64,000 bases of DNA from Mucilaginibacter arboris (GTDB taxonomy: Bacteria; Bacteroidota; Bacteroidia; Sphingobacteriales; Sphingobacteriaceae), in NCBI RefSeq assembly GCF_009754915.1, contig NZ_WPIK01000001.1, forward strand, positions 62,001-126,000. Reading direction: 5' to 3'. Position numbers and translations under genes: made by a program. Shown piece by piece: positions 1 through 64,000 of this stretch (positions are counted from its first letter, which is position 1; every line of letters begins with the position of its first letter). The notes beneath the pieces were generated by a model. That model saw nothing but the letters and a program-made list of their open reading frames with translations, was not told the origin of the DNA and did not search any database.

Positions 1-1307
1 AGGATGTAGGATAAAACCATCATGGTTGCATAAGCAATGAGCGAAATCCAGGCGGAAGCGATGTAACTATATTTTGGGATAAAGATGATATTTAAAATGA
101 TGGTTAAAATAGCGCCAATGCCGGAAATATATAAACCGTATTTAGTTTGATCAGAAAGCTTATACCAAACAGATAGGTTCATGTAAATACCTAAACTCAC
201 ATAACCGAACAATAAGATAGGGACCACTTTTAAGCCAGACCAATATTGATTTTGAAGTGCAACGCTTCCCCCCCTGACGAAATATTTCAGTAACTCGATA
301 TTAGCTGTTAATGCAACTGCAATTAGCGCTACTACAATTACAAAATAATCCATGATACGGGAATAAGTTTGTCCGGAATTTTTATTTTTAGCATGACTAA
401 AAAAGAAAGGCTCTGCACCTAATCTAAAAGCTTGAACAAAAAGGCTTAAAAATAGTGCGATTTTAGCACAAGCACCATAAATGCCTACTTCCTGATCACT
501 AATTCTTGCTGGCAATAATTTATCCAACATAATCTTATCCAAATTCTCATTAATGATAAATGAAATATTGGCGACTAAAATAGGCCAGCTATACAAAACC
601 ATTTCGCCAAACATTTTAACATCAAACCGTAGCTTTAATTTAAGTATTTCTGGTAATAATAAAATTAAAGTTAGCAAGCTTGCCAACAGGTTTGCCAGAA
701 AAACATAGCCAACCCAAAGTGGCCTGTACCATTGCTCTATTAATCCCGCACCGGACAAATGATGTTTAATGATAAACGGAGCACCGTATAGGAAAAATAG
801 GTTTAGGCCGAATACACAAATGATATTTAGAAATTTAATAATTGAATAACGAAACGGCCTTCCGTCTGCCCGTACTTTAGCAAAAGGGATAACACATAAA
901 GCATCAACAACTAAAATATAAATAAAGCATTTTACGTAAAAAACATAGTCGGCCGCTTTTTTATCAGTTCCGCCATTTAGCCATAACGCGATGCTATCAG
1001 CATAAAAAAAAGTAAATAAAAAGAATAGTATTGCAGCAGTTGCTACGGTAATAAAAGAATTGTTGTATACTTTGTCTTTCCTATCTTCCCGCTTATTTAA
1101 ATAGCGAAAAAAAGTAGTTTCCATTCCAAAAGACAGCACGGCATTAAGCATGGATGCCCAACTATACATTTTAGTAAATACACCATAAATTTTAGGCGAT
1201 AAAGCATGAACCAAAATGGGTGTAAGTATAAAGTACAGCGACCTTGATATAATGGTGCTTACACCATAAACAGCCGTTTGGCCGGCAAATTTTTTTATTG
1301 TTGACAA
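1..1307 (-). CDS. Polysaccharide flippase (Wzx/MATE-like), truncated by the window edge
   Basis: Translating the minus strand gives an open frame of about 435 residues from a TTG start at 1307 to the left edge. It begins L/M-STIKKFAGQTAVYGV, the usual opening of Bacteroidota oligosaccharide flippases, and continues as alternating hydrophobic helices, with YGVFTKMYSW and an internal NENLDKIMLDKLL segment typical of the family. Such proteins flip lipid-linked glycan units across the inner membrane. The last few dozen residues lie outside the window. No ATG occurs in frame just upstream of the TTG, so a TTG start is likely. The partner glycan genes are not adjacent here; a larger glycan group lies at 31-38 kb. 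The specific substrate cannot be told. Confidence 0.8.
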   Translation of the reverse strand, partial: MSTIKKFAGQTAVYGVSTIISRSLYFILTPILVHALSPKIYGVFTKMYSWASMLNAVLSFGMETTFFRYLNKREDRKDKVYNNSFITVATAAILFFLFTFFYADSIALWLNGGTDKKAADYVFYVKCFIYILVVDALCVIPFAKVRADGRPFRYSIIKFLNIICVFGLNLFFLYGAPFIIKHHLSGAGLIEQWYRPLWVGYVFLANLLASLLTLILLLPEILKLKLRFDVKMFGEMVLYSWPILVANISFIINENLDKIMLDKLLPARISDQEVGIYGACAKIALFLSLFVQAFRLGAEPFFFSHAKNKNSGQTYSRIMDYFVIVVALIAVALTANIELLKYFVRGGSVALQNQYWSGLKVVPILLFGYVSLGIYMNLSVWYKLSDQTKYGLYISGIGAILTIILNIIFIPKYSYIASAWISLIAYATMMVLSYI

Positions 1308-1346
1308 ATTTTGAAGTTGGTTAAAGCTGCACGAACATTTAACAGA

Positions 1347-1637
1347 TCAAGGCAGCGGGTTCTTTTTTACAACTTCAAAATTACGATAGTTTTTCATTTC
1401 GCCTTCCTTGCTTTCTACCTGTTCTACGCGTGCCGTGTCCGGCCCTTCGTGGCACCACTCTAAAAAAGATACAATCATGGGCGCATCTCCTTCAGCTTCT
1501 ACGTAAACAGAACCATCTTCTTCGTTCTTTACAAAACCTTTTATCCCTAACTGATCGGCAACGGCCTTTGTTGTTGCCCGGTAAGATACGCCCTGCACCT
1601 TGCCGCTAACTTTTATATCGAGATGTTTTTTAACCAT
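1347..1637 (-). CDS. acyP: Acylphosphatase
   Basis: This is a 96-residue protein of normal acylphosphatase length. It hydrolyses acyl-phosphate bonds in small molecules and is cytoplasmic. The signature VQGVSYR gives the phosphate-binding Arg at about residue 20, and GFVKNEEDGSV gives the catalytic Asn at about residue 38. A longer frame begins at 1655 with MGDKRSM, but those extra codons are the dispersed 13-base repeat (1636-1648) read in frame, so the ATG at 1637 is the better start. It is separated by 55 bases from the amidohydrolase upstream on the same strand and may be transcribed with it. Confidence 0.88.
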   Translation of the reverse strand: MVKKHLDIKVSGKVQGVSYRATTKAVADQLGIKGFVKNEEDGSVYVEAEGDAPMIVSFLEWCHEGPDTARVEQVESKEGEMKNYRNFEVVKKNPLP

Positions 1638-1648
1638 GCTTCTTTTAT
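1636..1648 (-). repeat. Dispersed motif copy at the acyP start
   Basis: The plus strand reads ATGCTTCTTTTAT, which is the minus-strand form ATAAAAGAAGCAT. The copy overlaps the chosen ATG of acyP, so it lies in its leader. Confidence 0.85.
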
Positions 1649-1692
1649 CGCCCAAAAAACAGCGTTGGCAAAGTTAAAAAAAGCAACTTTTA

Positions 1693-2883
1693 TTAAGCCA
1701 GTTTGCGCACTTTAGTTTCGGGCGTTATTTTCATCCGGTCTAAACCCGAAATCAAATTTAAGCCTGGCGTTTTCCCGGCTTCAATGGTCCCTTTTTCATG
1801 ATCGATGCCTAAAAATTTTGCGCCGTTAATGGTTGCCCATTCAACCATGTTTTCTAATTCTAAATACGGAAAATTTTCTTGCAGAAGCCTCATTTCTTTG
1901 AGGATACATAAAACATGGTTAGAGGCCAAACTATCAGTCCCTAAAGTAATATTAAAACCATGATGGGTAAAAATATTAAGCTTTGGCAATGTTTTTTCGA
2001 TGTACAAATTAGCACCCGGACAAAAACACCAGTTTATTTTACGATCAAAACGCCGGGTAAAATAAACATCTTTCATGCTGGTAAAAGTGTTGTGTACCAT
2101 CAGCACATTTTGCCGGTTACTAAAAAGCGGGATGATAGACTGGATAGAATTGCGCGCCTGAGGTTTAAAAAAGGAAATATCAAGGCCTAAGCGGTCATAA
2201 AAATCTAAGAAGCTGCCCTGCTTGTAGCGGTATAATTTATTTTCTTCGTCTGATTCCTGGTTGTGGATGGTCAGCATAGAATTTTTATCGTCTGATTCCT
2301 TTCGGATCAGCCTAAACAATTCTTTAGAAACCGAATAAGCAGCATGTGGCGTGATAGAAGCAGCAAGCGGCTTAAACTGTTCCTGTATAGCCAATGCACT
2401 GTTAAAAACAGCCTCGGCATTTTTAGGGTCAAAACCATAAACCTCAATAAAGTTATGGTAATAAAGTTTACTTTTTAGTTTAACCGATGCCGTAACTGCA
2501 CTATTGGCAATATCACCAACGGCAACAATACCGTTCTGCTCCATTTGCTCATCAGCTTTGGCAGCAGCTTCGATTACTTCGGCATCATCGGTTTTACGCA
2601 GCTTTTGTACATTTTTTATAAATTCTATCAACCCTTCCCCGGCAGGGACTTTTCCTTTTAAATGCGAAAGTTCTAAATGGCAGTGCGTATTGACAAAGCC
2701 CGGACAAATTACGCCGCTTAGTTTTTCTGCTTTTAAATCGGCATATTGCTGCTGTGGTTTTGCAGTAAGGTTTTGCGGGTCTTCAACCTGCAAAACTTTT
2801 CCATTATCATCAACAACAATACTCCCGTTTTTAATGGGGCTGCTGGTGGAAGTTAAAATGTAATCGGCAGTGAACTTTTTCAT
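1693..2883 (-). CDS. Metal-dependent amidohydrolase (cytosine/aminodeoxyfutalosine deaminase-like)
   Basis: A 396-residue amidohydrolase-superfamily enzyme. Metal ligands are visible: HCH at residues 67-69 (in NTHCHLELSH), His 180 in TPHAAYS, His 207 in IHNQES and the late Asp in LGTDSLASN. The NTHxHLE pattern and length match deaminases acting on N-heterocycles, a group that includes aminodeoxyfutalosine deaminase of the futalosine menaquinone route, but no other futalosine gene lies in this window, so the substrate is open. The start MKKFTADYIL at 2883 fits the family N-terminus. It faces away from rlmN; the 112-base gap holds an inverted repeat and a -7 box. Confidence 0.75.
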   Translation of the reverse strand: MKKFTADYILTSTSSPIKNGSIVVDDNGKVLQVEDPQNLTAKPQQQYADLKAEKLSGVICPGFVNTHCHLELSHLKGKVPAGEGLIEFIKNVQKLRKTDDAEVIEAAAKADEQMEQNGIVAVGDIANSAVTASVKLKSKLYYHNFIEVYGFDPKNAEAVFNSALAIQEQFKPLAASITPHAAYSVSKELFRLIRKESDDKNSMLTIHNQESDEENKLYRYKQGSFLDFYDRLGLDISFFKPQARNSIQSIIPLFSNRQNVLMVHNTFTSMKDVYFTRRFDRKINWCFCPGANLYIEKTLPKLNIFTHHGFNITLGTDSLASNHVLCILKEMRLLQENFPYLELENMVEWATINGAKFLGIDHEKGTIEAGKTPGLNLISGLDRMKITPETKVRKLA

Positions 2884-2961
2884 GTAGTAATTTCGGCTTT
2901 GTAAATATCAGGAAAGACAGAGAAAGAGTTTTCTTTTAATTGTAATAAAAATTAAAATATA

Positions 2962-2987
2962 TTTACTACTACTTTTATAGTAGTAAA
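2962..2987. promoter_or_regulatory. Inverted repeat overlapping the rlmN -7 box
   Basis: TTTACTACT (2962-2970) and AGTAGTAAA (2979-2987) are perfect 9-base reverse complements with an 8-base spacer, in the divergent gap between the amidohydrolase and rlmN. The right arm overlaps the -7-like box TAAATTTG, so it could be an operator or a 5-prime hairpin. Confidence 0.4.
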
Positions 2988-2991
2988 TTTG
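2984..2991 (+). promoter_or_regulatory. Candidate -7 box for rlmN
   Basis: TAAATTTG matches the Bacteroidota -7 consensus TAnnTTTG. It ends five bases before the GTG start at 2996, which would make the transcript leaderless or nearly so. No clear -33 TTTG was found at the usual distance. Confidence 0.35.
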
Positions 2992-2995
2992 TAAT

Positions 2996-4045
2996 GTGGT
3001 AGTTACAGCTAAAAAAATCGATGTACGCAGTTTAACACTGGAAACTCTTGAAAAACATTTCGCTGAACTGGGCGAAAAAAATTTCCGTGCTAAACAGGTT
3101 TACTCCTGGCTCTGGGAAAAATCGGTTTCTGATTTTGATCAGATGAGCAATCTTTCTAAAGACCTTCGGAACAAATTGAAAGAACTGTTTACTATCAATG
3201 CGGCAAAAATACATATCTCTCAGTTTAGTAACGATAGAACGATTAAAAATACTTTTAAATTATATGATGAAAATTTAATTGAAGGTGTTTTAATACCTGC
3301 GCCAGAACGGATGACCGCTTGTGTATCTTCTCAGGTGGGCTGTAGTTTAACTTGTAAATTTTGTGCTACCGGATATATGGAGCGGAAAAGAAACCTCAAT
3401 CCCGACGAAATTTACGATCAGGTGGTTTTGTTAGACCAGCAGGCCAAACTAAACTACAATCATCCGTTAACTAATATTGTGTATATGGGAATGGGCGAAC
3501 CGTTGCTGAATTATGCTAATGTGATGAAATCTATCGAGCGGATTACAGCAGAAGATGGTTTAAATATGGCGGCCAAACGCATTACCGTTTCTACTGCCGG
3601 CATTGCTAAAATGATTAAAAAGCTGGGCGATGACCAGGTGAAATTTAATCTGGCACTTTCATTACACGCTGCGAATGATAAAAAGCGGAATGAAATTATG
3701 CCGATTAACGAGCAAAACTCTTTAAAGGCATTGGCAGAAGCGTTGAAATATTACTTCTCTAAAACCAAAAACCCGGTTACGTACGAGTATATTTTGTTCG
3801 ATAATTTTAATGATAGTTTGGAAGATGCGGCAGAATTAGCTGCATTTTGTAAACATTTGCCTTGCAAAGTAAACATTATTGAATATAACCCGATTTCTTT
3901 TGCAGATTTTATCAATACGCAGGAAGCTAAAACAGATGCTTTTGCAGCTTATTTAAAAAAGCAGGGAATTAATGTAAACATCCGCAGAAGCCGGGGTAAG
4001 GATATTGATGCTGCTTGCGGACAGTTAGCGGTTAAACAGCAATAA
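2996..4045 (+). CDS. rlmN: Dual-specificity 23S rRNA/tRNA adenine-C2 methyltransferase
   Basis: A 349-residue radical-SAM enzyme that methylates C2 of A2503 in 23S rRNA and of A37 in some tRNAs. The iron-sulfur cluster motif CxxxCxxC is at residues 116-123 (GCSLTCKFC), followed by the YMGMGEPLLNY strand and a late AACGQL segment carrying the Cys needed for mechanism. The start is GTG at 2996; the overlapping ATG at 2994 runs into a stop at once. The gene is divergent from the amidohydrolase and followed by comF 37 bases later, with one dispersed repeat between them, so the two may be co-transcribed. Confidence 0.95.
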   Translation: MVVTAKKIDVRSLTLETLEKHFAELGEKNFRAKQVYSWLWEKSVSDFDQMSNLSKDLRNKLKELFTINAAKIHISQFSNDRTIKNTFKLYDENLIEGVLIPAPERMTACVSSQVGCSLTCKFCATGYMERKRNLNPDEIYDQVVLLDQQAKLNYNHPLTNIVYMGMGEPLLNYANVMKSIERITAEDGLNMAAKRITVSTAGIAKMIKKLGDDQVKFNLALSLHAANDKKRNEIMPINEQNSLKALAEALKYYFSKTKNPVTYEYILFDNFNDSLEDAAELAAFCKHLPCKVNIIEYNPISFADFINTQEAKTDAFAAYLKKQGINVNIRRSRGKDIDAACGQLAVKQQ

Positions 4046-4062
4046 ACACTAATTTTTAGTCG

Positions 4063-4075
4063 ATAAAAGAAGCAT
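4063..4075 (+). repeat. Dispersed motif copy between rlmN and comF
   Basis: ATAAAAGAAGCAT, flanked as GATAAAAGAAGCATCA. It lies 18 bases after the rlmN stop and just before the comF start. Confidence 0.9.
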
Positions 4076-4082
4076 CAGCAAA

Positions 4083-4781
4083 ATGAATCTACGCCAAAGT
4101 TATTTTGCTGATTTTGTTTCACTCATCTTCCCCGAACTTTGTCAGGCTTGTGCCAAAAGCCTGTACCGCAACGAAGAATTGATTTGTGCTGATTGCCTTT
4201 ACCATTTACCTTATACTGATTTTCATCTAAACGCTGATAACGCGGTTGCACAACAATTTTGGGGAAGAGTTCCTTTAGAAGCTGCTGCTGCGCTGCTTTA
4301 TTTTACCAAAGGAAGCCGCGTGCAAAACCTGATGCACCAGCTTAAATACAAAAACAAGCCGGAAGTTGGCGTTTATTTAGGAAAACTGGCCGGAAAACGT
4401 TTGTTGGAAAATCCGATTTTTACTTCTGCGGATATGATTATTCCCGTTCCGTTACACAAGCAGAAGTTGTTAAAAAGAGGTTATAACCAGAGTTTAAGTT
4501 TTGCAGAAGGACTTTCAGAAAAACTATCAATTCAGGCAGAAGTTGATAATTTAGTTCGGATAACCGGAACAGAAAGCCAGACTAAAAAATCACGTACTTC
4601 GCGTTATGAAAATATGAAAGATGTATTCTCCGTAAAAAAACCCGAGAAATTAGCAGACAAACATATTTTATTGGTGGATGATATTATTACCACCGGAGCA
4701 ACTTTAGAAGCTTGCTGTAACGTTTTGCTGGAAATTCCCGGTGTAAAAATCAGCCTAACAGCTATTGCTTATACTGCCTGA
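4083..4781 (+). CDS. comF: ComF family phosphoribosyltransferase-like protein
   Basis: A 232-residue ComF-type protein. An N-terminal zinc-finger-like part has cysteines at 20, 23, 35 and 38, and a C-terminal type I phosphoribosyltransferase fold carries the PRPP loop LLVDDIITTGAT at about 196-207, with the family segment PVPLHKQKLLKRGYNQS before it. In competent bacteria ComF is needed for natural transformation and acts on incoming single-stranded DNA in the cytoplasm; many non-competent species also keep it. The gene is bracketed by dispersed motif copies at 4063 and 4781/4812, and its TGA stop runs straight into the second copy. Convergent with glyA. Confidence 0.88.
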   Translation: MNLRQSYFADFVSLIFPELCQACAKSLYRNEELICADCLYHLPYTDFHLNADNAVAQQFWGRVPLEAAAALLYFTKGSRVQNLMHQLKYKNKPEVGVYLGKLAGKRLLENPIFTSADMIIPVPLHKQKLLKRGYNQSLSFAEGLSEKLSIQAEVDNLVRITGTESQTKKSRTSRYENMKDVFSVKKPEKLADKHILLVDDIITTGATLEACCNVLLEIPGVKISLTAIAYTA

Positions 4782-4823
4782 TGCTTCTTTTATCAACAGT
4801 TTTTTAAGGTGATAAAAGAAGCA
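4781..4823. repeat. Inverted pair of the dispersed motif after comF
   Basis: TGCTTCTTTTATCA (4782-4795) and TGATAAAAGAAGCA (4810-4823) are perfect 14-base reverse complements separated by 14 bases. They lie between the convergent ends of comF and glyA and could form a terminator stem. Confidence 0.85.
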
Positions 4824-4847
4824 GTAATCTTGTTGCTGATTACTGCT
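4820..4847 (-). terminator. glyA terminator hairpin using the motif as its U-tract
   Basis: AGCAGTAATC (4820-4829) pairs perfectly with GATTACTGCT (4838-4847) across an 8-base loop. Read on the minus strand, the direction of glyA, the stem is followed by TCTTTTATC, which is the pyrimidine-rich side of the dispersed motif acting as the U-rich tail. Confidence 0.6.
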
Positions 4848-4862
4848 GCTTCCTTCAAAAAC

Positions 4863-6134
4863 TTACAAATACAACGGAAACTTTTTGGTAAGCTCGTGAA
4901 TGTGCTTGCGTACCTTTTCTACATTGTTTTCATCATCAATATGCTGAATGACTGAATCGATCAGTTCAACAATTTTTTTCATTTGTTTTTCCTTCATTCC
5001 TCTTGTGGTAACAGCTGGCGTTCCAACACGGATCCCGGAAGTAACAAACGGCGATTTATCATCAAACGGGACCATATTTTTGTTAACGGTAATTCCTGCC
5101 CTGTCCAATGCTGCTTCTGCTGCTTTTCCGGTTACGTTTTTGTTCCGCAGGTCAATTAACATCATGTGGTTATCTGTTCCTCCTGAAATAATTTCGTAAC
5201 CTAATTCCACAAAAGCTTCTGCCATAGCTGCTGCATTTTGCTTCACCTGCACAATGTATTTCATGTATTTATCGCTTAAAGCTTCGCCAAAGGCAATTGC
5301 TTTTGCTGCAATAATATGTTCTAACGGACCGCCTTGTGTTCCCGGGAAAACAGCCATGTCTAACACAGACGACATCATGCGTGCTTCGCCTTTTGGCGTT
5401 TTTAAGCCGAACGGATTTTCAAAATCTTTTCCTAATAAAATCATCCCGCCACGCGGGCCACGCAAAGTTTTATGTGTAGTGGTGGTAACGATGTGGCAAT
5501 GCGGAAGCGGGTCTGTTAACAATCCTCTTGCAATTAAGCCGGAAGGATGAGAAATATCAGCCATGACCAAAGCACCAATTTCATCGGCAACTTTACGGAT
5601 AAACGCATAATCCCAATCACGGGAATAAGCAGAAGCACCGCAAATAATCAGTTTTGGTTTTTCGCGCAAGGCAACTTCCCGCAACTGTTCGTAATCAATT
5701 AAACCGGTTTCTTTTTTTACGCCATAAAAGAATGGTTTGTATAATTTCCCGGAGAAATTAACCGGCGACCCATGCGTTAAATGTCCGCCATGAGATAAAT
5801 CAAAACCTAAAATCTTATCGCCAGCTTGTAAACAAGCTAATAAAACTGCTGCATTTGCTTGTGCACCAGAATGTGGCTGCACGTTGGCCCACTCAGCATT
5901 AAACAATTGTTTGGCGCGTTCAATCGCTATCGTTTCAATTTCATCCACCACTTCGCAACCACCATAATAACGTTTTCCTGGCAAGCCTTCTGCATATTTG
6001 TTAGTTGCTGCCGAGCCTGCTGCTTCCATTACCTGTTTGCTTACAAAGTTTTCGGAAGCAATTAATTCTATCCCTTTTTCCTGCCTTTCCTGTTCTTCGT
6101 CTAATAGTTTAAATATTAATTTATCTCTTTTCAT
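4863..6134 (-). CDS. glyA: Serine hydroxymethyltransferase
   Basis: A 423-residue PLP enzyme that interconverts serine and glycine while charging tetrahydrofolate with a one-carbon unit. Visible marks are [14 protein letters not shown] near the N-terminus, [12 protein letters not shown] (about 191-202), and the PLP lysine at about residue 222 in [14 protein letters not shown]. The frame extends 17 codons upstream to 6185 but those residues are not family-like; [15 protein letters not shown] at 6134 matches the usual start. It is convergent with comF and divergent from dxs. Confidence 0.95.
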
Positions 6135-6251
6135 GATCTGATTTATGATGCCCAAATTTAGCCATATTTTAATCCTGACCATCAAATTTTTACAGTTACT
6201 AAAAATGTTGCTGTAAAAAGAGCTTTTCTGTAGCTGATTTATTATGTCCTG

Positions 6252-6264
6252 ATGCTTCTTTTAT
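6252..6264 (-). repeat. Dispersed motif copy in the glyA-dxs gap
   Basis: Plus strand CCTGATGCTTCTTTTATC, a full extended match in minus orientation, in the divergent gap between glyA and dxs. Confidence 0.9.
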
Positions 6265-6406
6265 CGCACAAAATTCAGGAGATTAGTGTTAACAGAAAGG
6301 TTTATCCTAAAAAGATTATTCTGATATTTAAAAGAAAAAACAAATGGCCAAACATTAATCGGGCTTGCGCGTAGAATTTGAATAACGATTATTTAACCAA
6401 ATAATC

Positions 6407-6414
6407 TAATTTTG
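6407..6414 (+). promoter_or_regulatory. Candidate -7 box for dxs
   Basis: TAATTTTG fits TAnnTTTG and lies 27 bases before the dxs ATG. A -33 element at standard spacing is not obvious. Confidence 0.35.
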
Positions 6415-6420
6415 TATAGT

Positions 6421-6432
6421 TAAAAACAGCAT
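6421..6432 (+). repeat. Sister-form motif copy before dxs
   Basis: TAAAAACAGCAT, the ACAG variant of the dispersed motif, within the presumed dxs leader. Confidence 0.6.
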
Positions 6433-6441
6433 AACAAACAC

Positions 6442-8370
6442 ATGGAAGTACAGGCGGGTAAACTTTTACAGCAGATTAATTACCCTTCTGATTTAAAGAA
6501 ATTTAATGAAGAAGACCTCCCGGAAATATCTCAGGAACTGAGGCAATATATTATTGATATTGTTTCTGTTAACGGAGGCCATTTTGGTGCGAGTTTAGGT
6601 GTGGTTGAATTAACTGTTGCACTTCATTATGTTTTAAATACCCCTTATGACCAATTGGTTTGGGATGTTGGCCATCAGGCTTACGGGCATAAAATTTTAA
6701 CCGGCCGCCGCGAAATTTTTTATACAAACAGGTTGTATAAAGGCATCAGCGGTTTCCCAAAACGTGCTGAAAGTATTTATGATACTTTTGGCGTTGGCCA
6801 CTCTTCCACTTCTATTTCTGCTGCTTTAGGTATGGCTGTTGCTTCGCACCGAAAAGGCGAGCACGACCGCCAGCATGTTGCCGTTATTGGCGATGGAGCG
6901 ATGACAGGCGGAATGGCTTTTGAAGCTTTGAACCATGCCGGTATCGAAAATTCTAATTTGCTGGTTATTTTGAATGATAACTGCATGTCTATCGACCCGA
7001 ACGTTGGTGCACTGAAAGAATATCTGACCAATATTTCTACTTCGCGTTCTTACAATCGTTTCCGCGATGAAGTCAGTCATATTTTAGCTAAAATTTCTGC
7101 CCTTGGCCCTGATGCTTTCCAGATTGCAAAAAAGCTGGAGAAAAGCATTAAAGGGACTATCCTTAAAAACAGCAATCTTTTTGAATCTTTACAGTTTCGG
7201 TATTTCGGCCCGGTTGACGGGCATAATGTAAAGCAATTGGTAAAGGTTTTAAAAGATTTGCGTGATATTCCGGGACCGAAACTGCTGCATTGTATTACCG
7301 TTAAAGGCAAAGGCTATGCTTTGGCAGAAAAAGACCAAACGGTTTGGCACGCACCCGGCCTTTTTGATAAAATTACAGGAGAAATAAAAAAACCCGTTTA
7401 CGATAAACCAAAGCCACCCAAATACCAGGATGTTTTTGGCGAAACGATTATAGAACTTGCAGAAAATAATCCTAAAATTATAGGCATTACCCCTGCTATG
7501 CCTTCCGGTTCTTCGTTAAATTTAATGATGAAAGCGATGCCGGAAAGAGCTTTTGATGTGGGGATTGCAGAACAACATGCGGTAACTTTTTCGGCTGGTT
7601 TGGCTACACAAGGCATGGTTCCCTTCTGTAATATTTATTCCAGCTTTATGCAGCGTGGTTATGACCAGATGGTCCATGATGTTGCGATACAAAAACTAAA
7701 CGTTGTTTTTTGCTTAGACCGGGCGGGGTTAGCCGGCGCTGATGGCCCGACACATCATGGCGCTTATGACCTGGCTTATATGCGTTGTATCCCTAATATG
7801 ATTGTTTCTGCCCCAATGAACGAAGAAGAACTCAGAAATCTGATGTTTACAGCACAGCAGGAAAATATGGGGCCGTTTTCAATTCGTTATCCTCGTGGAA
7901 ATGGCGTAATGGTAAACTGGCAGAAACCAATGAAAGCTTTACCAATTGGCAAAGGGCGAAGGATTTGTGATGGAGAAGAAGTTGCCATTTTAACTATCGG
8001 CACGATTGGAAATGAAGCGGTAAAAGCAGTACAAACCTTAAACCAGGAAGGTATTTATCCTGCACATTACGATCTTCGTTTTGTTAAACCACTGGATGAA
8101 GAGCTGCTGCACGAAGTATTTAAAAAGTTTGACCAGGTTATTACCGTTGAAGATGGTTGCCTGCAAGGTGGAATGGGCAGCGCAGTAATAGAATTTATGG
8201 CTGATAAAGGTTATGCAGCAAAAGTAGTGCGTTTAGGTATTCCAGATCGTTTTATTGAACATGGCGAGCAACCTGAATTATGGGCAGAATGCGGTTATGA
8301 TGCTGCATCTATTTCTACACAAGTAAAAAAATTAGCTGTAAAAAGAGCAACGCAAACTATAGCTTCGTGA
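6442..8370 (+). CDS. dxs: 1-deoxy-D-xylulose-5-phosphate synthase
   Basis: A 642-residue thiamine-diphosphate transketolase-type enzyme that condenses pyruvate and glyceraldehyde 3-phosphate, the first step of the MEP isoprenoid route. The N-terminal TPP domain has WDVGHQAYGHKILTGR and the metal-binding GDGAMTGGMAFEALNHAG (about residues 150-167); the middle domain has DVGIAEQHAVTFSAGLA and DRAGLAGADGPTHHG. Length and ATG start are normal. The TGA stop (8368-8370) is fused to a motif copy. No other MEP gene is in the window. Confidence 0.96.
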   Translation: MEVQAGKLLQQINYPSDLKKFNEEDLPEISQELRQYIIDIVSVNGGHFGASLGVVELTVALHYVLNTPYDQLVWDVGHQAYGHKILTGRREIFYTNRLYKGISGFPKRAESIYDTFGVGHSSTSISAALGMAVASHRKGEHDRQHVAVIGDGAMTGGMAFEALNHAGIENSNLLVILNDNCMSIDPNVGALKEYLTNISTSRSYNRFRDEVSHILAKISALGPDAFQIAKKLEKSIKGTILKNSNLFESLQFRYFGPVDGHNVKQLVKVLKDLRDIPGPKLLHCITVKGKGYALAEKDQTVWHAPGLFDKITGEIKKPVYDKPKPPKYQDVFGETIIELAENNPKIIGITPAMPSGSSLNLMMKAMPERAFDVGIAEQHAVTFSAGLATQGMVPFCNIYSSFMQRGYDQMVHDVAIQKLNVVFCLDRAGLAGADGPTHHGAYDLAYMRCIPNMIVSAPMNEEELRNLMFTAQQENMGPFSIRYPRGNGVMVNWQKPMKALPIGKGRRICDGEEVAILTIGTIGNEAVKAVQTLNQEGIYPAHYDLRFVKPLDEELLHEVFKKFDQVITVEDGCLQGGMGSAVIEFMADKGYAAKVVRLGIPDRFIEHGEQPELWAECGYDAASISTQVKKLAVKRATQTIAS

Positions 8371-8546
8371 TGCTTCTTTTAATGGCATAAAAACTTAAAC
8401 CAAAAGTTATCCATTTTATTTCCGGGCTTAGGGCTGTTCAAATTATTTCCTATACTTCTTTTATTACCTACAAAATGATAAGCATTTGGCTTTTTGATGG
8501 AGTTAAATTGATACAAGCACCAATTTTTATAGGATAAAAGAAGCAT
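8370..8546. repeat. Inverted motif pair bracketing a gene-free stretch after dxs
   Basis: A minus-orientation copy starts at the dxs stop (TGATGCTTCTTTTAA, 8368-8382), a variant ATACTTCTTTTAT is at 8452-8464, and a plus-orientation copy ATAAAAGAAGCAT is at 8534-8546. The outer two form an inverted pair about 150 bases apart. No credible gene lies between them; a 63-codon minus frame here starts inside a motif copy and looks spurious. Confidence 0.75.
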
Positions 8547-8722
8547 CATTATTAATCCAATCCTATGCATATCGAAGGATCTTGTTTATTGTTTCTTTTT
8601 ACCGTTTAGCACGCATATAGTCAGCTGTTACATTTAAACGTCCAAAAACATTGATTAGGTGTAATGTAGTTTGTGTAATAGTTTTATGTAATGGTTTAAG
8701 AATCGAAAAATGAATTTGTGTT
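8547..8722. other. Gene-free stretch
   Basis: Together with 8371-8546 this makes about 350 bases without a credible gene. Apart from the motif copies I see no promoter, hairpin or RNA here. Confidence 0.5.
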
Positions 8723-8953
8723 GTGCAAACCCTGATTACAGAAATACGTTCGTTTAAATGTAATAGGAAAAGCATTGTAAATCATTATGCCCAGGGGCTA
8801 CTTTTATTTAAAAGATCAGGATGGTCTTATGATGACTACATGTATGTTAGAACTATTGACAACTTTGAAAATTATTTTAAGGAAATTCTATCAGAAATTG
8901 TAAAACCATATTCCAATTACTACAATGCTACCGTAAGCGATAGTGATTTCTGA
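8723..8953 (+). pseudogene. Doubtful small frame, possibly a gene remnant
   Basis: A 76-codon frame with a GTG start. The middle (SGWSYDDYMYVRTIDNFENYFKE broken here as SGWSYDDYMY and RTIDNFENYF) has coding-like composition, but the last 63 bases overlap the opposite-strand membrane protein at 8891-9250, and the upstream ATG at 8711 is in a different frame that stops after 15 codons. It may be a truncated remnant. I do not recognise the family. Confidence 0.25.
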
Positions 8954-9250
8954 ATTCTGATGTGTCCACACCTTATGTAATAGATATGATGGCATGGCGG
9001 TGAGTAAAATCCCTGTTATAGACAATATTAGTTTTCTAATAAGCTGATTGATTGTAATCGCTCGTACAAGTGCTACTATCACTATAGATAAAATAAAGCT
9101 CGGCAAAGAAAACAGTAACATAAATTGGAAACCGTAACTGAATGCATGCGGATCTTGTGGTTCCATAATCAATCTCACAGGATAATAAACCAGTGGTCCA
9201 AGAAATACACTAGTTATCCATACCTTAAAGCTGTATATAAATGATTCCAT
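8891..9250 (-). CDS. Small four-helix membrane protein, unknown function
   Basis: A 119-residue hydrophobic protein with about four membrane segments. It opens MESFIYSFKVWITSVFLGPL, which resembles the opening of the protein at 10275-10748 (DILIYTLKVWLTTILLSPL), with shared IY, KVW, T and PL positions and the same layout, so the two look like diverged paralogues. I do not recognise a named family. It sits in the accessory patch between dxs and the RemB-like barrel, beside gene fragments. An immunity or accessory membrane role is conceivable but nothing in the sequence shows it. Confidence 0.55.
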   Translation of the reverse strand: MESFIYSFKVWITSVFLGPLVYYPVRLIMEPQDPHAFSYGFQFMLLFSLPSFILSIVIVALVRAITINQLIRKLILSITGILLTAMPSYLLHKVWTHQNSEITIAYGSIVVIGIWFYNF

Positions 9251-9310
9251 TTTTATTGATTGTTTTAACTTGTAGTCGTATTGCTATCGTGCTACTAACT
9301 TATGAAATTC

Positions 9311-9406
9311 TTAACCCACAACAAAAGCCTCAAATGTTTCTACTTGAGCGTTATAACTTAAAGTGTAGCCCTTACTAAATATCTCTTCAACAGCTTCCTC
9401 AAAGAT
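9311..9406 (-). pseudogene. Gene fragment (about 31 codons)
   Basis: The minus strand reads IFEEAVEEIFSKGYTLSYN then AQVETFEAFVVG and a stop. Composition is strongly coding-like, but a TAA lies directly upstream in frame and there is no start codon, so this looks like the broken C-terminal end of a lost gene. The family is not recognised. Confidence 0.35.
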
Positions 9407-9429
9407 TTAAGGAAAATGGCTTTTAAAGA

Positions 9430-9481
9430 AGGCTTGATACTAAAATAGATGAGGATGGTAATTTCAAAAAAATGGAGTAAT
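9430..9481 (+). pseudogene. Very short gene-tail remnant
   Basis: The plus strand reads RRLDTKIDEDGNFKKME and a stop, preceded in frame by TAA. It looks like a leftover C-terminus. With 9311-9406 it accounts for most of the 9251-9531 gap. Confidence 0.2.
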
Positions 9482-9531
9482 TTTAAGAGATGACCTAGAC
9501 AACGCTAATTAGGATGCAGATTGTTAGACAT

Positions 9532-10041
9532 ATGAAAACGACAGATATTAGATCGGTGCTGAACCTTTTTTTAGCGGTTCTTGCTTTATCTTTATGGGCA
9601 ATAGATAGTCCAGCTTCTATTTATGTACAGCAGGACTATAAAAGATTGGTTTCGTTTTCCGGTGATTCTTCGTCTTATATGAGAGAAAATTTTATTCGTA
9701 ATCAAAAATATTATAAAGGTAAGACGTTAGCTACTGTTTTTACGAAGCTTGAATTACCGATAGTAAAATTGATACCTATAGGAATGTCCCAAGTTGATGG
9801 TGGACCTGAAAGCTGTGTCGGCGTAACTCTTTATTTTAATAAAAATTATATTTACTTTCGAAATAGATTATTAAAGGCTTCTAACCCGTTTGCACCTATA
9901 CCGTTGATAATAACCTTTAATAAGTCTTTTCCTTTTGACAAGGCTGCTGAAATGATTCGTAAGTATCACGGGAAGTTAACCGACAGCGTAAGAAGTTTTT
10001 ATGGCAAGGAAGTTATTGATTCAATCTCAACAGTGAATTAA
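9532..10041 (+). CDS. Exported or membrane-anchored protein, unknown function
   Basis: A 169-residue protein from ATG 9532 (MKTTDIRSVLNLF); an alternative ATG six codons upstream at 9514 gives MQIVRHM first. One hydrophobic N-terminal segment (VLNLFLAVLALSLWAI) is a signal peptide or anchor; the rest is soluble and tyrosine-rich. It contains no motif that I recognise. It lies between the two paralogous small membrane proteins and is followed by a palindromic hairpin at 10214-10233. Probably a lineage-restricted accessory gene. Confidence 0.55.
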   Translation: MKTTDIRSVLNLFLAVLALSLWAIDSPASIYVQQDYKRLVSFSGDSSSYMRENFIRNQKYYKGKTLATVFTKLELPIVKLIPIGMSQVDGGPESCVGVTLYFNKNYIYFRNRLLKASNPFAPIPLIITFNKSFPFDKAAEMIRKYHGKLTDSVRSFYGKEVIDSISTVN

Positions 10042-10213
10042 TTTGATGAATCCTTTTTGCGTCGTATAGATGGTAAACTACTAAGAAACACAGGTAATTC
10101 GCATTAAAACCATATCCGGATCTTTCTTTTCAACAGAAAAGTTTAAAAAAAAACGAAGACTCTCGCCATAGGTTATTATCATTAAACATTGGCATCTGGA
10201 AGAATGTAATTCT

Positions 10214-10233
10214 GCTGCCCTATATAGGGCAGC
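10214..10233 (+). terminator. Perfect 20-base palindrome, likely terminator
   Basis: GCTGCCCTATATAGGGCAGC is its own reverse complement and can fold as a 7-base stem with a TATATA loop, followed by GTAGTTTTATT. Its GC-rich stem stands out in an AT-rich gap between two same-strand genes. Confidence 0.5.
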
Positions 10234-10274
10234 GTAGTTTTATTCAACATAAGATTAACTTGAATCATAAATAT

Positions 10275-10748
10275 ATGCAATACGATATTCTTATTTATAC
10301 TTTAAAAGTATGGCTGACTACAATACTACTTTCTCCATTACTATTTTTATTGATTCTGCTTTTAAGGACATTACAAAACCATCCAGATGACCAGTTCAAT
10401 ATTCTACTATTCGCATATGTTATGTTACTGGCAAAAGGCTTTCTTTATTCACTTGTTAGCCTCTTAATGTTCTGGGCGTTGACTAGTTGGATTAGTAAAA
10501 CTGGCACATTAACAACCAGGTTAAAAGTGCTAGTTATAGTTGGTATTGCCGTACTGTTTCCAGTTCTATACCTAATATTTAATCCTTATGATGGGCTTAT
10601 AATATCGTCGCCTAATAATCTATGGTTGATGTTTAGTTATACGGTTGTTACTGTTGGTTCGACCATATCTTATAAAAAGCATCTATTTGTCCAAAAGGAT
10701 GTAATAGAGTTCTGGCCTCCTTCTAAGAAACTGGCCAGTTTAAAATGA
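10275..10748 (+). CDS. Small four-helix membrane protein, paralogue of 8891-9250
   Basis: The frame opens at 10260 (MNHKYMQYD); ATG 10275 (MQYDILIYTLKVWLTT) gives 157 residues and aligns best with the start of the protein at 8891-9250. There are about four hydrophobic helices and a charged C-terminal tail ending SKKLASLK. The shared LKVW opening and layout suggest duplication within this accessory patch. The function is unknown. Confidence 0.55.
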   Translation: MQYDILIYTLKVWLTTILLSPLLFLLILLLRTLQNHPDDQFNILLFAYVMLLAKGFLYSLVSLLMFWALTSWISKTGTLTTRLKVLVIVGIAVLFPVLYLIFNPYDGLIISSPNNLWLMFSYTVVTVGSTISYKKHLFVQKDVIEFWPPSKKLASLK

Positions 10749-10861
10749 AGAAAACGCAGATTTTTCACTTTTGGGTGATCAAGTTTGCCAAATTACTAAA
10801 GTAGAAGGGGATGAAATTTTCCACTTAACCTAACCCTGATTATAAAGCACTTCCCTCAACC

Positions 10862-12466
10862 CTAAAAATCAGAATACAGATTGCGGAAACTGCTGCGCAA
10901 GCCAATTGTAACCAGAGCGGTATTATTGGTACTTAAAGCGTTTTTTTCCTGGCGAAGGATGCCGCCAAGTTCTAAACGCAGGTTATATTTTGGATTTAAC
11001 ATATAAGCGATACGGCCTTCGCCATAATATAAATTAGTGGTAATACCTTGTCCGGTGTAATTTCCTACAAATTTAGACGCATCTGGATATAGTTTAAATA
11101 TATCTTTCCCATAATTATCGGTTATAGTTGGGTCTAAACCATAATGCCCAAATTCTGCTTGTCCGTAAAAGTCAAACCGGCCGATAGAATAATTTAAAAT
11201 TCCAACAACTTCGCGGAAATTTGCGCCAAAAGGATGCGCAAGCGGTTCTGCATTTTGTGCATAATTAATAATGGCATTAACCTCGGAATAAGTATATGGT
11301 TTGGCATTGTTAAATTCCAATAAATAATTTAACCGTTTTACTGCTAACAAATCGGCTCCGCGAACTCCTAATTGCCAGGCATATTTATTAAAGTAACTCC
11401 CGTTGTTGGAGAAAAATGTTTTTGAATGAAATTCATCCAATGCGAATTGTCCATAAATCGCTGACTTATCCACAAATTTATATTTTCCGGTAAAGCCAAT
11501 TAAAGCATTATCACCAGACCCGATATTGGCTTCCACCGGGCGAAGAAAAACAAACGGATTAACGTAATTAAAATCAAAGCCGCGCTTATTTCCCTGATCA
11601 TCTTTATCCGCCCAAATTACAGAATCAAAAAAGCCTAAAGATACTTTGTTGCTTACGTTCCAATCCAGATAATGAAAAACGCCCCATTTCTGGCGGTTAC
11701 CATCCTGGTAGGATAACTTTGGTGCTAATGGGTCTTGCATGTTTGCCCACATTGCCATATACCTCACATTGCCTAATGTTCCGGTTAATTTTAAAAATGG
11801 ATAATTAGATGCAAAATCAGATAATAATACTGAACGATAACCATCGCCAATAAAGTTTTTATCCTGACCCAAAGTAATATTGAGATATTTGATTGGCGTG
11901 TAAGACAATAAAGCAGTAACGTAAGACCAGTCCTTAGTATTCGTGCCATAATTCCTGTCGTATGATTGCCCGGTAACGATACCAATGCTGTTGATATAAT
12001 TATTTAGATAGTTTGGAAATACGGCCTGGTTTTCATATCCGCTGGTATAAAAATAAAATTTACTACCGATTGTGCCGCCAACCTGATAGCCACGTGTGTT
12101 TAACCAGGTTGTTCTATTACCAGAAAAATCCCTGCCAGCGGTAAGATCTGGTAAGTAATCAAAAAAAGCAGTATATTCTTTGTTTTTGATATCGACTAAA
12201 TGCTCATTAAATAATTTACGATGAACCCAGCTTCTTTTACCTACAGAATCCACACCTGCATTCATTAAAGATTGATATTGCTGACTGATTAGTGGATCAT
12301 CCACTAAAAAGGGTTTCATTGAACTATGAAACCTGGATTGATTGGAATATACACTTGAATCTAATTTCTGGTAAAATTGATAAGCATAAGGCAGATAAAC
12401 AGACTGCGCATTGGCACTTATTTTAATCAGTAAAATGACGGCTACAAAAAGTATTTTTTTTTTCAT
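10862..12466 (-). CDS. Outer-membrane beta-barrel of the RemB/Wzi-like type
   Basis: A 534-residue protein with a signal peptide (MKKKILFVAVILLIKISANAQ) and aromatic-rich alternating strands to the end. The segment LGQDKNFIGDGYRSVLLSD is characteristic of the capsule-assembly Wzi-like fold that includes gliding-motility protein RemB of Flavobacterium. Such barrels bind or display surface polysaccharide or adhesins. The frame runs on to 12505, but the first codons (MLFLSYKN) are a motif copy read in frame, so ATG 12466 is preferred. It lies alone, without gliding genes nearby, so a motility role is not claimed. Confidence 0.65.
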   Translation of the reverse strand: MKKKILFVAVILLIKISANAQSVYLPYAYQFYQKLDSSVYSNQSRFHSSMKPFLVDDPLISQQYQSLMNAGVDSVGKRSWVHRKLFNEHLVDIKNKEYTAFFDYLPDLTAGRDFSGNRTTWLNTRGYQVGGTIGSKFYFYTSGYENQAVFPNYLNNYINSIGIVTGQSYDRNYGTNTKDWSYVTALLSYTPIKYLNITLGQDKNFIGDGYRSVLLSDFASNYPFLKLTGTLGNVRYMAMWANMQDPLAPKLSYQDGNRQKWGVFHYLDWNVSNKVSLGFFDSVIWADKDDQGNKRGFDFNYVNPFVFLRPVEANIGSGDNALIGFTGKYKFVDKSAIYGQFALDEFHSKTFFSNNGSYFNKYAWQLGVRGADLLAVKRLNYLLEFNNAKPYTYSEVNAIINYAQNAEPLAHPFGANFREVVGILNYSIGRFDFYGQAEFGHYGLDPTITDNYGKDIFKLYPDASKFVGNYTGQGITTNLYYGEGRIAYMLNPKYNLRLELGGILRQEKNALSTNNTALVTIGLRSSFRNLYSDF

Positions 12467-12492
12467 GTATTGTTTTAATGTATTTTTGTATG

Positions 12493-12505
12493 ATAAAAAC
12501 AGCAT
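12493..12505 (+). repeat. Sister-form motif copy upstream of the RemB-like gene
   Basis: GATAAAAACAGCATCAGC (motif at 12493-12505), the ACAG variant, in the leader of the minus-strand barrel gene. Confidence 0.65.
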
Positions 12506-12607
12506 CAGCTATCAGCAAGATCTGATTAGTAATGAGCTTTTATTTGCAACCAGTGAAACTACTATTCTCTTTGCCGCCTATACGGCACAAATATTAAAAT
12601 AATTAAA

Positions 12608-12761
12608 GGGCCTGTTTAATTTTTTTATTAAGGATGCTTCTTTTATGCTTGTAAAATTTTGTTTCTATAAAGGCCAAAGGCGCAAAAAGCACTAAATTTT
12701 GTTACTTTTTAGGTGATAAAAGAAGCATAGAAAATAAGTTGAACAAATTTTAAACAGGCCC
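12608..12761. repeat. Nested inverted repeat (MITE-like or large terminator)
   Basis: GGGCCTGTTTAA (12608-12619) and TTAAACAGGCCC (12750-12761) are perfect 12-base reverse complements, flanked on each side by AAA. Inside them a minus-orientation motif copy (12634-12646) and a plus-orientation copy (12716-12728) form a second inverted pair. The 154-base unit looks like a small non-autonomous element with AAA target duplication, but could simply be the terminator of the DUF3109 gene. No frame inside looks coding. Confidence 0.55.
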
Positions 12762-12774
12762 AAAGAAAAGAAAA

Positions 12775-13356
12775 CTATTTTTCAGATTGTGCCATCGCTG
12801 CAACCTGCCCTTCCAGTTCCTGGTACCAATCAGGGCCATATTTTCGGATCAAAGGATCTTTTAAAAACTGGTAAACACTTACTTTTAATTCGTTTCCAAA
12901 GGAGCAGGCAGGGCTGCAAATGCTCCATCTGTCGTAATACAAAACTTCAAACTCAGGATATTTGGTTACACGGATAGGATAAAGGTGGCAGGAAATTGGT
13001 TTTTTCCAATCGGTAGCACCTGCTTCGTATGCTTTTTCGATAGCACATTTTGTAATGCCGTTTTCCCAGGTTACATAAGCACATTCTTTATTGCCATCTA
13101 CACAAGGTGTAGTATAATCACCTTCAAAATCTACCACCGAAGTTCCCTGCTGCTCTATCGTTTCTATGCCTTTAGCTGTCATGTATGGTTTTACAGCAGG
13201 ATAAATCTTTTCCAGTACATTCAGTTCATCCAGGTTTAACGGCGCGCCGGAATCACCTTCTACACAACAAGCACCTTTGCAACGGTTTAAATTGCATACA
13301 AAATTCTCACTAATCACATCCTCATGTACAAGGGTGCTATTTACTTCTATCATCAT
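12775..13356 (-). CDS. DUF3109 family cysteine-rich protein
   Basis: A 193-residue cytoplasmic protein of the Bacteroidota-conserved DUF3109 family. Clustered cysteines (FVCNLNRCKGACC at about 20-31, then DGNKECAYV, TKCAIEK, ISCHLYP and SICSPACSF) resemble metal or iron-sulfur ligands of YkgJ-like proteins; that resemblance is my inference. It is the last gene of a likely three-gene run DUF2480-DUF3108-DUF3109, with a 7-base gap to DUF3108. Either of two adjacent ATGs could be the start. Biochemical function is unknown. Confidence 0.8.
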   Translation of the reverse strand: MMIEVNSTLVHEDVISENFVCNLNRCKGACCVEGDSGAPLNLDELNVLEKIYPAVKPYMTAKGIETIEQQGTSVVDFEGDYTTPCVDGNKECAYVTWENGITKCAIEKAYEAGATDWKKPISCHLYPIRVTKYPEFEVLYYDRWSICSPACSFGNELKVSVYQFLKDPLIRKYGPDWYQELEGQVAAMAQSEK

Positions 13357-13363
13357 TTTCTAC

Positions 13364-14137
13364 TTATGGATTAAGCGGATATTTTAACCCTTTTGCATTG
13401 GTTATTTCCAACGTTACTGTACCTACCAAAATTTCTACCTGTGCTTTTATAGGTATCCGGTTACCATCGTTGGTAATCCACAGGTACAATTTACTGTCTT
13501 TACGGAAAATTCGGCCCGGTACAATAGCAGGGGAAAATTTTAAACAATTAAATGTTCCTAAATCGCAGGTAACGGTTTCTTTTCCCAGATAAGTAATACC
13601 CAGCGTTTCTACCTTTTTTTCTGAAAAATATTGCAGGGTCAGTTCCTCACCAACTTTAATTTTAGACAGGTCAAGGTTACGGGCAAAATAAAAAGCCGAA
13701 GGCAGATCAAAAACCATTCCTTTAAACGGAAAAGTACCGGTTTGGGCAGTTATTTTTTTGTTTTCATAATCAAAACTTACCTTATCTGTCCGCCGGTATT
13801 TCCCTTCACGCCGGTTCTCAGTATAATAATATGGAAGCGTTGTTGTACGGTCTATAAACGATTCGTACCGGTTTCTTACTTTAAAAAAAACATCAAAACT
13901 CCCGGCTGTCCTGCCATCTACTATAATATGGTAAGTAGGGTTTCCATCAAATTTAATCCCGCTTTCTTCTATTCTTAAATTTGCTTCTGCTGCCGAAAAT
14001 ATACCATATTTTAAACGGTAGCTCAATTGTTCGCCATCTTTAAAAGCGAGGGTATTCTTTTTTACTAATTCCTGTGCGGCTACTAATTGATGCAGCATAA
14101 TTATAAAAGCAATTGGTACCCATAATATTTTTGCCAT
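13364..14137 (-). CDS. DUF3108 exported protein
   Basis: A 257-residue protein with an N-terminal signal peptide ending at VAAQ and a DUF3108 body of beta-strands (YRLKYGIFSAAEANLRIEES, then a C-terminal half with DLGTFNCLKFSP and LYLWITNDGNRIPIKA). The family resembles lipid-carrying beta folds of the periplasm, but no ligand is established. It sits 34 bases after DUF2480 and 7 bases before DUF3109 on the same strand, so the three are probably one operon. Confidence 0.8.
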   Translation of the reverse strand: MAKILWVPIAFIIMLHQLVAAQELVKKNTLAFKDGEQLSYRLKYGIFSAAEANLRIEESGIKFDGNPTYHIIVDGRTAGSFDVFFKVRNRYESFIDRTTTLPYYYTENRREGKYRRTDKVSFDYENKKITAQTGTFPFKGMVFDLPSAFYFARNLDLSKIKVGEELTLQYFSEKKVETLGITYLGKETVTCDLGTFNCLKFSPAIVPGRIFRKDSKLYLWITNDGNRIPIKAQVEILVGTVTLEITNAKGLKYPLNP

Positions 14138-14171
14138 AATTAGTAATTGGTAAGCCGGTAAATTCTGTTTT

Positions 14172-14693
14172 TTAAACTAACTCTTTGCGCTTATAAACGG
14201 GAACTGTGGAACAAGGTTCTCCGTAAAGAATACTTTTTACAACTGAAGTTAAGCGAAAGGTTAAGCTTACATAAGCTGATTCTGGTACGGCAATATCTCC
14301 GCAGCCTTTTATCACGACACGCTGGTCCCTGAATTTTTCCAGATCCAGGTTATTTATTGCTTCTTCAAACAACACTGTTTCTAAGGTAGTTAAATTGCCA
14401 AAAACTACTTTTTTAGCATAAGGGGCCATTTTGTTGGCTAGTAACATATATGCCCATGTCGGAACAATCGCATCAGCAGAGCAGGTAACGGCTACAAACT
14501 TATTCTGATATTGCGCCCAATCATGCTCTTTAATAAACTCCCGGAAATCCTTTTCCCGCAGCATCAGGCCGTGAAAAAGATTATCTTTTATGTCGTACAA
14601 AACCCTTTCGCCATTTGGATAAAGGCTTGCCGGATCAAAAGTTGCCAAACCACTTTGTGCAACTTTATTAACTATATTTTCCTGAATGTCCAT
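14172..14693 (-). CDS. DUF2480 family protein
   Basis: A 173-residue soluble protein starting MDIQENIVNKVAQSGL at ATG 14693; a longer frame to 14744 would translate through the upstream terminator hairpin and is rejected. The body (LMLREKDFREFIKEHDW and IVPTWAYMLLA) matches the Bacteroidota DUF2480 family, whose function is unknown. It begins the run DUF2480-DUF3108-DUF3109 directly after the ppiD terminator. Confidence 0.8.
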   Translation of the reverse strand: MDIQENIVNKVAQSGLATFDPASLYPNGERVLYDIKDNLFHGLMLREKDFREFIKEHDWAQYQNKFVAVTCSADAIVPTWAYMLLANKMAPYAKKVVFGNLTTLETVLFEEAINNLDLEKFRDQRVVIKGCGDIAVPESAYVSLTFRLTSVVKSILYGEPCSTVPVYKRKELV

Positions 14694-14704
14694 GTTGATT
14701 AAAA

Positions 14705-14741
14705 TAAAAAATCCGGAAACAGTATAACTGATTTCCGGATG
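14705..14741 (-). terminator. Intrinsic terminator of the PpiD-like gene
   Basis: ATCCGGAAA (14711-14719) pairs with TTTCCGGAT (14732-14740). On the minus strand the stem is followed by TTTTTTATTTT, a classical U-tract. It lies just after the PpiD-like gene ends and before DUF2480 begins. Confidence 0.8.
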
Positions 14742-14763
14742 CAAAATTATAGTAATGCTTTAT

Positions 14764-16878
14764 TTAAAAGAACTTAGCTCTGTAATCTTTTATGTTGGCC
14801 TTATCTTTTAACACATTAAATACATCTGTATCCATGCGTTGAACCATTGCCTGGGCAATTTGCTGACGGTCTTTTAAAGCATTGTTTAATGCCGGCGGAT
14901 TATTAAAGCTATCTACGGTAAAAACGTAAACGCCGTTCTGGCCTTCAATTGCTTTCGATACTTTATGTAGAGGCGAACCGAAAATAGCGCCAATTACTTT
15001 ATTTTCCTGTGCAATACCCGGAATAATCGGGTTTGCAAAAACAACGTTTTGTACCGGTACAACTTTTCCGCCAACTGCAGCGGCAACTTTGTCTAAATCC
15101 GATGCTCCTTTTAAGGCATTATTTAATTTATCTTCCAGTTGTTTAGCTTTTACCTGGTTGCGTACAGCCGGTTCAATTTGCTTTTTAACTAAATCAAGTG
15201 GCAATATCCCTTTTGGTTTGATGGCTTGTAACTGCGCTACAACATATTGGTTAGTTAAGTTCAACTCAAAAACCTGGTTTGATACATCACCTTTTTTAGC
15301 GCCAAAAGCCCATTTTACTACATCGCGTGCGTTTTCCAGTCCTGCTACAGCAGATGCAGTAGCCGTAACATCATCTGCAGTTAATTTTTTAAGTTTTTCT
15401 GCTTTGATTTCCTGATCAAAAGAACTACCAGAAACTTTACTTAAAAATGCTTGCGCCTGGGCATAAGCAGCAGACTGTGTTTTGCTGCTCGGCATTAACG
15501 CTTTATCAACCACAGCAACTTTTACCACTTTGGATGATCCTTTCTGATCCTCAATTTCAATTAAATGAACACCGAATTGCGAAGTAACAATTTTATAGTC
15601 GCCTTTTTTGCCATTAAAAACAGCATCCTCAAAAACAGGGACCATTGCGCCACGTGCAAAAGTGCCCAGTTCGCCTCCTTTTGCAGCAGAACCATCAACA
15701 GAATTAGTTTTAGCCAGATCAGCAAATGATTTTCCGCCCTGGATCAGTTTTTTCAAAGAATCAGCTTTGGCTAAAGCTTTGTCCACTCCTCCTTCCGTTG
15801 CCGGGTTGATCAAAATATGACGCGCTTTTACAGAATCCGGGCCAACTTCAGTATTAACTAATTTAGCAATTTTATAAGCTCCGTTAGAAAAATAAGGGCC
15901 GTAAACAAAGCCCGGCGTTGCATTAAACATTACAGAATCCAACTTCGGTTCTAATTGCCCTTTTTTCTGATAAACCAAAGGTGCAGGCGTATTAGCGTTG
16001 ATGGCGACAAAAAGCGAATCATTTTTAGAAGCTTTAAAACTTTCTAAGAGTTTATTAATCTGCTCTTTTACAACAGCAGTATCAGCTTTGGATGGTGCAG
16101 CGTTAAAAACTACATAATTAAAAGAACGGGTTTCTTCCGGGTTTTTAAATTCGTTTTTATGCTCGTTATAATACGTATTGTAATCCTCGTCGGTTAACTT
16201 CACCTGATTGTCTGGAATAGAAGCATAATCTAAAGCAACATATTTAAAATTGGCAATTTTATTACGTGCTTCGTAATCTTCTTTTGCTTCCAGAGAGTTT
16301 ACGTAAAGCCCGTTACGGATCATGGAAAGATATTTCTCTGATTTTTTACCTTCAATAATCTGGTTTACAAAATTTGCCCATTGGGTTTTGGTTGCCGGGT
16401 CTGCTTTGGTAGAGCTAATATTTCCCAGAAAAGCAGCTAATTGCTGGCGGTCAAATTGTCCGGTTTCACGGTTTGTAAAAGCCTGTATAATTTGCGGGCT
16501 TGGGTTACTGCCCTGAATTAAAGCCTTGCTTTCATCATCGCCAACCGTAATCCCTAACTTGCTGATTTGCTTTTGCACGATAATCTGACTGATTTCCTGG
16601 TTCCAGGTAGTTTGCTGCACATAACTAACCATTTGCGGATTTAGACTTGCCTGGTTAGACTGCTGCCTGAAATTCTGCATGTTCTGCTCCAGCTTACTAC
16701 TAAAATCATCGTAATTGATTTTTTCTCCTGCCACTTCACCAATAGTGGTACGGTCGCCGTTCATAAAAGAACTTCCGTAATGCACTACTTCACCAATAAT
16801 AAATGCGAAAAGCGCTAAACCGATCACAATTACCATGATCAAACCTAAGCGGTTCCGCAAAAAACTCATTATACCCAT
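14764..16878 (-). CDS. PpiD/SurA-like membrane-anchored peptidylprolyl isomerase
   Basis: A 704-residue periplasmic foldase. An N-terminal anchor (about residues 9-31, GLIMVIVIGLALFAFIIGEV) is followed by a SurA-type chaperone region and a parvulin domain marked by VKARHILI, GKSFADLAKTNS, GGELGTFARGAMVPVFEDAVF and FGVHLIEI. A second, weaker repeat follows before the C-terminus. It helps newly exported proteins fold at the inner membrane. It sits 98 bases downstream of lptC, which fits a shared envelope-biogenesis role. A sister-form motif copy lies inside the parvulin coding region (15615-15626). Confidence 0.88.
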   Translation of the reverse strand: MGIMSFLRNRLGLIMVIVIGLALFAFIIGEVVHYGSSFMNGDRTTIGEVAGEKINYDDFSSKLEQNMQNFRQQSNQASLNPQMVSYVQQTTWNQEISQIIVQKQISKLGITVGDDESKALIQGSNPSPQIIQAFTNRETGQFDRQQLAAFLGNISSTKADPATKTQWANFVNQIIEGKKSEKYLSMIRNGLYVNSLEAKEDYEARNKIANFKYVALDYASIPDNQVKLTDEDYNTYYNEHKNEFKNPEETRSFNYVVFNAAPSKADTAVVKEQINKLLESFKASKNDSLFVAINANTPAPLVYQKKGQLEPKLDSVMFNATPGFVYGPYFSNGAYKIAKLVNTEVGPDSVKARHILINPATEGGVDKALAKADSLKKLIQGGKSFADLAKTNSVDGSAAKGGELGTFARGAMVPVFEDAVFNGKKGDYKIVTSQFGVHLIEIEDQKGSSKVVKVAVVDKALMPSSKTQSAAYAQAQAFLSKVSGSSFDQEIKAEKLKKLTADDVTATASAVAGLENARDVVKWAFGAKKGDVSNQVFELNLTNQYVVAQLQAIKPKGILPLDLVKKQIEPAVRNQVKAKQLEDKLNNALKGASDLDKVAAAVGGKVVPVQNVVFANPIIPGIAQENKVIGAIFGSPLHKVSKAIEGQNGVYVFTVDSFNNPPALNNALKDRQQIAQAMVQRMDTDVFNVLKDKANIKDYRAKFF

Positions 16879-16976
16879 AAAAAATTGTTCATTTAAATGC
16901 TTAAAAAAGAGGGCGCAAGATACAACTTTTGATAAAAAACCGATACATGAAATTGCGGTATTTGTTTTTAATGTTT

Positions 16977-17564
16977 TTAAGGATTTACTCCTTGGTTTAC
17001 ATTAAAGTTTCCTGTAGATTGCAGGAACTCCGGATTGCTTAAATCTTCATTACAACGAAAAGTGCTTCCGCTGATGGTATTGCCATCTATAGTAGTTAAG
17101 GTAGAAAACTGGTTAGAATAAAACTTTTTTGCCAACTGGTCCCAAATCAGTTCCTGGGATTTAAAGGTATCGCCCTTATCGTTTACCACCACCACATTTC
17201 GGTGAAGCTCTATAATTTTACTCTCGTTTTTGGTAATGGCATACTCTGCAGTTACTGTGCTGATTATTTTTTGCTTCAGGTCGTAAAAATCAATATGCAC
17301 ACCCTTTGGCATTTCGTAATAAGGCTTTACTGTTTTTGTGGCAGTATAATTAAGCATAATTGGCGCCGTCATCCTGGCTTTTACTTTGGCCGAATCACTA
17401 TAAATTACATCAACACCAATGGTAGTTTCCACAGGTTTATTTACTTCCTTGCTGGATATTTGCTGAACTTTTTTCAGATCATTCTCACAAGAAAAAAAAA
17501 ACACTGGTAAAAGAAGCATTAACCATTGGGTCGAAAAATTTTTAACCGGAATGGATAGCCTCAT
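16977..17564 (-). CDS. lptC: LPS export protein LptC-like
   Basis: A 195-residue protein with a lipoprotein-like N-terminus (LMLLLPVFFFSCEND, lipobox Cys) and a beta-rich LptC/OstA-type body (VIYSDSAKVKARMTAPIML, YYEMPKGVHIDFYD, LIWDQLAKKFYSNQF). LptC links the LptBFG transporter to the periplasmic bridge that carries LPS to the outer membrane. Two starts are possible: ATG 17564 (MRLSIPV) or ATG 17519 (MLLLPV). The second ATG and the following codons are themselves a dispersed motif copy (17508-17519). It follows the barrel gene by only 4 bases. Confidence 0.78.
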   Translation of the reverse strand: MRLSIPVKNFSTQWLMLLLPVFFFSCENDLKKVQQISSKEVNKPVETTIGVDVIYSDSAKVKARMTAPIMLNYTATKTVKPYYEMPKGVHIDFYDLKQKIISTVTAEYAITKNESKIIELHRNVVVVNDKGDTFKSQELIWDQLAKKFYSNQFSTLTTIDGNTISGSTFRCNEDLSNPEFLQSTGNFNVNQGVNP

Positions 17565-17568
17565 AAAT

Positions 17569-18873
17569 CTAATCGAACTTAAACTTATTAAACCAGCGGT
17601 CGTTTAGCAAAAAACTTAACCTGAAATTGACAAAATTTTCTTTGATCAGGTTGTTGGCCAACGTGCCGCGCTGCCCAAACTCGGTAGCAAAATTAACTTT
17701 ATAAAAAGCGCTGCGGTTTTGAGAGCGGATAGGCAAACCTAAACCGAAAGAAAACACAGATTCGTTAATATCTGTACCAGAAGTACGAACGTAAGTTTTA
17801 TTGTACTGGTAACCCAGGCGGTAATCCATTACGGCCAGATAACTATTTAAAGCGTTAGGATTAGGGGTGATTTGTCCGCCGATATGATAAGATTCAGTAT
17901 TATTAAGGCCTTGGTTTACTCCATCAATTGTAAGTTGCGACCAGTTGCCCCGGCTATAATCAACACCAATTAAATAATGATAATCTTTTTGGTAAGAGAT
18001 ACCGAAATGCTGTATCAGCGGCAATACAACTTTAACATTGCTGCCCTGGCGGAGGTAAGTAGTATCGGCAGCAGTAGATTCGGAACCGCTGCTTGGGTCA
18101 ATTAAATATTGTGTAGAAACATATTTGGTTGAAGAAGTTATGGTTGACTTTAAAGAACCGGAATAACCCAGAACAACTCTTGATGTGGTAGATAAACCAA
18201 TTTCGTACTGCAAACCGTAATCGTAATTTAAACCTTTAATACTTTGGCTTTTCTCGATACGCGTATTGAAAGAAGATACATAATAATCAGGGATTTCTAC
18301 AGAACTTGTTTGGCGCAGGTTTCCAAAAATATAGGAAACGTTAAAACCGAGGTTAAGGTGTTTAAACAAGTTGAAACCATATCCGAAATAGGCTTTTGAT
18401 AAACCGCCTTCGCCACCATAAACACTGTTAACGGTATTGGTATCAATTTTAGTAACCTGTTTAAAGTTATAGCCCAAATCGCTGTAAGGCAGCAAGCCAA
18501 AGCTTAAAGCAGAAGTTCCTTTAGTAACCGGAATGGCAAAAGCAAGGTGGTTAAGCCTGAAATCTGCGCCGGTTTGTTTGGCCGAGCTGTTGCTTAAAGT
18601 GTTAACGGTTGCATAAGCGCCAATATCAATAGTGGTTAAACCAATGGCAGAATACGAAGCCGGATTAAGCATGTTGATATTATTATATCCACCGACGGTG
18701 CGTACACCTGCAGCAATACCGCCCATGCCCATATTTTGTGGTAAAGCTTGCTCCTGTAAATCACCTAAACCAAATTTAGAATAAGGCGAACTGGTGGTAG
18801 ATTGAGCCGAAGCCTTCAATGCCGAAAATATAGTTAAAAGTATAAGTAAAGTTTTTCTGGTACGATTAATCAT
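17569..18873 (-). CDS. Outer-membrane beta-barrel protein, function unknown
   Basis: A 434-residue protein with a signal peptide (ending KASAQ) and a barrel-like body rich in aromatic and Gly residues, ending with WFNKFKFD, an aromatic terminus typical of barrels. The opening SSPYSKFGLGDLQEQALPQNMGMGG is seen in Bacteroidota porin- or FadL-like proteins (shown here as the usual SPYSKFGLGD). Its start overlaps the coaX stop by 4 bases (ATGA type) and lptC follows 4 bases on, so it belongs to the purQ-coaX-barrel-lptC run. The transported or bound substrate is unknown. Confidence 0.7.
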   Translation of the reverse strand: MINRTRKTLLILLTIFSALKASAQSTTSSPYSKFGLGDLQEQALPQNMGMGGIAAGVRTVGGYNNINMLNPASYSAIGLTTIDIGAYATVNTLSNSSAKQTGADFRLNHLAFAIPVTKGTSALSFGLLPYSDLGYNFKQVTKIDTNTVNSVYGGEGGLSKAYFGYGFNLFKHLNLGFNVSYIFGNLRQTSSVEIPDYYVSSFNTRIEKSQSIKGLNYDYGLQYEIGLSTTSRVVLGYSGSLKSTITSSTKYVSTQYLIDPSSGSESTAADTTYLRQGSNVKVVLPLIQHFGISYQKDYHYLIGVDYSRGNWSQLTIDGVNQGLNNTESYHIGGQITPNPNALNSYLAVMDYRLGYQYNKTYVRTSGTDINESVFSFGLGLPIRSQNRSAFYKVNFATEFGQRGTLANNLIKENFVNFRLSFLLNDRWFNKFKFD

Positions 18874-19610
18874 TCTTGCTGATGTATAACTGCGTTCAAT
18901 CCTTTTAGAACTAAATAGGGTTCCGGCTTAACGTAAGCGGCAAAGATGCTACTTTTAAGGTGAGTATCAAAAAAATTAAGGTCGCCGCCGGTTAATAGGA
19001 TATTTGTATGTTGCTGTTGTTCTATTTGTTTTTTTATAAATCCTTCTGCCTCAAAAAGTAAACCGTTTTGTACGCCCGAAAGGATAGCTTCTTTAGTATT
19101 GTTTCCAACTGGTTTTTCAAAACCTTGTTCTGCTTCTATTAAAGGCAGCTTTTTAGTAAAATGCTTTAACGCTTTAAACCGCATTTTTAAACCGGGAGAA
19201 ATACTGCCGCCATAATAATTTCCTTGTACATCTATTGCATCATAAGTAACGCAAGTACCTGCATCAATAACCAGATTGCTGTTTTTAGGGTATAAAAAAC
19301 GTGCCCCAACTACAGCAGCTAAACGGTCTAATCCTAATTTTTCAGGGTTTTCATAATGATTGCTGATCGTTTTTGCCATTTGGTATTGAAACCTGAACGT
19401 TTGCAATTGCTTTTCCAGCATGGCTTCCCACAAAAATATTTTGTTTTGTACTGAAGAAATAATGGCTCTTTCCGGTTTAAATTTGATTAGTATTTTGTTA
19501 ATCAAGGTTTCTGTTATTTGCCGGTAACGCTTTGTCCACAAAATATTTTGCTCCTTAAAAACAGCAACTTTGGCAAAAGTATTACCAATATCAAAAACCA
19601 GGTTAACCAT
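18870..19610 (-). CDS. coaX: Type III pantothenate kinase
   Basis: A 246-residue ASKHA-fold kinase for the first step of coenzyme A synthesis. The phosphate loop DIGNT is at about residues 7-11, and the family signature IDAGTCVTYD followed by GGSISPGLKMRFKAL is present, as is LLTGGD near the end. It overlaps purQ by one base (TGATG) and the downstream barrel by four, so it is translationally coupled on both sides. Confidence 0.93.
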   Translation of the reverse strand: MVNLVFDIGNTFAKVAVFKEQNILWTKRYRQITETLINKILIKFKPERAIISSVQNKIFLWEAMLEKQLQTFRFQYQMAKTISNHYENPEKLGLDRLAAVVGARFLYPKNSNLVIDAGTCVTYDAIDVQGNYYGGSISPGLKMRFKALKHFTKKLPLIEAEQGFEKPVGNNTKEAILSGVQNGLLFEAEGFIKKQIEQQQHTNILLTGGDLNFFDTHLKSSIFAAYVKPEPYLVLKGLNAVIHQQE

Positions 19611-20302
19611 CAGACGTTGGCAACCGATAGTATCGATTCAAAAATTGCAAGTCCATCCTGGTTTGCCAATAAACTATCTGCTGCGCGTTCAGGATGCGGC
19701 ATCAATCCAAAAACATTCCGGTTTTTATTACAAACACCTGCAATATTTTCCATAGAACCGTTTGCATTTGCTTCATCAGAATAATTTCCGGCAGCATCAC
19801 AATAACGGAAAAGGATCTGATCGTTCTGGTTCAATTCTTCCATGCTGTTTTTATCAGCATAAAAATTTCCTTCGCCATGGGCAACAGGAATTTTTAAAGC
19901 TTTATTTACATCAACCTGAGAAGTGATAAGCGAATTATTGGTTTGTGCTTTTATATAAGTATTACGACAAATAAATTTACGGTTTTGATTATGCAGCAAC
20001 GCTCCCGGAACCAGTCCGGCTTCTGTTAAAATCTGAAATCCGTTACAAATCCCCAATAAGTATCCGCCATTATCTGCAAAACGGATCACTTCCTGCATAA
20101 TCGGAGAAAAACGGGCAATGGCGCCGGAGCGCAAATAATCACCAAAAGAAAAACCGCCCGGCAACACAATAAAATCTGCGCCCTGTAAATCATGGTCTTT
20201 GTGCCATAAACGAACAACCTGCTGCCCCATGATTTTTTCCAATACATGGATTACATCCTCATCGCAATTAGAACCAGGGAAAATTACTACTCCGAATTTC
20301 AT
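19610..20302 (-). CDS. purQ: Phosphoribosylformylglycinamidine synthase, glutaminase subunit
   Basis: A 230-residue class I glutamine amidotransferase that supplies ammonia for the fourth step of purine synthesis. The nucleophile Cys is at about residue 86 (GICNGFQIL), and the His-Glu pair is in GLMPHPERA near the end; the opening FGVVIFPGSNCDED is diagnostic. It is the small-type PurQ that needs separate PurL and PurS, neither of which is in the window. It heads the run purQ-coaX-barrel-lptC-ppiD. Confidence 0.95.
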   Translation of the reverse strand: MKFGVVIFPGSNCDEDVIHVLEKIMGQQVVRLWHKDHDLQGADFIVLPGGFSFGDYLRSGAIARFSPIMQEVIRFADNGGYLLGICNGFQILTEAGLVPGALLHNQNRKFICRNTYIKAQTNNSLITSQVDVNKALKIPVAHGEGNFYADKNSMEELNQNDQILFRYCDAAGNYSDEANANGSMENIAGVCNKNRNVFGLMPHPERAADSLLANQDGLAIFESILSVANV

Positions 20303-20306
20303 CCTA

Positions 20307-20314
20307 CAAAACTA
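20307..20314 (-). promoter_or_regulatory. Candidate -7 box for the purQ operon
   Basis: The minus strand reads TAGTTTTG, matching TAnnTTTG, and ends only four bases before the purQ ATG at 20302. Transcription would start at or next to the start codon. Confidence 0.35.
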
Positions 20315-20347
20315 ACAGAACCCTTTAAAAACCACCTCATTTAAAAG

Positions 20348-21331
20348 TTAAAAATTGTTAAACTGAAAGTAGATGATGCTAAACAACAGCAACAGGTACA
20401 AACTTTCGTAAAACCATTTTTTGGTAGCGTACAAAAAATAATAAGCGGTAATAACGGCAATGGGCATTACGGCAAGCAAAAAATGGTTAAAGCTGAAATC
20501 GGTTTTGATAAAACTTGCAAATGCTACAACCAGAAGGATAAAAAATAACGACTGAAATGTTTTACGCACCATCACCATACTTTTAAGGAAATTGCTTTGC
20601 AGCCTGAAAAGTGCCGGGACAAATATTAAAACCAGCGGAACAAGCACTAAATAATAATACGGATTTGTATTGCTTATTACTGGCAATTGTGCATCAAAAG
20701 ACGATCGGATTTTTTGGAAGGCGGCTGTTTGGTCGGTACAATAATAATAAACTGACAGAAAAAAAAAGATGGTTAAAACACCCATTAAGGCCGAAACCCA
20801 TTCGTGCCAGTTAAACGGACGGAAAATAAGCAGCCCGAACCAAATGACTAAAAAAAGCGAAATAAACGGAAAATAAATTAGCGTGCCAATCCCGACGAGC
20901 AAACCCAGATCATAAGCTGTTGCAGTTGCTTCTTCTGTTTGGTACAGATCGAGTAGCTTTTGCAGCATCCAGACCAGCAAAAAATTACAGATCAAAGGCT
21001 CGCTCAAGGTTAAAAAAGAAGTAAACAAACCGGAAACAGTGAGGTAAAGCAAAGCCGGCAAAAAAGAAGGTTTGCCTAACAGATTATTGTTGTTGATGAT
21101 GTAATTAAACCAAAGTGCCTGTATCAAAACAATAATTGCCGCCCACATAACATGGCCCTGATGGGTTAAATTATGAGCAGGCGCAGCAATAAGCAGCCTC
21201 GAAAAAAGGCCGGTAAAAGAAGCATCCGGAGTAGCGGGAAAATGGACCAAAGCACTAAAGCGCGTTACAAACAGCAGCACAATCAGCCAGAAAATATTGA
21301 TGGGGTTATGAGATCGGAAAAGCTGGACCAT
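20348..21331 (-). CDS. DUF6427 multi-pass membrane protein
   Basis: A 327-residue inner-membrane protein with about eight hydrophobic helices. The start MVQLFRSHNPINIFWLIVLL is typical of the Bacteroidota DUF6427 family, whose role is unknown. A motif copy at 21214-21225 is read in frame and encodes part of TPDASFTG in the first periplasmic loop. It is followed 45 bases later by purQ and preceded by the glycosyltransferase on the same strand. Confidence 0.75.
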   Translation of the reverse strand: MVQLFRSHNPINIFWLIVLLFVTRFSALVHFPATPDASFTGLFSRLLIAAPAHNLTHQGHVMWAAIIVLIQALWFNYIINNNNLLGKPSFLPALLYLTVSGLFTSFLTLSEPLICNFLLVWMLQKLLDLYQTEEATATAYDLGLLVGIGTLIYFPFISLFLVIWFGLLIFRPFNWHEWVSALMGVLTIFFFLSVYYYCTDQTAAFQKIRSSFDAQLPVISNTNPYYYLVLVPLVLIFVPALFRLQSNFLKSMVMVRKTFQSLFFILLVVAFASFIKTDFSFNHFLLAVMPIAVITAYYFLYATKKWFYESLYLLLLFSIIYFQFNNF

Positions 21332-21380
21332 GCACAGTTTATTTACGCAATATTAGCAGAAAAACAGAATATGCCGAAAC

Positions 21381-22373
21381 TCAACTCTTTTTGGCGTAAT
21401 CAGAAATGATATTAGCGATAATTTGAGCGGTTTCATCAGGAAAGTTAACTTTGATTTTTTGAGCGCTTGTAACCCATTGCTTAACCTCAGCAATAAAATT
21501 TTCATCAATTTTTTGAAGTACCTGAATACCTAAACGAGCTGCAGAAACAGCGTTGCATTGTTGCTCGTACTGGCCTTTCATTGGTATCATCATTACTTTT
21601 TTGTGCATAAACAAAGTTTCGGCCGGACCTTCAAAACCACCACCGGTAAGCAGTCCGGCAGCGGTAGCAAGGCTTTGGTTAAAAGCTGCGTTTTGCACTG
21701 GTTTTACCAACACGTTTCCATCCGTATATTCTTTTTGGGTATGTTTTGAAAATATTTGCCATTGTACTTCTTTTACCTGCTTTAAATACGAAAGCAAAAA
21801 CTGATCGTGATAAGCGGGCAAGTAAACGGTATAATGCCCTAAATTTCGGATTTCCATATTTCGGATTTCACTTCTGATAACCGGCGTATGGATAAAATCG
21901 GCATAGCGTTCAAAATGAAAACCGACGTGATGTGTTGCAGGTGCATAATACTTAAACAACCACTCTGCATAGTTCCATTTTTTAGGGCGGGGTGTGTTTG
22001 GAGAGATAAAAGCGCATTGGTGACTTAAAGAAACGGACTCCAGCTTTTGCAACTTACAAGCCCAGGCAGAAACCGGCTCAAAATCATTCAGAATCAAATC
22101 GTATTGTTTTAGCGGAAGCGAACGGATATCGCGCAGCAATTGGCGCAAATTCATTACTTTAAACGTTTTCCAGTAATCTACGCCGCCCTTCTTCCCAAAA
22201 ATAAAACTGAAACCATGCAGCTTGTATTTTAAGGGCTGCGAAAGCGAAACATCTGCTTGTGTACCGCTAATTAATAAATCCAGTTCGCCGTATTGTTGCA
22301 GCAAAGGCACAATTTCGCGGGCCCGGCTGATGTGGCCATTCCCTGTTCCTTGTATGGCAAACAGTATTTTCAT
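21381..22373 (-). CDS. GT28/MurG-like glycosyltransferase
   Basis: A 330-residue GT-B fold enzyme starting MKILFAIQGTGNGHISRA, the glycine-rich nucleotide-sugar glycosyltransferase opening, with a late donor-site-like segment LLTGGGFEGPAETLFM. Bacteroidota carry this family as a predicted UDP-sugar transferase related to MurG and MGT. There is one more ATG directly upstream at 22376. Acceptor and product are unknown; the only glycan context is DUF6427 downstream, which gives no clue. Confidence 0.75.
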   Translation of the reverse strand: MKILFAIQGTGNGHISRAREIVPLLQQYGELDLLISGTQADVSLSQPLKYKLHGFSFIFGKKGGVDYWKTFKVMNLRQLLRDIRSLPLKQYDLILNDFEPVSAWACKLQKLESVSLSHQCAFISPNTPRPKKWNYAEWLFKYYAPATHHVGFHFERYADFIHTPVIRSEIRNMEIRNLGHYTVYLPAYHDQFLLSYLKQVKEVQWQIFSKHTQKEYTDGNVLVKPVQNAAFNQSLATAAGLLTGGGFEGPAETLFMHKKVMMIPMKGQYEQQCNAVSAARLGIQVLQKIDENFIAEVKQWVTSAQKIKVNFPDETAQIIANIISDYAKKS

Positions 22374-22486
22374 CAATCACAAAAAGCCGTAAAAGTAGAA
22401 AAACTGTTCAATAACAACCGCCTTCATCGTTACTGCATTTAAGTTTGCAGCAATCCGGGCAATATAAATTTCACGGGTAAAAGAAG

Positions 22487-22600
22487 TTATTCGTCGTCCT
22501 CATCTTCGTTAACGCTTAATTCAAACGGACTAAGATAGTAGAGGAACAACAGTAAAAACAGTACGGCCAAGGCAAGTTGGTAGAAGTATTCAATGTTCAT
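22487..22600 (-). CDS. 37-residue single-helix membrane protein with acidic tail
   Basis: A short frame from ATG 22600 reads MNIEYFYQLALAVLF, then a Leu-rich helix with LYYLSPFELSV and the acidic end NEDEDDE. One membrane helix plus a strongly acidic cytoplasmic tail is a credible small-protein layout. It is the only coding candidate in the 330-base gap between the glycosyltransferase and yjjG. A degenerate motif copy (22478-22490) overlaps its stop codon. The function is unknown. Confidence 0.55.
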   Translation of the reverse strand: MNIEYFYQLALAVLFLLLFLYYLSPFELSVNEDEDDE

Positions 22601-22692
22601 AACTAATAAATCAATTGCAAGGTCTGACTATAATATGAACTTAAAGTTACGTTAACATTAAAAATAATTCTGTTAACTTTTGTTAAATCTGC

Positions 22693-22722
22693 ATGCTGTT
22701 TTTATGCCTATAAAAGAAGCAT
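22693..22722. repeat. Inverted motif pair at the yjjG end
   Basis: ATGCTGTTTTTAT (22693-22705, sister form) and ATAAAAGAAGCAT (22710-22722) face each other across 4 bases, forming an 11-of-13 hairpin. The second copy supplies the last codons (MLLL) and stop of yjjG. Confidence 0.8.
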
Positions 22723-23400
22723 CAGTTCGTTTAAATGATGAATTTGCACAGGCACTTTTTCTGGTTTTGCTGCTTTATTTGGATTGAAGTAGATTGCATC
22801 AATTCCAAAATTCAGTGCACCATAAACATCAGCTTCCAAGCTGTCGCCAATCATTAAACTTTCCTGTTTATTAGCACCAGCAATATTTAAAGCATGTTTA
22901 AATATTGCCGGATCAGGTTTGTTGATGCCAATAATTTCCGAAATAAAAACATGTTTAAAGTATTGATCGAGGCTACACAAATGAATTTTCATTTGTGTTG
23001 ATTCTTTAAATCCGTTGGAAATCACATACAAATTGTATTTCTCGTGCAGATACTCCAAAACTTCATGCGCTTCCGGAAAAAGGTTGGTTTTTGTTGGACA
23101 AAGTTGCACGTAAGCATCTTCAAAACCAGCCGGAATAACGGTTTCGTCCAAACCCAATTCTAAAAAAGTATGCTTAAAACGGGCTTCGCGCAAAGCTTCT
23201 TTACTGATTTTTCCTAAATGATATTCCGCCCACAAGCGATGATTGTTGCGCGTGTAGGTTTCAATAAAAACATCAGGCGCAGCCAAACCCAAATCTTTTA
23301 GATTATGAAGGATGAAAAGTTCGTGTAATGCTTCTTCAGCATTTTTATCAAAATCCCAAATGGTATGGTCAAGGTCGAAGAAAATATGTTGGTAAAGCAT
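22708..23400 (-). CDS. yjjG: YjjG-type HAD pyrimidine nucleotidase
   Basis: A 230-residue haloacid-dehalogenase-family phosphatase. The nucleophile motif is FFDLDHTIWDFD (residues 8-19), motif II is VISNGF, and motifs III/IV are NKPDP and MIGDSLEADVYGA. The YjjG group dephosphorylates non-canonical pyrimidine nucleotides, protecting the pools. It lies 30 bases after upp, another pyrimidine gene, on the same strand, which fits. The C-terminal residues MLLL and the stop codon are made by a dispersed motif copy. Confidence 0.88.
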   Translation of the reverse strand: MLYQHIFFDLDHTIWDFDKNAEEALHELFILHNLKDLGLAAPDVFIETYTRNNHRLWAEYHLGKISKEALREARFKHTFLELGLDETVIPAGFEDAYVQLCPTKTNLFPEAHEVLEYLHEKYNLYVISNGFKESTQMKIHLCSLDQYFKHVFISEIIGINKPDPAIFKHALNIAGANKQESLMIGDSLEADVYGALNFGIDAIYFNPNKAAKPEKVPVQIHHLNELMLLL

Positions 23401-23418
23401 TTTAAAGATTTTAGGTAG

Positions 23419-23431
23419 ATAAAAACAGCAT
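23419..23431 (+). repeat. Sister-form motif copy at the upp stop
   Basis: GATAAAAACAGCAT; the motif (23419-23431) ends on the first base of the upp stop codon in the 30-base upp-yjjG gap. Confidence 0.7.
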
Positions 23432-24075
23432 TAAACTTTCTCTCCAAAACTCAAATCGCCGGCATCGCCCAAACCAGGAATAATGTAGGAGTAACTGTTC
23501 ATTTCCTGATCAACAGAACCAACCCAAATATGCGCTTCCAGCAAGTTTTCATGTACATATTTTAAACCATTGGCACTTGCAATTACTGCTGCAATATGTA
23601 GTTCTTTTATCTTGTATTTTTCTTGCAAACGCTTGCAAACCTGCACAATGCTTTGTCCGCTTGCTAACATCGTATCGCACATAATTACAGTTTGCCCGTC
23701 TAAGTTTGGACTTGAAATATGTTCAACCTGAATCGTAAAATCATGATTTGAATCTGTTTTACGATAAGCAGTAATAAAAGCCGAAGCCGAACGGTCAAAA
23801 AAGTTTAAAAAACCTTGATGAAAAGGCAAACCGGCACGTAAAATCGTGGCCAAAACTGGCTGTGCCGAAGGCAGGTTTACTTTTGCAATACCAAGCGGTG
23901 TTTTTACTTCCGTTTCCTCATAATCCAGTTTCTTGCTGATTTCGTACGCCAGAATTTCGCCTAAACGTGTTTGGTTATGGCGAAAACGATGCGGATTTTG
24001 CTGAGTATGTACGTTGCGCATTTCGGCAATAAATCGGTTTGCAACCGAGTTGGTTTGATCGAGCTGGAAAATCAT
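23431..24075 (-). CDS. upp: Uracil phosphoribosyltransferase
   Basis: A 214-residue enzyme that converts uracil and PRPP into UMP (pyrimidine salvage). The PRPP loop is MCDTMLASGQS (about 131-141), and the uracil-binding end IIPGLGDAGDLSFG is present; TILRAGLPFHQGF is the conserved middle segment. Length is usual. Paired with yjjG downstream. A sister-form motif copy touches its stop. Confidence 0.92.
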   Translation of the reverse strand: MIFQLDQTNSVANRFIAEMRNVHTQQNPHRFRHNQTRLGEILAYEISKKLDYEETEVKTPLGIAKVNLPSAQPVLATILRAGLPFHQGFLNFFDRSASAFITAYRKTDSNHDFTIQVEHISSPNLDGQTVIMCDTMLASGQSIVQVCKRLQEKYKIKELHIAAVIASANGLKYVHENLLEAHIWVGSVDQEMNSYSYIIPGLGDAGDLSFGEKV

Positions 24076-24123
24076 GCAGCGAAATTAGTGCTTTTTTTGA
24101 AGGTTGGGTTTTAGGAGAAAGCA

Positions 24124-24136
24124 ATACTGTTTTTAT
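24124..24136 (-). repeat. Motif variant upstream of upp
   Basis: Plus strand ATACTGTTTTTAT, the sister form with a T-for-C change; a degenerate facing half (GATAAAAGTTGTA) follows at 24140. Confidence 0.5.
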
Positions 24137-24167
24137 AGGGATAAAAGTTGTAGTTTGATTTCAATTT

Positions 24168-24195
24168 TTTGTTTAAACTTTTATTACTATTTTTG
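24168..24195 (+). promoter_or_regulatory. Candidate promoter for the structured RNA
   Basis: TTTG (24168-24171), a 16-base spacer and TATTTTTG (24188-24195) fit the Bacteroidota -33/-7 pattern with a slightly short spacer. A transcript would begin near 24201, at the base of the RNA stem. Confidence 0.4.
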
Positions 24196-24198
24196 TGT

Positions 24199-24266
24199 AA
24201 AGCTCTGTAGCTCACGAACGCCTAAGTTCCACTTGGGAAATTGATGTAGTGAGAATGGAGCTTTTT
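24199..24266 (+). ncRNA. Candidate structured RNA next to the DUF3800 gene
   Basis: A 66-base extended hairpin: P1 AAAGCTC (24199-24205) with GAGCTTT (24258-24264); P2 CTCAC (24211-24215) with GTGAG (24249-24253); P3 CCTAAG (24221-24226) with CTTGGG (24232-24237, one G-U pair) closed by a five-base loop TTCCA. Purine-rich internal bulges separate the stems, and on the plus strand P1 runs into a seven-T tract that overlaps the stop codon of the DUF3800 gene. It could be an independent plus-strand RNA with the promoter at 24168-24195, or the 3-prime hairpin of the DUF3800 mRNA. Structured RNA motifs named after DUF3800 have been reported beside such genes; whether this belongs to one is untested. 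Confidence 0.5.
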
Positions 24267-25091
24267 TTATTTATACAAGTTTTCATCTATCTCTACGTTT
24301 GCTGCAGTAAATTTCCAATGCCGGTAAGGTTGCTCCCACTTATCCGATTCTACATTTGTACCTGTACTTATTCCAATATTAAACCCTGATTTTATCTCTC
24401 TGATATACTTGTTGATATGCTTATATAACTTTTCTTTAGCAATAGTTTTTTTACCTCTTCGTTTTTGCCCTTGTGGTTTTTCTTTGTGCAAATCGTTCAA
24501 ACGAAAAGCCATACTGCCTAATACAATATCTAAGCATTGCAGTATTAAATGTTTTTTTGAATCTACTTCTGTAATGTCCTCTTTTCTAAATTTAATACGC
24601 GCCAATTGGAATTTCCGCTGGCTTTGTAAACCTTTAATATACTCCTTAAACTGCTGCCGCTTTTCTAAAGTATCTGGCAAATAATCAAAATATGCCCTAA
24701 CAAAAACAGGCTTTAAACCTGGATTGCTATAAGGCAGACCAAAAGCATGTTTAAAAAACTGATAATACAACAGAAAATATTCGTTTTCTAAATGTTCATT
24801 TGTTAAACCTAAAGGTTTTTCTGCATTTTGAGTAAACATAATGCGGACTTTAACTTTTCCGGATTTTAACAACCTAAAAAACTCATCCATTAGTGTTTTA
24901 TACTTTTCGAGATAAGCCGTCGATACTTTTACCCACTTTAATTCATCCTTTAAAAACAACTCCTTACACACCTTTTGCAAACATGAATTTACATATTTTA
25001 AATCCTTTGCCTGCACTAAAACACCTCCGTAGAAGTTAGAATAATACTTTCCCTTTTTTACCGACTCATCACACCAAATACAATATTCCAC
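24267..25091 (-). CDS. DUF3800 protein (RNase H-like fold predicted)
   Basis: A 274-residue DUF3800 protein. The diagnostic acidic motif CDES is at residues 7-10 with further candidates Asp136 (AYFDYLPD), Asp177 and the QCLD motif with Gln185 and Asp188, a set that matches the family's likely metal-binding nuclease-like site. A Lys/Arg-rich patch (QGQKRRGKKTIAKEKLYK) suggests nucleic-acid binding. DUF3800 genes are scattered by transfer and often sit near mobile or defence genes, and their activity is not established. Here it is flanked by housekeeping genes (upp, uvrB), and its stop codon overlaps the T-tract of the candidate RNA at 24199-24266. Confidence 0.8.
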   Translation of the reverse strand: MEYCIWCDESVKKGKYYSNFYGGVLVQAKDLKYVNSCLQKVCKELFLKDELKWVKVSTAYLEKYKTLMDEFFRLLKSGKVKVRIMFTQNAEKPLGLTNEHLENEYFLLYYQFFKHAFGLPYSNPGLKPVFVRAYFDYLPDTLEKRQQFKEYIKGLQSQRKFQLARIKFRKEDITEVDSKKHLILQCLDIVLGSMAFRLNDLHKEKPQGQKRRGKKTIAKEKLYKHINKYIREIKSGFNIGISTGTNVESDKWEQPYRHWKFTAANVEIDENLYK

Positions 25092-25184
25092 TAAGATTTT
25101 ATTAAAATTCCTGACATTTCAAAGATAGAAAAAAGCTATATTCCTTAGCATTTCAGCAGCATTCTTCGTACTTTTATCTTTCCG

Positions 25185-27212
25185 ATGGATTTTAAATTAA
25201 CCTCACAATATAAACCTTCCGGCGATCAGCCGGAAGCAATTAAACAACTGGTTCAAGGTATTGAAAATGGCGATAATTACCAGACTTTGCTGGGCGTTAC
25301 CGGTTCGGGCAAAACGTTTAGTATTGCCAATGTGATCCAGGAAACGCAGAAACCGACGCTTGTTTTAAGTCATAATAAAACACTGGCGGCACAGCTTTAT
25401 GGGGAGTTCAAGCAGTTTTTTCCGGAAAACGCCGTAAACTATTTTGTTTCTTATTACGATTACTATCAGCCTGAAGCCTTTATTCCATCTTCCAATACTT
25501 ATATCGAAAAGGATTTGCAGATCAACGAAGAAATTGAAAAGCTTCGTTTACGCACTACTTCTGCGTTGATGTCCGGCCGGCGTGATATTATTGTCGTTTC
25601 ATCCATTTCCTGCATTTATGGTATGGGAAACCCGGAAGATTTTTCCAATTCTGTTTTCCGTTTTGCAGTTGGAACGCGAATTAGCAGAAATGCTTTTTTG
25701 CATCGTTTGGTCGAGATTTTATATGCGCGGACCACGGCCGATTTTAAACGCGGAACTTTTCGTGTAAAAGGTGATGTGGTAGAAATTTATCCGGCTTATC
25801 TGGATTATGCATACCGCATCAATTTTTATGGTGATGACATTGAAGAGCTAAGTACGTTTGATGTTTCTAACGGAAAAACGTTAGAAAAAATGGAAAACAT
25901 GGTTGTTTTTCCAGCCAATTTATATGTGGCTCCGCGAGAACGTTTCCAGCAATCAGTTTGGGCAATTCAGGAAGAATTGGAAACGCGCAAAAAGCAGTTC
26001 ATTGAGGACGGCCGTTTCCTGGAAGCAAAACGACTGGAAGAAAGGGTCAATTACGATCTGGAAATGATCCGTGAACTGGGTTATTGCTCCGGTATTGAAA
26101 ATTATTCCCGCTTTTTTGATGGAAGACAACCAGGAATGCGACCTTTCTGCTTGCTGGATTATTTCCCGAAGGATTATTTAATGGTGATTGATGAAAGCCA
26201 CGTTACCGTTCCGCAAATTCGTGCCATGTATGGCGGCGACCGTTCCCGCAAAATATCGTTGGTCGAATATGGTTTTCGTTTGCCTGCGGCGATGGATAAC
26301 CGTCCGCTTAACTTTCAGGAATTTGAAAGATTAGCACCACAAACCATTTATGTAAGTGCAACACCTGGAGATTTTGAGTTGGAAAAATCAGAAGGTGTAG
26401 TGATTGAGCAGGTTATCCGGCCAACCGGACTTTTGGATCCGGTAATTGAAGTCCGGCCTGTCATAAACCAGGTTGATGATTTACTGGAAGAAGTTGACCA
26501 AACTATTAAAAAAGGCGACCGGATTTTGGTAACCACATTAACCAAACGTATGGCAGAAGAACTGGCTAAATACATGGACCGCCTTAACATTAAATGCCGC
26601 TACATTCACTCTGAAGTAAAAACGTTAGAACGCGTAGAAATTTTACGCGGCTTGCGTTTGGGCGAATTTGATGTATTGATTGGTATAAACTTATTACGTG
26701 AAGGTTTGGATTTGCCGGAAGTTTCTTTGGTAGCAATTCTGGATGCCGATAAAGAAGGATTTTTACGGTCAGAAAGATCACTAATCCAAACCATTGGACG
26801 AGCTGCAAGAAATGATCGTGGACGCGTTATTATGTATGCTGATAAAATTACAGATTCAATGCAAATTACGATGGACGAAACCAATCGTCGCCGGGATAAG
26901 CAGATCCAATACAATTTAGAGCATGGAATTGTGCCGAAAACAGTTGGAAAATCTCGCGAAGCTATTATCGAACAAACTTCTGTAATGGATTTTAAAGGTG
27001 GTGTACAGCAGGCGTATGTGGAACAGGATGTTGCAGATAACATTGCTGCTGATCCGATTGTACAATACATGAGCAAACCGGAACTGAAAAAAGCCATCGA
27101 CAATACTAAAAAAGAGATGCTAAAAGCAGCAAAAGACATGGATTTTCTCGGCGCAGCCAAACTACGTGATGAAATGTTTGCGCTCGAAAAAATGATGACA
27201 GAGAAATTTTAG
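25185..27212 (+). CDS. uvrB: Excinuclease ABC subunit B
   Basis: A 675-residue nucleotide-excision-repair helicase. Walker A LGVTGSGKT lies at about 38-46, the beta-hairpin YYDYYQPEAFIP follows, motif II is MVIDESHVT, helicase motif VI is QTIGRAARN, and the C-terminal UVR domain (about 635-675) ends LRDEMFALEKMM. It works with UvrA and UvrC, which are not in the window. No SOS-type operator was recognised upstream. A palindromic motif pair follows the stop by 4 bases. Confidence 0.96.
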   Translation: MDFKLTSQYKPSGDQPEAIKQLVQGIENGDNYQTLLGVTGSGKTFSIANVIQETQKPTLVLSHNKTLAAQLYGEFKQFFPENAVNYFVSYYDYYQPEAFIPSSNTYIEKDLQINEEIEKLRLRTTSALMSGRRDIIVVSSISCIYGMGNPEDFSNSVFRFAVGTRISRNAFLHRLVEILYARTTADFKRGTFRVKGDVVEIYPAYLDYAYRINFYGDDIEELSTFDVSNGKTLEKMENMVVFPANLYVAPRERFQQSVWAIQEELETRKKQFIEDGRFLEAKRLEERVNYDLEMIRELGYCSGIENYSRFFDGRQPGMRPFCLLDYFPKDYLMVIDESHVTVPQIRAMYGGDRSRKISLVEYGFRLPAAMDNRPLNFQEFERLAPQTIYVSATPGDFELEKSEGVVIEQVIRPTGLLDPVIEVRPVINQVDDLLEEVDQTIKKGDRILVTTLTKRMAEELAKYMDRLNIKCRYIHSEVKTLERVEILRGLRLGEFDVLIGINLLREGLDLPEVSLVAILDADKEGFLRSERSLIQTIGRAARNDRGRVIMYADKITDSMQITMDETNRRRDKQIQYNLEHGIVPKTVGKSREAIIEQTSVMDFKGGVQQAYVEQDVADNIAADPIVQYMSKPELKKAIDNTKKEMLKAAKDMDFLGAAKLRDEMFALEKMMTEKF

Positions 27213-27216
27213 GGTG

Positions 27217-27242
27217 ATAAAAGAAGTATATGCTTCTTTTAT
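27217..27242. repeat. Back-to-back palindromic motif pair after uvrB
   Basis: ATAAAAGAAGTAT (27217-27229) abuts ATGCTTCTTTTAT (27230-27242); with flanks GGTG and CACC the whole 34-base block (27213-27246) is a palindrome with one mismatched pair. It lies between uvrB and the next same-strand gene and could terminate transcription. Confidence 0.85.
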
Positions 27243-27300
27243 CACCAAATTCTTTTGGCTGAAAGAAAATCATAAGCAAACCTTTTTTCCGTTAAACTTT

Positions 27301-27308
27301 TATATTTG
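27301..27308 (+). promoter_or_regulatory. Candidate -7 box for the DUF4834 gene
   Basis: TATATTTG matches TAnnTTTG, 23 bases before ATG 27332. Confidence 0.35.
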
Positions 27309-27331
27309 TACTACAACTTTTGTTTATAATC

Positions 27332-27589
27332 ATGTTGCTAATCCGCTTTTTAATCATATCTATTTCTATCCTGTACATGCTTCGCATGCTTGGGCGGTTA
27401 TTGCTGCCAGCTTTATTTAGGGGCATGGTAAACAAGGCGCAGGCACAACAAGGTAACCCAATGCAAGACCGTACAGAACGACGCCCAAAAGAAGGTACTG
27501 TTAAAATAGATTTCATTCCGCCTGATGCTAATAAAAGCGCTATTCCGGATTCGGAAGGCGAGTTTGTAAAATACGAGGAAATAAAGTAA
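27332..27589 (+). CDS. DUF4834 small membrane protein
   Basis: An 85-residue protein starting MLLIRFLIISISILYMLRML, one N-terminal membrane helix followed by a Gln/Arg-rich linker and the C-terminal signature GEFVKYEEIK typical of Bacteroidota DUF4834. The frame can begin four codons earlier at a TTG (27320); ATG 27332 is preferred. It is followed 5 bases later by another small membrane protein, so the two are probably co-transcribed. The function is unknown. Confidence 0.7.
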   Translation: MLLIRFLIISISILYMLRMLGRLLLPALFRGMVNKAQAQQGNPMQDRTERRPKEGTVKIDFIPPDANKSAIPDSEGEFVKYEEIK

Positions 27590-27594
27590 CAGCC

Positions 27595-27885
27595 ATGATC
27601 CCGGAAGAAATTTATAAACGCCGCCATTTTGGAACGCCAGAATCTGTTTCGCTGATTGTAATCAATTATATTGTTACTGTAATTTCTATTGAAGCTTTTG
27701 CCATGTGTACGCACATCAAATGGTTTTTTTGGGTTGTGATGGGATTATTGGCAATTTATAACATTTTCCAGGTCCGGAAAAACCTGGAAGTTTTCGATCG
27801 TAAAAACCTCCTGGTTTATGGCTTTAGCTTAGTGCTTCTTTTAGTGGTGTTTTTTCTGCTTCGTACAAAAGCACAGCCTTGCTAA
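27595..27885 (+). CDS. Small membrane protein, unknown function
   Basis: A 96-residue protein with about three hydrophobic helices after a charged start (MIPEEIYKRRHFGTPESVSL). The family is not recognised. It sits 5 bases after the DUF4834 gene and 142 bases before the YfhO-like gene, so it is likely part of that small operon. A partial motif copy (TGCTTCTTTTA at about 27833-27843) is inside the last helix, where it encodes LLL. Confidence 0.55.
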   Translation: MIPEEIYKRRHFGTPESVSLIVINYIVTVISIEAFAMCTHIKWFFWVVMGLLAIYNIFQVRKNLEVFDRKNLLVYGFSLVLLLVVFFLLRTKAQPC

Positions 27886-28027
27886 AATCACCCTGCTGAT
27901 TTTTCTGTTTTCAATCAAACGCCTTTACATGCTTTAATTGGCTTAAATTGATTAGGTTCTGATGAATTTATACATCCTTTTTGTAAAATTTCGTTAGGTT
28001 TGGAACTTATACAATTTTAAATTTTAG

Positions 28028-30508
28028 ATGAATAACTGGTTCAAGCAAAACGGCGTTCACTTTGCCGTAGCAGGTTTATTTATAGCAATCTGTTTCTTTT
28101 ATTTCACACCTGCTTTTCAGGGTAAAGTGCTGGTACAAAGCGATGTGATACAGGCACAAGGCATGCAGAAAGAAATTATGGATGTCCGTGCCAAAACCGG
28201 TAAAGCCCCGCTTTGGACCAACCAGGTATTTGGCGGGATGCCAGCTTATCAAATTTGGGCATTTTATCCATCCAACATTACCACTTACGTAATTTCTGCC
28301 TTAAAAACAGTATTTCCAAATCCGATTGATACCGTTTTGCTGTCGCTGTTTGGCGCCTATCTGCTGTTTTGCGTTTTAAAATTAAACCCATGGCTGGCTG
28401 CAGCCGGTGCTATTGCGTTTACTTTTTCGTCGTATAATTTTATTTTGCTGCATGCCGGGCATTCTAATCAGGCTTATGCAATTACTTTTTTTGCGCCAAT
28501 TTTAGCCGGGATTATCCTTACCCTAAGAGGAAAACATTGGCTTGGTGCTATTTTAACTACCTTTTTCCTGGCGATGGAAATTCGTTCCAACCATATTCAG
28601 ATGGCTTATTATTTAATGCTTTCGCTGCTGATTTTGGTTGGGATTGAATTGTATCATGCTATCAAAAATAAAACGACAACAATATTTTTTGAATCTATTG
28701 CTTATCTCGCCGGTGCTACATTGGTTGCTGTGATGATCAATGCTTCTATTTTGTGGACAACCTACGAATACGGACAAGAATCCATCCGCGGAAAATCAAA
28801 CCTCTCTCAAAAAGCAACTTCAGGAAATAGTAACGGTTTGGATAAAGAATATGCTTATGGCTGGAGCCAGGGAATAGGCGAATGTATTACATTTTTGATT
28901 CCAAATGCTTATGGCGGCGGTTCTGGCGGTGCTTTAAAAGCTGATTCTAAAGTTGCACAAGCTTTAATAGACAAAGGTGTTCCGCAAGATCAGGCGACTG
29001 GTTTTGCTGCGCAATTGCCAACTTATTGGGGCGGAAAACCATTTACCGAAGGTCCCTGGTATTTTGGTGCGGGTATTTGTTTTCTATTTGTTTTTGGATT
29101 GATGATTGTTCGTGGCCGTATTAAATGGTGGTTACTGGCAACTGTAATCCTGAGCATGTTGCTTTCCTTTGGAAAAAACTTTACCTTGGTATCCGATCTT
29201 TTCTTTAACTATTTCCCGCTTTATAACAAGTTTCGCGCCGTCGAGTCAATCCTTGTTTTAACGCAGCTTGCTTTTCCAATTCTTGCTTTTTTAGCGATAA
29301 AAGAAGCATTGCAAACTAAGGATAAGGCATTCATCCTGAAAAAACTATTCCTGTCATTATACATAACAGGCGGCATTGCGTTGCTGGTTGCCCTGCTGCC
29401 TCAACTGTTTTTTAGCTTTAAAAGCAGTACCGGAGATGAATCGCTGATTGCGCAGTTAACACAAGCTTTCCAAGGCGACAGCAGTTTTGCCAATACCATT
29501 GTAAACAGCGATTTGGTACAAGACCGTGCTTCACTTGCGCGCATGGATGCTATCCGGTCGCTTGTTTTCGTGCTGATTACTTTCGGTGTTTTATGGGCTT
29601 TTATCAAACAAAAAATTAATTTACAAATTACTTCCCTGCTTATTCTGGCGGTTACGCTCGTTGATTTATGGTCGGTAGATAAACGTTATCTGAAAGACGA
29701 CAGCTTCCAGGCAAAAGATGAGGCTTTGCAGGCAAGGACACCGAGGGAAGTTGACCAGTTTATTTTGCGTGATACCGATCCGGATTTTCGTGTGCTTGAC
29801 CTTACTCTGAGAGATCCTTTTGCCGATGCTTCTACCTCCTATTTTCATAAAACTTTAGGCGGATATCATGCGGCAAAATTGAAACGTTTCCAGGAATTGA
29901 TTGAAAATCAGTTTTCTAAAAGCCTCAATCAGGATGCTTTGGACATGCTAAATACCAAATATGTAATCACCGCTGACCCTAAAACACAAGCTGTTGGCAT
30001 GAAAGCAAACGCAACGGCTTGCGGCCATGCCTGGTTTGTAGAACAAGTTCGTTTTGCTGATAATGCCGATCAGGAAATGCAGGCCATCAGCAGTTTTGAT
30101 CCTAAAAAAGAAGCAATTGTTGATAAAAAGTATCAACCTCTAATTGATACCAAACAAAACGCGATAGACCCGAACGGAAAAATAACTTTAGTAAGCTACG
30201 CACCGGAACATTTGGTTTACGAAACGGGTTCAACTTCTAATCAGGTTGCTGTTTTTTCTGAGATTTATTACGATAAAGGCTGGAAGATGCTGATTGACGG
30301 ACAGGAAAAACCTTATTTCCGGGCTGATTATTTATTGCGCGCGGCACAAATCCCCGTAGGAAACCATAAAATTGAGTTTATCTTTCATCCAAATTCCTAC
30401 TATACCGGTGAAGGTATTTCTATGGCTGGCTCTATTTTATTGGTCCTTGCTTTTGGCGGATATGTTTTTGCAGAAAGCAGAAAGAAAAAGGTGGTAAAAA
30501 CAGTATAA
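28028..30508 (+). CDS. YfhO-like multi-pass membrane protein
   Basis: An 826-residue YfhO-type protein with an N-terminal half of about a dozen helices (including FSSYNFILLHAGHSNQAYA, LAMEIRSNHIQMAYY) and a large extracytoplasmic C-terminal domain ending in a final helix. These proteins resemble lipid-linked-sugar-dependent glycosyltransferases; in Bacillus YfhO acts in lipoteichoic acid glycosylation. In Bacteroidota no substrate is known. Two motif copies lie in frame (28312-28323 sister form; 29297-29309 giving IKEAL), and a third makes the last codons and stop (30495-30506). Confidence 0.75.
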   Translation: MNNWFKQNGVHFAVAGLFIAICFFYFTPAFQGKVLVQSDVIQAQGMQKEIMDVRAKTGKAPLWTNQVFGGMPAYQIWAFYPSNITTYVISALKTVFPNPIDTVLLSLFGAYLLFCVLKLNPWLAAAGAIAFTFSSYNFILLHAGHSNQAYAITFFAPILAGIILTLRGKHWLGAILTTFFLAMEIRSNHIQMAYYLMLSLLILVGIELYHAIKNKTTTIFFESIAYLAGATLVAVMINASILWTTYEYGQESIRGKSNLSQKATSGNSNGLDKEYAYGWSQGIGECITFLIPNAYGGGSGGALKADSKVAQALIDKGVPQDQATGFAAQLPTYWGGKPFTEGPWYFGAGICFLFVFGLMIVRGRIKWWLLATVILSMLLSFGKNFTLVSDLFFNYFPLYNKFRAVESILVLTQLAFPILAFLAIKEALQTKDKAFILKKLFLSLYITGGIALLVALLPQLFFSFKSSTGDESLIAQLTQAFQGDSSFANTIVNSDLVQDRASLARMDAIRSLVFVLITFGVLWAFIKQKINLQITSLLILAVTLVDLWSVDKRYLKDDSFQAKDEALQARTPREVDQFILRDTDPDFRVLDLTLRDPFADASTSYFHKTLGGYHAAKLKRFQELIENQFSKSLNQDALDMLNTKYVITADPKTQAVGMKANATACGHAWFVEQVRFADNADQEMQAISSFDPKKEAIVDKKYQPLIDTKQNAIDPNGKITLVSYAPEHLVYETGSTSNQVAVFSEIYYDKGWKMLIDGQEKPYFRADYLLRAAQIPVGNHKIEFIFHPNSYYTGEGISMAGSILLVLAFGGYVFAESRKKKVVKTV

Positions 30509-30545
30509 TTACTAACATAAAAGAATTATAAATCCTTAAATTTAC

Positions 30546-30779
30546 ATGATGGCCAATATTATAGAAAGAATTACTATTGATTCAAATATATGTCACGGGA
30601 AAGCTTGTATCCGTCATATGCGCTGGCCTGTTGAAGTAATTATCGATCTGATAGCTTCAGGTATGTCATTTGATGATATTATTACAGATCATCCCGAATT
30701 AGAAAAAGAGGATATCCTCGCATCTTTAGCATATGCAAAAATCACTTTATCAGGTAAGTCATTAGCAGAAGTTAATTGA
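30546..30779 (+). CDS. DUF433 antitoxin-like protein
   Basis: A 77-residue DUF433 protein with the family core ICHGKACIRHMRWPVEVIID and a helix-turn-helix-like SGMSFDDIITDHPELEKEDI. DUF433 proteins are predicted antitoxins that pair with DUF5615 PIN-like toxins. The stop overlaps the start of exactly such a gene by one base (TGATG), so translation is coupled. Two adjacent ATGs are possible starts. Confidence 0.8.
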   Translation: MMANIIERITIDSNICHGKACIRHMRWPVEVIIDLIASGMSFDDIITDHPELEKEDILASLAYAKITLSGKSLAEVN

Positions 30780-31141
30780 TGAACTTTTTGGTTGATGTGC
30801 ATTTACCTATAAGTTTATCTAAGTTTTTAAGTAAGCAACAGAATTGCAGCGCAATTCATGTTAATCAAATATTACAGAAATGGCATACACCCGATGCTGA
30901 TATTTGTAAATATGCTGATGAAAATAATATTGCTGTAATTACAAAAGATCAGGATTTTAAAAATTCGCACTTTATCAATAAAACCCCTAAAAAAATAATT
31001 CGGATTGCATTGGGAAATATTTCCAATAATGATCTAATTCTTCTTTTTGCAAAACATCTACCCATTTTGATTGAATTATCATCTATAAAAAAAGTTTTTT
31101 ATATTGAGATAAATGCTGAAAGAATTATCATAATAGATTAA
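30779..31141 (+). CDS. DUF5615 PIN-like toxin
   Basis: A 120-residue DUF5615 protein. PIN-fold acidic residues are visible: Asp near the start (NFLVDVHLP), Asp in the middle (HTPDADICKYAD) and ITKDQDF, as in VapC-like RNases. With the DUF433 gene it forms a predicted type II toxin-antitoxin pair, cytoplasmic, with RNA cleavage as the predicted toxin activity. It sits at the edge of the glycan cluster, a common landing place for such cassettes. Confidence 0.8.
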   Translation: MNFLVDVHLPISLSKFLSKQQNCSAIHVNQILQKWHTPDADICKYADENNIAVITKDQDFKNSHFINKTPKKIIRIALGNISNNDLILLFAKHLPILIELSSIKKVFYIEINAERIIIID

Positions 31142-31145
31142 ACGG

Positions 31146-31898
31146 TCAATCATTTGTTCTCCGGTTCCTAAACCAATACCAACCCAAATTAAAAGCAATT
31201 ACAAAGTGATTAAAAACAGTAGATAGCAAACCGTAATGCTTCCGCATAATAGCAAAACGCTCTTGTAAACTTTGCCGGTGTTTCTTTTTAGACATTCCGC
31301 CAACTAAATATTTAGCTACATATTGATGTACGTTTACAATTTTCCGCGCTTTTTTTGCAGCTGTTAAAATCCAATCGATATCCGAACTTAATTGATAATT
31401 TAAGTCGTAAAGCCCTGTTAGTTTTCTGCGGATAAAAATAGCTTGATGGCTAACGCTCATACCGTATTTAAAATCCCGCCAGGTAAAATTTTCCGGCGCT
31501 TTATGCCGGCGCTGACCTAAACTTTGCAGCTCCTCGTTAATCATTTCTGTTTCGCCATAATAAATATCCGCACCAGGCCCGCTTGCAAATACTTCTTTTA
31601 CCGTATCTTTTTCATAAAATTCATCACCCGAATTCATAAAAACAACGTAATCTCCGGTTGCTTTAGCCAAGCCTTTGTTCATGGCATCATAAATTCCTGC
31701 ATCTTTTTCACTGATAAAAACAGCAAGGCGAGAACGATATTTTTCGATAATTTCCAAAGTTCCATCTGTTGATTTTCCATCAATTACCAAGTATTCAATG
31801 TTTGGATAAGTTTGGTTAAGCACAGAAAGCATTGTCCGTTCTATGTCGTTTACATTGTTAAAAACAACGGTAATTACACTTAGAAGTGGTTTATTCAT
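31146..31898 (-). CDS. GT2 family glycosyltransferase
   Basis: A 250-residue GT-A enzyme: LLSVITVVFNNVNDIERTML opening, IDGKSTDGTLEII, and a donor-site region KDAGIYDAMNKGLAKATGDY followed by MNSGDEF in place of DxD. It resembles WcaA-type colanic or O-antigen transferases. It overlaps the upstream GT4 gene by 8 bases, so the two are translationally coupled, and it ends 5 bases from the toxin gene on the other strand. A motif variant lies in frame at 31589-31600. Confidence 0.85.
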   Translation of the reverse strand: MNKPLLSVITVVFNNVNDIERTMLSVLNQTYPNIEYLVIDGKSTDGTLEIIEKYRSRLAVFISEKDAGIYDAMNKGLAKATGDYVVFMNSGDEFYEKDTVKEVFASGPGADIYYGETEMINEELQSLGQRRHKAPENFTWRDFKYGMSVSHQAIFIRRKLTGLYDLNYQLSSDIDWILTAAKKARKIVNVHQYVAKYLVGGMSKKKHRQSLQERFAIMRKHYGLLSTVFNHFVIAFNLGWYWFRNRRTND

Positions 31899-33162
31899 TT
31901 TTTACCAAGCTTTTATACAATTCCAGATGCTTTTCTGCGATCACTTTTTCTGAGAATTTTTGCATCACCGTTTCCCGCGCCTGGTTTCGTAATGCTTCTT
32001 TTACCGGATAATTTATCATCCATTCCATCCCATCGCAAAAACTCGCTGCCGAACGGTATTCTGCCAAAAAACCATTGTATTGGTGCTGAACCATATCAGG
32101 GATTCCGCCAGTTGTAAAAGCAATTACCGGCGTACCACAAGCTAAACTTTCCATTACCGTGTAAGGCAAATTATCTTCCAGCGAAGGAATTAAAAAAGCA
32201 TCGGCCGCGGCATAACAGGTTGCCAGTTTTTCATCTTCTTTAATCGTTCCTAAAAAAATAGTTTTAAACGGAAAAACCGGCATATCTTCTGTGTTCCGGT
32301 TTCCAAAAACAACCAGTTCTATATTTTCTGGCTGGATGCTTCTTTTAGCAGCTAAAAGTTCGAGGCTTTCTAAAAGGTAAGCAGCGCCTTTATGCGAATC
32401 TTTTTTGGAAGGCATAAATCCCGTCAGGAAAATGAATTTATCTGTTGGCAAATCCAATTTTGCACGGGCTTCCTGCTGGTTTTGAGGTTTGAAAATATTT
32501 GTTTCTAACGTATTAGGAATTACATTTACTTGCTTTCCTTTCATCAAACTACTTCTCAAAACGGATTTCTTCATCCAACTACTCGGCGCAATAATGTTAA
32601 AATCTAATTTAGCGTAAGCAGAATTTTTCTGTTTCCATATCTTGTAGGAAATATCGTCAGGATTTGCATCAATCAAAACCGGACAATTACCGCACTGGTT
32701 TTCAAAATGATCACACGTATAACGCACATGGCAACCGCCGGTAAAAGCGTTGCTGTCGTGGAAAGTCCAAACAATTGGCTTGTTCAGTTTTGCCAGTTCT
32801 GCCAAATGTTTTGGGTTGAGAAAACTATGGTTAACCCAATGCAAATGAATAATATCCGCAGCCAAAACATCCGGATGATGGATCACAGAACTGCCAAACC
32901 AGGTAAAAGAAAACGGAATTTTTACCGGTTTTAAATAACGTTTTGCCAGCAAACGTTCGGTAATAATGGTAAAAGCGGCATAAGCACGTTTTGCCAAAGT
33001 ATTGGTAAAAGTTTTTACAGTTGGATTTTGGCCGAATTTGTAAAAAACAACAATGCTGGAACTGTTTTCTTTTTCGGCATTCAATGCCAGATTTAAACGC
33101 AGACAGGCACGGCCGGCACCGCCATTTCCATCGTAAGTATTCAAGTGGACCACTTTCAGCAT
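31891..33162 (-). CDS. GT4 family glycosyltransferase
   Basis: A 423-residue GT-B enzyme starting MLKVVHLNTYDGNGGAGRA at ATG 33162; a frame start at 33177 adds five unlikely codons. The acceptor half contains HWVNHSFL and the CHVRYTCDHFENQCGNCPVL cysteine patch common in this subfamily; the donor half has FLTGFMPSKKDSHKG and the E-x7-E region SLEDNLPYTVMESLACGTPV. It likely builds surface polysaccharide. Two motif copies are inside the frame (31992-32003, 32336-32347). Confidence 0.88.
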   Translation of the reverse strand: MLKVVHLNTYDGNGGAGRACLRLNLALNAEKENSSSIVVFYKFGQNPTVKTFTNTLAKRAYAAFTIITERLLAKRYLKPVKIPFSFTWFGSSVIHHPDVLAADIIHLHWVNHSFLNPKHLAELAKLNKPIVWTFHDSNAFTGGCHVRYTCDHFENQCGNCPVLIDANPDDISYKIWKQKNSAYAKLDFNIIAPSSWMKKSVLRSSLMKGKQVNVIPNTLETNIFKPQNQQEARAKLDLPTDKFIFLTGFMPSKKDSHKGAAYLLESLELLAAKRSIQPENIELVVFGNRNTEDMPVFPFKTIFLGTIKEDEKLATCYAAADAFLIPSLEDNLPYTVMESLACGTPVIAFTTGGIPDMVQHQYNGFLAEYRSAASFCDGMEWMINYPVKEALRNQARETVMQKFSEKVIAEKHLELYKSLVKNE

Positions 33163-33191
33163 CGCCCAAAAATACATTAAAATTTATGGTG

Positions 33192-33203
33192 TAAAAGAAG
33201 CAT
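33192..33203 (+). repeat. Dispersed motif copy between GT4 and methyltransferase genes
   Basis: TAAAAGAAGCAT in the divergent gap, flanked GTGTAAAAGAAGCATTAC. Confidence 0.85.
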
Positions 33204-33280
33204 TACATGCTCATAAAATTTGTTTGTTGTTGCTTTGCTTTTTTACAGAAATCTCTATTTTTTCTTTACTTTGCATCAAA

Positions 33281-34033
33281 ATGAGCAACCAACTCACCGA
33301 TAGAACTTTCTGGAAAAAATATTGGGAATCGAAGAAAGACCTCGCTGTTGCCATTAAACCTGATTATACTTTTCATAAGCTCTTAAAAAAACTCGTTAAA
33401 AAAAATAATATCAGAACAGCGATTGAACTGGGTGGTTTTCCGGGTTATTATGCTATCTATTTAAATAAATACGAAGGAATTGAAACAACCCTTTTCGATT
33501 ATTATGTGCATACCGGAATTTTGGTTGATGTTCTGGCCGCTAATGATCTAAGCGAAAAAAGTATTGGTGTGATTGAAGGCGACTTATTTAAATATAAAGC
33601 TTTAAAACAGTACGACCTTGTGCTTTCATGCGGGTTGATCGAGCATTTTGAAGACACAAAGGATATTATTCAAAGGCATTTACCCTTTTTAAAACCCGGT
33701 GGCACATTGTTTATTACATTGCCAAATTTTCTTGGAATAAACGGATGGGTCCAGCGTAACTTCGACCCAGAAAATTACAGCAAACACAACGTTAAAAGTA
33801 TGGAACTGGATTTACTTGCATACGTTTGCCATCAACTGAATTTAAAGGATGTTGAATTGAACCACTACGGCAAGTTTTCGGTCTGGCTGGAAAATGGGCA
33901 AACGAAATCTGTTGCTGCTAAAATCCTGACTAAAACGATCTGGCTGGCAGGCAAACTTTTTACACGGATTGTTCCGGTTGAAAGCAAACTGCTTTCGCCT
34001 TACATTGTACTTACCGCCCGGAAACCACAATAA
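33281..34033 (+). CDS. Class I SAM-dependent methyltransferase
   Basis: A 250-residue methyltransferase starting MSNQLTDRTFWKKYWESK at ATG 33281; the frame opens 19 codons earlier but that part is promoter-like. The SAM motif is AIELGGFPGYYAIYL, with the acidic post-II strand and LKPGGTLFITLPNF. It is placed among glycosyltransferases, so it probably methylates a sugar or lipid carrier. It ends facing the next glycosyltransferase, with one motif copy in the 12-base gap between stops. Confidence 0.8.
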   Translation: MSNQLTDRTFWKKYWESKKDLAVAIKPDYTFHKLLKKLVKKNNIRTAIELGGFPGYYAIYLNKYEGIETTLFDYYVHTGILVDVLAANDLSEKSIGVIEGDLFKYKALKQYDLVLSCGLIEHFEDTKDIIQRHLPFLKPGGTLFITLPNFLGINGWVQRNFDPENYSKHNVKSMELDLLAYVCHQLNLKDVELNHYGKFSVWLENGQTKSVAAKILTKTIWLAGKLFTRIVPVESKLLSPYIVLTARKPQ

Positions 34034-34036
34034 CGC

Positions 34037-34048
34037 ATGCTTCTTTTA
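34037..34048 (-). repeat. Dispersed motif copy between convergent stops
   Basis: Plus strand ATGCTTCTTTTA lies 3 bases after the methyltransferase stop and overlaps the stop codon of the convergent glycosyltransferase. Confidence 0.85.
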
Positions 34049-34945
34049 CGATAGTTTTTTTGTAACGAAGCGTTGAATCCGTTGCAGAAGATTACCTTTC
34101 CGGTTGCGCAAGAATTGCTTAATTGCGGTATAAGCTTCTACATTTTCTGTTATCTCCGAAGGAAAAAACTGAACCGGTTGTTGTGCCACATTTACCTGAT
34201 AAATATCTTCTTTGTTAGAATGAACTCCGCTGCCATCATGCCCAATATTATGGATCAATGATTTGGAAGGATTTAACGTTAAACCACCTTTTAAAAACAC
34301 AGAAGCATACCAGCGGATGGCCCATGAATTGTTTTTGCCCGATTTAAACTCCTGCATTTGTTTCCAGAAATTCATCGTTCCTTCAATGGAAAATTGCCCG
34401 ATCTGTGTTTTGCTGAACTGACTGATCAGATTATCAATATCCGGATTAAAGTTTTTCCAGGCACGGTTCCAGGTTGCCCAGCCCCAACTGGTTGCGGCGC
34501 GGTAAAAAAAAGTTTCGGGCAGGTTTTTATCAGCCAAAGGATACATGTAAGCACCAATATGCATTACTTTTTCCTCGTTAATATAATGTTGCAAAGCATC
34601 ATTAAAATAATTTAAGGTAAACGGCGAGGAAAGCAGGTCGTCCTCAAAAACAATTACTTTGCCGTATTCCTTAACCAGCTGGCTCACACCTGAAATAATT
34701 GCGTTTGCCAATCCCTGGTTTTCCTGACTTTCTATTATTTTGACTGACTTAAATCCGTCTGTTTCCTTTATCAGCGCCCTTACTTCATTTACTTTTGCCT
34801 GATCGGCTGCTGTTTTTGCACCATCAGAAAAAATAAACAGGCGCGAATCTTCGGCTAATAAATTTTTTTGCAAATGATTGATGGTACGCCTGGTATGATC
34901 AGGACGGTTATAAACAAAAAGGGCAATCGGGGCCAGGATTTGCAT
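34046..34945 (-). CDS. GT2-like glycosyltransferase
   Basis: A 299-residue GT-A enzyme: APIALFVYNRPDHTRRTI opening, FSDGAKTAADQAKV, and the metal site VIVFEDDLL; the aromatic SWGWATWNRAWKNF segment is typical of Bacteroidota sugar transferases in O-antigen loci. It follows the SAM methyltransferase at 34968 by 22 bases on the same strand. Specificity is unknown. Confidence 0.8.
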   Translation of the reverse strand: MQILAPIALFVYNRPDHTRRTINHLQKNLLAEDSRLFIFSDGAKTAADQAKVNEVRALIKETDGFKSVKIIESQENQGLANAIISGVSQLVKEYGKVIVFEDDLLSSPFTLNYFNDALQHYINEEKVMHIGAYMYPLADKNLPETFFYRAATSWGWATWNRAWKNFNPDIDNLISQFSKTQIGQFSIEGTMNFWKQMQEFKSGKNNSWAIRWYASVFLKGGLTLNPSKSLIHNIGHDGSGVHSNKEDIYQVNVAQQPVQFFPSEITENVEAYTAIKQFLRNRKGNLLQRIQRFVTKKLS

Positions 34946-34967
34946 GAAGTTTTATCTTCTTTAAAGA

Positions 34968-35744
34968 TCAGAAAATTTGTGGGCTTTTATCTGTAGCAGA
35001 GCATAAAACAGTATAAGCATTTGCTAATTTTTCCTGTAATTTTTTTCCTACAAGTTGGTTTAAAACTTTTTTAAGCTGATATTCAGCCTCAATCTTAACG
35101 TTTTTTAACAGGCTTTTCTTTTTCTTTTGGTTGATAAAAGTATTAAAGCGCGTTACTTCCGGCTGGATCATGGAAGTTTTATCTGCCAAAACTTCAAATC
35201 CTTCGGAACGAAGCAAATAGCGTAAGGAACTTGGTGTATAAACATTGATGTGGCCATAAGCCAGAAAATGTTTAATTTTTGCATCTACGCCAAAACGGTA
35301 ATCCCGCGGCACTTCGATCACCTGATATTTAGCAATTCTTTTTAGTTCGCGCAGCAGCATGCGCTCGTATTCTACATGTTCCAAAACATGTGCTAAAATC
35401 ACCAGATCGAAACTTTGATCAGCATAAGGAATATGATAGCCATCAAAAACCTGTACTTCTTTTATGCTCTTTAAATTGCGGTTTTTAATATGCTCCACAC
35501 CGCTTTCAGAAATTTCGATTGCATATAATTCCGGCGCAAAGTTCCATTGGTCGAGATAATATAAAATGCTGCCATCGCCTGCGCCAACTTCCAGCACTTT
35601 TACAAATTGTTTTCCTTTGCAAACCTCCAAAATATTTTGCGCCTTGTATTTTGCACCTAACATTCGCCACGCTTCATCGTGGTTATCATAGAAATTATCG
35701 TAAGCGCTGATGACGCTGGAATTGGTTAAATTTTGTTCTGACAT
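34968..35744 (-). CDS. Class I SAM-dependent methyltransferase
   Basis: A 258-residue methyltransferase with motif I VLEVGAGDGSILYY, the acidic strand LYAIEISESGVEHI, and the post-motif DLVILAHVLEHVEYERML. It belongs to the methyltransf_11 type found with glycan genes. It is followed by a glycosyltransferase on the same strand and preceded by another, separated by a sister-form motif copy. The methyl acceptor is not known. Confidence 0.82.
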   Translation of the reverse strand: MSEQNLTNSSVISAYDNFYDNHDEAWRMLGAKYKAQNILEVCKGKQFVKVLEVGAGDGSILYYLDQWNFAPELYAIEISESGVEHIKNRNLKSIKEVQVFDGYHIPYADQSFDLVILAHVLEHVEYERMLLRELKRIAKYQVIEVPRDYRFGVDAKIKHFLAYGHINVYTPSSLRYLLRSEGFEVLADKTSMIQPEVTRFNTFINQKKKKSLLKNVKIEAEYQLKKVLNQLVGKKLQEKLANAYTVLCSATDKSPQIF

Positions 35745-35790
35745 GCGTACGTAAAAGTAGCTTTTTCCGCTGATACAATTATTTAGGTGG

Positions 35791-35802
35791 TAAAAACAGC
35801 AT
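35791..35802 (+). repeat. Sister-form motif copy at a glycosyltransferase stop
   Basis: GGTAAAAACAGCATCA; the motif (35791-35802) ends on the stop codon of the gene at 35802-36812. Confidence 0.7.
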
Positions 35803-36812
35803 CAAAATTTGTTCGGATCTGCTTTTCCTAAATTACCTTTTAAACCATCATTTACTGCTATCAACAGTTTTTTATACTCTTTTTGTTTAGCGTTGATAAT
35901 GCTAATCAGTTTCAATCCGTTTAAAAAAAGAAATTTATTCAGCTTAAAGAGCAGCTTATTTTTAACTGTAACTCTTGTATAAAAGAACAAACGATTACGG
36001 GTATGATAATAGATGCGGAAATTCCACTGATCTAACAAGTTTGAAGTAAAAAGCTTTTTCTGGTAATTAATTCCTTGCGATTGGTCAACATCTGTAACCC
36101 TGCATTCAGGAATCAGCCAGATCGTTCCCCTGCTTTCCGTAATGCGGTAAGTGTATTCCGAATCATCTACATAAAGAAAAAAACGTTCGTCAGGATAACC
36201 AATTTTATCAATCATCAATTTTTGCATCAGCAATCCACCATAAGGCACATAAGGAATTGGTACATGATCCTTAAAGGCAGCAGGTTTTTTCAACTTATCC
36301 TGCAACTTTAAAAACTGATTGTAAAAGATGCGTGGCAAACTAAACCCTAAGAAATTATCAGGAACTAAATAATAGCGGTAAGGGTTTTCTCCCTGTGCAA
36401 TTTTTACATGCGGTTTTCGGTCTCCACGCAAACAAAAAAGTGCTTTTTCATTATTTCCTCCGGGGATTTCATCCCACTTTTGCAGCAATTTTTTTAAAGC
36501 ATTTTCATCCGGCAAATTATCATCATCCAGCAGCCAGATAAAATCTGTATCAATAAACCGATGTGCATATTCTATAGCTTGTTTATATCCTCCGGCAGAA
36601 CCTTTGTTTTCTGCATTATCAATAACTTGTAAACGGTTATCTGCAAGCTGCTGTACTTCTTTTATCACCTCATAATCAGAAGCATTATTAACGATAATAA
36701 CCTGACTAACTTGCTCAAAAGAAAGAACGCGTTTAAGCACCTGCCCCAGAAAAGCCCAGCGATTTCCATAAGTTACGGTAAGCACGCACACTTTATATTT
36801 TATATTTGTCAT
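35802..36812 (-). CDS. GT2 glycosyltransferase (galactofuranosyl/rhamnosyl-transferase-like)
   Basis: A 336-residue GT-A enzyme. The start MTNIKYKVCVLTVTYGNR at ATG 36812 is preferred over the frame start at 36833. Key segments are VIIVNNASDYEV, ENKGSAGGYKQAIEYA and the metal triad WLLDDDN, followed by FLYVDDSEYTYRI, the pattern of polymerising galactofuranosyl and rhamnosyl transferases. A near-motif copy (TACTTCTTTTAT, 36653-36664) lies in frame. Part of the 31-38 kb glycan group. Confidence 0.82.
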   Translation of the reverse strand: MTNIKYKVCVLTVTYGNRWAFLGQVLKRVLSFEQVSQVIIVNNASDYEVIKEVQQLADNRLQVIDNAENKGSAGGYKQAIEYAHRFIDTDFIWLLDDDNLPDENALKKLLQKWDEIPGGNNEKALFCLRGDRKPHVKIAQGENPYRYYLVPDNFLGFSLPRIFYNQFLKLQDKLKKPAAFKDHVPIPYVPYGGLLMQKLMIDKIGYPDERFFLYVDDSEYTYRITESRGTIWLIPECRVTDVDQSQGINYQKKLFTSNLLDQWNFRIYYHTRNRLFFYTRVTVKNKLLFKLNKFLFLNGLKLISIINAKQKEYKKLLIAVNDGLKGNLGKADPNKF

Positions 36813-36834
36813 CTGATCGTTCAAAAATATCAAT

Positions 36835-36846
36835 TAAAAACAGCAT
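36835..36846 (+). repeat. Sister-form motif copy before the flippase
   Basis: TAAAAACAGCAT followed by CAGC, in the short divergent gap between the glycosyltransferase and flippase genes. Confidence 0.65.
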
Positions 36847-36874
36847 CAGCTACGCAATTATCCTTTAGTACAGC

Positions 36875-38353
36875 ATGGGAATTATACAGCAGCAAACTAT
36901 AAAAGGCACTTTTTACTCTTATTTAGGTGTTGCGATTGGCTTTATTACCATTTATTATTTCCAGCCACATTCACTCAGTCCAGAACAGGTTGGATTGATC
37001 AATATTTTAGCTCCGTTTTCGTTACTTTTTGCGCAGTTTGCAATTTTAGGTTTTAACGGAACAGCCAGATATTTTCCTTATTTCCGAAATAATGAGAAAA
37101 ATCATCATGGTTATCTGGCGTTGGCCTGTTTAGTTTCTTTAATTGGGTTTGGGCTGTTTGCTGTACTTGCTTATGTTTTTAAAAATGAGCTTATCGGCAA
37201 AAAATCAGAAAAAAGTGGACTGTTTAACCAATACTTCTGGTATCTGCTGCCACTTACATTTTTTACGCTGTTTTTTAACGTGTTTGATTTGTTTGCGCGA
37301 ATGCTTTACGATACCATCAGTGGTCGAGTTTTGCGGGAATTTACCAAGCGCCTTTTCATTTTGCTGGTACTTTTGCTGATCTTTTTTAAGTGGGTCAACT
37401 TCCAAACTTTCATGATTTTATGGCTGATAGCTAATATTTTTCCCACTTTTTTAATGATGAGAAAGTTGATTTCTCAAGGAAACTTTTCCTTAAAAACTGA
37501 TTTCGCTTTTATCAATAAGGATATGAGCCGGAAATTAATCAGCATTTGCTTTTTCGCAATCCTGACAGGTTCTGCACCAATAATTATTGATAGCTTGGAT
37601 AAATACATGGTTAATGAGAAATTCGGTTTAGCTGAAACCGGTATTTACAGTGTTGCTGCTTATTTTGGGATCGTGATTACCTTACCAGCACGTTCGCTTT
37701 ACAGTATTGCTTACACTATCGTTTCCGAATCTTGGAAAAGCAACGATCTGGAAAATATCAGAAATATCTATCGTAAAAGCTGCATTAACCAACTCATTGC
37801 CGCTTTATTTATCTTCCTTTTGGTTTGGATAAACGTAGATAACATTTTTAAAGTCCTTCCGCATAATTATGCTGCTGGAAAGTACGTGATCTTTTTTATC
37901 GGTTTAGGTTATGTAATCGATTCTGCAACGGGTATAAACGGTGTAATTTTAACCAGTTCCCGCCATTTTAAGTACGATTCCTTTTTTAATCTTGGCTTAA
38001 TTGGAATTACTATCGTGCTTAATTTGATTTTTATTCCGCTTTATGGTATTACCGGAGCTGCTATTGCCGCCGCAAGTACACTGCTGATTTTTAACTTGTT
38101 CCGATATTTGTTTATCCTGTTTGTTTACAAAATGCAGCCGTTTACCATCAAATCTTTGTATGCTATTTTAATTGCTTTGGCTGCTTATTGGATTTGTGAT
38201 CGATTTATTCCTGCACAAAAAAATTTTATTCTGGATAGTTTTATCCGTGCTTCTTTTATCACTGTTTTTTATGGATTGAGTGTTTACTTTCTCAATCTTT
38301 CAGAAGATATTAATGCTTATTTGAACGGTTATATTATCAAATTGAAAAAGTAA
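36875..38353 (+). CDS. Polysaccharide flippase (Wzx/MATE-like)
   Basis: A 492-residue inner-membrane protein with about 12-14 helices. It starts MGIIQQQTIKGTFYSYLGVAIG, the usual opening of oligosaccharide flippases, and has NEKFGLAETGIYSVAAYFG and PLYGITGAAIAAA, family landmarks. It likely exports the lipid-linked glycan built by the neighbouring transferases. A motif copy in the last helices (38248-38259) encodes RASFI. A second flippase lies at 1-1307. Confidence 0.88.
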   Translation: MGIIQQQTIKGTFYSYLGVAIGFITIYYFQPHSLSPEQVGLINILAPFSLLFAQFAILGFNGTARYFPYFRNNEKNHHGYLALACLVSLIGFGLFAVLAYVFKNELIGKKSEKSGLFNQYFWYLLPLTFFTLFFNVFDLFARMLYDTISGRVLREFTKRLFILLVLLLIFFKWVNFQTFMILWLIANIFPTFLMMRKLISQGNFSLKTDFAFINKDMSRKLISICFFAILTGSAPIIIDSLDKYMVNEKFGLAETGIYSVAAYFGIVITLPARSLYSIAYTIVSESWKSNDLENIRNIYRKSCINQLIAALFIFLLVWINVDNIFKVLPHNYAAGKYVIFFIGLGYVIDSATGINGVILTSSRHFKYDSFFNLGLIGITIVLNLIFIPLYGITGAAIAAASTLLIFNLFRYLFILFVYKMQPFTIKSLYAILIALAAYWICDRFIPAQKNFILDSFIRASFITVFYGLSVYFLNLSEDINAYLNGYIIKLKK

Positions 38354-38364
38354 GACATTTACCA

Positions 38365-38377
38365 ATGCTTCTTTTAT
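38365..38377 (-). repeat. Dispersed motif copy after the flippase
   Basis: Plus strand ATGCTTCTTTTAT followed by CGC, 12 bases after the flippase stop and just before the terminator hairpin. Confidence 0.88.
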
Positions 38378-38386
38378 CGCATAAAA

Positions 38387-38417
38387 AAACCGGAATAATA
38401 TTAAATCATTCCGGTTT
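38387..38417. terminator. Bidirectional terminator between flippase and typA
   Basis: AAACCGGAAT (38387-38396) pairs perfectly with ATTCCGGTTT (38408-38417) over an 11-base loop. A run of As precedes it, giving a U-tract for typA on the minus strand; the plus side is followed by AT-rich sequence. Confidence 0.75.
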
Positions 38418-38440
38418 CAATAATATTATTAGTTTGCTAA

Positions 38441-40252
38441 TTATTGGTTCACAAACTTTTTAGAATTATTTCTTCTCTCACCTTCGTTCAAGAAGATTTT
38501 ACGCAAACGGATGCTTTGTGGTGTAACTTCAATGTATTCATCAGCCTGAATATATTCCATAGATTCTTCTAAAGAAAACTTAATAGCTGGTGCAATACGA
38601 ACGTTAGTATCACTTCCGGAAGCACGCATGTTGGTTAATTGTTTACCTTTAGTTAGGTTAATAACCAAATCATTATCGCGGATGTGCTCGCCTAAAACTT
38701 GTCCTTCGTAAATATCAACCCCCGGATCAATAAAGAAACGGCCGCGGTCCTGCAATTTATCTATTGCAAAAGCAGTAGTTTTACCGGTATCCATAGAAAC
38801 CAAAACACCATTTAAACGGCCAGGAATTGGACCTTTCCAAGGTTCATAAGCTTTAAAACGATGGGCCATAATAGCTTCGCCACCAGTTGCAGTCAACACA
38901 TTATTACGTAAACCGATGATACCACGCGCAGGAATATCAAACTCCAAATGCTGCAAATCGCCTTTTGGTTCCATAATCAGTAAATCGCCTTTACGTTGTG
39001 TAACCAGTTCAATTACTTTACCGGCAACATCACCCGGAACATCCACAATTAAAGTTTCAATCGGCTCACATTTTTGGCCGTCAATTTCTTTAACAATCAC
39101 CTGTGGCTGGCCAACCTGCAACTCATAACCTTCGCGGCGCATGGTTTCAATTAAAACCGACAAGTGAAGGATCCCGCGGCCATAAACCAGGTAAGAATCA
39201 GGCGACTCAGTTTCAACAACCTTTAACGCCAGGTTTTTCTCCATTTCTTTAAACAAACGGTCGCGTAAGTGGCGGGAAGTTACAAACTTGCCTTCTTTAC
39301 CAAAAAACGGAGAGTTGTTAATGGTGAAAAGCATGTTCATGGTTGGCTCATCAATATGAATGATTTCCAGTGCTTCCGGTTTATCAAAATCAGCAAGGGT
39401 ATCGCCAATATCAAAACCATCAATACCTACAACGGCACAAATATCGCCGGAACTTACTTCGGTTGCTTTAAGTTTACCTAAACCTTCAAAAGTATATAGT
39501 TCTTTTATACGTGATTTTTGAATCGTTCCGTCACGTTTTACTAAAGATACCGGTTGATTTTCTTTAACTGTTCCGCGGGCAACGCGGCCAATAGCGATAC
39601 GGCCTACGAAAGAAGAATAATCTAATGATGTAATTTGCATTTGCAAAGTACCTTCCTGAATTGGGGCTGGTGGAATGTTTGCTAAAATAGCATCCATCAA
39701 AGGGAAAATATCTTCGGTTGGTTGTTTCCAATCGGTACTCATCCAGCCTTGTTTAGAAGAACCGTAAATTACAGGGAAATCTAACTGGTCTTCTGTTGCG
39801 CCTAAATTGTAGAACAGCTCAAAAATTTGTTCGTAAACTTCTTCCGGACGACAGTTTTCTTTATCTACTTTATTAACAACCACAATTGGTTTTAAACCTA
39901 AAGCCAGAGCTTTTTGGGTTACAAAACGCGTTTGCGGCATGGCACCTTCAAAAGCATCCACTAAAAGCAGTACGCCATCGGCCATTTTTAATACACGTTC
40001 CACTTCACCACCAAAATCGGCGTGACCAGGTGTGTCAATAATGTTGATTTTAACATCTTTATATCTAACAGAAACGTTTTTAGCAACGATGGTAATACCA
40101 CGTTCGCGTTCCAGGTCGTTGTTATCCAAAATAAGTTCACCGGTTTCCTGGTTATCCCTGAAAACGGCGCAACTGTGTAAAATTTTGTCAACCAGCGTAG
40201 TCTTGCCGTGGTCAACGTGTGCGATAATCGCAATGTTTCTGATTTTCTGCAT
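38441..40252 (-). CDS. typA: Ribosome-associated translational GTPase TypA/BipA
   Basis: A 603-residue elongation-factor-like GTPase that binds 70S ribosomes and supports assembly and stress growth. G1 is [13 protein letters not shown] at residues 9-21, the TypA switch LERERGITI follows, then G3 [15 protein letters not shown] and G4 VVNKVDK. The C-terminal domain has [20 protein letters not shown], diagnostic for TypA. Length and start are normal. Confidence 0.96.
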
Positions 40253-40276
40253 GTAAATGCGTTAATAATTTTGCCG

Positions 40277-40284
40277 CAAAGGTA
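40277..40284 (-). promoter_or_regulatory. Candidate -7 box for typA
   Basis: The minus strand reads TACCTTTG, a good TAnnTTTG match, 24 bases upstream of the typA ATG. Confidence 0.45.
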
Positions 40285-40410
40285 GCTTTAATATATTAGA
40301 ATTTAAAGAGATAGCAACAAAATGGTGGTTATTTAGAGAAATATAACTACCAGATTACATTAACCGGATAGGTTTTAAAGTGCTGGTCGGCAGAGATAAT
40401 AGAAAGATTT

Positions 40411-41229
40411 TTACTTACTGAATGCCCAACGCAAAAATTTAGGCATTGCTTTAGACCAGGTTTCTATGTTATGCTGGCCGTTAACCACCTCCAGATATTG
40501 AATATCTTTCCATGCATCGTAACCTTTATGCCGAAGTGTTTTAATCAGGTCAACCGTATCATCCAAAGAATCAATAATACCATTATGGTTACGGTCAGCC
40601 GTTTCATCCTTCGTACCGGTTTGAAACCAGAATTTTAAACCGGGCTGATGCTTCTTTTGCCCTATCATTTTGTGCATGATGCGGTCTTGCGCTTCATCGT
40701 AACCATCGTTCAAATCTTTGCTTCTCCACCAGAAAGAACCTGAAAAAGCACCGGCTTTATTAAACATTTGCGGATTATTCCACACGATATCCAAAGCTGA
40801 TAATCCGCCTAAAGAAAAACCCGCAAAAGCAATATTGTTAAATGTTTTTAAACCAACCAGTTCTTGTAGTTTTGGTAACAATTCTTGTGTGATAAAAGAA
40901 GTATAAGCAGATGCTTTACTTCCGCGGCCTTTAAAATCTGGCGTTCCTGATACGCCATATTCCTGGATGCGCTCCTCATTAGCATGAATGGCAGCAACCA
41001 GTACCGGCACAATTTGCTGGTTGTTATATAAATTTTCTAAAGTTGTTTTCAGCTTGAGGTTTTCCAGTTCCTGCCCGTCATTAAGCAATAACAGGCTTAT
41101 TTTATTTAGTTCATCTAAACTTTCAGGGACCAAAAGAGAACAGGTTACTTCGCGATTTAAAAAAGTGGAATGAATTGTTAAAACCTCATCTGTTATGGCC
41201 ATCCCCCGCGTTAATTCTTGATAATACAT
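40411..41229 (-). CDS. Alpha/beta-hydrolase esterase (enterochelin-esterase-like)
   Basis: A 272-residue esterase of the enterochelin-esterase/esterase-D type. The nucleophile elbow is GFSLGGLSA, an acidic region is TGTKDETADRNHNG, and a late His is in VNGQHNIETW. The frame runs to 41289, but its first 20 residues are aromatic and unlikely; MYYQELTRGMAI at 41229 or MAITDEVLTIHS at 41202 are plausible starts. It is divergent from a second esterase, the first gene of the ATP-grasp operon, with a shared 119-base promoter gap. Two motif copies lie in frame (40648-40658, 40892-40904). Confidence 0.8.
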   Translation of the reverse strand: MYYQELTRGMAITDEVLTIHSTFLNREVTCSLLVPESLDELNKISLLLLNDGQELENLKLKTTLENLYNNQQIVPVLVAAIHANEERIQEYGVSGTPDFKGRGSKASAYTSFITQELLPKLQELVGLKTFNNIAFAGFSLGGLSALDIVWNNPQMFNKAGAFSGSFWWRSKDLNDGYDEAQDRIMHKMIGQKKHQPGLKFWFQTGTKDETADRNHNGIIDSLDDTVDLIKTLRHKGYDAWKDIQYLEVVNGQHNIETWSKAMPKFLRWAFSK

Positions 41230-41296
41230 GTAATAGGAAAAGTAATAATTATAGAAATAAAGATTAGTAGGTAACAAAAGCAGTACCAAGGCCCAA

Positions 41297-41304
41297 TATT
41301 TTTG
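41297..41304 (+). promoter_or_regulatory. Candidate -7 box for the ATP-grasp operon
   Basis: TATTTTTG matches TAnnTTTG in the divergent esterase gap, 44 bases before ATG 41349. Confidence 0.4.
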
Positions 41305-41348
41305 ATTTTAATTACAAAGCAACTATATTACGCCCTATTAATTAAAAT

Positions 41349-42053
41349 ATGATCGAAAATTACCGACGCTGGTATTCATATAATTTAGGTTTTGAACTGG
41401 ATATGCTGGTTTATGGTGATCGTGGCCGTCCGGTTATTTTATTTCCAACTTCATACGGAAGATATTATCAAAATAAAGATTTTGGCCTACTTGATGCTGT
41501 TTCCTGGTTTGTAAATGAAGGTTTAGTAAAAATTTATTGTCCTGATTCTATCGATACTTTAAGCTGGTATAATAAAAGCATTCACCCTGCTGATCGTGTA
41601 AAAAACCATATTTTGTATGATAAGATGTTAAACGAAGAACTCGTTCCCTGGGTTACTTTAGAAACGGGTGTAAACAAAGCCGTTATGGCAGGTTGTAGTT
41701 TTGGTGGTTACCATGCAGCTAACTTTTCTTTTAAACATCCCGAAAAAGTAAGTGCTATGTTTTCGATGAGCGGCGCTTTTGATATCCGCATGTTTACGGA
41801 AGGCTTTTATAATGAAGATATTTTTTATAATAACCCGATTGATTTTTTACCTGGCAACAACCAGCAGGACCTTTGGAACATGAACATTATTCTTGGTACT
41901 TCAGAACATGATATTTGCCTGGAATCTAATTATATATTATCGAATATTTTGCGTAACAAAAATATTAATCATTGGTTAGACATCAAACCAGATGAAATGC
42001 ACGACTGGCCCGTTTGGCGGGAAATGTTTCCGCATTATTTATCAACCTTATAA
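41349..42053 (+). CDS. Alpha/beta-hydrolase (COG4947-like esterase)
   Basis: A 234-residue hydrolase with the nucleophile elbow AGCSFGGYHAANFS and a late DEMHDWPVW His region. This esterase type is regularly found with ATP-grasp and GCS2 genes. It opens a plus-strand run: ATP-grasp protein 18 bases on, then YbdK-like ligase, amidotransferase and a second ATP-grasp-like protein. A role in releasing or transferring an ester- or amide-linked product is possible; the substrate is unknown. Confidence 0.8.
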   Translation: MIENYRRWYSYNLGFELDMLVYGDRGRPVILFPTSYGRYYQNKDFGLLDAVSWFVNEGLVKIYCPDSIDTLSWYNKSIHPADRVKNHILYDKMLNEELVPWVTLETGVNKAVMAGCSFGGYHAANFSFKHPEKVSAMFSMSGAFDIRMFTEGFYNEDIFYNNPIDFLPGNNQQDLWNMNIILGTSEHDICLESNYILSNILRNKNINHWLDIKPDEMHDWPVWREMFPHYLSTL

Positions 42054-42071
42054 CTTTTATATTAAATTATT

Positions 42072-43142
42072 ATGAAAAAAATAGGCATATTGTTTGGAAA
42101 GGAAAACAGTTTTCCCCAAGCTTTTGTAGATCGCGTTAACAGCAAAAACGAAAAAGATATTACTGCTGAGTTTGTTAAAGTAGATAAGGTTTTTCAAGGC
42201 GAACCATTGGATTATGCTGTAATTATCGATCGCATTTCTCAGGACGTCCCTTTTTATCGTTCCATGTTAAAAAATGCAGCTATTTGCGGTACAGCAGTAA
42301 TTAACAATCCGTTTTGGTGGAGTGCTGATGAAAAGTTTTTTAACAATGCACTTGCTTTAAAAATTGGCGTTCCGGTCCCAAAAACAGTTTTACTGCCTTC
42401 AAAAGAGCATCCGGATGATACTTCTGAAGAGTCTTTCCGCAATTTATCTTATCCTTTTAACTGGCCTGCTATTTTTAAATATGTTGGTTTTCCGGCTTAT
42501 ATGAAACCTTTTGATGGCGGTGGCTGGAAAGAAGTTTATAAAATGCACAGCTCAGAAGATTTCTTCAATAAATACAACGGTACCAAGCAATACGTGATGA
42601 TGCTGCAGGAAGAAATTATTTTTACAGAGTATTTCAGGTGCTATTGCATTGGCGGAAAATATGTAAAAATTATGCAATACGAGCCGCGCAACCCTTTCCA
42701 CGAACGTTATGTAACTGAAGGTGCAACTACAGACCAAAAGTTGTTAAATACTATTAAAAAATATGTAATTGCTTTAAACCAGTATTTAGGCTACGATTTT
42801 AATACGGTTGAATTTGCCGTTCGTGATGGCATTCCGTATGCTATAGATTTTTGCAATCCGGCACCAGATGCAGATGTAAACAGTGTTGGGGCAGAAAATT
42901 TTGAATGGGTGGTAGAAACCGCTGCAACTTATGCCATAGAACGTGCTAAAAAGCAAAAACCTGGTCAGGATAATTTAATCTGGGGGGAATATGTAAAATC
43001 ATCTTCAACAGGTTCGCCTTTGGTTAGTATTCAGGCTCCTGTAAAAACAGCAAAAGCCAAACCGTCAACAAAAGCAAAAACCACAGGAAAAGCCAAGACT
43101 GAAAAAACTGTTGATGAAAATACCGGCATAAAAGAAGCATAA
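42072..43142 (+). CDS. ATP-grasp ligase with Lys/Ala-rich tail
   Basis: A 356-residue protein. Residues 1 to about 300 are an ATP-grasp fold (ADEKFFNNALALKIGVPVPKT, YPFNWPAIFKYVGFPAYMKP, then the metal-site region TVEFAVRDGIPYAIDFCNPAPDAD). Such enzymes join a carboxylate to an amine through an acyl-phosphate. Residues from about 318 are a low-complexity tail (KTAKAKPSTKAKTTGKAK), probably disordered and basic. The last codons GIKEA and the stop are a dispersed motif copy (43128-43140). Second gene of the run; 33 bases before the YbdK-like gene. Confidence 0.82.
   Translation: MKKIGILFGKENSFPQAFVDRVNSKNEKDITAEFVKVDKVFQGEPLDYAVIIDRISQDVPFYRSMLKNAAICGTAVINNPFWWSADEKFFNNALALKIGVPVPKTVLLPSKEHPDDTSEESFRNLSYPFNWPAIFKYVGFPAYMKPFDGGGWKEVYKMHSSEDFFNKYNGTKQYVMMLQEEIIFTEYFRCYCIGGKYVKIMQYEPRNPFHERYVTEGATTDQKLLNTIKKYVIALNQYLGYDFNTVEFAVRDGIPYAIDFCNPAPDADVNSVGAENFEWVVETAATYAIERAKKQKPGQDNLIWGEYVKSSSTGSPLVSIQAPVKTAKAKPSTKAKTTGKAKTEKTVDENTGIKEA
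43128..43140 (+). repeat. Dispersed motif copy forming the end of the ATP-grasp gene
   Basis: ATAAAAGAAGCAT read in frame as IKEA, directly followed by the stop. Confidence 0.88.
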
Positions 43143-43175
43143 CCATTTCAATTTTTAAAAGCAGAAAGGAGCGCT

Positions 43176-44273
43176 ATGAACAAGTTCACATTGGGTGTTG
43201 AAGAAGAGTTTATGGTGATTGACCCGGTAACGCGGGAGCTAATTTCCCACGATCAGAAAATTGTTGAAGGCGCACAGAAAATACATGAAGACCAGGTAAA
43301 GGCAGAAATGCACCAGGCCGTGGTAGAAGTAGGCACACATATCTGCAACAACACAGATGAAGCCCGTAAAGAAGTTTCTAAACTGCGCTTAACGGTTGCA
43401 CAATTAGCCGGCGATCTGGGTTTACGCATTGGCGCTTCGGGTACACACCCATTTTCACATTGGCAAAACCAGTTGATAACCGAGCATCCGCGCTATAATG
43501 AAATTGTGAATGAACTGCAGCAGGCTGCGCGTTCCAATTTGATATTTGGTTTGCATGTACATGTGGGGATTCAATCGCGCGAACTGGCCATTCATATAGC
43601 AAACCAGGTCCGTTACTTTCTGCCTCACGTTTATGCACTTTCTACCAACTCTCCTTTTTGGGTTGGCAGGAATACGGGTTATAAATCTTACCGGACCAAG
43701 GTTTTTGATAAATTTCCAAGAACCGGCATTCCAGATTATTTTAACAGCATCGAAGAGTACGATAATTACATTAAAATGCTGGTGAAAACCAATTGTATCG
43801 ATAATGCTAAAAAAATCTGGTGGGATATCCGTGTCCATCCTTTCTTTGAAACGATTGAGTTCCGGATTTGTGATTGCCCGATGCTGGTAGATGAAACGAT
43901 GGCATTTACAGCGCTTTTTCAGGCTTTATGTGCCAAACTGTACAAGTTGCGGCTGCAAAACATGAAGTTTATTACTTATACCCGTGCTTTAATTAACGAA
44001 AATAAGTGGCGTGCGGCACGTTATGGCATTGATGGCAAAATGATTGATTTCGGTAAAGAAGTAGAAGTAAATACACGCGCATTAATTTTAGAACTACTTG
44101 ATTTTATTGATGATGTGGTAGATGAATTAGGTTGCCGCCAGGATTTGCAGTACATCCATAAAATTTTAGAGCATGGCACCGGTGCAGATCGGCAGTTGGC
44201 AATATATGAGCAAAGAAACAGTTTTGAAGATGTGGTGGATTATATTACTTCACAAACATTAATAGGAATTTAG
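43176..44273 (+). CDS. ybdK: YbdK-type carboxylate-amine ligase (GCS2 family)
   Basis: A 365-residue glutamate-cysteine-ligase-type enzyme of the GCS2/YbdK group. It begins FTLGVEEEFMVIDPVTREL with the metal-binding EEE, then GASGTHPFSHW, LIFGLHVHVGI and TIEFRICDCPM. E. coli YbdK has weak gamma-glutamylcysteine ligase activity but its true product is not known. In this operon it is flanked by two ATP-grasp-type proteins and an amidotransferase, which suggests amide-bond chemistry on an uncharacterised metabolite or peptide. Confidence 0.9.
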   Translation: MNKFTLGVEEEFMVIDPVTRELISHDQKIVEGAQKIHEDQVKAEMHQAVVEVGTHICNNTDEARKEVSKLRLTVAQLAGDLGLRIGASGTHPFSHWQNQLITEHPRYNEIVNELQQAARSNLIFGLHVHVGIQSRELAIHIANQVRYFLPHVYALSTNSPFWVGRNTGYKSYRTKVFDKFPRTGIPDYFNSIEEYDNYIKMLVKTNCIDNAKKIWWDIRVHPFFETIEFRICDCPMLVDETMAFTALFQALCAKLYKLRLQNMKFITYTRALINENKWRAARYGIDGKMIDFGKEVEVNTRALILELLDFIDDVVDELGCRQDLQYIHKILEHGTGADRQLAIYEQRNSFEDVVDYITSQTLIGI

Positions 44274-44276
44274 CCG

Positions 44277-44288
44277 TAAAAGAAGCAT
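44277..44288 (+). repeat. Dispersed motif copy bridging ybdK stop and next start
   Basis: TAAAAGAAGCAT begins 3 bases after the ybdK stop and its final AT is the start of the ATG at 44287. Confidence 0.88.
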
Positions 44289-45123
44289 GACAAGCCCAGA
44301 CAAAACATCTATAAAAGTAGCAATTCTCGATTTATATGCCGGGCATCCAAACCAGGGAATGCGCTGCTTTCAGGAGATATTAGATAGATACCGGAAAGAT
44401 AACCAGCTTGATTTGAGTTATCAGGTTTTTGATGTTCGGGGGAACAACCAGTTTCCGGGAATTGATTTTGATATTTATATTGGTAGCGGCGGACCAGGAA
44501 GTCCTTTAGAAAGTGAAGGTTCTGAATGGGAAAACAATTATTTTACCCTGATCGATCAGATTCAGAAACACAATGATTCCGATCATCCGCAGAAAAAGCA
44601 CGTTTTGTTTGTTTGTCATTCTTTCCAATTAATGTGCAGACATTATGGGTTAGGAACAGTTAATCAAAGACATTCTCCGTCATTTGGTATTTTGCCTGTC
44701 CACCAGACCGAAACAGGCTATCAGGATCCTGTTTTTGCCGGTTTACCAGATCCTTTTTACGCTGTTGATTCACGTTCGTGGCAAGTTATCCAACCAAACT
44801 ACGAACGTTTAGCAGAATTGGGTGCAACACTTTTAGCGATAGAAAAAGAGCGGCCAAATGTAGAATACGAACGTTGTTTGATGGCTATTCGTTTTAGCGA
44901 ATATTTTATCGGGACACAATTTCATCCGGAAGCAGACCCGGAAGGAATGCGGTTGCGTTTGTTAGAGCCTGATAAAAAGGAAGAAACTATTGCAGAACAC
45001 GGAGAGCATAAATATTATGAAATGTTGGAAAGGCTTAACGATCCGGATAAGCTGTTGCTCACTCAAAATACCATGATCCCTAACTTTTTAAACCAGGCCA
45101 TTTTAACTTTTCAGGAAATATAA
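44287..45123 (+). CDS. Class I glutamine amidotransferase
   Basis: A 278-residue GATase I. The oxyanion strand IYIGSGGPGSPLES, the nucleophile elbow FVCHSFQLMCRHYG with the Cys, and the His-Glu pair GTQFHPEADPEGM are all present, so it is probably active. It would supply ammonia or hydrolyse gamma-glutamyl amides for the neighbouring ligases. The start ATG is formed by the end of a motif copy, and no ribosome-binding site is visible. It is followed 11 bases later by the second ATP-grasp-like gene. Confidence 0.85.
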   Translation: MTSPDKTSIKVAILDLYAGHPNQGMRCFQEILDRYRKDNQLDLSYQVFDVRGNNQFPGIDFDIYIGSGGPGSPLESEGSEWENNYFTLIDQIQKHNDSDHPQKKHVLFVCHSFQLMCRHYGLGTVNQRHSPSFGILPVHQTETGYQDPVFAGLPDPFYAVDSRSWQVIQPNYERLAELGATLLAIEKERPNVEYERCLMAIRFSEYFIGTQFHPEADPEGMRLRLLEPDKKEETIAEHGEHKYYEMLERLNDPDKLLLTQNTMIPNFLNQAILTFQEI

Positions 45124-45134
45124 TTTAATAACCA

Positions 45135-46328
45135 ATGGTTTCAGCGGCACGGAAAGCATTTAACGAGCAGTTTTCAGCAGAAAAGTATCAAGATTTTTTA
45201 ACCTGTCTTCATCAGGATTTAAAAGATGAGGTTGCTTTCCGTGTTGCCGAAACGCCGGTCTTTTTAAGCCAGGAATTAAAAGATAAATTAGTGCTTGCAG
45301 GCGATGAAATTTTAAAAACATTGCTTGAGCCTGGTTTTAAAAAACTAACAGATCGTTCCATCCCTAAAAAATGGAAAGTAGCAAACGAAACCAATCATCC
45401 ACATTTTATTGCTTTTGATTTTGCTATCTGCAAAGATCAGCAAGGAGAACTTATACCCAAATTAATTGAATTACAGGGTTTTCCGTCTTTGTATGGTTTC
45501 CAGTCCTTTTTGGCGGATTGTTATCAACAAGCTTATGATTTACCTGCTGATTGGGACATCTATTTTTCCGGGTTAAACAAAGCATCCTATCTGGAACTGT
45601 TTAAAGAAACAATTATCGGCCCTTATCAACCAAAAGAAGTAGTGTTGATGGATGTAGATGCGCATCAGCAAAAAACATCAGTTGATTTTTTAATCACCCA
45701 AAAATATCTTGGTATTCCGATTGTTTCACTGGAAGATTTAAAACAGGAAGGCAAACAATTATACTACCTGGCCGACGATCAAAAAGTATTTATTAAAAGG
45801 ATTTATAATCGTTTAATTTTTGACGAAATTGATACAGACCCGGCTATTTTTGATAAAGTAGTTGATATACGTCAGGATCTGGATGTAGAATGGATTACTC
45901 ACCCGGAATGGTTTTACCGCATTAGTAAATTTACAATGCCTTTTTTACACAGTAAATTTATACCTAAAACCTGGTTTTTAAATGAGCTTCCGTCCATTCC
46001 TGCTAACCTGGAAAATTACGTATTGAAACCGCTGTTTTCTTTTGCCGGGCAAGGTGTAATTATTGATGTAAAAGAAGCAGACATCCATACGATTACTGAT
46101 CCTGAGAACTGGGTTCTTCAGGAAAAAGTAATTTATGAACCTGTAGTGCAGGCACCAGACGATGGCGTAAAATGTGAGATCAGAATTTTGTATCTTTGGC
46201 CCGAAGAAGATAAGCAGCCAACATTGGCTATTAACCTGGCGCGTTTAAGTCGCGGAAAAATGATTGGTGTCCGCTACAATAAAGATTTTAACTGGGTAGG
46301 CGGAACAGTAGCTTTTTTTCCGAAATAA
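45135..46328 (+). CDS. ATP-grasp-like protein, unknown substrate
   Basis: A 397-residue protein known only as a Bacteroidota hypothetical. The C-terminal half has ATP-grasp-like strands (KVFIKRIYNRLIFDEID, YVLKPLFSFAGQGVIIDV, ENWVLQEKVIYEPV, KCEIRILYLWPEE), and the N-terminal half has PHFIAFDFAICKDQQGEL and KLIELQGFPSLYGFQ, the kind of glutathionylspermidine-synthase-like acidic site. I infer an amide ligase; the catalytic set was not verified residue by residue. It is the last gene of the run and carries a degenerate motif copy at 46069-46079. Confidence 0.65.
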   Translation: MVSAARKAFNEQFSAEKYQDFLTCLHQDLKDEVAFRVAETPVFLSQELKDKLVLAGDEILKTLLEPGFKKLTDRSIPKKWKVANETNHPHFIAFDFAICKDQQGELIPKLIELQGFPSLYGFQSFLADCYQQAYDLPADWDIYFSGLNKASYLELFKETIIGPYQPKEVVLMDVDAHQQKTSVDFLITQKYLGIPIVSLEDLKQEGKQLYYLADDQKVFIKRIYNRLIFDEIDTDPAIFDKVVDIRQDLDVEWITHPEWFYRISKFTMPFLHSKFIPKTWFLNELPSIPANLENYVLKPLFSFAGQGVIIDVKEADIHTITDPENWVLQEKVIYEPVVQAPDDGVKCEIRILYLWPEEDKQPTLAINLARLSRGKMIGVRYNKDFNWVGGTVAFFPK

Positions 46329-46361
46329 CACTTATTGAACTAAGCTGCTATTTTTTTCGTT

Positions 46362-46374
46362 ATAAAAGAAGTAT
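46362..46374 (+). repeat. Motif variant after the ATP-grasp run
   Basis: ATAAAAGAAGTAT, the T variant, between the ATP-grasp-like gene and the small Cys-rich gene. Confidence 0.75.
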
Positions 46375-46387
46375 AGCTTTTCAGAAA

Positions 46388-46540
46388 ATGAACATTCAGT
46401 TTTTTATTGTAATCCTTATTTTTATCGGCGCTGTTTTTTATGTTGCCAGAATGATATACAAAAGTTTGACAGCTAAAAAAGGCTGTGGCAGCAATTGTAA
46501 ATGTGGTGTAGATTTTTCTAATGTTCATATTGATAAATAG
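46388..46540 (+). CDS. FeoB-associated Cys-rich membrane peptide
   Basis: A 50-residue frame from ATG 46388: MNIQFFIVILIFIGAVFYVA is one membrane helix, followed by KGCGSNCKCGVDF, the GCG-x2-C-x-C cysteine cluster of FeoB-associated proteins (the family often called FeoB_associated). These small proteins usually sit directly after feoB and are thought to aid ferrous iron uptake. Here no feoA or feoB is in the window, so the peptide is an orphan. It stands 74 bases before the three-domain glycosyltransferase. Confidence 0.75.
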   Translation: MNIQFFIVILIFIGAVFYVARMIYKSLTAKKGCGSNCKCGVDFSNVHIDK

Positions 46541-46614
46541 TTAAGCAATTAAACTCTTGGTTGCAATTTTCCTCCAACCTATTATTACAAATTTAGCTGT
46601 AACTATTTTTATTA

Positions 46615-49600
46615 ATGGCTGATAAACAGATTTTTCAAACAGATTCTCCGGGCAGATGGAACAGGTTAAAATGGCTTAGCAGAACGCTTATTATAATTTT
46701 AATCCTGAGTGCTATTGCTGCGGTTATCACTATTTCTTCTCAGCAATATCCTTCTTTGCCCAACCTGATTGATATTCCTAAAAAGCTAAGCCAAAAAGAG
46801 CTTGATCAGGTAAAAAAATCAAAGAAATTTAAAGAAATAAAGTTAGATGTAAGGCAGATAAAAGAACTTGCCCGCAACCGGAAATTACATCAGCTTAAAC
46901 ATCCAAATAATAAAAACCGATTAAATGTAGGCTTTTTCTGGCCCTGGGACCCACAATCTTTTACGTCGTTAACAGATCATATCAGTAAAATGGATATGGT
47001 AATCAGCGAATCGTTCTCGATTTCTCCTGGTACAGATACATTAAAAGGAAAGTTAGAGCCCGAATTAACCAGGCTTGTTCAAAAAAATAAAAAACCGGTT
47101 ATAGCAATTATAGAAAACTTAGATAACGGTAATTGGGATACAAAAACAATTCAAGCAATTGTTAAAAGTAAAACCCGCCGGACTAAGCTTATCAATAATA
47201 TCCTAACAAAATTGGTTAAATACAATATCAAAGGTGTAGATATTCATTTTGAAGATATTGCCAATCGTAACGACAAAAATTTTGTTGCTTTTGAAAAGGA
47301 GCTTTATACTACACTACATGCAAAAAATTACCTGGTTATGCAGCAGGTGGTACCAAATGACGACGAATATGATTTAAAACTATTGCAAAATTACTGCGAC
47401 TATTTAATTGTAATGGCTTTTAACGATGGCCTTACTGATAGCGATATTTCCGATCAGCACGATGTGGAAAGTATTTTAGATAACATTTGTTCGCAAGTCC
47501 CAAGTGAAAAAGTTATTTTAACCGTTGCAGCCTTAGGTTATGATTGGCCAGAAAATAGTGCAGGCAAAGCAGTAACTTATCAGGAAGCTATACAACTTGC
47601 ACAGGAACATCAAAGTAAAATCAAGTTTAGTCCGGAATCTGCAAACTTAACCTTTACTTATACGGACCTGAACCAGATTAAACATAAGGTCTATTTTACA
47701 GATGCTGCTACCAATTTCAACATTATACGTATGGCGGATGACTGGGCAACTGGTGGTGTGGCTTTATGGCGTTTAGGTTCCGAAGATTCAAGGATATGGA
47801 ATTATTTTGCCAAAAACCTTTCTATTGATTCTTTGCGCAAAACCGGTGTTGATACCGCCAGGCTTACCCGAGTGGGCATGAGCAACCGGGTTGATTATAC
47901 CGGAGATGGAGAAGTGCTCGATTTAGTTTCTACACCTACAGTAGGAAGGCTATCTATAAAACTTGACCCTAAAACATTTATGATACAGGATCAAAATTAC
48001 ATTCAGCTTCCCACTAAATATGTGATCCGTAGGTATGGCTATTCGCCTAAAAAAGTGGTTTTAACTTTTGATGATGGCCCTGACCCTATTTATACACCAC
48101 AAATTCTTGCTATTTTAAAAAGGGAACATGTTCCTGCCGCATTTTTTGTTGTTGGCAGCATGGCAGAAAAAAGCATCCCGTTATTAAGAGAGGAGTTTAA
48201 TGATGGATACGAAATTGGAAACCATACTTATCTCCATCCCGATGTTTCTACCATCAGTTTAAAACGGGTTATATTAGAACTAAATGCCACGCGCCGTTTA
48301 ATTGAAGCCGTAACAGGCCGCAGTACCATTTTATTCCGCCCGCCTTTTAATGCAGATGCAGAACCGCAAAATGTAGCAGAAGTAATCCCGGTTGAGCAAA
48401 GCCGTAAAGAAAATTATATCAATATTGGCGAATCCATCGACCCGAACGACTGGCAACCCGGTGTTACAGCCGATACTATTGTTGCCCGCGCCATTGCCCT
48501 GCGCAATAAAGGTTCTATGATTTTACTGCACGATGCAGGCGGAGATACGCGTCAGGAAACAGTAAAAGCATTGCCACGGATAATAGATTATTATAAAAAG
48601 CACGGCTATCAGTTTACTACCATTGCTAAAATCATCGGAAAAACAAAAGACGAAGTAATGCCGGTAATCCATGATGATGCAACAAGTGTGTTTTTAGGCC
48701 GCTTTTACAGCTTTTTCATCCTGAGTTATTTTTATGGCAACTGGTTTTTGTTCTACGTTTTTTTAATCGCCATCTTCCTGGCTTTAGGCCGCATTATTTT
48801 AGTCGGGGTTTTAGCGTTAAGGCAATTCAGCATTAATAAAAAAACGGTTAGAAAGCTTTCTCCGGATGAATTGCCGCCAGTTAGCATTATTGTTCCGGGT
48901 TATAATGAAGAAGTTACGGTACTGCAAACCATCAGCAGTTTACTAAAAATTAATTATTCGGTTTTTGAAATCATTTTTGTAGATGACGGCTCAAAAGACA
49001 GAACGCTCGAAATTGTTACTGCTGCTTATGGCAATCATCCACAGGTCAAAATCTTTACTAAACCAAACGGCGGCAAGGCAACAGCATTAAATTATGGCAT
49101 TAAAAGAAGCATGTACAATTTTGCAGTTTGTATTGATGCAGATACCCAACTGCAAACGGATGCAGTTTATCACTTAATGACTTATTTTACTGATGAAGAA
49201 ATTGGTGCGGTTGCCGGAACGGTAAAAGTAGGAAATGAAGTGAACCTGATTACACGCTGGCAATCCATCGAATATATTACGGCACAAAACATGGACCGAC
49301 GTGCTTTTGACCTTTTAAACAGCATTACTGTTGTTCCCGGTGCCATCGGTGCTTTTCGTAAAGAAGCCATTGAACAAGCTGGCGGTTTTACTTCTGATAC
49401 TTTGGCCGAGGATTGTGATTTGACCATGCGCATTTTAAAAGAAGGTTACATCATTAGAAATTGCGGTGAAGCTATTGCTTATACAGAAGCGCCTGAAACC
49501 ATAGAAATGCTGGTTAAACAACGTTTTCGCTGGAGTTTTGGCGTGATGCAAAGTTTCTGGAAACATCGTAAAGCTTTATTAAACCCTAAATACCGCTATT

Positions 49601-49953
49601 TTGGAATGGTTGGTATGCCTAATATTTTAATCTTCCAGATTATCCTGCCCTTATTTTCGCCGCTGGCAGATTTAATGATGATTGCCAGTTTATTTGGCGG
49701 AGACCCGGGAAAAATGTTGATCTATTACTTGGTTTTTGTATTGGTAGATCTTTTTGTGGGCGTACTTGCCTTTAAAATGGAAAAAGAAGATTACCGAAAA
49801 TTGATCTACATCATTCCGCAACGTTTTATGTGGCGGCAGTTGATGTATTACGTACTTTTTAAATCAGTCCGTAAAGCTTTAAAAGGAGAATTGCATGGTT
49901 GGGGTAATTTAAAACGTACCGGAACGGTAAGTATGCAGGAAGCTAAAATTTAG
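46615..49953 (+). CDS. Three-domain GH18-like / polysaccharide deacetylase / GT2 membrane protein
   Basis: A 1112-residue fusion. A membrane helix at about 24-44 is followed by a GH18-like barrel (about 90-400; NIKGVDIHFEDIAN and LIVMAFND). Then comes a NodB-type deacetylase (about 470-690; VVLTFDDGPDP, GNHTYLHPDVS, LFRPPFNAD), a helix pair (about 700-740), a GT2 synthase (about 750-1000; VSIIVPGYNEEV, CIDADTQLQ, AEDCDLTMR and the QRFRWSFG motif) and C-terminal helices. This is an all-in-one beta-linked GlcNAc-type polymer synthase with a deacetylase and glycosidase-like module outside. A motif copy at 49101-49112 encodes KRSM, and another abuts the stop. Confidence 0.88.
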   Translation: MADKQIFQTDSPGRWNRLKWLSRTLIIILILSAIAAVITISSQQYPSLPNLIDIPKKLSQKELDQVKKSKKFKEIKLDVRQIKELARNRKLHQLKHPNNKNRLNVGFFWPWDPQSFTSLTDHISKMDMVISESFSISPGTDTLKGKLEPELTRLVQKNKKPVIAIIENLDNGNWDTKTIQAIVKSKTRRTKLINNILTKLVKYNIKGVDIHFEDIANRNDKNFVAFEKELYTTLHAKNYLVMQQVVPNDDEYDLKLLQNYCDYLIVMAFNDGLTDSDISDQHDVESILDNICSQVPSEKVILTVAALGYDWPENSAGKAVTYQEAIQLAQEHQSKIKFSPESANLTFTYTDLNQIKHKVYFTDAATNFNIIRMADDWATGGVALWRLGSEDSRIWNYFAKNLSIDSLRKTGVDTARLTRVGMSNRVDYTGDGEVLDLVSTPTVGRLSIKLDPKTFMIQDQNYIQLPTKYVIRRYGYSPKKVVLTFDDGPDPIYTPQILAILKREHVPAAFFVVGSMAEKSIPLLREEFNDGYEIGNHTYLHPDVSTISLKRVILELNATRRLIEAVTGRSTILFRPPFNADAEPQNVAEVIPVEQSRKENYINIGESIDPNDWQPGVTADTIVARAIALRNKGSMILLHDAGGDTRQETVKALPRIIDYYKKHGYQFTTIAKIIGKTKDEVMPVIHDDATSVFLGRFYSFFILSYFYGNWFLFYVFLIAIFLALGRIILVGVLALRQFSINKKTVRKLSPDELPPVSIIVPGYNEEVTVLQTISSLLKINYSVFEIIFVDDGSKDRTLEIVTAAYGNHPQVKIFTKPNGGKATALNYGIKRSMYNFAVCIDADTQLQTDAVYHLMTYFTDEEIGAVAGTVKVGNEVNLITRWQSIEYITAQNMDRRAFDLLNSITVVPGAIGAFRKEAIEQAGGFTSDTLAEDCDLTMRILKEGYIIRNCGEAIAYTEAPETIEMLVKQRFRWSFGVMQSFWKHRKALLNPKYRYFGMVGMPNILIFQIILPLFSPLADLMMIASLFGGDPGKMLIYYLVFVLVDLFVGVLAFKMEKEDYRKLIYIIPQRFMWRQLMYYVLFKSVRKALKGELHGWGNLKRTGTVSMQEAKI

Positions 49954-49966
49954 ATGCTTCTTTTAT
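49954..49966 (-). repeat. Dispersed motif copy directly after the GT2 fusion stop
   Basis: Plus strand ATGCTTCTTTTAT starts at the base after TAG. A facing copy lies at 50121. Confidence 0.9.
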
Positions 49967-50001
49967 TGCACAAAAATTAGTGTGCCCTTTTTCCCTCCAC
50001 T

Positions 50002-50096
50002 TTGCCATGTCGATACCATGAAGAAATCTTCATCAAATAATACAGTATAATCATTTGAAGAAGATCTCTCTTTAATCGGATGACAGAACAATGCTA
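50002..50096. repeat. Second repeat family, degenerate copy
   Basis: Imperfect inverted arms around GAAGAAATCTTCATC (left) and GAAGAAGATCTCTCTTTAATC with GGATGACAG (right). The arm ends resemble the CGGAATGACAG and AGATCTT parts of the copies at 60147 and 62361. It sits between two facing copies of the dispersed 13-base motif. Confidence 0.55.
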
Positions 50097-50120
50097 TTCA
50101 CCTATTTCTGCATTACCTTA

Positions 50121-50131
50121 AAAAGAAGTAT
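50121..50131 (+). repeat. Motif variant at the pectinesterase stop
   Basis: AAAAGAAGTAT followed by CAG; it overlaps the pectinesterase stop codon. Confidence 0.7.
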
Positions 50132-51096
50132 CAGTCTGGTTTCCAACCTCGAAAAATATTTTGAAGCGTATATTGCTTAGCTTCTTCATCTGTTAACTGT
50201 TTCGCCCAGTTAACCCTTTCTGCTGCATTTGCCCCTGGCCCCGTACTTTTATATTCTGCATATTGCGCTGTTTTTTCGTTGTTGGCATTGCCCCAGTTGT
50301 TCCAGCCTTTTAGGTTGATCTGTTTGCCTAAATCACAATTTAAATAAGCAACTTTAGCATAAGGCCGCCACGGCCTGCCAAGATAAAAGGAACCTTCAGG
50401 TGCATCGCCGGTTATTTTACAATGCAAAAAAACATAACCATATTTTGTACTATCGGGCGTAGAAGCAGCAGTTACAAAACCGTTCTTTTTGCAGAACAAT
50501 TCGCAATCTTCAAAAACAGCGGTGGAAGAACCGAAGATAAAATCGACTGTACCTTCAATATAGCAGTTTTTATAATATTGGCGGCTGCCGTAACCAAAAG
50601 TATATAAAGTATCCTGAAAGCCTAAGAAACGGCAGTTTTTAAAGATCATCCGGTCGCCGGAAGTCCAAACTGCAACTGCTTGTCCAATCGGGCCTGCCGT
50701 ATTTTGAAAAGTGATATTTTCGGCAGAAAAATCATTTCCATAAATAAAGAAGCCGGCAGAGCCAGATGTTCCTATTTCTTCGCCAAACTGGTTTTTCTTT
50801 TGATGGTAATCATCATAAGTAATAATGGTTTTTCCCACGTTCTCACCAATAAACTTCACCATTGTTTTATTTGTAGGAAGTGTGAGTTTCTCTTTGTAAA
50901 TACCATTTTTGATAAATACTGTAGTAGTTTGCTTCCGCAACGCTGGCACGGCATTAATTGCTTCCTGTACCGTTTTAAAATTGCCGCTGCCATCTTTTGC
51001 GACTACAAAATCGTATTGCTTTTGCTGTGCTTTAACTGCGTTTGCAGCAAATAACAGAACTATAAAAAGTAGGCGTAAAAAAAGCATGTTTTTCAT
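50131..51096 (-). CDS. Pectinesterase (CE8)
   Basis: A 321-residue secreted enzyme that removes methyl groups from pectin. The signal peptide is MLFLRLLFIVLLFAANAVKA; the start MKNMLF at 51096 is chosen because the longer frame (MMLLLSDKN) is the dispersed motif read in frame. CE8 landmarks are GPIGQAVAVWTSGD, FLGFQDTLYTFG, GTVDFIFGSSTAVFEDC and the substrate Arg-Trp in LGRPWRPYAKV. It suggests growth on plant matter, in keeping with the fucose or rhamnose operon next to it, since rhamnose is a pectin sugar. Confidence 0.92.
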   Translation of the reverse strand: MKNMLFLRLLFIVLLFAANAVKAQQKQYDFVVAKDGSGNFKTVQEAINAVPALRKQTTTVFIKNGIYKEKLTLPTNKTMVKFIGENVGKTIITYDDYHQKKNQFGEEIGTSGSAGFFIYGNDFSAENITFQNTAGPIGQAVAVWTSGDRMIFKNCRFLGFQDTLYTFGYGSRQYYKNCYIEGTVDFIFGSSTAVFEDCELFCKKNGFVTAASTPDSTKYGYVFLHCKITGDAPEGSFYLGRPWRPYAKVAYLNCDLGKQINLKGWNNWGNANNEKTAQYAEYKSTGPGANAAERVNWAKQLTDEEAKQYTLQNIFRGWKPD

Positions 51097-51116
51097 TTGA
51101 TGTAGATTTTTATCCG

Positions 51117-51129
51117 ATAAAAGAAGCAT
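51117..51129 (+). repeat. Dispersed motif copy between pectinesterase and dehydrogenase
   Basis: GATAAAAGAAGCATC (motif 51117-51129), ending on the stop codon of the dehydrogenase gene. Confidence 0.9.
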
Positions 51130-52142
51130 CAAACAGTAACCATTGCTTTAATCACACCATTTGCCGGATTGAGCCAGCTTTCAAACTGATCTTTTACTTC
51201 ATCAAAACCTACACGGTGCGTAATATAAGTGGTTGGGTCAACCAATCCTTTTTTCATGCTGCTGATAACATGCTCGAAATCTGCCCGTGTTGCATTACGG
51301 CTGCTCATCAACGTAGCTTCGCGTTTATGAAATTCCGGGTGGTTAAAGCAAATTTCTCCTTTTTGCAAGCCAACCAAAACATATCTTGCACCATGAGCCA
51401 TATATTGAAAAGCATTAACGATTGCTTTCTGGCTGCCAGTTGCGTCAATCACAACAGTTGGCATGTCTCCATTTGTAATTTCCTGTAATTGTTCGGTAAC
51501 GTTTGCAGAAGTAGCATTAATAGTATAATGTACTTTCAGTTTTTCTTTACAAAAGTTCAGTCTGTTTTCGTTGATGTCTAAGGCAATTACTTTTCCGCCT
51601 GCAATCCGGGCAAATTCCATAGTGCCTAAACCAATCGGCCCGGCGCCAACCACAAGTACAAATTCACCTTCTTTTACATCCGCTCTGCGAACGCCGTGAG
51701 CACCGATTGCTAAAGGCTCTACCAATGCCAGTTCATCAAAACTTAATCCTTCTCCATGAACCAGCAAACGGGAAGGAACGCTAAGATATTCTGCCATTCC
51801 ACCATCAACATGAACACCGCAAACTTGTATTTGCGTACAGCAGTTTGGTTTACCAGAACGGCAAGCTATGCAATGCCCGCAGTTAAAATAAGGAATAAAA
51901 GTAACTGCTTCACCTTTTTCAAAACCCGGCGCATCGTCAAAATCAACCAATTCTCCGGCCAATTCATGTCCTAAAATTCTCGGATAACTAAAAAATGGTT
52001 GCGTACCTTCAAAAGCATGTAAGTCTGTTCCGCATATACCAATCCTTTTAATTTTAATTATTGCTTCTCCTTCTTGTAAAGATGGTGCCTCGGCATTTCT
52101 ATAAGCAAAGCTTCCCGGTTCTGTACATGTTAATATTTTCAT
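51129..52142 (-). CDS. Zinc-dependent medium-chain alcohol dehydrogenase
   Basis: A 337-residue MDR enzyme. Catalytic zinc ligands are Cys in GICGTDLHAFEG and the HE of LGHELAGE; the structural zinc loop is CGHCIACRSGKPNC; the Rossmann motif is VGAGPIGLGTMEFA. It is the last gene of the sugar operon (overlap of 4 bases with the aldo-keto reductase). By context it may oxidise L-fucose, L-lactaldehyde or a related polyol or alcohol; sequence alone does not decide. Confidence 0.82.
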   Translation of the reverse strand: MKILTCTEPGSFAYRNAEAPSLQEGEAIIKIKRIGICGTDLHAFEGTQPFFSYPRILGHELAGELVDFDDAPGFEKGEAVTFIPYFNCGHCIACRSGKPNCCTQIQVCGVHVDGGMAEYLSVPSRLLVHGEGLSFDELALVEPLAIGAHGVRRADVKEGEFVLVVGAGPIGLGTMEFARIAGGKVIALDINENRLNFCKEKLKVHYTINATSANVTEQLQEITNGDMPTVVIDATGSQKAIVNAFQYMAHGARYVLVGLQKGEICFNHPEFHKREATLMSSRNATRADFEHVISSMKKGLVDPTTYITHRVGFDEVKDQFESWLNPANGVIKAMVTV

Positions 52143-53191
52143 GATTTTTGTTTGATAAAAGAAGTACTATACTTATCCAACAATCCCTGATCTTGCATCG
52201 CATTCCAAAACTCAACCGGAATTTTTTTAGTAGCCATTTCGATATTGCTTTTTACTTTTTCGGGTTTGGAAGTGCTTAAAGCAATACTGTTTACGCCTGA
52301 AATATTAAAACCGAAATTAAAACAAGCTTCGGCAGGCTGAATATTAAACCCTTTGCAAAGAGAGAAAAAAGCGTTTCGCCAATTATACAATTCCTTTCCT
52401 TTTGCTGTGTTTGGATCTACTTCTTCATAATTGTAAAAATTACTTCCAGTTAAAAAACCACCGTTAAAAACAGCAGAGTTAATAACAGAAATGTTTTTTT
52501 GATGCAGCTCTCCAATAAATTCAATTAATTTCTGCGGATGGCTTTTTAGAGTGAGACTATTAGCAATCATTACCCAATCCAATTCTACGTCTGCTGCAAT
52601 TTGCTGTATCACTTCCCAATGTTTTGCTCCAACTCCAATGGAAGAAACTTTGCCTTGCTTTTTTAAATCTATTAAAGCACGGTAAGCATCTAAAATATCC
52701 TGATATCTTTTTTCCTTATCGGATTCATCTCGAGCTGCGGCTAAATATTCGTCCGGATCATGTACGGAAACCATTTGCGGAATGTAAGTTTCTAACAACT
52801 CATTTCCCTGTTCAAAACATTCTAAAATGCCCTGGTAGCTTATTTTTTGCACAGCGTCATGGCCAATTCCTTTCCAAACGCCTTTTTCAAAAGTAGGTTC
52901 GGGCGTGGTTAGTTCTGTTTGGTACCAGGCTAATTTATTGCTGATGATTACTTCCTCAGGTTTAATATTTAAATCACGAAGGCATTGGCCCAAAACTTTT
53001 AAGGCCAAACCGGCGCCATATTTTCCGGCAGAATCAAAAACCGGAACGCCAGCGCAACCCTGCACATAAGCTTTAACGATAGCCAGTTTTCTTTCGTAAG
53101 GAACAACCTCGTAAATGTTTCCTAAACCGCTGGTCCCCCAGATAACAGGTGGCAAATTAATTTCGGTGGCAGAAGTTATTTTTGAAGACAT
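52139..53191 (-). CDS. Aldo-keto reductase (L-fucose/aldose dehydrogenase-like)
   Basis: A 350-residue AKR. The tetrad is visible: Asp and Tyr in VFDSAGKYGAG, Lys in VIISNKLAWY and His in MVSVHDPDEY. The start MSSKITSATEINLPP at 53191 is preferred to the frame start 53239, which lies inside the next gene. This AKR group contains D-threo-aldose (L-fucose) dehydrogenases, which fits the operon. Its C-terminal codons overlap a degenerate motif copy (52155-52166). Confidence 0.82.
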   Translation of the reverse strand: MSSKITSATEINLPPVIWGTSGLGNIYEVVPYERKLAIVKAYVQGCAGVPVFDSAGKYGAGLALKVLGQCLRDLNIKPEEVIISNKLAWYQTELTTPEPTFEKGVWKGIGHDAVQKISYQGILECFEQGNELLETYIPQMVSVHDPDEYLAAARDESDKEKRYQDILDAYRALIDLKKQGKVSSIGVGAKHWEVIQQIAADVELDWVMIANSLTLKSHPQKLIEFIGELHQKNISVINSAVFNGGFLTGSNFYNYEEVDPNTAKGKELYNWRNAFFSLCKGFNIQPAEACFNFGFNISGVNSIALSTSKPEKVKSNIEMATKKIPVEFWNAMQDQGLLDKYSTSFIKQKS

Positions 53192-53202
53192 AAAAGGCTT
53201 GA

Positions 53203-54033
53203 TTACAAGTTGTAAAATCGAATGGCGTTCCCTCCCCAAAAAAGTTCCTGCTCATTTTGGGTAAAGGCGGAAGTATAATTTTGAACAATAGAAAGCATTT
53301 TTTCATACCCACCGGCAACATTACAAACGGGCCAATCCGAACCGAAGATTACTCTTTTTGTGCCGAAAGCTTCAAATACTACATCTAAATAAGGCGTAAA
53401 ATCTGCTGGTTTCCAGTTTTTCCAGTCTGCTTCGGTAACCATCCCCGAAACTTTGCAGCTTACATTTTCAAGTTCTGCAATTGCTTTAATGCCTTTTTTC
53501 CAGGTATCAATGGTTTTATTTTTGATATTTGGCTTGGCAATATGGTCAATTACAAAAGGTTGGTTTGGAAATGTTTGTGCTAATGTTTTGGCATTTTGAA
53601 GATGAATGGGAAAAATCAGAATATCATAAGTAAAATGGTGTTTGTTGAGAAGAGAAATGCCATGCATAAAAGATTTTTGCAGCATAAAAGAAGCATCCGG
53701 TTCGCCTTGCAATATGTGGCGGAAACCTTTTAGCAGCTTAAACTGACTGTAATATTTTAATCGTTCTTCAATTTGAGGTGAACAAAGATCAACCCAACCC
53801 ACAACACCTTTTATAAAATCATTACTGGCGGCGTTTTTGAGCTGAAATTCATTTTCTGTTTCTGATTGATCAGACTGCACTGCTACGCAACCCTCCAAAC
53901 CGTTTTGCTTTAAAATCGGTTTCAAATCTTCCGGCAAAAAATCGCGTTGGATTGCTGACATTGTTTCATCGATCCAGCTATCCCTTACCGGATCGAATTT
54001 CCAGAAATGCTGATGCGCATCAATCTTTAGCAT
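53203..54033 (-). CDS. Amidohydrolase, probable L-fuconolactonase
   Basis: A 276-residue amidohydrolase-2 family enzyme. The metal motif is DAHQHFWKFD at residues 5-14, a late His is in VIDHIAKPNI and the final Asp is in VIFGSDWPVCN, the pattern of lactonases for 6-deoxysugar acids (L-fucono-1,5-lactonase or L-rhamnono-lactonase). It overlaps the upstream hydrolase by 14 bases. A motif copy at 53684-53696 is read in frame as PDASFM. Confidence 0.85.
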   Translation of the reverse strand: MLKIDAHQHFWKFDPVRDSWIDETMSAIQRDFLPEDLKPILKQNGLEGCVAVQSDQSETENEFQLKNAASNDFIKGVVGWVDLCSPQIEERLKYYSQFKLLKGFRHILQGEPDASFMLQKSFMHGISLLNKHHFTYDILIFPIHLQNAKTLAQTFPNQPFVIDHIAKPNIKNKTIDTWKKGIKAIAELENVSCKVSGMVTEADWKNWKPADFTPYLDVVFEAFGTKRVIFGSDWPVCNVAGGYEKMLSIVQNYTSAFTQNEQELFWGGNAIRFYNL

Positions 54034-54877
54034 ACGCTTTTACAACTTGCCGGGCACTTCCTAAGCCATCAATCCCTAATTCAACTACATCACCGGGTTT
54101 TAAATAAAACGGCGGATTAAAACCTAAACCAACACCGGCAGGCGTTCCGGTAGAAATAATATCGCCTGGCAATAAAGTCATGAACTGGCTGAGGTAAGAA
54201 ACTAAAGTTGGAATGCCAAAAATCAGATCGTCTGTATTGCCGTCCTGCAATACTTTGCCGTTTAATTTCAGCCATAAACGAAGCTTGTGCACATCGTCAA
54301 TTTCATCAGTTGTAGCCAGAAACGGGCCAACAGGCGCAAATGTGTCGCAGCCTTTGCCCTTGTCCCAGGTTCCGCCTCGTTCAAGTTGAAATTCACGTTC
54401 TGAAACATCATTATGGAGGCAATATCCGGCTACATAATCCATCGCTTCTTCTTCACTTACATAACTTGCTTTTTTACCAATTACCAAAGCCAATTCTACT
54501 TCCCAATCGGTTTTTGTTGAGTTTTTAGGGATGATAATATCATCGTCCGGGCCAACCAAAGCGGTAGTAGATTTAAAGAAAAGGATTGGTTCTTCAGGAA
54601 TTTTTGCATTCGTTTCCTGTGCGTGTTTTGCATAATTTAAACCGATACAAACAATTTTAGAAGGCCTTGCAACCGGAGAACCCAAACGTTCTGAATCCGG
54701 AACTTCGATTAGTCTGCCTTGATTTGCTTTTACAAATTCTTCCAAACGCGCTAATCCATTATCTTCAAAAAATTTTTCGTTATAATCGCCGCCATAGGCA
54801 GAAGTATCATAACGAACGCCATTTAGGATAACGCCTATTTTTTCTTTTCCGGCTTGGCCGTATCGTATTAGTTTCAT
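54020..54877 (-). CDS. Fumarylacetoacetate hydrolase family, probable diketo-deoxyfuconate hydrolase
   Basis: A 285-residue FAH-fold enzyme. Conserved segments are VCIGLNYAKHAQE, the metal-binding DWEVELALVIGKKAS, GYCLHNDVSEREFQ and STGTPAGVGLG. In non-phosphorylative L-fucose and L-rhamnose breakdown this family cleaves the 2,4-diketo-3-deoxy acid to pyruvate and L-lactate. Operon context supports that reading. Confidence 0.85.
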   Translation of the reverse strand: MKLIRYGQAGKEKIGVILNGVRYDTSAYGGDYNEKFFEDNGLARLEEFVKANQGRLIEVPDSERLGSPVARPSKIVCIGLNYAKHAQETNAKIPEEPILFFKSTTALVGPDDDIIIPKNSTKTDWEVELALVIGKKASYVSEEEAMDYVAGYCLHNDVSEREFQLERGGTWDKGKGCDTFAPVGPFLATTDEIDDVHKLRLWLKLNGKVLQDGNTDDLIFGIPTLVSYLSQFMTLLPGDIISTGTPAGVGLGFNPPFYLKPGDVVELGIDGLGSARQVVKAYAKD

Positions 54878-54895
54878 AAGGTAAATTTTTATTGG

Positions 54896-54919
54896 ATAAA
54901 AGAAGCATGCTTCTTTTAT
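54896..54919. repeat. Perfect palindrome of two overlapping motif copies
   Basis: Two copies in opposite orientation share their AT centre (54896-54908 and 54907-54919); with flanking G and C the block 54895-54920 is a 26-base perfect palindrome centred on GCATGC. It lies in the 51-base gap between the FAH-family and SDR genes. Confidence 0.92.
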
Positions 54920-54928
54920 CGATAGTTT

Positions 54929-55693
54929 TTAGTTATTCAATTTAATAAAACCACCATCCAGCGGATAATCGCAGCCAGTAACAAAACCAGCTTCATCGGA
55001 GCAAAGATAAAGTGCCAATGCGGCAACTTCTTCCGGTTCGCCCATGCGGCCAATTGGCTGGCTGTCAGATAATTTTGCAAACATTTCTGCTTCGCGCCCG
55101 GCATAATTTTTTGCAATAAAGCCATCAACAAAAGGCGTATGAATGCGTGCCGGGGAAATACTGTTGCAACGGATCTGATCGTCCAGGTAATCGCGGGCAA
55201 CGGATAAGGTCATGGCAAAAATAGCGCCTTTACTCATAGAATAAGCAAAACGGTCGGTTAAGCCAACCCAGGCAGCAATAGAAGCCATATTGAGAATAAC
55301 GCCGCCGCCATTAGCTTTCATATTTGGAATGGCCGCATATAAACAATTGTAAGCTCCTTTTACATTTACATTGAAAACACGTTCAAAATCTGCTTCTTCA
55401 GTTGTATCAGCCCTGCCAATGTGGGCAATCCCGGCATTATTAATCAAAATATCGATTTTATCGATCTTCATAAAAGTTTCCAGGATTTGTTGCTGGTTGC
55501 TTACATCGGCGCTATATACAAAAGATTTTCCGCCGGCTTCCTCAATTTCTGTTGCTGTTTGCTCGCCGGCTTCTGCATTTAGTTCGATGATGTGGACTAT
55601 AGCTCCCTGCTTTGCAAATAAAGTGGAAATTGCTTTGCCGATGCCGCTGCCGCCGCCCGTTATAATGGTGTTTTTACCTGTTAAACTAAACAT
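54929..55693 (-). CDS. Short-chain dehydrogenase, probable 2-keto-3-deoxy-L-fuconate dehydrogenase
   Basis: A 254-residue classical SDR. The cofactor motif TGGGSGIGKA is at about 12-21, NNAG at about 84-87, and the catalytic Ser-Tyr-Lys are in NMASIAAW and AYSMSKGA; the end VTGCDYPLDGGF is typical. By context it oxidises the keto-deoxy acid for the FAH-family hydrolase next to it. Confidence 0.87.
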   Translation of the reverse strand: MFSLTGKNTIITGGGSGIGKAISTLFAKQGAIVHIIELNAEAGEQTATEIEEAGGKSFVYSADVSNQQQILETFMKIDKIDILINNAGIAHIGRADTTEEADFERVFNVNVKGAYNCLYAAIPNMKANGGGVILNMASIAAWVGLTDRFAYSMSKGAIFAMTLSVARDYLDDQIRCNSISPARIHTPFVDGFIAKNYAGREAEMFAKLSDSQPIGRMGEPEEVAALALYLCSDEAGFVTGCDYPLDGGFIKLNN

Positions 55694-55702
55694 GTGCTTT
55701 TT

Positions 55703-56032
55703 TTATAGTTGAAATATTTTGTTCATCAATAACCATTTTTCGCCTGGCTTTGCTTGCGGAAGCGCCTGCTGGTATTTCCACATCAGGTTTTCCCATTCCT
55801 GCACTTTTGGGTTGGCAGCATCCGTCGCGTTCTTTTTTTCAAAGCTAAATTTATCGTCTGTTTCCATTATCATGCATAAATGATTATCAAGAAGATAGAT
55901 TTCAAGGTTAATAATTCCTGCATCGGTAATGCTTTTTTTAATTTCTGGCCAAACGTTTTGATGATAGGCTTTATATTCTGTTATTAATTTAGGATCATTA
56001 ATAAGATCAAGCGCTAAACAGTATCTTTTCAT
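55703..56032 (-). CDS. L-rhamnose mutarotase family protein (likely fucose/rhamnose mutarotase)
   Basis: A 109-residue RhaM-type protein: YCLALDLINDP, EYKAYHQNVWPEIKKSI with the catalytic His, and a C-terminal Trp-rich EWENLMWKYQQ segment. It interconverts anomers of a 6-deoxyhexose before oxidation. It is the first gene of the operon, 9 bases before the SDR. Confidence 0.85.
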   Translation of the reverse strand: MKRYCLALDLINDPKLITEYKAYHQNVWPEIKKSITDAGIINLEIYLLDNHLCMIMETDDKFSFEKKNATDAANPKVQEWENLMWKYQQALPQAKPGEKWLLMNKIFQL

Positions 56033-56167
56033 TCATTTATAACAGTAAAAAGTGCTTGGTAAATTGGTTTTGCTAAAATATAGATACAATTATACAAATG
56101 CGCATTTCTATTAAAATTAATTATAGGAATTATGGACGAACAGTAGAAATAAACCATTTAAATTGCT

Positions 56168-57418
56168 TTAACTCTTCTCCTCCCAAATGCTGCATAAGTG
56201 TACAATTGTATCAACTGATTTTTGCATATCCTGTACCGAAACCCATTCCTGTTTACTGTGAAAAGCATGCTCGCCTGCAAAAATGTTAGGACAAGGCAAA
56301 CCCATAAAAGATAAACGGGAACCATCTGTTCCGCCGCGGATGCTTCGTAAACGTGGCCCTAAACCTGCTCTTCGGATGGCTTCTATCCCATATTCTGTTA
56401 CCTGCGGATGCTGGTCGAACACCTGCTTCATATTGCGGTACTGTTGAGAAATTTGTATGGTAAAAGAAGCATCAGGAAAATCTTTCAATACGTTTCCGGT
56501 TACCTGCCGGATCACTGCTGCATGTGCTTGTAGTTTTTCGTCTTCAAAATCACGGATAATGAAATCAATCGTCGCTTCTTCCACATGACCGTTAACAGAA
56601 ACCGGATGGATAAACCCTTCTTTTCCGGAAGTGTTTTCGGGAGAAAGATTTAAAGGAAGAGCAGCCAGAATTTTTCCTGCAATTTTGATGGCACTTTGCA
56701 TTTTACCTTTTGCAAAACCAGGATGCGTACTAACACCTTTGATGGTTAACCGGGCGCCATCCGCAGAAAAGGTTTCATTTTCTATGGTCCCTGCAGATTC
56801 TCCGTCTATTGTATAACCAAAATCTGCACCTAATTTCTGCATGTCTGCCTTATCAACACCCCTTCCAATTTCTTCATCAGGTGTAAATAATATTTTGATT
56901 TTGCCATGTTTTATTTCCGGATGATCTATTAATTGTTTACAGGCATCTACAATTGCTGCCAGTCCGGCTTTGTTATCCGCACCAAGCAAAGTAGTTCCGC
57001 TTGCAGTGATAACGTCGTTACCTATCTGGTACTGCAGATCAGGATGTTCGTTTAAACGGATAACCACAGCAGGACCATCAGGTAAAATCAAATCCTGTCC
57101 CTGATAATTTTGATGAATTATTGGTTTTACATGTTCTCCGCTGCAATCCGGCGACGTATCCATGTGCGAACAAAAGCAAATAACCGGAACAGCTTTCGTG
57201 GTATTGGCAGGAATGGTTGCATACACGTAACCGTACCCGTCTAAATGCGCATCCTGCAAACCTATTTCCAACAATTCTGCAACCAGTAACTGCCCTAAAT
57301 TCTTTTGTTTTTCTGTAGAGGGTGTAGTTTTTGATTCGGGATCAGATTGGGTATCAATCGTTACATATTTTAAAAATCTATTTTGTACTGTATAGTGCAA
57401 CATAAGCGGGACATTCAT
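56168..57418 (-). CDS. pepT: Peptidase T (tripeptide aminopeptidase)
   Basis: A 416-residue M20B metallopeptidase that removes the N-terminal residue of tripeptides. Metal sites: HMD at residues 85-87 (CFCSHMDTSPD), GADNKAGLAA, the catalytic pair in TPDEEIGRG, YTIDGESAG and the late FAGEHAFHSKQEW. The start could be 57418 or the ATG five codons later. A motif copy (56461-56472) is read in frame as PDASFT. Confidence 0.92.
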   Translation of the reverse strand: MNVPLMLHYTVQNRFLKYVTIDTQSDPESKTTPSTEKQKNLGQLLVAELLEIGLQDAHLDGYGYVYATIPANTTKAVPVICFCSHMDTSPDCSGEHVKPIIHQNYQGQDLILPDGPAVVIRLNEHPDLQYQIGNDVITASGTTLLGADNKAGLAAIVDACKQLIDHPEIKHGKIKILFTPDEEIGRGVDKADMQKLGADFGYTIDGESAGTIENETFSADGARLTIKGVSTHPGFAKGKMQSAIKIAGKILAALPLNLSPENTSGKEGFIHPVSVNGHVEEATIDFIIRDFEDEKLQAHAAVIRQVTGNVLKDFPDASFTIQISQQYRNMKQVFDQHPQVTEYGIEAIRRAGLGPRLRSIRGGTDGSRLSFMGLPCPNIFAGEHAFHSKQEWVSVQDMQKSVDTIVHLCSIWEEKS

Positions 57419-57429
57419 CGTTAAACATT

Positions 57430-57459
57430 TTTGATAATAAGTTAATAATTATATTTTTG
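57430..57459 (+). promoter_or_regulatory. Promoter of the tandem barrel genes
   Basis: TTTG (57430-57433), an 18-base spacer and TATTTTTG (57452-57459): the best full Bacteroidota -33/-7 pair noticed in the window. Transcription would begin near 57465. Confidence 0.55.
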
Positions 57460-57461
57460 GG

Positions 57462-57489
57462 ACTATCGCTGCCAAAAATAAGCGATAGT
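57462..57489 (+). promoter_or_regulatory. Hairpin at the predicted transcript start
   Basis: ACTATCGCT (57462-57470) and AGCGATAGT (57481-57489) are perfect 9-base reverse complements with a 10-base loop, directly after the -7 box. It may be an operator or a stabilising 5-prime hairpin. Confidence 0.5.
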
Positions 57490-57523
57490 GTTGTTAAGTT
57501 ACTGATCATTAAATCATAACCGC

Positions 57524-58258
57524 TTGAAAAAGACCTATTTATTTTTTGCATTTGTATTATTAAGTTTATCCGTTTCTGCCCAGATCGGTTACAATTATGA
57601 TCAGTTTAGTTTGGGTGCAGGCATAAGCAGTGTAAAGATACATGGCGATTTGCATAAGTCTTACAGCCAGGCTGCTTATAATGTAAACTTCAATTATCAT
57701 TATACACCTTTTGTTACTTTTGGAGTCGAAGCACAATTTGGCAAACTGGCAAGTGCAAATGCCGACACTACTAAATCTTATTACGGAGAGCAATCTACGA
57801 ATAAATACACGGCTATCATGTTTCATGCCGATGTGCAGTTGGGCGAGTTTATCAATTATAATGATGATTTTAGTGCTATACCAATCCTTACTAAAATATT
57901 AAACGGTGCTAAAAATATTTATGTTGGTACTGGCGCAGGTGTCATTTTTAATAAGATGGATTATATTAACCGCCAGGATTATTATGACCCCAATTTTAGT
58001 ATCGGTGGTTTAGATAAAAGTAACGAGCTGATTATCCCGGTTAGAATTGGTTACGAGTACAAAATATACAATGCCTATGATGAACCTCAAATTCGGATAG
58101 ACCTGGGTTACCAGGCCAATTTTTCTGTTGGCGATAACATGGATGGCTTTAAATCCGGCCGCTACGGCGACTGGTACTCCCAATTAACACTGGGGCTTAA
58201 AATAGGCATTGGTGGTGTTACTTCTTACCGCAAACCTATTCATGTAGGTGCTTTTTAA
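57524..58258 (+). CDS. Outer-membrane beta-barrel protein, tandem copy 1
   Basis: A 244-residue protein with a signal peptide ending VSAQ and alternating aromatic strands to a C-terminal phenylalanine. The start is TTG (57524), giving MKKTYLFFAFVLL. It is clearly related to the next gene: both share IGYNYDQFSLGAG / LSYNFSNYSIGAG, NVNFNYHYTPFVTF / FVNLNYNYSPFTTF, YVGTGAGVI / YAGTGIGVI and a final SYRKPI / SYKKPI. The function is unknown; probably a surface or transport barrel. Confidence 0.75.
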   Translation: MKKTYLFFAFVLLSLSVSAQIGYNYDQFSLGAGISSVKIHGDLHKSYSQAAYNVNFNYHYTPFVTFGVEAQFGKLASANADTTKSYYGEQSTNKYTAIMFHADVQLGEFINYNDDFSAIPILTKILNGAKNIYVGTGAGVIFNKMDYINRQDYYDPNFSIGGLDKSNELIIPVRIGYEYKIYNAYDEPQIRIDLGYQANFSVGDNMDGFKSGRYGDWYSQLTLGLKIGIGGVTSYRKPIHVGAF

Positions 58259-58300
58259 AATAAAATCAATACCTTTATTAAGTTTAGGTTGATTTTATTT
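58258..58300 (+). terminator. Hairpin between the tandem barrel genes
   Basis: AAATAAAATCAA (58258-58269) pairs perfectly with TTGATTTTATTT (58289-58300), followed by CTTTT. It may terminate or reduce read-through between the two copies. Confidence 0.55.
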
Positions 58301-58316
58301 CTTTTAAATAACCCTC

Positions 58317-59039
58317 TTGAGAAAAAGTATTGTATTAATCGCCTGGCTGTTTTTAAGCAGTAAAATTTGTATAGCACAGCTTAGTTATAACTTCAGTAAT
58401 TATAGTATTGGCGCCGGGAGTGGCCTTACCCGGGCTTTTGCAGATGTAGCCAAACAAATTAATAAAACTGCTTATTTTGTTAATTTAAATTATAATTATA
58501 GCCCTTTTACAACTTTTACCGGTGAATTACAAATAGGAAAGTTAGCAGGAGGCGATATTGTAACCGACCCATACAAACGCGCTTTCGAAAACAGCTTTAA
58601 AGCAGCTATTATTTATGCAGATTTCCAGGCTGGAGAATACATTGAATACCGTTACAGCTCATTTCTAAATATCATCAAAAATTTTTATGCAGGTACAGGT
58701 ATAGGCGTAATTCATAACAGCATGAGTTTTATTCAGCGTACCAGCTTAGATGATCCGGGATATATTTTTCCTGGCCAGGATGCAAGTACAGAACTAATGT
58801 TACCTGTAAGGTTTGGTTATGAGTTTAAATTATATAACTCCTACCATGAACCGTATATCCGCATAAACGCAGGCTGCCAGATGAACTGGGTTTATGGAGA
58901 AGGTTTAGATGGCTATAATGACCCGCCTACAAAATTTAAAAACCATTACGTTGACAGATATGGTATGATTGGTGCTGGCATTAAATATAGTTTTGGGAAT
59001 GCTGTATCTTATAAAAAACCAATCCGTGCTTTTTATTAG
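58317..59039 (+). CDS. Outer-membrane beta-barrel protein, tandem copy 2
   Basis: A 240-residue paralogue of the preceding protein, also with a TTG start (58317) and a signal peptide ending ICIAQ. Strand segments correspond one for one, including LMLPVRFGYEFKLYNSYHEP against LIIPVRIGYEYKIYNAYDEP. It is followed 6 bases later by the YjbR-family gene. Duplication followed by divergence is the simplest account. Confidence 0.75.
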   Translation: MRKSIVLIAWLFLSSKICIAQLSYNFSNYSIGAGSGLTRAFADVAKQINKTAYFVNLNYNYSPFTTFTGELQIGKLAGGDIVTDPYKRAFENSFKAAIIYADFQAGEYIEYRYSSFLNIIKNFYAGTGIGVIHNSMSFIQRTSLDDPGYIFPGQDASTELMLPVRFGYEFKLYNSYHEPYIRINAGCQMNWVYGEGLDGYNDPPTKFKNHYVDRYGMIGAGIKYSFGNAVSYKKPIRAFY

Positions 59040-59045
59040 AAGGTT

Positions 59046-59393
59046 ATGAACATAGAATCTTTACGGGAATATTGTTTGCAGAAACCTGGAACAGAAGAAA
59101 CCATGCCTTTTGGTGATGATACGCTGGTTTTTAAAGTTGGCGGAAAAATATTTCTGTTAGCATCTTTAAAAGAAGCCAATCGGTTCAACGTAAAATGCGA
59201 TCCTGCTTTGGCTATAGATTTACGCGAACGTTACATCGAAATTCAGCCTGGCTATCACATGAACAAAGTTAATTGGAACACAGTTTATTTTGATGGAAAC
59301 CTGACCGAAAAGCAACTGCTGGAAATGATCGATCATTCTTACGGACTCATTGTAAAAAGCCTGCCGAAAAAATTACAGCAAGACCTGCAATAA
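59046..59393 (+). CDS. MmcQ/YjbR family protein
   Basis: A 115-residue YjbR-fold protein: SLREYCLQKPGTEETMPFGDDTLVFKVGGKIF, shown by YCLQKPGTEETMPFG and the later FNVKCDPALA and GYHMNKVNWNTV. The fold is linked to DNA-binding-like proteins, but no specific role is established. It is close behind the second barrel gene and followed by a terminator-like hairpin with a motif copy in the loop. Confidence 0.88.
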   Translation: MNIESLREYCLQKPGTEETMPFGDDTLVFKVGGKIFLLASLKEANRFNVKCDPALAIDLRERYIEIQPGYHMNKVNWNTVYFDGNLTEKQLLEMIDHSYGLIVKSLPKKLQQDLQ

Positions 59394-59449
59394 AAAAAGG
59401 CTGGTAAAAGAAGCATCTAAATTTTTGCTGTAATACTGCAAGCCTTTTT
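59394..59449 (+). terminator. Terminator hairpin with a motif copy in its loop
   Basis: AAAAAGGCT (59394-59402) pairs with AGCCTTTTT (59441-59449). The dispersed motif (59405-59416) starts two bases inside the stem. Confidence 0.6.
59405..59416 (+). repeat. Dispersed motif copy after the YjbR gene
   Basis: TAAAAGAAGCAT preceded by GG and followed by CT, in the hairpin loop 12 bases after the stop. Confidence 0.88.
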
Positions 59450-59524
59450 ACTGAAAGTACAATTATTCAACCTCAAATCCTATCGTAATTCTCGTTACTT
59501 TGGCTAAATTAAACAGAACAACGC

Positions 59525-60139
59525 ATGCTCGACTATATTTATGTAACACCTGTAGCTTCGGCTATTTTCGTAATCACACTTTTAACCAGTTTGCTGGCTT
59601 TTTCAAATCCTGAGATCTATGAAAAACTGATTTTAAGCCCGTACCAGGTTTACCGAAAAGAAAAACTTTATACACTTTTTACCAGTGGCTTAATCCATAA
59701 AGACTGGCAGCATTTGTTTTTCAACATGCTTTCCTATTACTTTTTTGCTTTTAATCTGGAACGGATTATTGGGCACTGGCAATTTGCAGTTTTGTATATT
59801 GTTAGTTTAATATTAAGTGACTTGCCAACAGTTATGCGGCACAGGGAAGATTTCTGGTACCGAACCTTAGGTGCTTCCGGGGCAATTTCTGCAGTTGTCT
59901 TCAGCTTCATTATGTTCGATCCGATGACTAAAATGATGATCCTGCCGCTGCCCATTCCTATTCCCGCTATTTTATTTGGTGTTTTATACCTGGTTTACTG
60001 CGTTTATGCAGGCCGCCAGCAGGCTGATACGATTAATCATGATGCGCATTTTTATGGCGCTTTAAACGGTATTATCATCACCATTATTTTATATCCTGAA
60101 GTAGTTCCTTATTTTTTGGGGAAGCTGGGGCTGCGGTAA
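59525..60139 (+). CDS. Rhomboid family intramembrane serine protease
   Basis: A 204-residue six-helix rhomboid. The catalytic Ser is in LGASGAISA (about residue 118) and the His in NHDAHFYGALNG (about residue 176); HLFFNMLSYYFFAF is the conserved HxxxN-type oxyanion helix. It cleaves membrane proteins within the bilayer; substrates are unknown. It has its own upstream gap of 131 bases. Confidence 0.88.
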   Translation: MLDYIYVTPVASAIFVITLLTSLLAFSNPEIYEKLILSPYQVYRKEKLYTLFTSGLIHKDWQHLFFNMLSYYFFAFNLERIIGHWQFAVLYIVSLILSDLPTVMRHREDFWYRTLGASGAISAVVFSFIMFDPMTKMMILPLPIPIPAILFGVLYLVYCVYAGRQQADTINHDAHFYGALNGIIITIILYPEVVPYFLGKLGLR

Positions 60140-60146
60140 ATTTTCT

Positions 60147-60234
60147 TGTTATTTCGACCAGCGGGAGAAATCTTCATTAAATAAGATAAGTTCCTCCTGC
60201 TTTAAAGAAGATTCCTCCTATCGTCGGAATGACA
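60147..60234. repeat. Second repeat family, copy 2
   Basis: Inverted arms GTTATTTCGACCAGCGGGAG with AAATCTTC (left) and GATTCCTCCTATCGTCGGAA with TGACAG (right), between the rhomboid gene and the next convergent gene. The right arm is identical over 26 bases (GATTCC to GACAG) to that at 62361-62451. Confidence 0.75.
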
Positions 60235-60267
60235 GCATAAACCATAATAAGTAAAGCGCAAAATAAC

Positions 60268-61257
60268 TTATCCCGGCAGCTCAATCTTCTCAGCCTTAAT
60301 AAACATACTGTTTTTATCCACTAAAAAACTCATTGGTTCTTCGGGGTTTTTAATAATTTCCAGCAGCAAAAAGCCCCAGGGTTTCCAGAAGTTTTCTAAA
60401 ACCTGCCCGTAAACTTTTGGCTTCCATTCATCAAAAAAAGGCTTGGAACTTAAACCTTGCAAGGGCATTGCTTCTATATAAATTTTATTTTCAACCTCCA
60501 GTAAATGATATTCTGGCAAGCGGTTAAACAAATAAGCGGAATAAAAAATCCTTCCCGAAAACTCTTCAAATTGAATAGGGTGCAAAGTTTGTCCGGCTAT
60601 TTTTTGCAGAATTTCCTGATGATAAAGCATATTGGCACTATTGTCCTGCAGACAAAAAATAAACCCAAAATCGTTTAAACGAAGCGAAAAGGTAAGCGAG
60701 TTGATCTCATCTCGGTAATTAAACTGATCGGTAGCCGGATTAATTTTAAACAGAAAGAAACTATAAGGTTTAAAACCCTCAAAAACTATCGGTAAAAGAA
60801 GCATCTGCAACATGATGTGCAACTGGCTAAACTTGTGCATTAGCGATTGCGAAATATTTAATCCCTGCCCTTGCGCATATTGCTGTTTGATCGCCGATTG
60901 CAACTCGTTAAAAATAATACCGTACATAATTTTGCCCGACCAGATAAACAGTTTCCATTCGTCTAAAGCTTTTACTGCTTCAAAACCTTGTTCAAAAGCT
61001 GCCTTTATTTCTTCTTCCAGCGGCTCTAAATAAAGTTCGTTTACTTCTGCGGAGCATGGCAGCTTTAAATCTTTGTAAGTCGGGAAATTTTCATCCAGCA
61101 TTTTAAAAGGCTGGTCGTACAGATTATATTTTGAAAGCAGCCAGGCCGGAAAAACCTGTATTTTTTCTTCTTCAGATTGAAGCGCTTTTCCGGTTAAAAA
61201 GCAGGTCCGGTTGCCAAAATTAAACTTGTCGAAAGGCTGATAAATTTCCGTTTGCAT
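60268..61257 (-). CDS. Conserved hypothetical protein
   Basis: A 329-residue soluble protein with no recognised domain. The N-terminus has NRTCFLTGKAL and FPAWLLSKYNL, which recalls HNH-associated openings, but no HNH core follows. It is rich in aromatic residues (FKPYSFFLFKI, FWKPWGFLLLEI). A motif copy (60792-60803) is read in frame as MLLLP. It is divergent from the dipeptide epimerase. I cannot assign a function. Confidence 0.6.
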   Translation of the reverse strand: MQTEIYQPFDKFNFGNRTCFLTGKALQSEEEKIQVFPAWLLSKYNLYDQPFKMLDENFPTYKDLKLPCSAEVNELYLEPLEEEIKAAFEQGFEAVKALDEWKLFIWSGKIMYGIIFNELQSAIKQQYAQGQGLNISQSLMHKFSQLHIMLQMLLLPIVFEGFKPYSFFLFKINPATDQFNYRDEINSLTFSLRLNDFGFIFCLQDNSANMLYHQEILQKIAGQTLHPIQFEEFSGRIFYSAYLFNRLPEYHLLEVENKIYIEAMPLQGLSSKPFFDEWKPKVYGQVLENFWKPWGFLLLEIIKNPEEPMSFLVDKNSMFIKAEKIELPG

Positions 61258-61313
61258 ATTGCCAAAGATAGAAATGATTTTGGGCAGGATTTTTTAGCTT
61301 TATGCGATTTAAC

Positions 61314-62342
61314 ATGAAACTGACTTACCAACCTTACGAACTCGAACTGAAACATCCGTTCACGATTTCAAAATTCTCACGAACTTCCACTCCTTTAATG
61401 CTGTTAAAATTGGATTACGAAGGATTTACAGGTTACGGAGAAGCTTCCATGGTCCCTTATATGGGCGAAAACCTGGAAACTGCTGCTGCTTTTTTGCAAA
61501 AGGTTGATCTAAGCTCCTTTTATCATCCTTTTTTGATGGAAGAAATTATGGCTTATTTAGACAGCCTTGCTCCCGGAAACCCCAATATCAAAGCAGCTAT
61601 TGATATTGCTTTTCATGATTTGATCGGCAAAATCGAACAAAAGCCGTGTTATCAAATGTTCGGCTCTGATCCGCAGAAAATGCCGGTTACCAGTTACACT
61701 TTAGGTTTAGATACGCCGGAAATGATGATCAAAAAAGCGCAGGAAGCAGCTTCTTTTAAGGTGATAAAAATTAAACTTGGACGCGATAATGATGAAGAAA
61801 TTATCCGTGCCATTCGTTCGGTTACCCAAGTTCCGCTTTATGTTGATGCCAACCAGGGCTGGACAGACCGGCAAAAATCGCTGGATAAAATTTTCTGGCT
61901 GCACGAACAAGGCGTAGAACTGATTGAACAGCCGATGGATAAAAACGATTTGGATGGAAATGCCTGGTTAACAGAAAATAGTCCGGTTGCGATTATTGGA
62001 GATGAAGCTGTGCAGCGTTTTGCCGATGTGGAAAAAGCAAAAGGCGTTTACCACGGCATCAACATGAAACTGATGAAATCGGCTGGAATGTATGAAGGAT
62101 ACCGGATGATTTTAAAAGCCAAAGAATCAGGTTTAAAAGTATTGATTGGCTGCATGAGCGAAACGAGTTGTGCCACTTTAGCTGCCGCCGCTTTGGCCCC
62201 GCTGTGCGATTGGGCTGATTTGGACGGGCCGTTCCTCACCAAAAACAACCCTTACCAAAACCCTGATTTTGCTGATGGAAAATATGTGCTAAAAGAAGCA
62301 TTTGGTTTGGGTTTGCGGTCGGTTGAAGGTTTGGAGTTGTGA
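61314..62342 (+). CDS. Dipeptide epimerase (enolase superfamily)
   Basis: A 342-residue enolase-superfamily enzyme of the muconate-lactonising group, starting MKLTYQPYELELKHPF at ATG 61314 (the frame opens at 61302). Catalytic Lys pair KIKLG and metal ligands in VDANQGW, LIEQPM and GDEAVQ, with the second base Lys in GINMKLMKSAG. Such enzymes epimerise L-Ala-D/L-Glu or related dipeptides from murein recycling. A motif copy (62290-62301) encodes LKEAF near the end. Confidence 0.85.
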   Translation: MKLTYQPYELELKHPFTISKFSRTSTPLMLLKLDYEGFTGYGEASMVPYMGENLETAAAFLQKVDLSSFYHPFLMEEIMAYLDSLAPGNPNIKAAIDIAFHDLIGKIEQKPCYQMFGSDPQKMPVTSYTLGLDTPEMMIKKAQEAASFKVIKIKLGRDNDEEIIRAIRSVTQVPLYVDANQGWTDRQKSLDKIFWLHEQGVELIEQPMDKNDLDGNAWLTENSPVAIIGDEAVQRFADVEKAKGVYHGINMKLMKSAGMYEGYRMILKAKESGLKVLIGCMSETSCATLAAAALAPLCDWADLDGPFLTKNNPYQNPDFADGKYVLKEAFGLGLRSVEGLEL

Positions 62343-62360
62343 GTTTCCAGTTTCGTCGCG

Positions 62361-62451
62361 TTGTCATCTCGACGATAGGAGAGATCTTATTCAATCAAAA
62401 AAGACTGCTCTAACTTCTTTAAATAAGATTCCTCCTATCGTCGGAATGACA
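62361..62451. repeat. Second repeat family, copy 3 (best conserved)
   Basis: Near-perfect inverted arms of about 30 bases: TTGTCATCTCGACGATAGGA with GAGATCTTATT (left) and AATAAGATTCCTCCTATCGT with CGGAATGAC (right), between the convergent epimerase and M56-TonB genes. Confidence 0.82.
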
Positions 62452-62506
62452 GAGCGCCTATTAACAAAAAAGTAGCACCAATTTGGCACTGCTGATTTTT
62501 ACGTGG

Positions 62507-62518
62507 TAAAAGAAGCAT
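62507..62518 (+). repeat. Dispersed motif copy at the M56-TonB stop
   Basis: GGTAAAAGAAGCAT (motif 62507-62518), ending on the stop codon of the minus-strand gene. Confidence 0.9.
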
Positions 62519-64000
62519 TACGGTTTGCTTGTATCTGTAGCTTTTTTACCTTTTTTAGTGGTTATTTCGACAACACCATTTTTACCTTTATCACCATACT
62601 TTGCAGTTGCAGTAGCACCGTTCCAAACGCTGATGTTTTCGATATCATTTGGATTTATTTTGACTAAAACATCTTTATCTATTTCTTTTCCGTCTAACAA
62701 ATAAATCGGGTCGATGCCCATAATTTTAGATTGAATACGGACTACATCTGCTGGAGGGCGTTGGCGTGCAGAATCTTTTCCACCAAATCCACTCATCGTC
62801 ATATTATCTATATTCATGTTTAAGGCTTTTGCGCGCTTGATAACGCTATCTTCATTCATAAACCTTACAGTGCGTTTAACTGTCGTTTTTCCATAAGTAG
62901 TTGTTTCATTGTTACCATTGGTGAATGAAAAATTAATCGGCATCGTATAAGCAACTCTTACCGGTTTGCCATTTTGTGTTCCTGGAATCCAGTCTGGCGA
63001 TTCTGATAAAACACGTATAGCTTCTTCTCCGCATCCTCCGCCAATGTCGCGCAGCACTTTTATGTTATTTAATTTACCATCTTTCTCTACAATAAAAGAA
63101 ACGATTACACGGCCTTGCGTTTTTTGATCTTTAGCTTCCTTTGGATAACGGATGGCTTTAGATAAATAATTTCCAAATGCTGCTTGGCCACCAGGAAAAG
63201 TTGGCAGTTTTTCTACAGCTGCAAAAGACACAATAGAACTATCAGTAGTTGAAGGAAAATTATACTTTGCAACTAACTTATTAACGCGCGTCATATCGAG
63301 AAGAATAATCAAAGGAGTTTTATTTTTTAGATCCGAAAAGCTCGTTGTTATTGTTACATATCCTACAAGTTCAAAAGTTAACAAATCGCCTTCCGTATAA
63401 TCCGTTAATTTAAAGCTTCCTTCTTGATTTGTATTAGCAGAATTGCCTTTTTTAGCATAGGAAACTTTGACATTAGCTAAGGGATCGCCATTAACATTAA
63501 CCACTTTCCCTTTTAAAGTCGATGCTGTTTTTATCCTACTTTTTTCTGTAGAAGCTGGTTCAGCAAGAGAGCTTGCCTGTTTGCTAATATCCTGCGCTAC
63601 TTCCGTCAGCGTTGCATCACTGCTGATTTTATCTGAAATTTTACGAATGGTTTTCTGCTCGCTTACGGTTGCTGAAGTCAGGATCAGCATGGCTACAAAA
63701 AGTGGCGCTGATAAACCATATTTAAGCAGCGCGCTCCGGCGGGAAGGGTTTTTATGCAGCATCATGATGCGTTGTTTTAAAAGTGAGTGGTTAAAAAAAC
63801 TGTTGGTTAAGGTATTTGGCTGAACATTCATGGTTTGGCTAAGCAGTAACAGTGCATAATCTGATTTATCGACCCCGAAACTGAGGGCATTACGGTCGGC
63901 AATAAATTCATGAATGTATTTGATAGCTTTCCGGTAGAAATAAATTACCGGGTTAAACCAGTTGAGGATGGCTAATACTTCAAACAAAAGCACATCGGCA
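62518..64000 (-). CDS. M56 (BlaR1-type) peptidase fused to a TonB C-terminal domain, 5-prime truncated
   Basis: An open frame of about 494 codons that continues past the right edge; a GTG at 63993 is only an internal codon. Visible parts in order: the end of an M56 metallopeptidase (IHEFIADRNALSFG third-ligand motif; the HExxH lies beyond the edge), a membrane helix (LSAPLFVAMLILTSATV), a carboxypeptidase-regulatory-like beta domain (LKGKVVNVNGDPLANVKV), a TonB C-terminal domain (FPGGQAAFGNYLSKAIRYP, GRVIVSFIVEKDGKL) and a plug-like tail (IDPIYLLDGKEID, GKNGVVEITTKKGKK). Bacteroidota use such fusions for membrane signalling; the signal is unknown. A sister-form motif copy is at 63532-63544. 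Confidence 0.88.
   Translation of the reverse strand, partial: ADVLLFEVLAILNWFNPVIYFYRKAIKYIHEFIADRNALSFGVDKSDYALLLLSQTMNVQPNTLTNSFFNHSLLKQRIMMLHKNPSRRSALLKYGLSAPLFVAMLILTSATVSEQKTIRKISDKISSDATLTEVAQDISKQASSLAEPASTEKSRIKTASTLKGKVVNVNGDPLANVKVSYAKKGNSANTNQEGSFKLTDYTEGDLLTFELVGYVTITTSFSDLKNKTPLIILLDMTRVNKLVAKYNFPSTTDSSIVSFAAVEKLPTFPGGQAAFGNYLSKAIRYPKEAKDQKTQGRVIVSFIVEKDGKLNNIKVLRDIGGGCGEEAIRVLSESPDWIPGTQNGKPVRVAYTMPINFSFTNGNNETTTYGKTTVKRTVRFMNEDSVIKRAKALNMNIDNMTMSGFGGKDSARQRPPADVVRIQSKIMGIDPIYLLDGKEIDKDVLVKINPNDIENISVWNGATATAKYGDKGKNGVVEITTKKGKKATDTSKP

Follow-up and report, generated by a model that had tools for sequence, protein, structure and literature searches.

The locus raises the question of whether the compact hairpin that lies against a DUF3800 gene in Mucilaginibacter arboris is a working partner of the encoded protein or simply a terminator, and what a partner RNA would do. 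The sequence-only reading of this DNA had proposed both, the partner being an RNA of toxin-antitoxin or defense type. The comparisons described here appear to favor the toxin-antitoxin or defense reading, through the pattern of gene loss and the character of the neighboring genes. Coordinates refer to the window, the whole stretch of 64,000 nucleotides that was analyzed, in which the following features were assigned.

24168–24171, + strand: TTTG, possible −33 box of the RNA (spacer 16)
24188–24195, + strand: −7 promoter box of the RNA, TAnnTTTG, of the Bacteroidota type (TATTTTTG)
24199–24264, + strand: DUF3800-VIII RNA (RF03075), about 66–70 nt, assigned from the Rfam match, the fold and model R1
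24262–24268, + strand: run of seven T, putative intrinsic terminator of the RNA, overlapping the DUF3800 stop codon (24267–24269)
24267–25091, − strand: DUF3800 gene, 274 aa, GTG start, predicted RNase HII fold, invariant D8, E9, D136 and D188
25120–25127, − strand: possible −7 box of the DUF3800 gene, a match to the TAnnTTTG motif (TATCTTTG)
24099–25104, no strand: approximate extent of the module, which is absent from two congeneric genomes (G396, G417), the left edge being uncertain by some tens of bases

The RNA is on the + strand, opposite to the DUF3800 gene, and the two lie tail to tail between upp (23431–24075, −) and uvrB (25185–27212, +); the M. arboris genome holds one copy of the RNA. 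The sole Rfam family to score above its cut-off within the 64-kb window is RF03075 (DUF3800-VIII), which matches positions 24199–24264 of the + strand with 57 bits (gathering score 40.2, E 4.8e-8), and our model R1, built from 61 sequences that include the window itself, places the RNA at 24199–24265 with 73.7 bits. The predicted structure is a single long hairpin of three stacked helices with internal loops between them, with a folding energy of −22.6 kcal/mol for the + strand (z −3.3) and −17.1 kcal/mol for the − strand (z −2.5), and the three-stem, 66-base hairpin described earlier is thus borne out. The promoter-like elements ascribed to it are likewise present just upstream, the RNA starting four bases past the end of the TAnnTTTG box; it should be noted that this motif has 89 occurrences in the window, both strands counted, and that the spacer of 16 is slightly short relative to what we take to be the consensus. 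The hairpin with its T-tract had been said to end exactly on the stop codon, and the T-tract does overlap that codon, with an exactness that holds only to within two or three bases. Compared with the RF03075 family, the locus has a score above the cut-off, the same structure and the same position beside a DUF3800 gene, and nothing was found to set it apart; at the level of sequence it is confirmed as a further member, together with its protein, of an RNA family already described. The original paper on DUF3800-linked RNA motifs is reportedly that of Weinberg et al. in 2017; motifs I, VIII, and IX were encountered in this work, and we know of no established function for any of the DUF3800-linked RNAs. 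What is new here is the orientation, the promoter and terminator, the fold, the loss pattern, the genomic context and the lone RNAs. The genome of Bacillus subtilis, which served as a control, also matches RF03075 above the cut-off.

The conservation of the hairpin as a structure is clear from the 61 sequences, in which 94.4% of base-pair cells pair, as against 76.0% in shuffles and at most 50.0% when the partner is slid; 13 of the 16 pairs vary on both sides, and the covariation score is 0.650 compared with 0.286 for shuffled data. G-U cells outnumber A-C cells by 112 to 12, an excess indicating that in convergent loci the RNA folds from the strand opposite the gene. Conservation is highest in the CGAA/GUAG internal loop, which may resemble the bulged-G (loop E) motif, and in the outer stem, GCCCUG/GGGGC; the apical hairpin is variable. 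The internal loop is conserved from Bacteroidota to Bacillota.

The protein matches the DUF3800 profile PF12686 (E 4.7e-9, 37.5 bits, gathering score 21), the only Pfam profile found at E 0.001; there is no match to the RNase HII profile, and the protein is therefore not filed as an RNase HII. Its predicted fold is nevertheless that of RNase HII. The AlphaFold2 model has a pLDDT of 95.0 with 45 sequences in the alignment (81.2 with five), and in a VIA-align comparison its best solved match is RNase HII 1eke_A (Z 10.0, rmsd 3.8, 174 residues aligned, 10% identity in the structural alignment), with ranks 1–20 all occupied by RNase HII, H2 or HIII, and Argonaute and RNase HI lower; a Foldseek search with the model gave E 3.3e-4, and a sequence search against the PDB gave no match. 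No ToxN or AbiQ chain is among the fold matches listed, the best of which are RNase H2 entries, an outcome that excludes nothing. The acidic motifs that had been taken as nuclease-like, CDES (D8-E9) and QCLD (D188), proved to be invariant, together with D136, in 90 of 90 aligned homologues, a number that includes near-copies and is what remains of 100 proteins after removal of 10 that were broken or cut by a contig end. A consecutive Asp-Glu at the end of strand 1 is a further feature in common with RNase HII. An RNase H fold for DUF3800 has been reported earlier, in the available parts of two papers (PMC10910872, PMC12669027). DUF3800 itself is a candidate in the PADLOC defense collection, whose model PDC-M04A matches the window protein with E 2.8e-14; no paper was found in a literature search on PDC-M04.

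The association of gene and RNA was examined in a scan of genome contigs with five query proteins, which yielded 167 relatives, the best 80 of which (about 20 being near-copies from Bacilli MAGs) were analyzed and the weaker 87 left unseen. In all of these 80 the hairpin is kept and covaries, at 76 nt or less from the end of the protein match, so the proposed conserved protein-RNA pair holds up, and the refuting observation that had been named, a hairpin lacking conservation and covariation beside other DUF3800 genes, was not made. It should be recognized that R1 was built from 61 of the sequences that it later found; the independent check is the Rfam model, which finds the RNA in 12 of the 12 loci, taken from the 80, that were given to it. 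The arrangement is convergent in 79 of the 80, the exception being an Alicyclobacillus locus (L049) with the RNA on the gene's strand. Only one further RNA match was found at E 0.1 in the 840,766 bases of these loci; it lies close to a contig end, 3.6 kb from the first (L060, 476–541). In viral loci the RNA is present in 16 of 17, one of the 16 being truncated at the contig end; the gene of the remaining locus extends past the end of its contig. Among genome and viral loci together, none of the 96 that are not cut before the RNA has a gene without it. The RNA is downstream and on the gene's strand in L127 and L131, and upstream of the gene in L129. RNA was not found beside three more distant DUF3800 genes (L011, L012, and L014, 26–33% identity), and the pairing therefore holds for this subfamily only. 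RNA and protein distances are correlated (Mantel r 0.58, 0 of 2000 permutations, 56 loci), and the protein tree of 54 rows has 14 phylum changes, where the least possible is 11 and shuffles give 33.9; recent spread between phyla is not claimed, as the tree mostly tracks the phyla.

The relationship is not reciprocal. The converse set, of loci found through the RNA, consists of genome-survey hits of at least 38 bits, excluding the window and the centre genomes, which had been found first through the protein; four weaker hits (<35 bits), all gene-less, were dropped. Of its 23 loci, 7 have an intact gene (G127, G070, G547, G546, G1023, G659, and G1337, with G127 and G1337 also present in the gene-first set as L048 and L107), 4 have a broken gene (G571 twice, perhaps one locus assembled twice in a genome with 7% contamination, G698 and G704), and 12 have none, a remnant or a different DUF3800 gene. 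Several of the solo loci retain the last codons of the lost gene, and for 9 of the 12 a search of the whole genome at E 0.001 detected no relative of the gene; in G159, G902, and G124 it returned weak matches or matches to other DUF3800 genes. Within the gene-first set, 7 of the 80 loci have in-frame stops in an otherwise full-length frame, a count that stands without a control rate. The RNA beside these genes scores 58–74 bits in six and only 25 in L045. The 8 stops comprise 4 TAA, 1 TAG, and 3 TGA, and recoding was rejected on the ground that all three kinds occur. Sequencing or assembly error is not excluded as their source; four of the seven loci (L042, L045, L071, and L113) are titled as isolates and not as MAGs.

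In five solo loci of one genus, the RNA is 92–99% identical in the ten pairs, and in nine of these pairs one flank or both falls to 47–52%. With G159/G540, which are near-identical throughout, set aside, the promoter-side 65 nt are 68–82% identical and the next stretch 49–85%, and the gene side beyond 40 nt is 47–51% identical in seven pairs and 91% in two. From the ratios given above and the 12:1 ratio of gene to RNA length, neutral decay would predict roughly ten or more genes lacking the RNA, none of which was seen; this is a rough estimate made under strong assumptions.

Several solo loci have features of their own. In L029 (G124), an N-terminal fragment of a DUF3800-VIII-type gene (6928–7035, 36 residues matched) precedes a DUF3800 gene of a different type (L029 7105–7773, L006 74–745; PDC-M04A, E 8.4e-83) and a 165-aa open reading frame, with the RNA retained, and one DUF3800 system may have been replaced by another. 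The lone RNAs of L003, L005, L026, L028, and L004 adjoin a gene matched to Schlafen AlbA_2 (L005) or resembling it. Small phage-like genes, possibly a lysis cassette, lie by the lone RNA in L004 and L005, the 191-aa one having no Pfam match.

The neighbors of the module were taken as the proteins at positions −1 and +1 after redundant loci had been dropped and eight loci lacking a clean gene call excluded, which gave 126 of 462 proteins. At E 1e-10 these match 208 PADLOC models, as compared with 3 for 81 control proteins (from 13 of 18 hand-picked 7-kb stretches), a contrast that is overstated by these numbers because a single protein can match many models. The matches include type I, IIG, and III restriction, Hma, AbiU, and JetA. 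In L039 (2811–9947) the module is within an Hma defense locus, between HmaB and HmaC; in two gammaproteobacterial loci (L068, 7256–9853, and L089, 7189–9924) the neighbor is an RNase R-like (RNB) exonuclease.

The module is also found in phages. A 52% relative of the protein is encoded in 14 Riemerella phage records, and in the one examined, phage GRNRAP2 (L013, 3992–4899), the RNA is present, with 30.9 bits from R1 and 34.8 bits, below the cut-off, from Rfam. One of the 14 records is labelled as a Shigella phage (Henu10), perhaps by mistake. Two pattern scans of viral contigs returned 11 stretches, eight of them in contigs new to the analysis; four of these eight have the gene and four (L196, L200, L199, and L191) have the RNA, at 46–61 bits, with no relative of the gene found in their possibly fragmentary records. 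L196 and L200 represent almost one and the same phage region, and their RNA lies at the site of an unrelated terminator in phage SpaA1, which makes its reuse as a terminator possible; the lone RNAs of L199 and L191 have no T-run after them. One further viral-contig pattern gave no match, nor did two short-query blastn searches for lone RNAs in annotated phages, and a pattern match in L202 was rejected after R1 found nothing there.

The traces described above, a gene never found without its RNA, an RNA often found without its gene, in-frame stops in genes whose RNA is retained, defense neighbors and a predicted nuclease fold, are those that an RNA-controlled toxin would be expected to leave. 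The reading to which we give about an even chance is that the RNA is the antidote to a nuclease of the RNase HII fold in a defense or toxin-antitoxin module. In such a two-part RNA-protein module, the DUF3800 protein would be the nuclease, as its predicted fold suggests. The small RNA, probably transcribed from its own opposite-strand promoter and stopped at its own terminator, as the sequence signals indicate, would fold into the long hairpin for which covariation argues, its GAA/GUAG internal loop conserved and its apical hairpin variable, and would bind the DUF3800 protein. Constantly made and probably short-lived, it would block the nuclease until transcription or RNA stability collapsed, for example during phage infection, whereupon the freed nuclease would attack nucleic acid of the cell or phage.

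Several observations weigh against the RNA as antidote. With a gene some 12 times the length of the RNA, neutral decay by itself would break the gene more often. The solo RNAs may be young relics; two solo pairs are 91% identical on the gene side too, and one pair is alike throughout. Solo copies could also be reused terminators, to judge from L196/L200; in L199 and L191 a T-run is lacking. Unlike many addiction modules, the gene is scarce on plasmids, where only two distant DUF3800 genes, 25–26% identical, were found with two query proteins among 72,556 records. Distant DUF3800 genes lack such an RNA, and the promoter signal is missing in many loci. In the accessible DUF3800 literature, which mostly excludes subscription papers, no experiment on gene and RNA jointly was found.

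The absence of RNA-less genes is equally well explained if a DUF3800 ribonucleoprotein effector needs the RNA as cofactor or sensor, to scaffold it, activate it or alert it to infection. The presence of the RNA in all 96 uncut loci, the combination of conserved internal loop and variable apical hairpin, and the correlation of RNA and protein distances are all consistent with this role. A cofactor should decay once its protein is gone, yet in one genus the solo RNAs exceed most of their flanking sequence in conservation, and four viral contigs carry lone RNAs with no gene; we regard a cofactor as possible but the less probable of the two.

If the RNA is an antidote, the gene-less copies could be anti-DUF3800 immunity RNAs, that is, antitoxin mimicry fixed as a genome-encoded counter-defense against the nucleases of hosts or rival phages. 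This is a doubtful proposal, and with the same reserve the carriers of a lone antidote might be the phages or prophages of L196/L200, L199, and L191 and bacteria such as G159, G540, G539, G297, and G089. Phage-borne antitoxin mimics are known for ToxIN, according to the available text of PMC3475682.

The sporadic distribution of the module, together with its RNase H-type fold, would suit a mobile element whose RNA or hairpin acts in transposition or, in an OMEGA-like manner, as a guide for the nuclease, and so would its presence or absence at one site between close relatives. In G396 and G417, close relatives of M. arboris, the upp-uvrB gap is 133 and 156 bp in place of the module, with upp matching to 24098 and uvrB from about 25103–25105. 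The empty sites (L035 and L036) have hairpin-like intergenic sequence, and window positions 24121–24164 match other places in these genomes, so that this intergenic spot seems to collect small repeats. Of 150 other genomes of the family, one has a close relative of the protein (52% identity) and two more weak, partial matches (29–33%) are to another DUF3800 type; a sample of 395 genomes from the phylum gave 8 with the RNA, one of them that of M. arboris, and surveys of one family (36 genomes) and one order (300 genomes) gave only the centre genome. A mobile element is nonetheless improbable: exactly one RNA copy is present in 28 of 30 genomes (two in one, and zero at the threshold in one), the protein tree follows the phyla and, by eye, the RNA is near-constant between close Bacilli loci with no variable guide segment. 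An amplifying element or MITE was rejected on the copy number of one.

About as improbable is that the hairpin is an ordinary, perhaps bidirectional, terminator between convergent genes, with no function in trans. The T-run beside the stop codon and the one phage lineage with the RNA where a relative has a terminator are in keeping with it, and the hairpin does, to judge from its sequence, contain its own terminator. The transcription signals, however, belong to the RNA. They were examined in 80 loci, kept from 100 RNA loci after 20 near-copies were dropped, of which L026–L030 are gene-less. A run of at least four T follows the RNA in 66 of the 80 and follows its complement in 10, which speaks against the suggestion that the hairpin is simply a terminator of the DUF3800 gene. 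Promoter scores of the region directly 5′ of the RNA, with mononucleotide shuffles as reference and the phylum label assigned by the analyst, are 5.15 of 6 against 3.95 shuffled in the 26 Bacteroidota-type loci (12 at p ≤ 0.05) and 8.74 of 12 against 6.92 in the 54 sigma70-type loci (25 at p ≤ 0.05); the signal is absent at p 0.05 in 14 and 29 loci, respectively. Promoter boxes at the RNA 5′ end in many loci, an internal loop conserved across phyla, and an RNA that in L049, L127, L131, and L129 is either co-oriented with the gene or placed before it are all contrary to a plain terminator. Least probable is that the RNA regulates the DUF3800 mRNA in cis as an antisense: in 89 convergent loci (near-copies included) its end does touch or overlap the stop codon, but the two overlap little and by a variable amount (−24 to +20 nt, median 0), and not at all where the RNA is co-oriented or upstream (the same four loci), and solo RNAs persist.

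The antidote reading can be compared with characterized systems. The abiF-motif RNA RCd22 of a Clostridioides difficile prophage neutralizes the AbiF toxin by binding it directly, and does so both in cis and in trans, as described in 2025 in the available part of PMC12373285. As in that system, a conserved structured RNA here lies beside a gene for a protein whose toxicity, shown for AbiF in the same text, is inferred for DUF3800, in a context of prophages and defense. In RCd22/AbiF the protein is related to Cas13 and two repeated motifs precede the gene, whereas the window locus has a single convergent hairpin and a protein predicted to fold like RNase HII. Experiments demonstrated binding and toxicity in the former (from the part of PMC12373285 available), and the latter is known from sequence and predicted fold. 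The proposed nuclease, the structured RNA with its terminator and the defense role also resemble the type III toxin-antitoxin systems ToxIN, CptIN, and TenpIN, which the available text of PMC5086642 defines by repeats upstream of the toxin. The window locus differs in having no tandem repeats or upstream co-transcription and in its predicted fold, and the module may therefore work like a type III system without being one. The likeness to RNase HII/H2 is in the predicted fold, the differences being the low identity, the missing Pfam match and the RNA partner. DUF3800 accessory proteins occur in Cas12a2 (V-A2) and VI-F loci, which are class 2 CRISPR defense loci; their domain is described as an RNase H fold and they are CRISPR-linked, those of Cas12a2 being fused to TPR, and no DUF3800-VIII RNA is named for them in the available parts of PMC10910872 and PMC12669027.

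The present evidence turns one DUF3800 motif into a testable two-component hypothesis, a nuclease with an RNA antidote. To our knowledge, a toxin of the RNase HII fold is a class not known from any RNA-controlled toxin-antitoxin system. The lone RNAs in bacteria and viral contigs are natural test cases for RNA-based counter-defense. If the hypothesis is true, the other DUF3800 motifs and the DUF3800 proteins of V-A2 and VI-F CRISPR loci would gain a working model.
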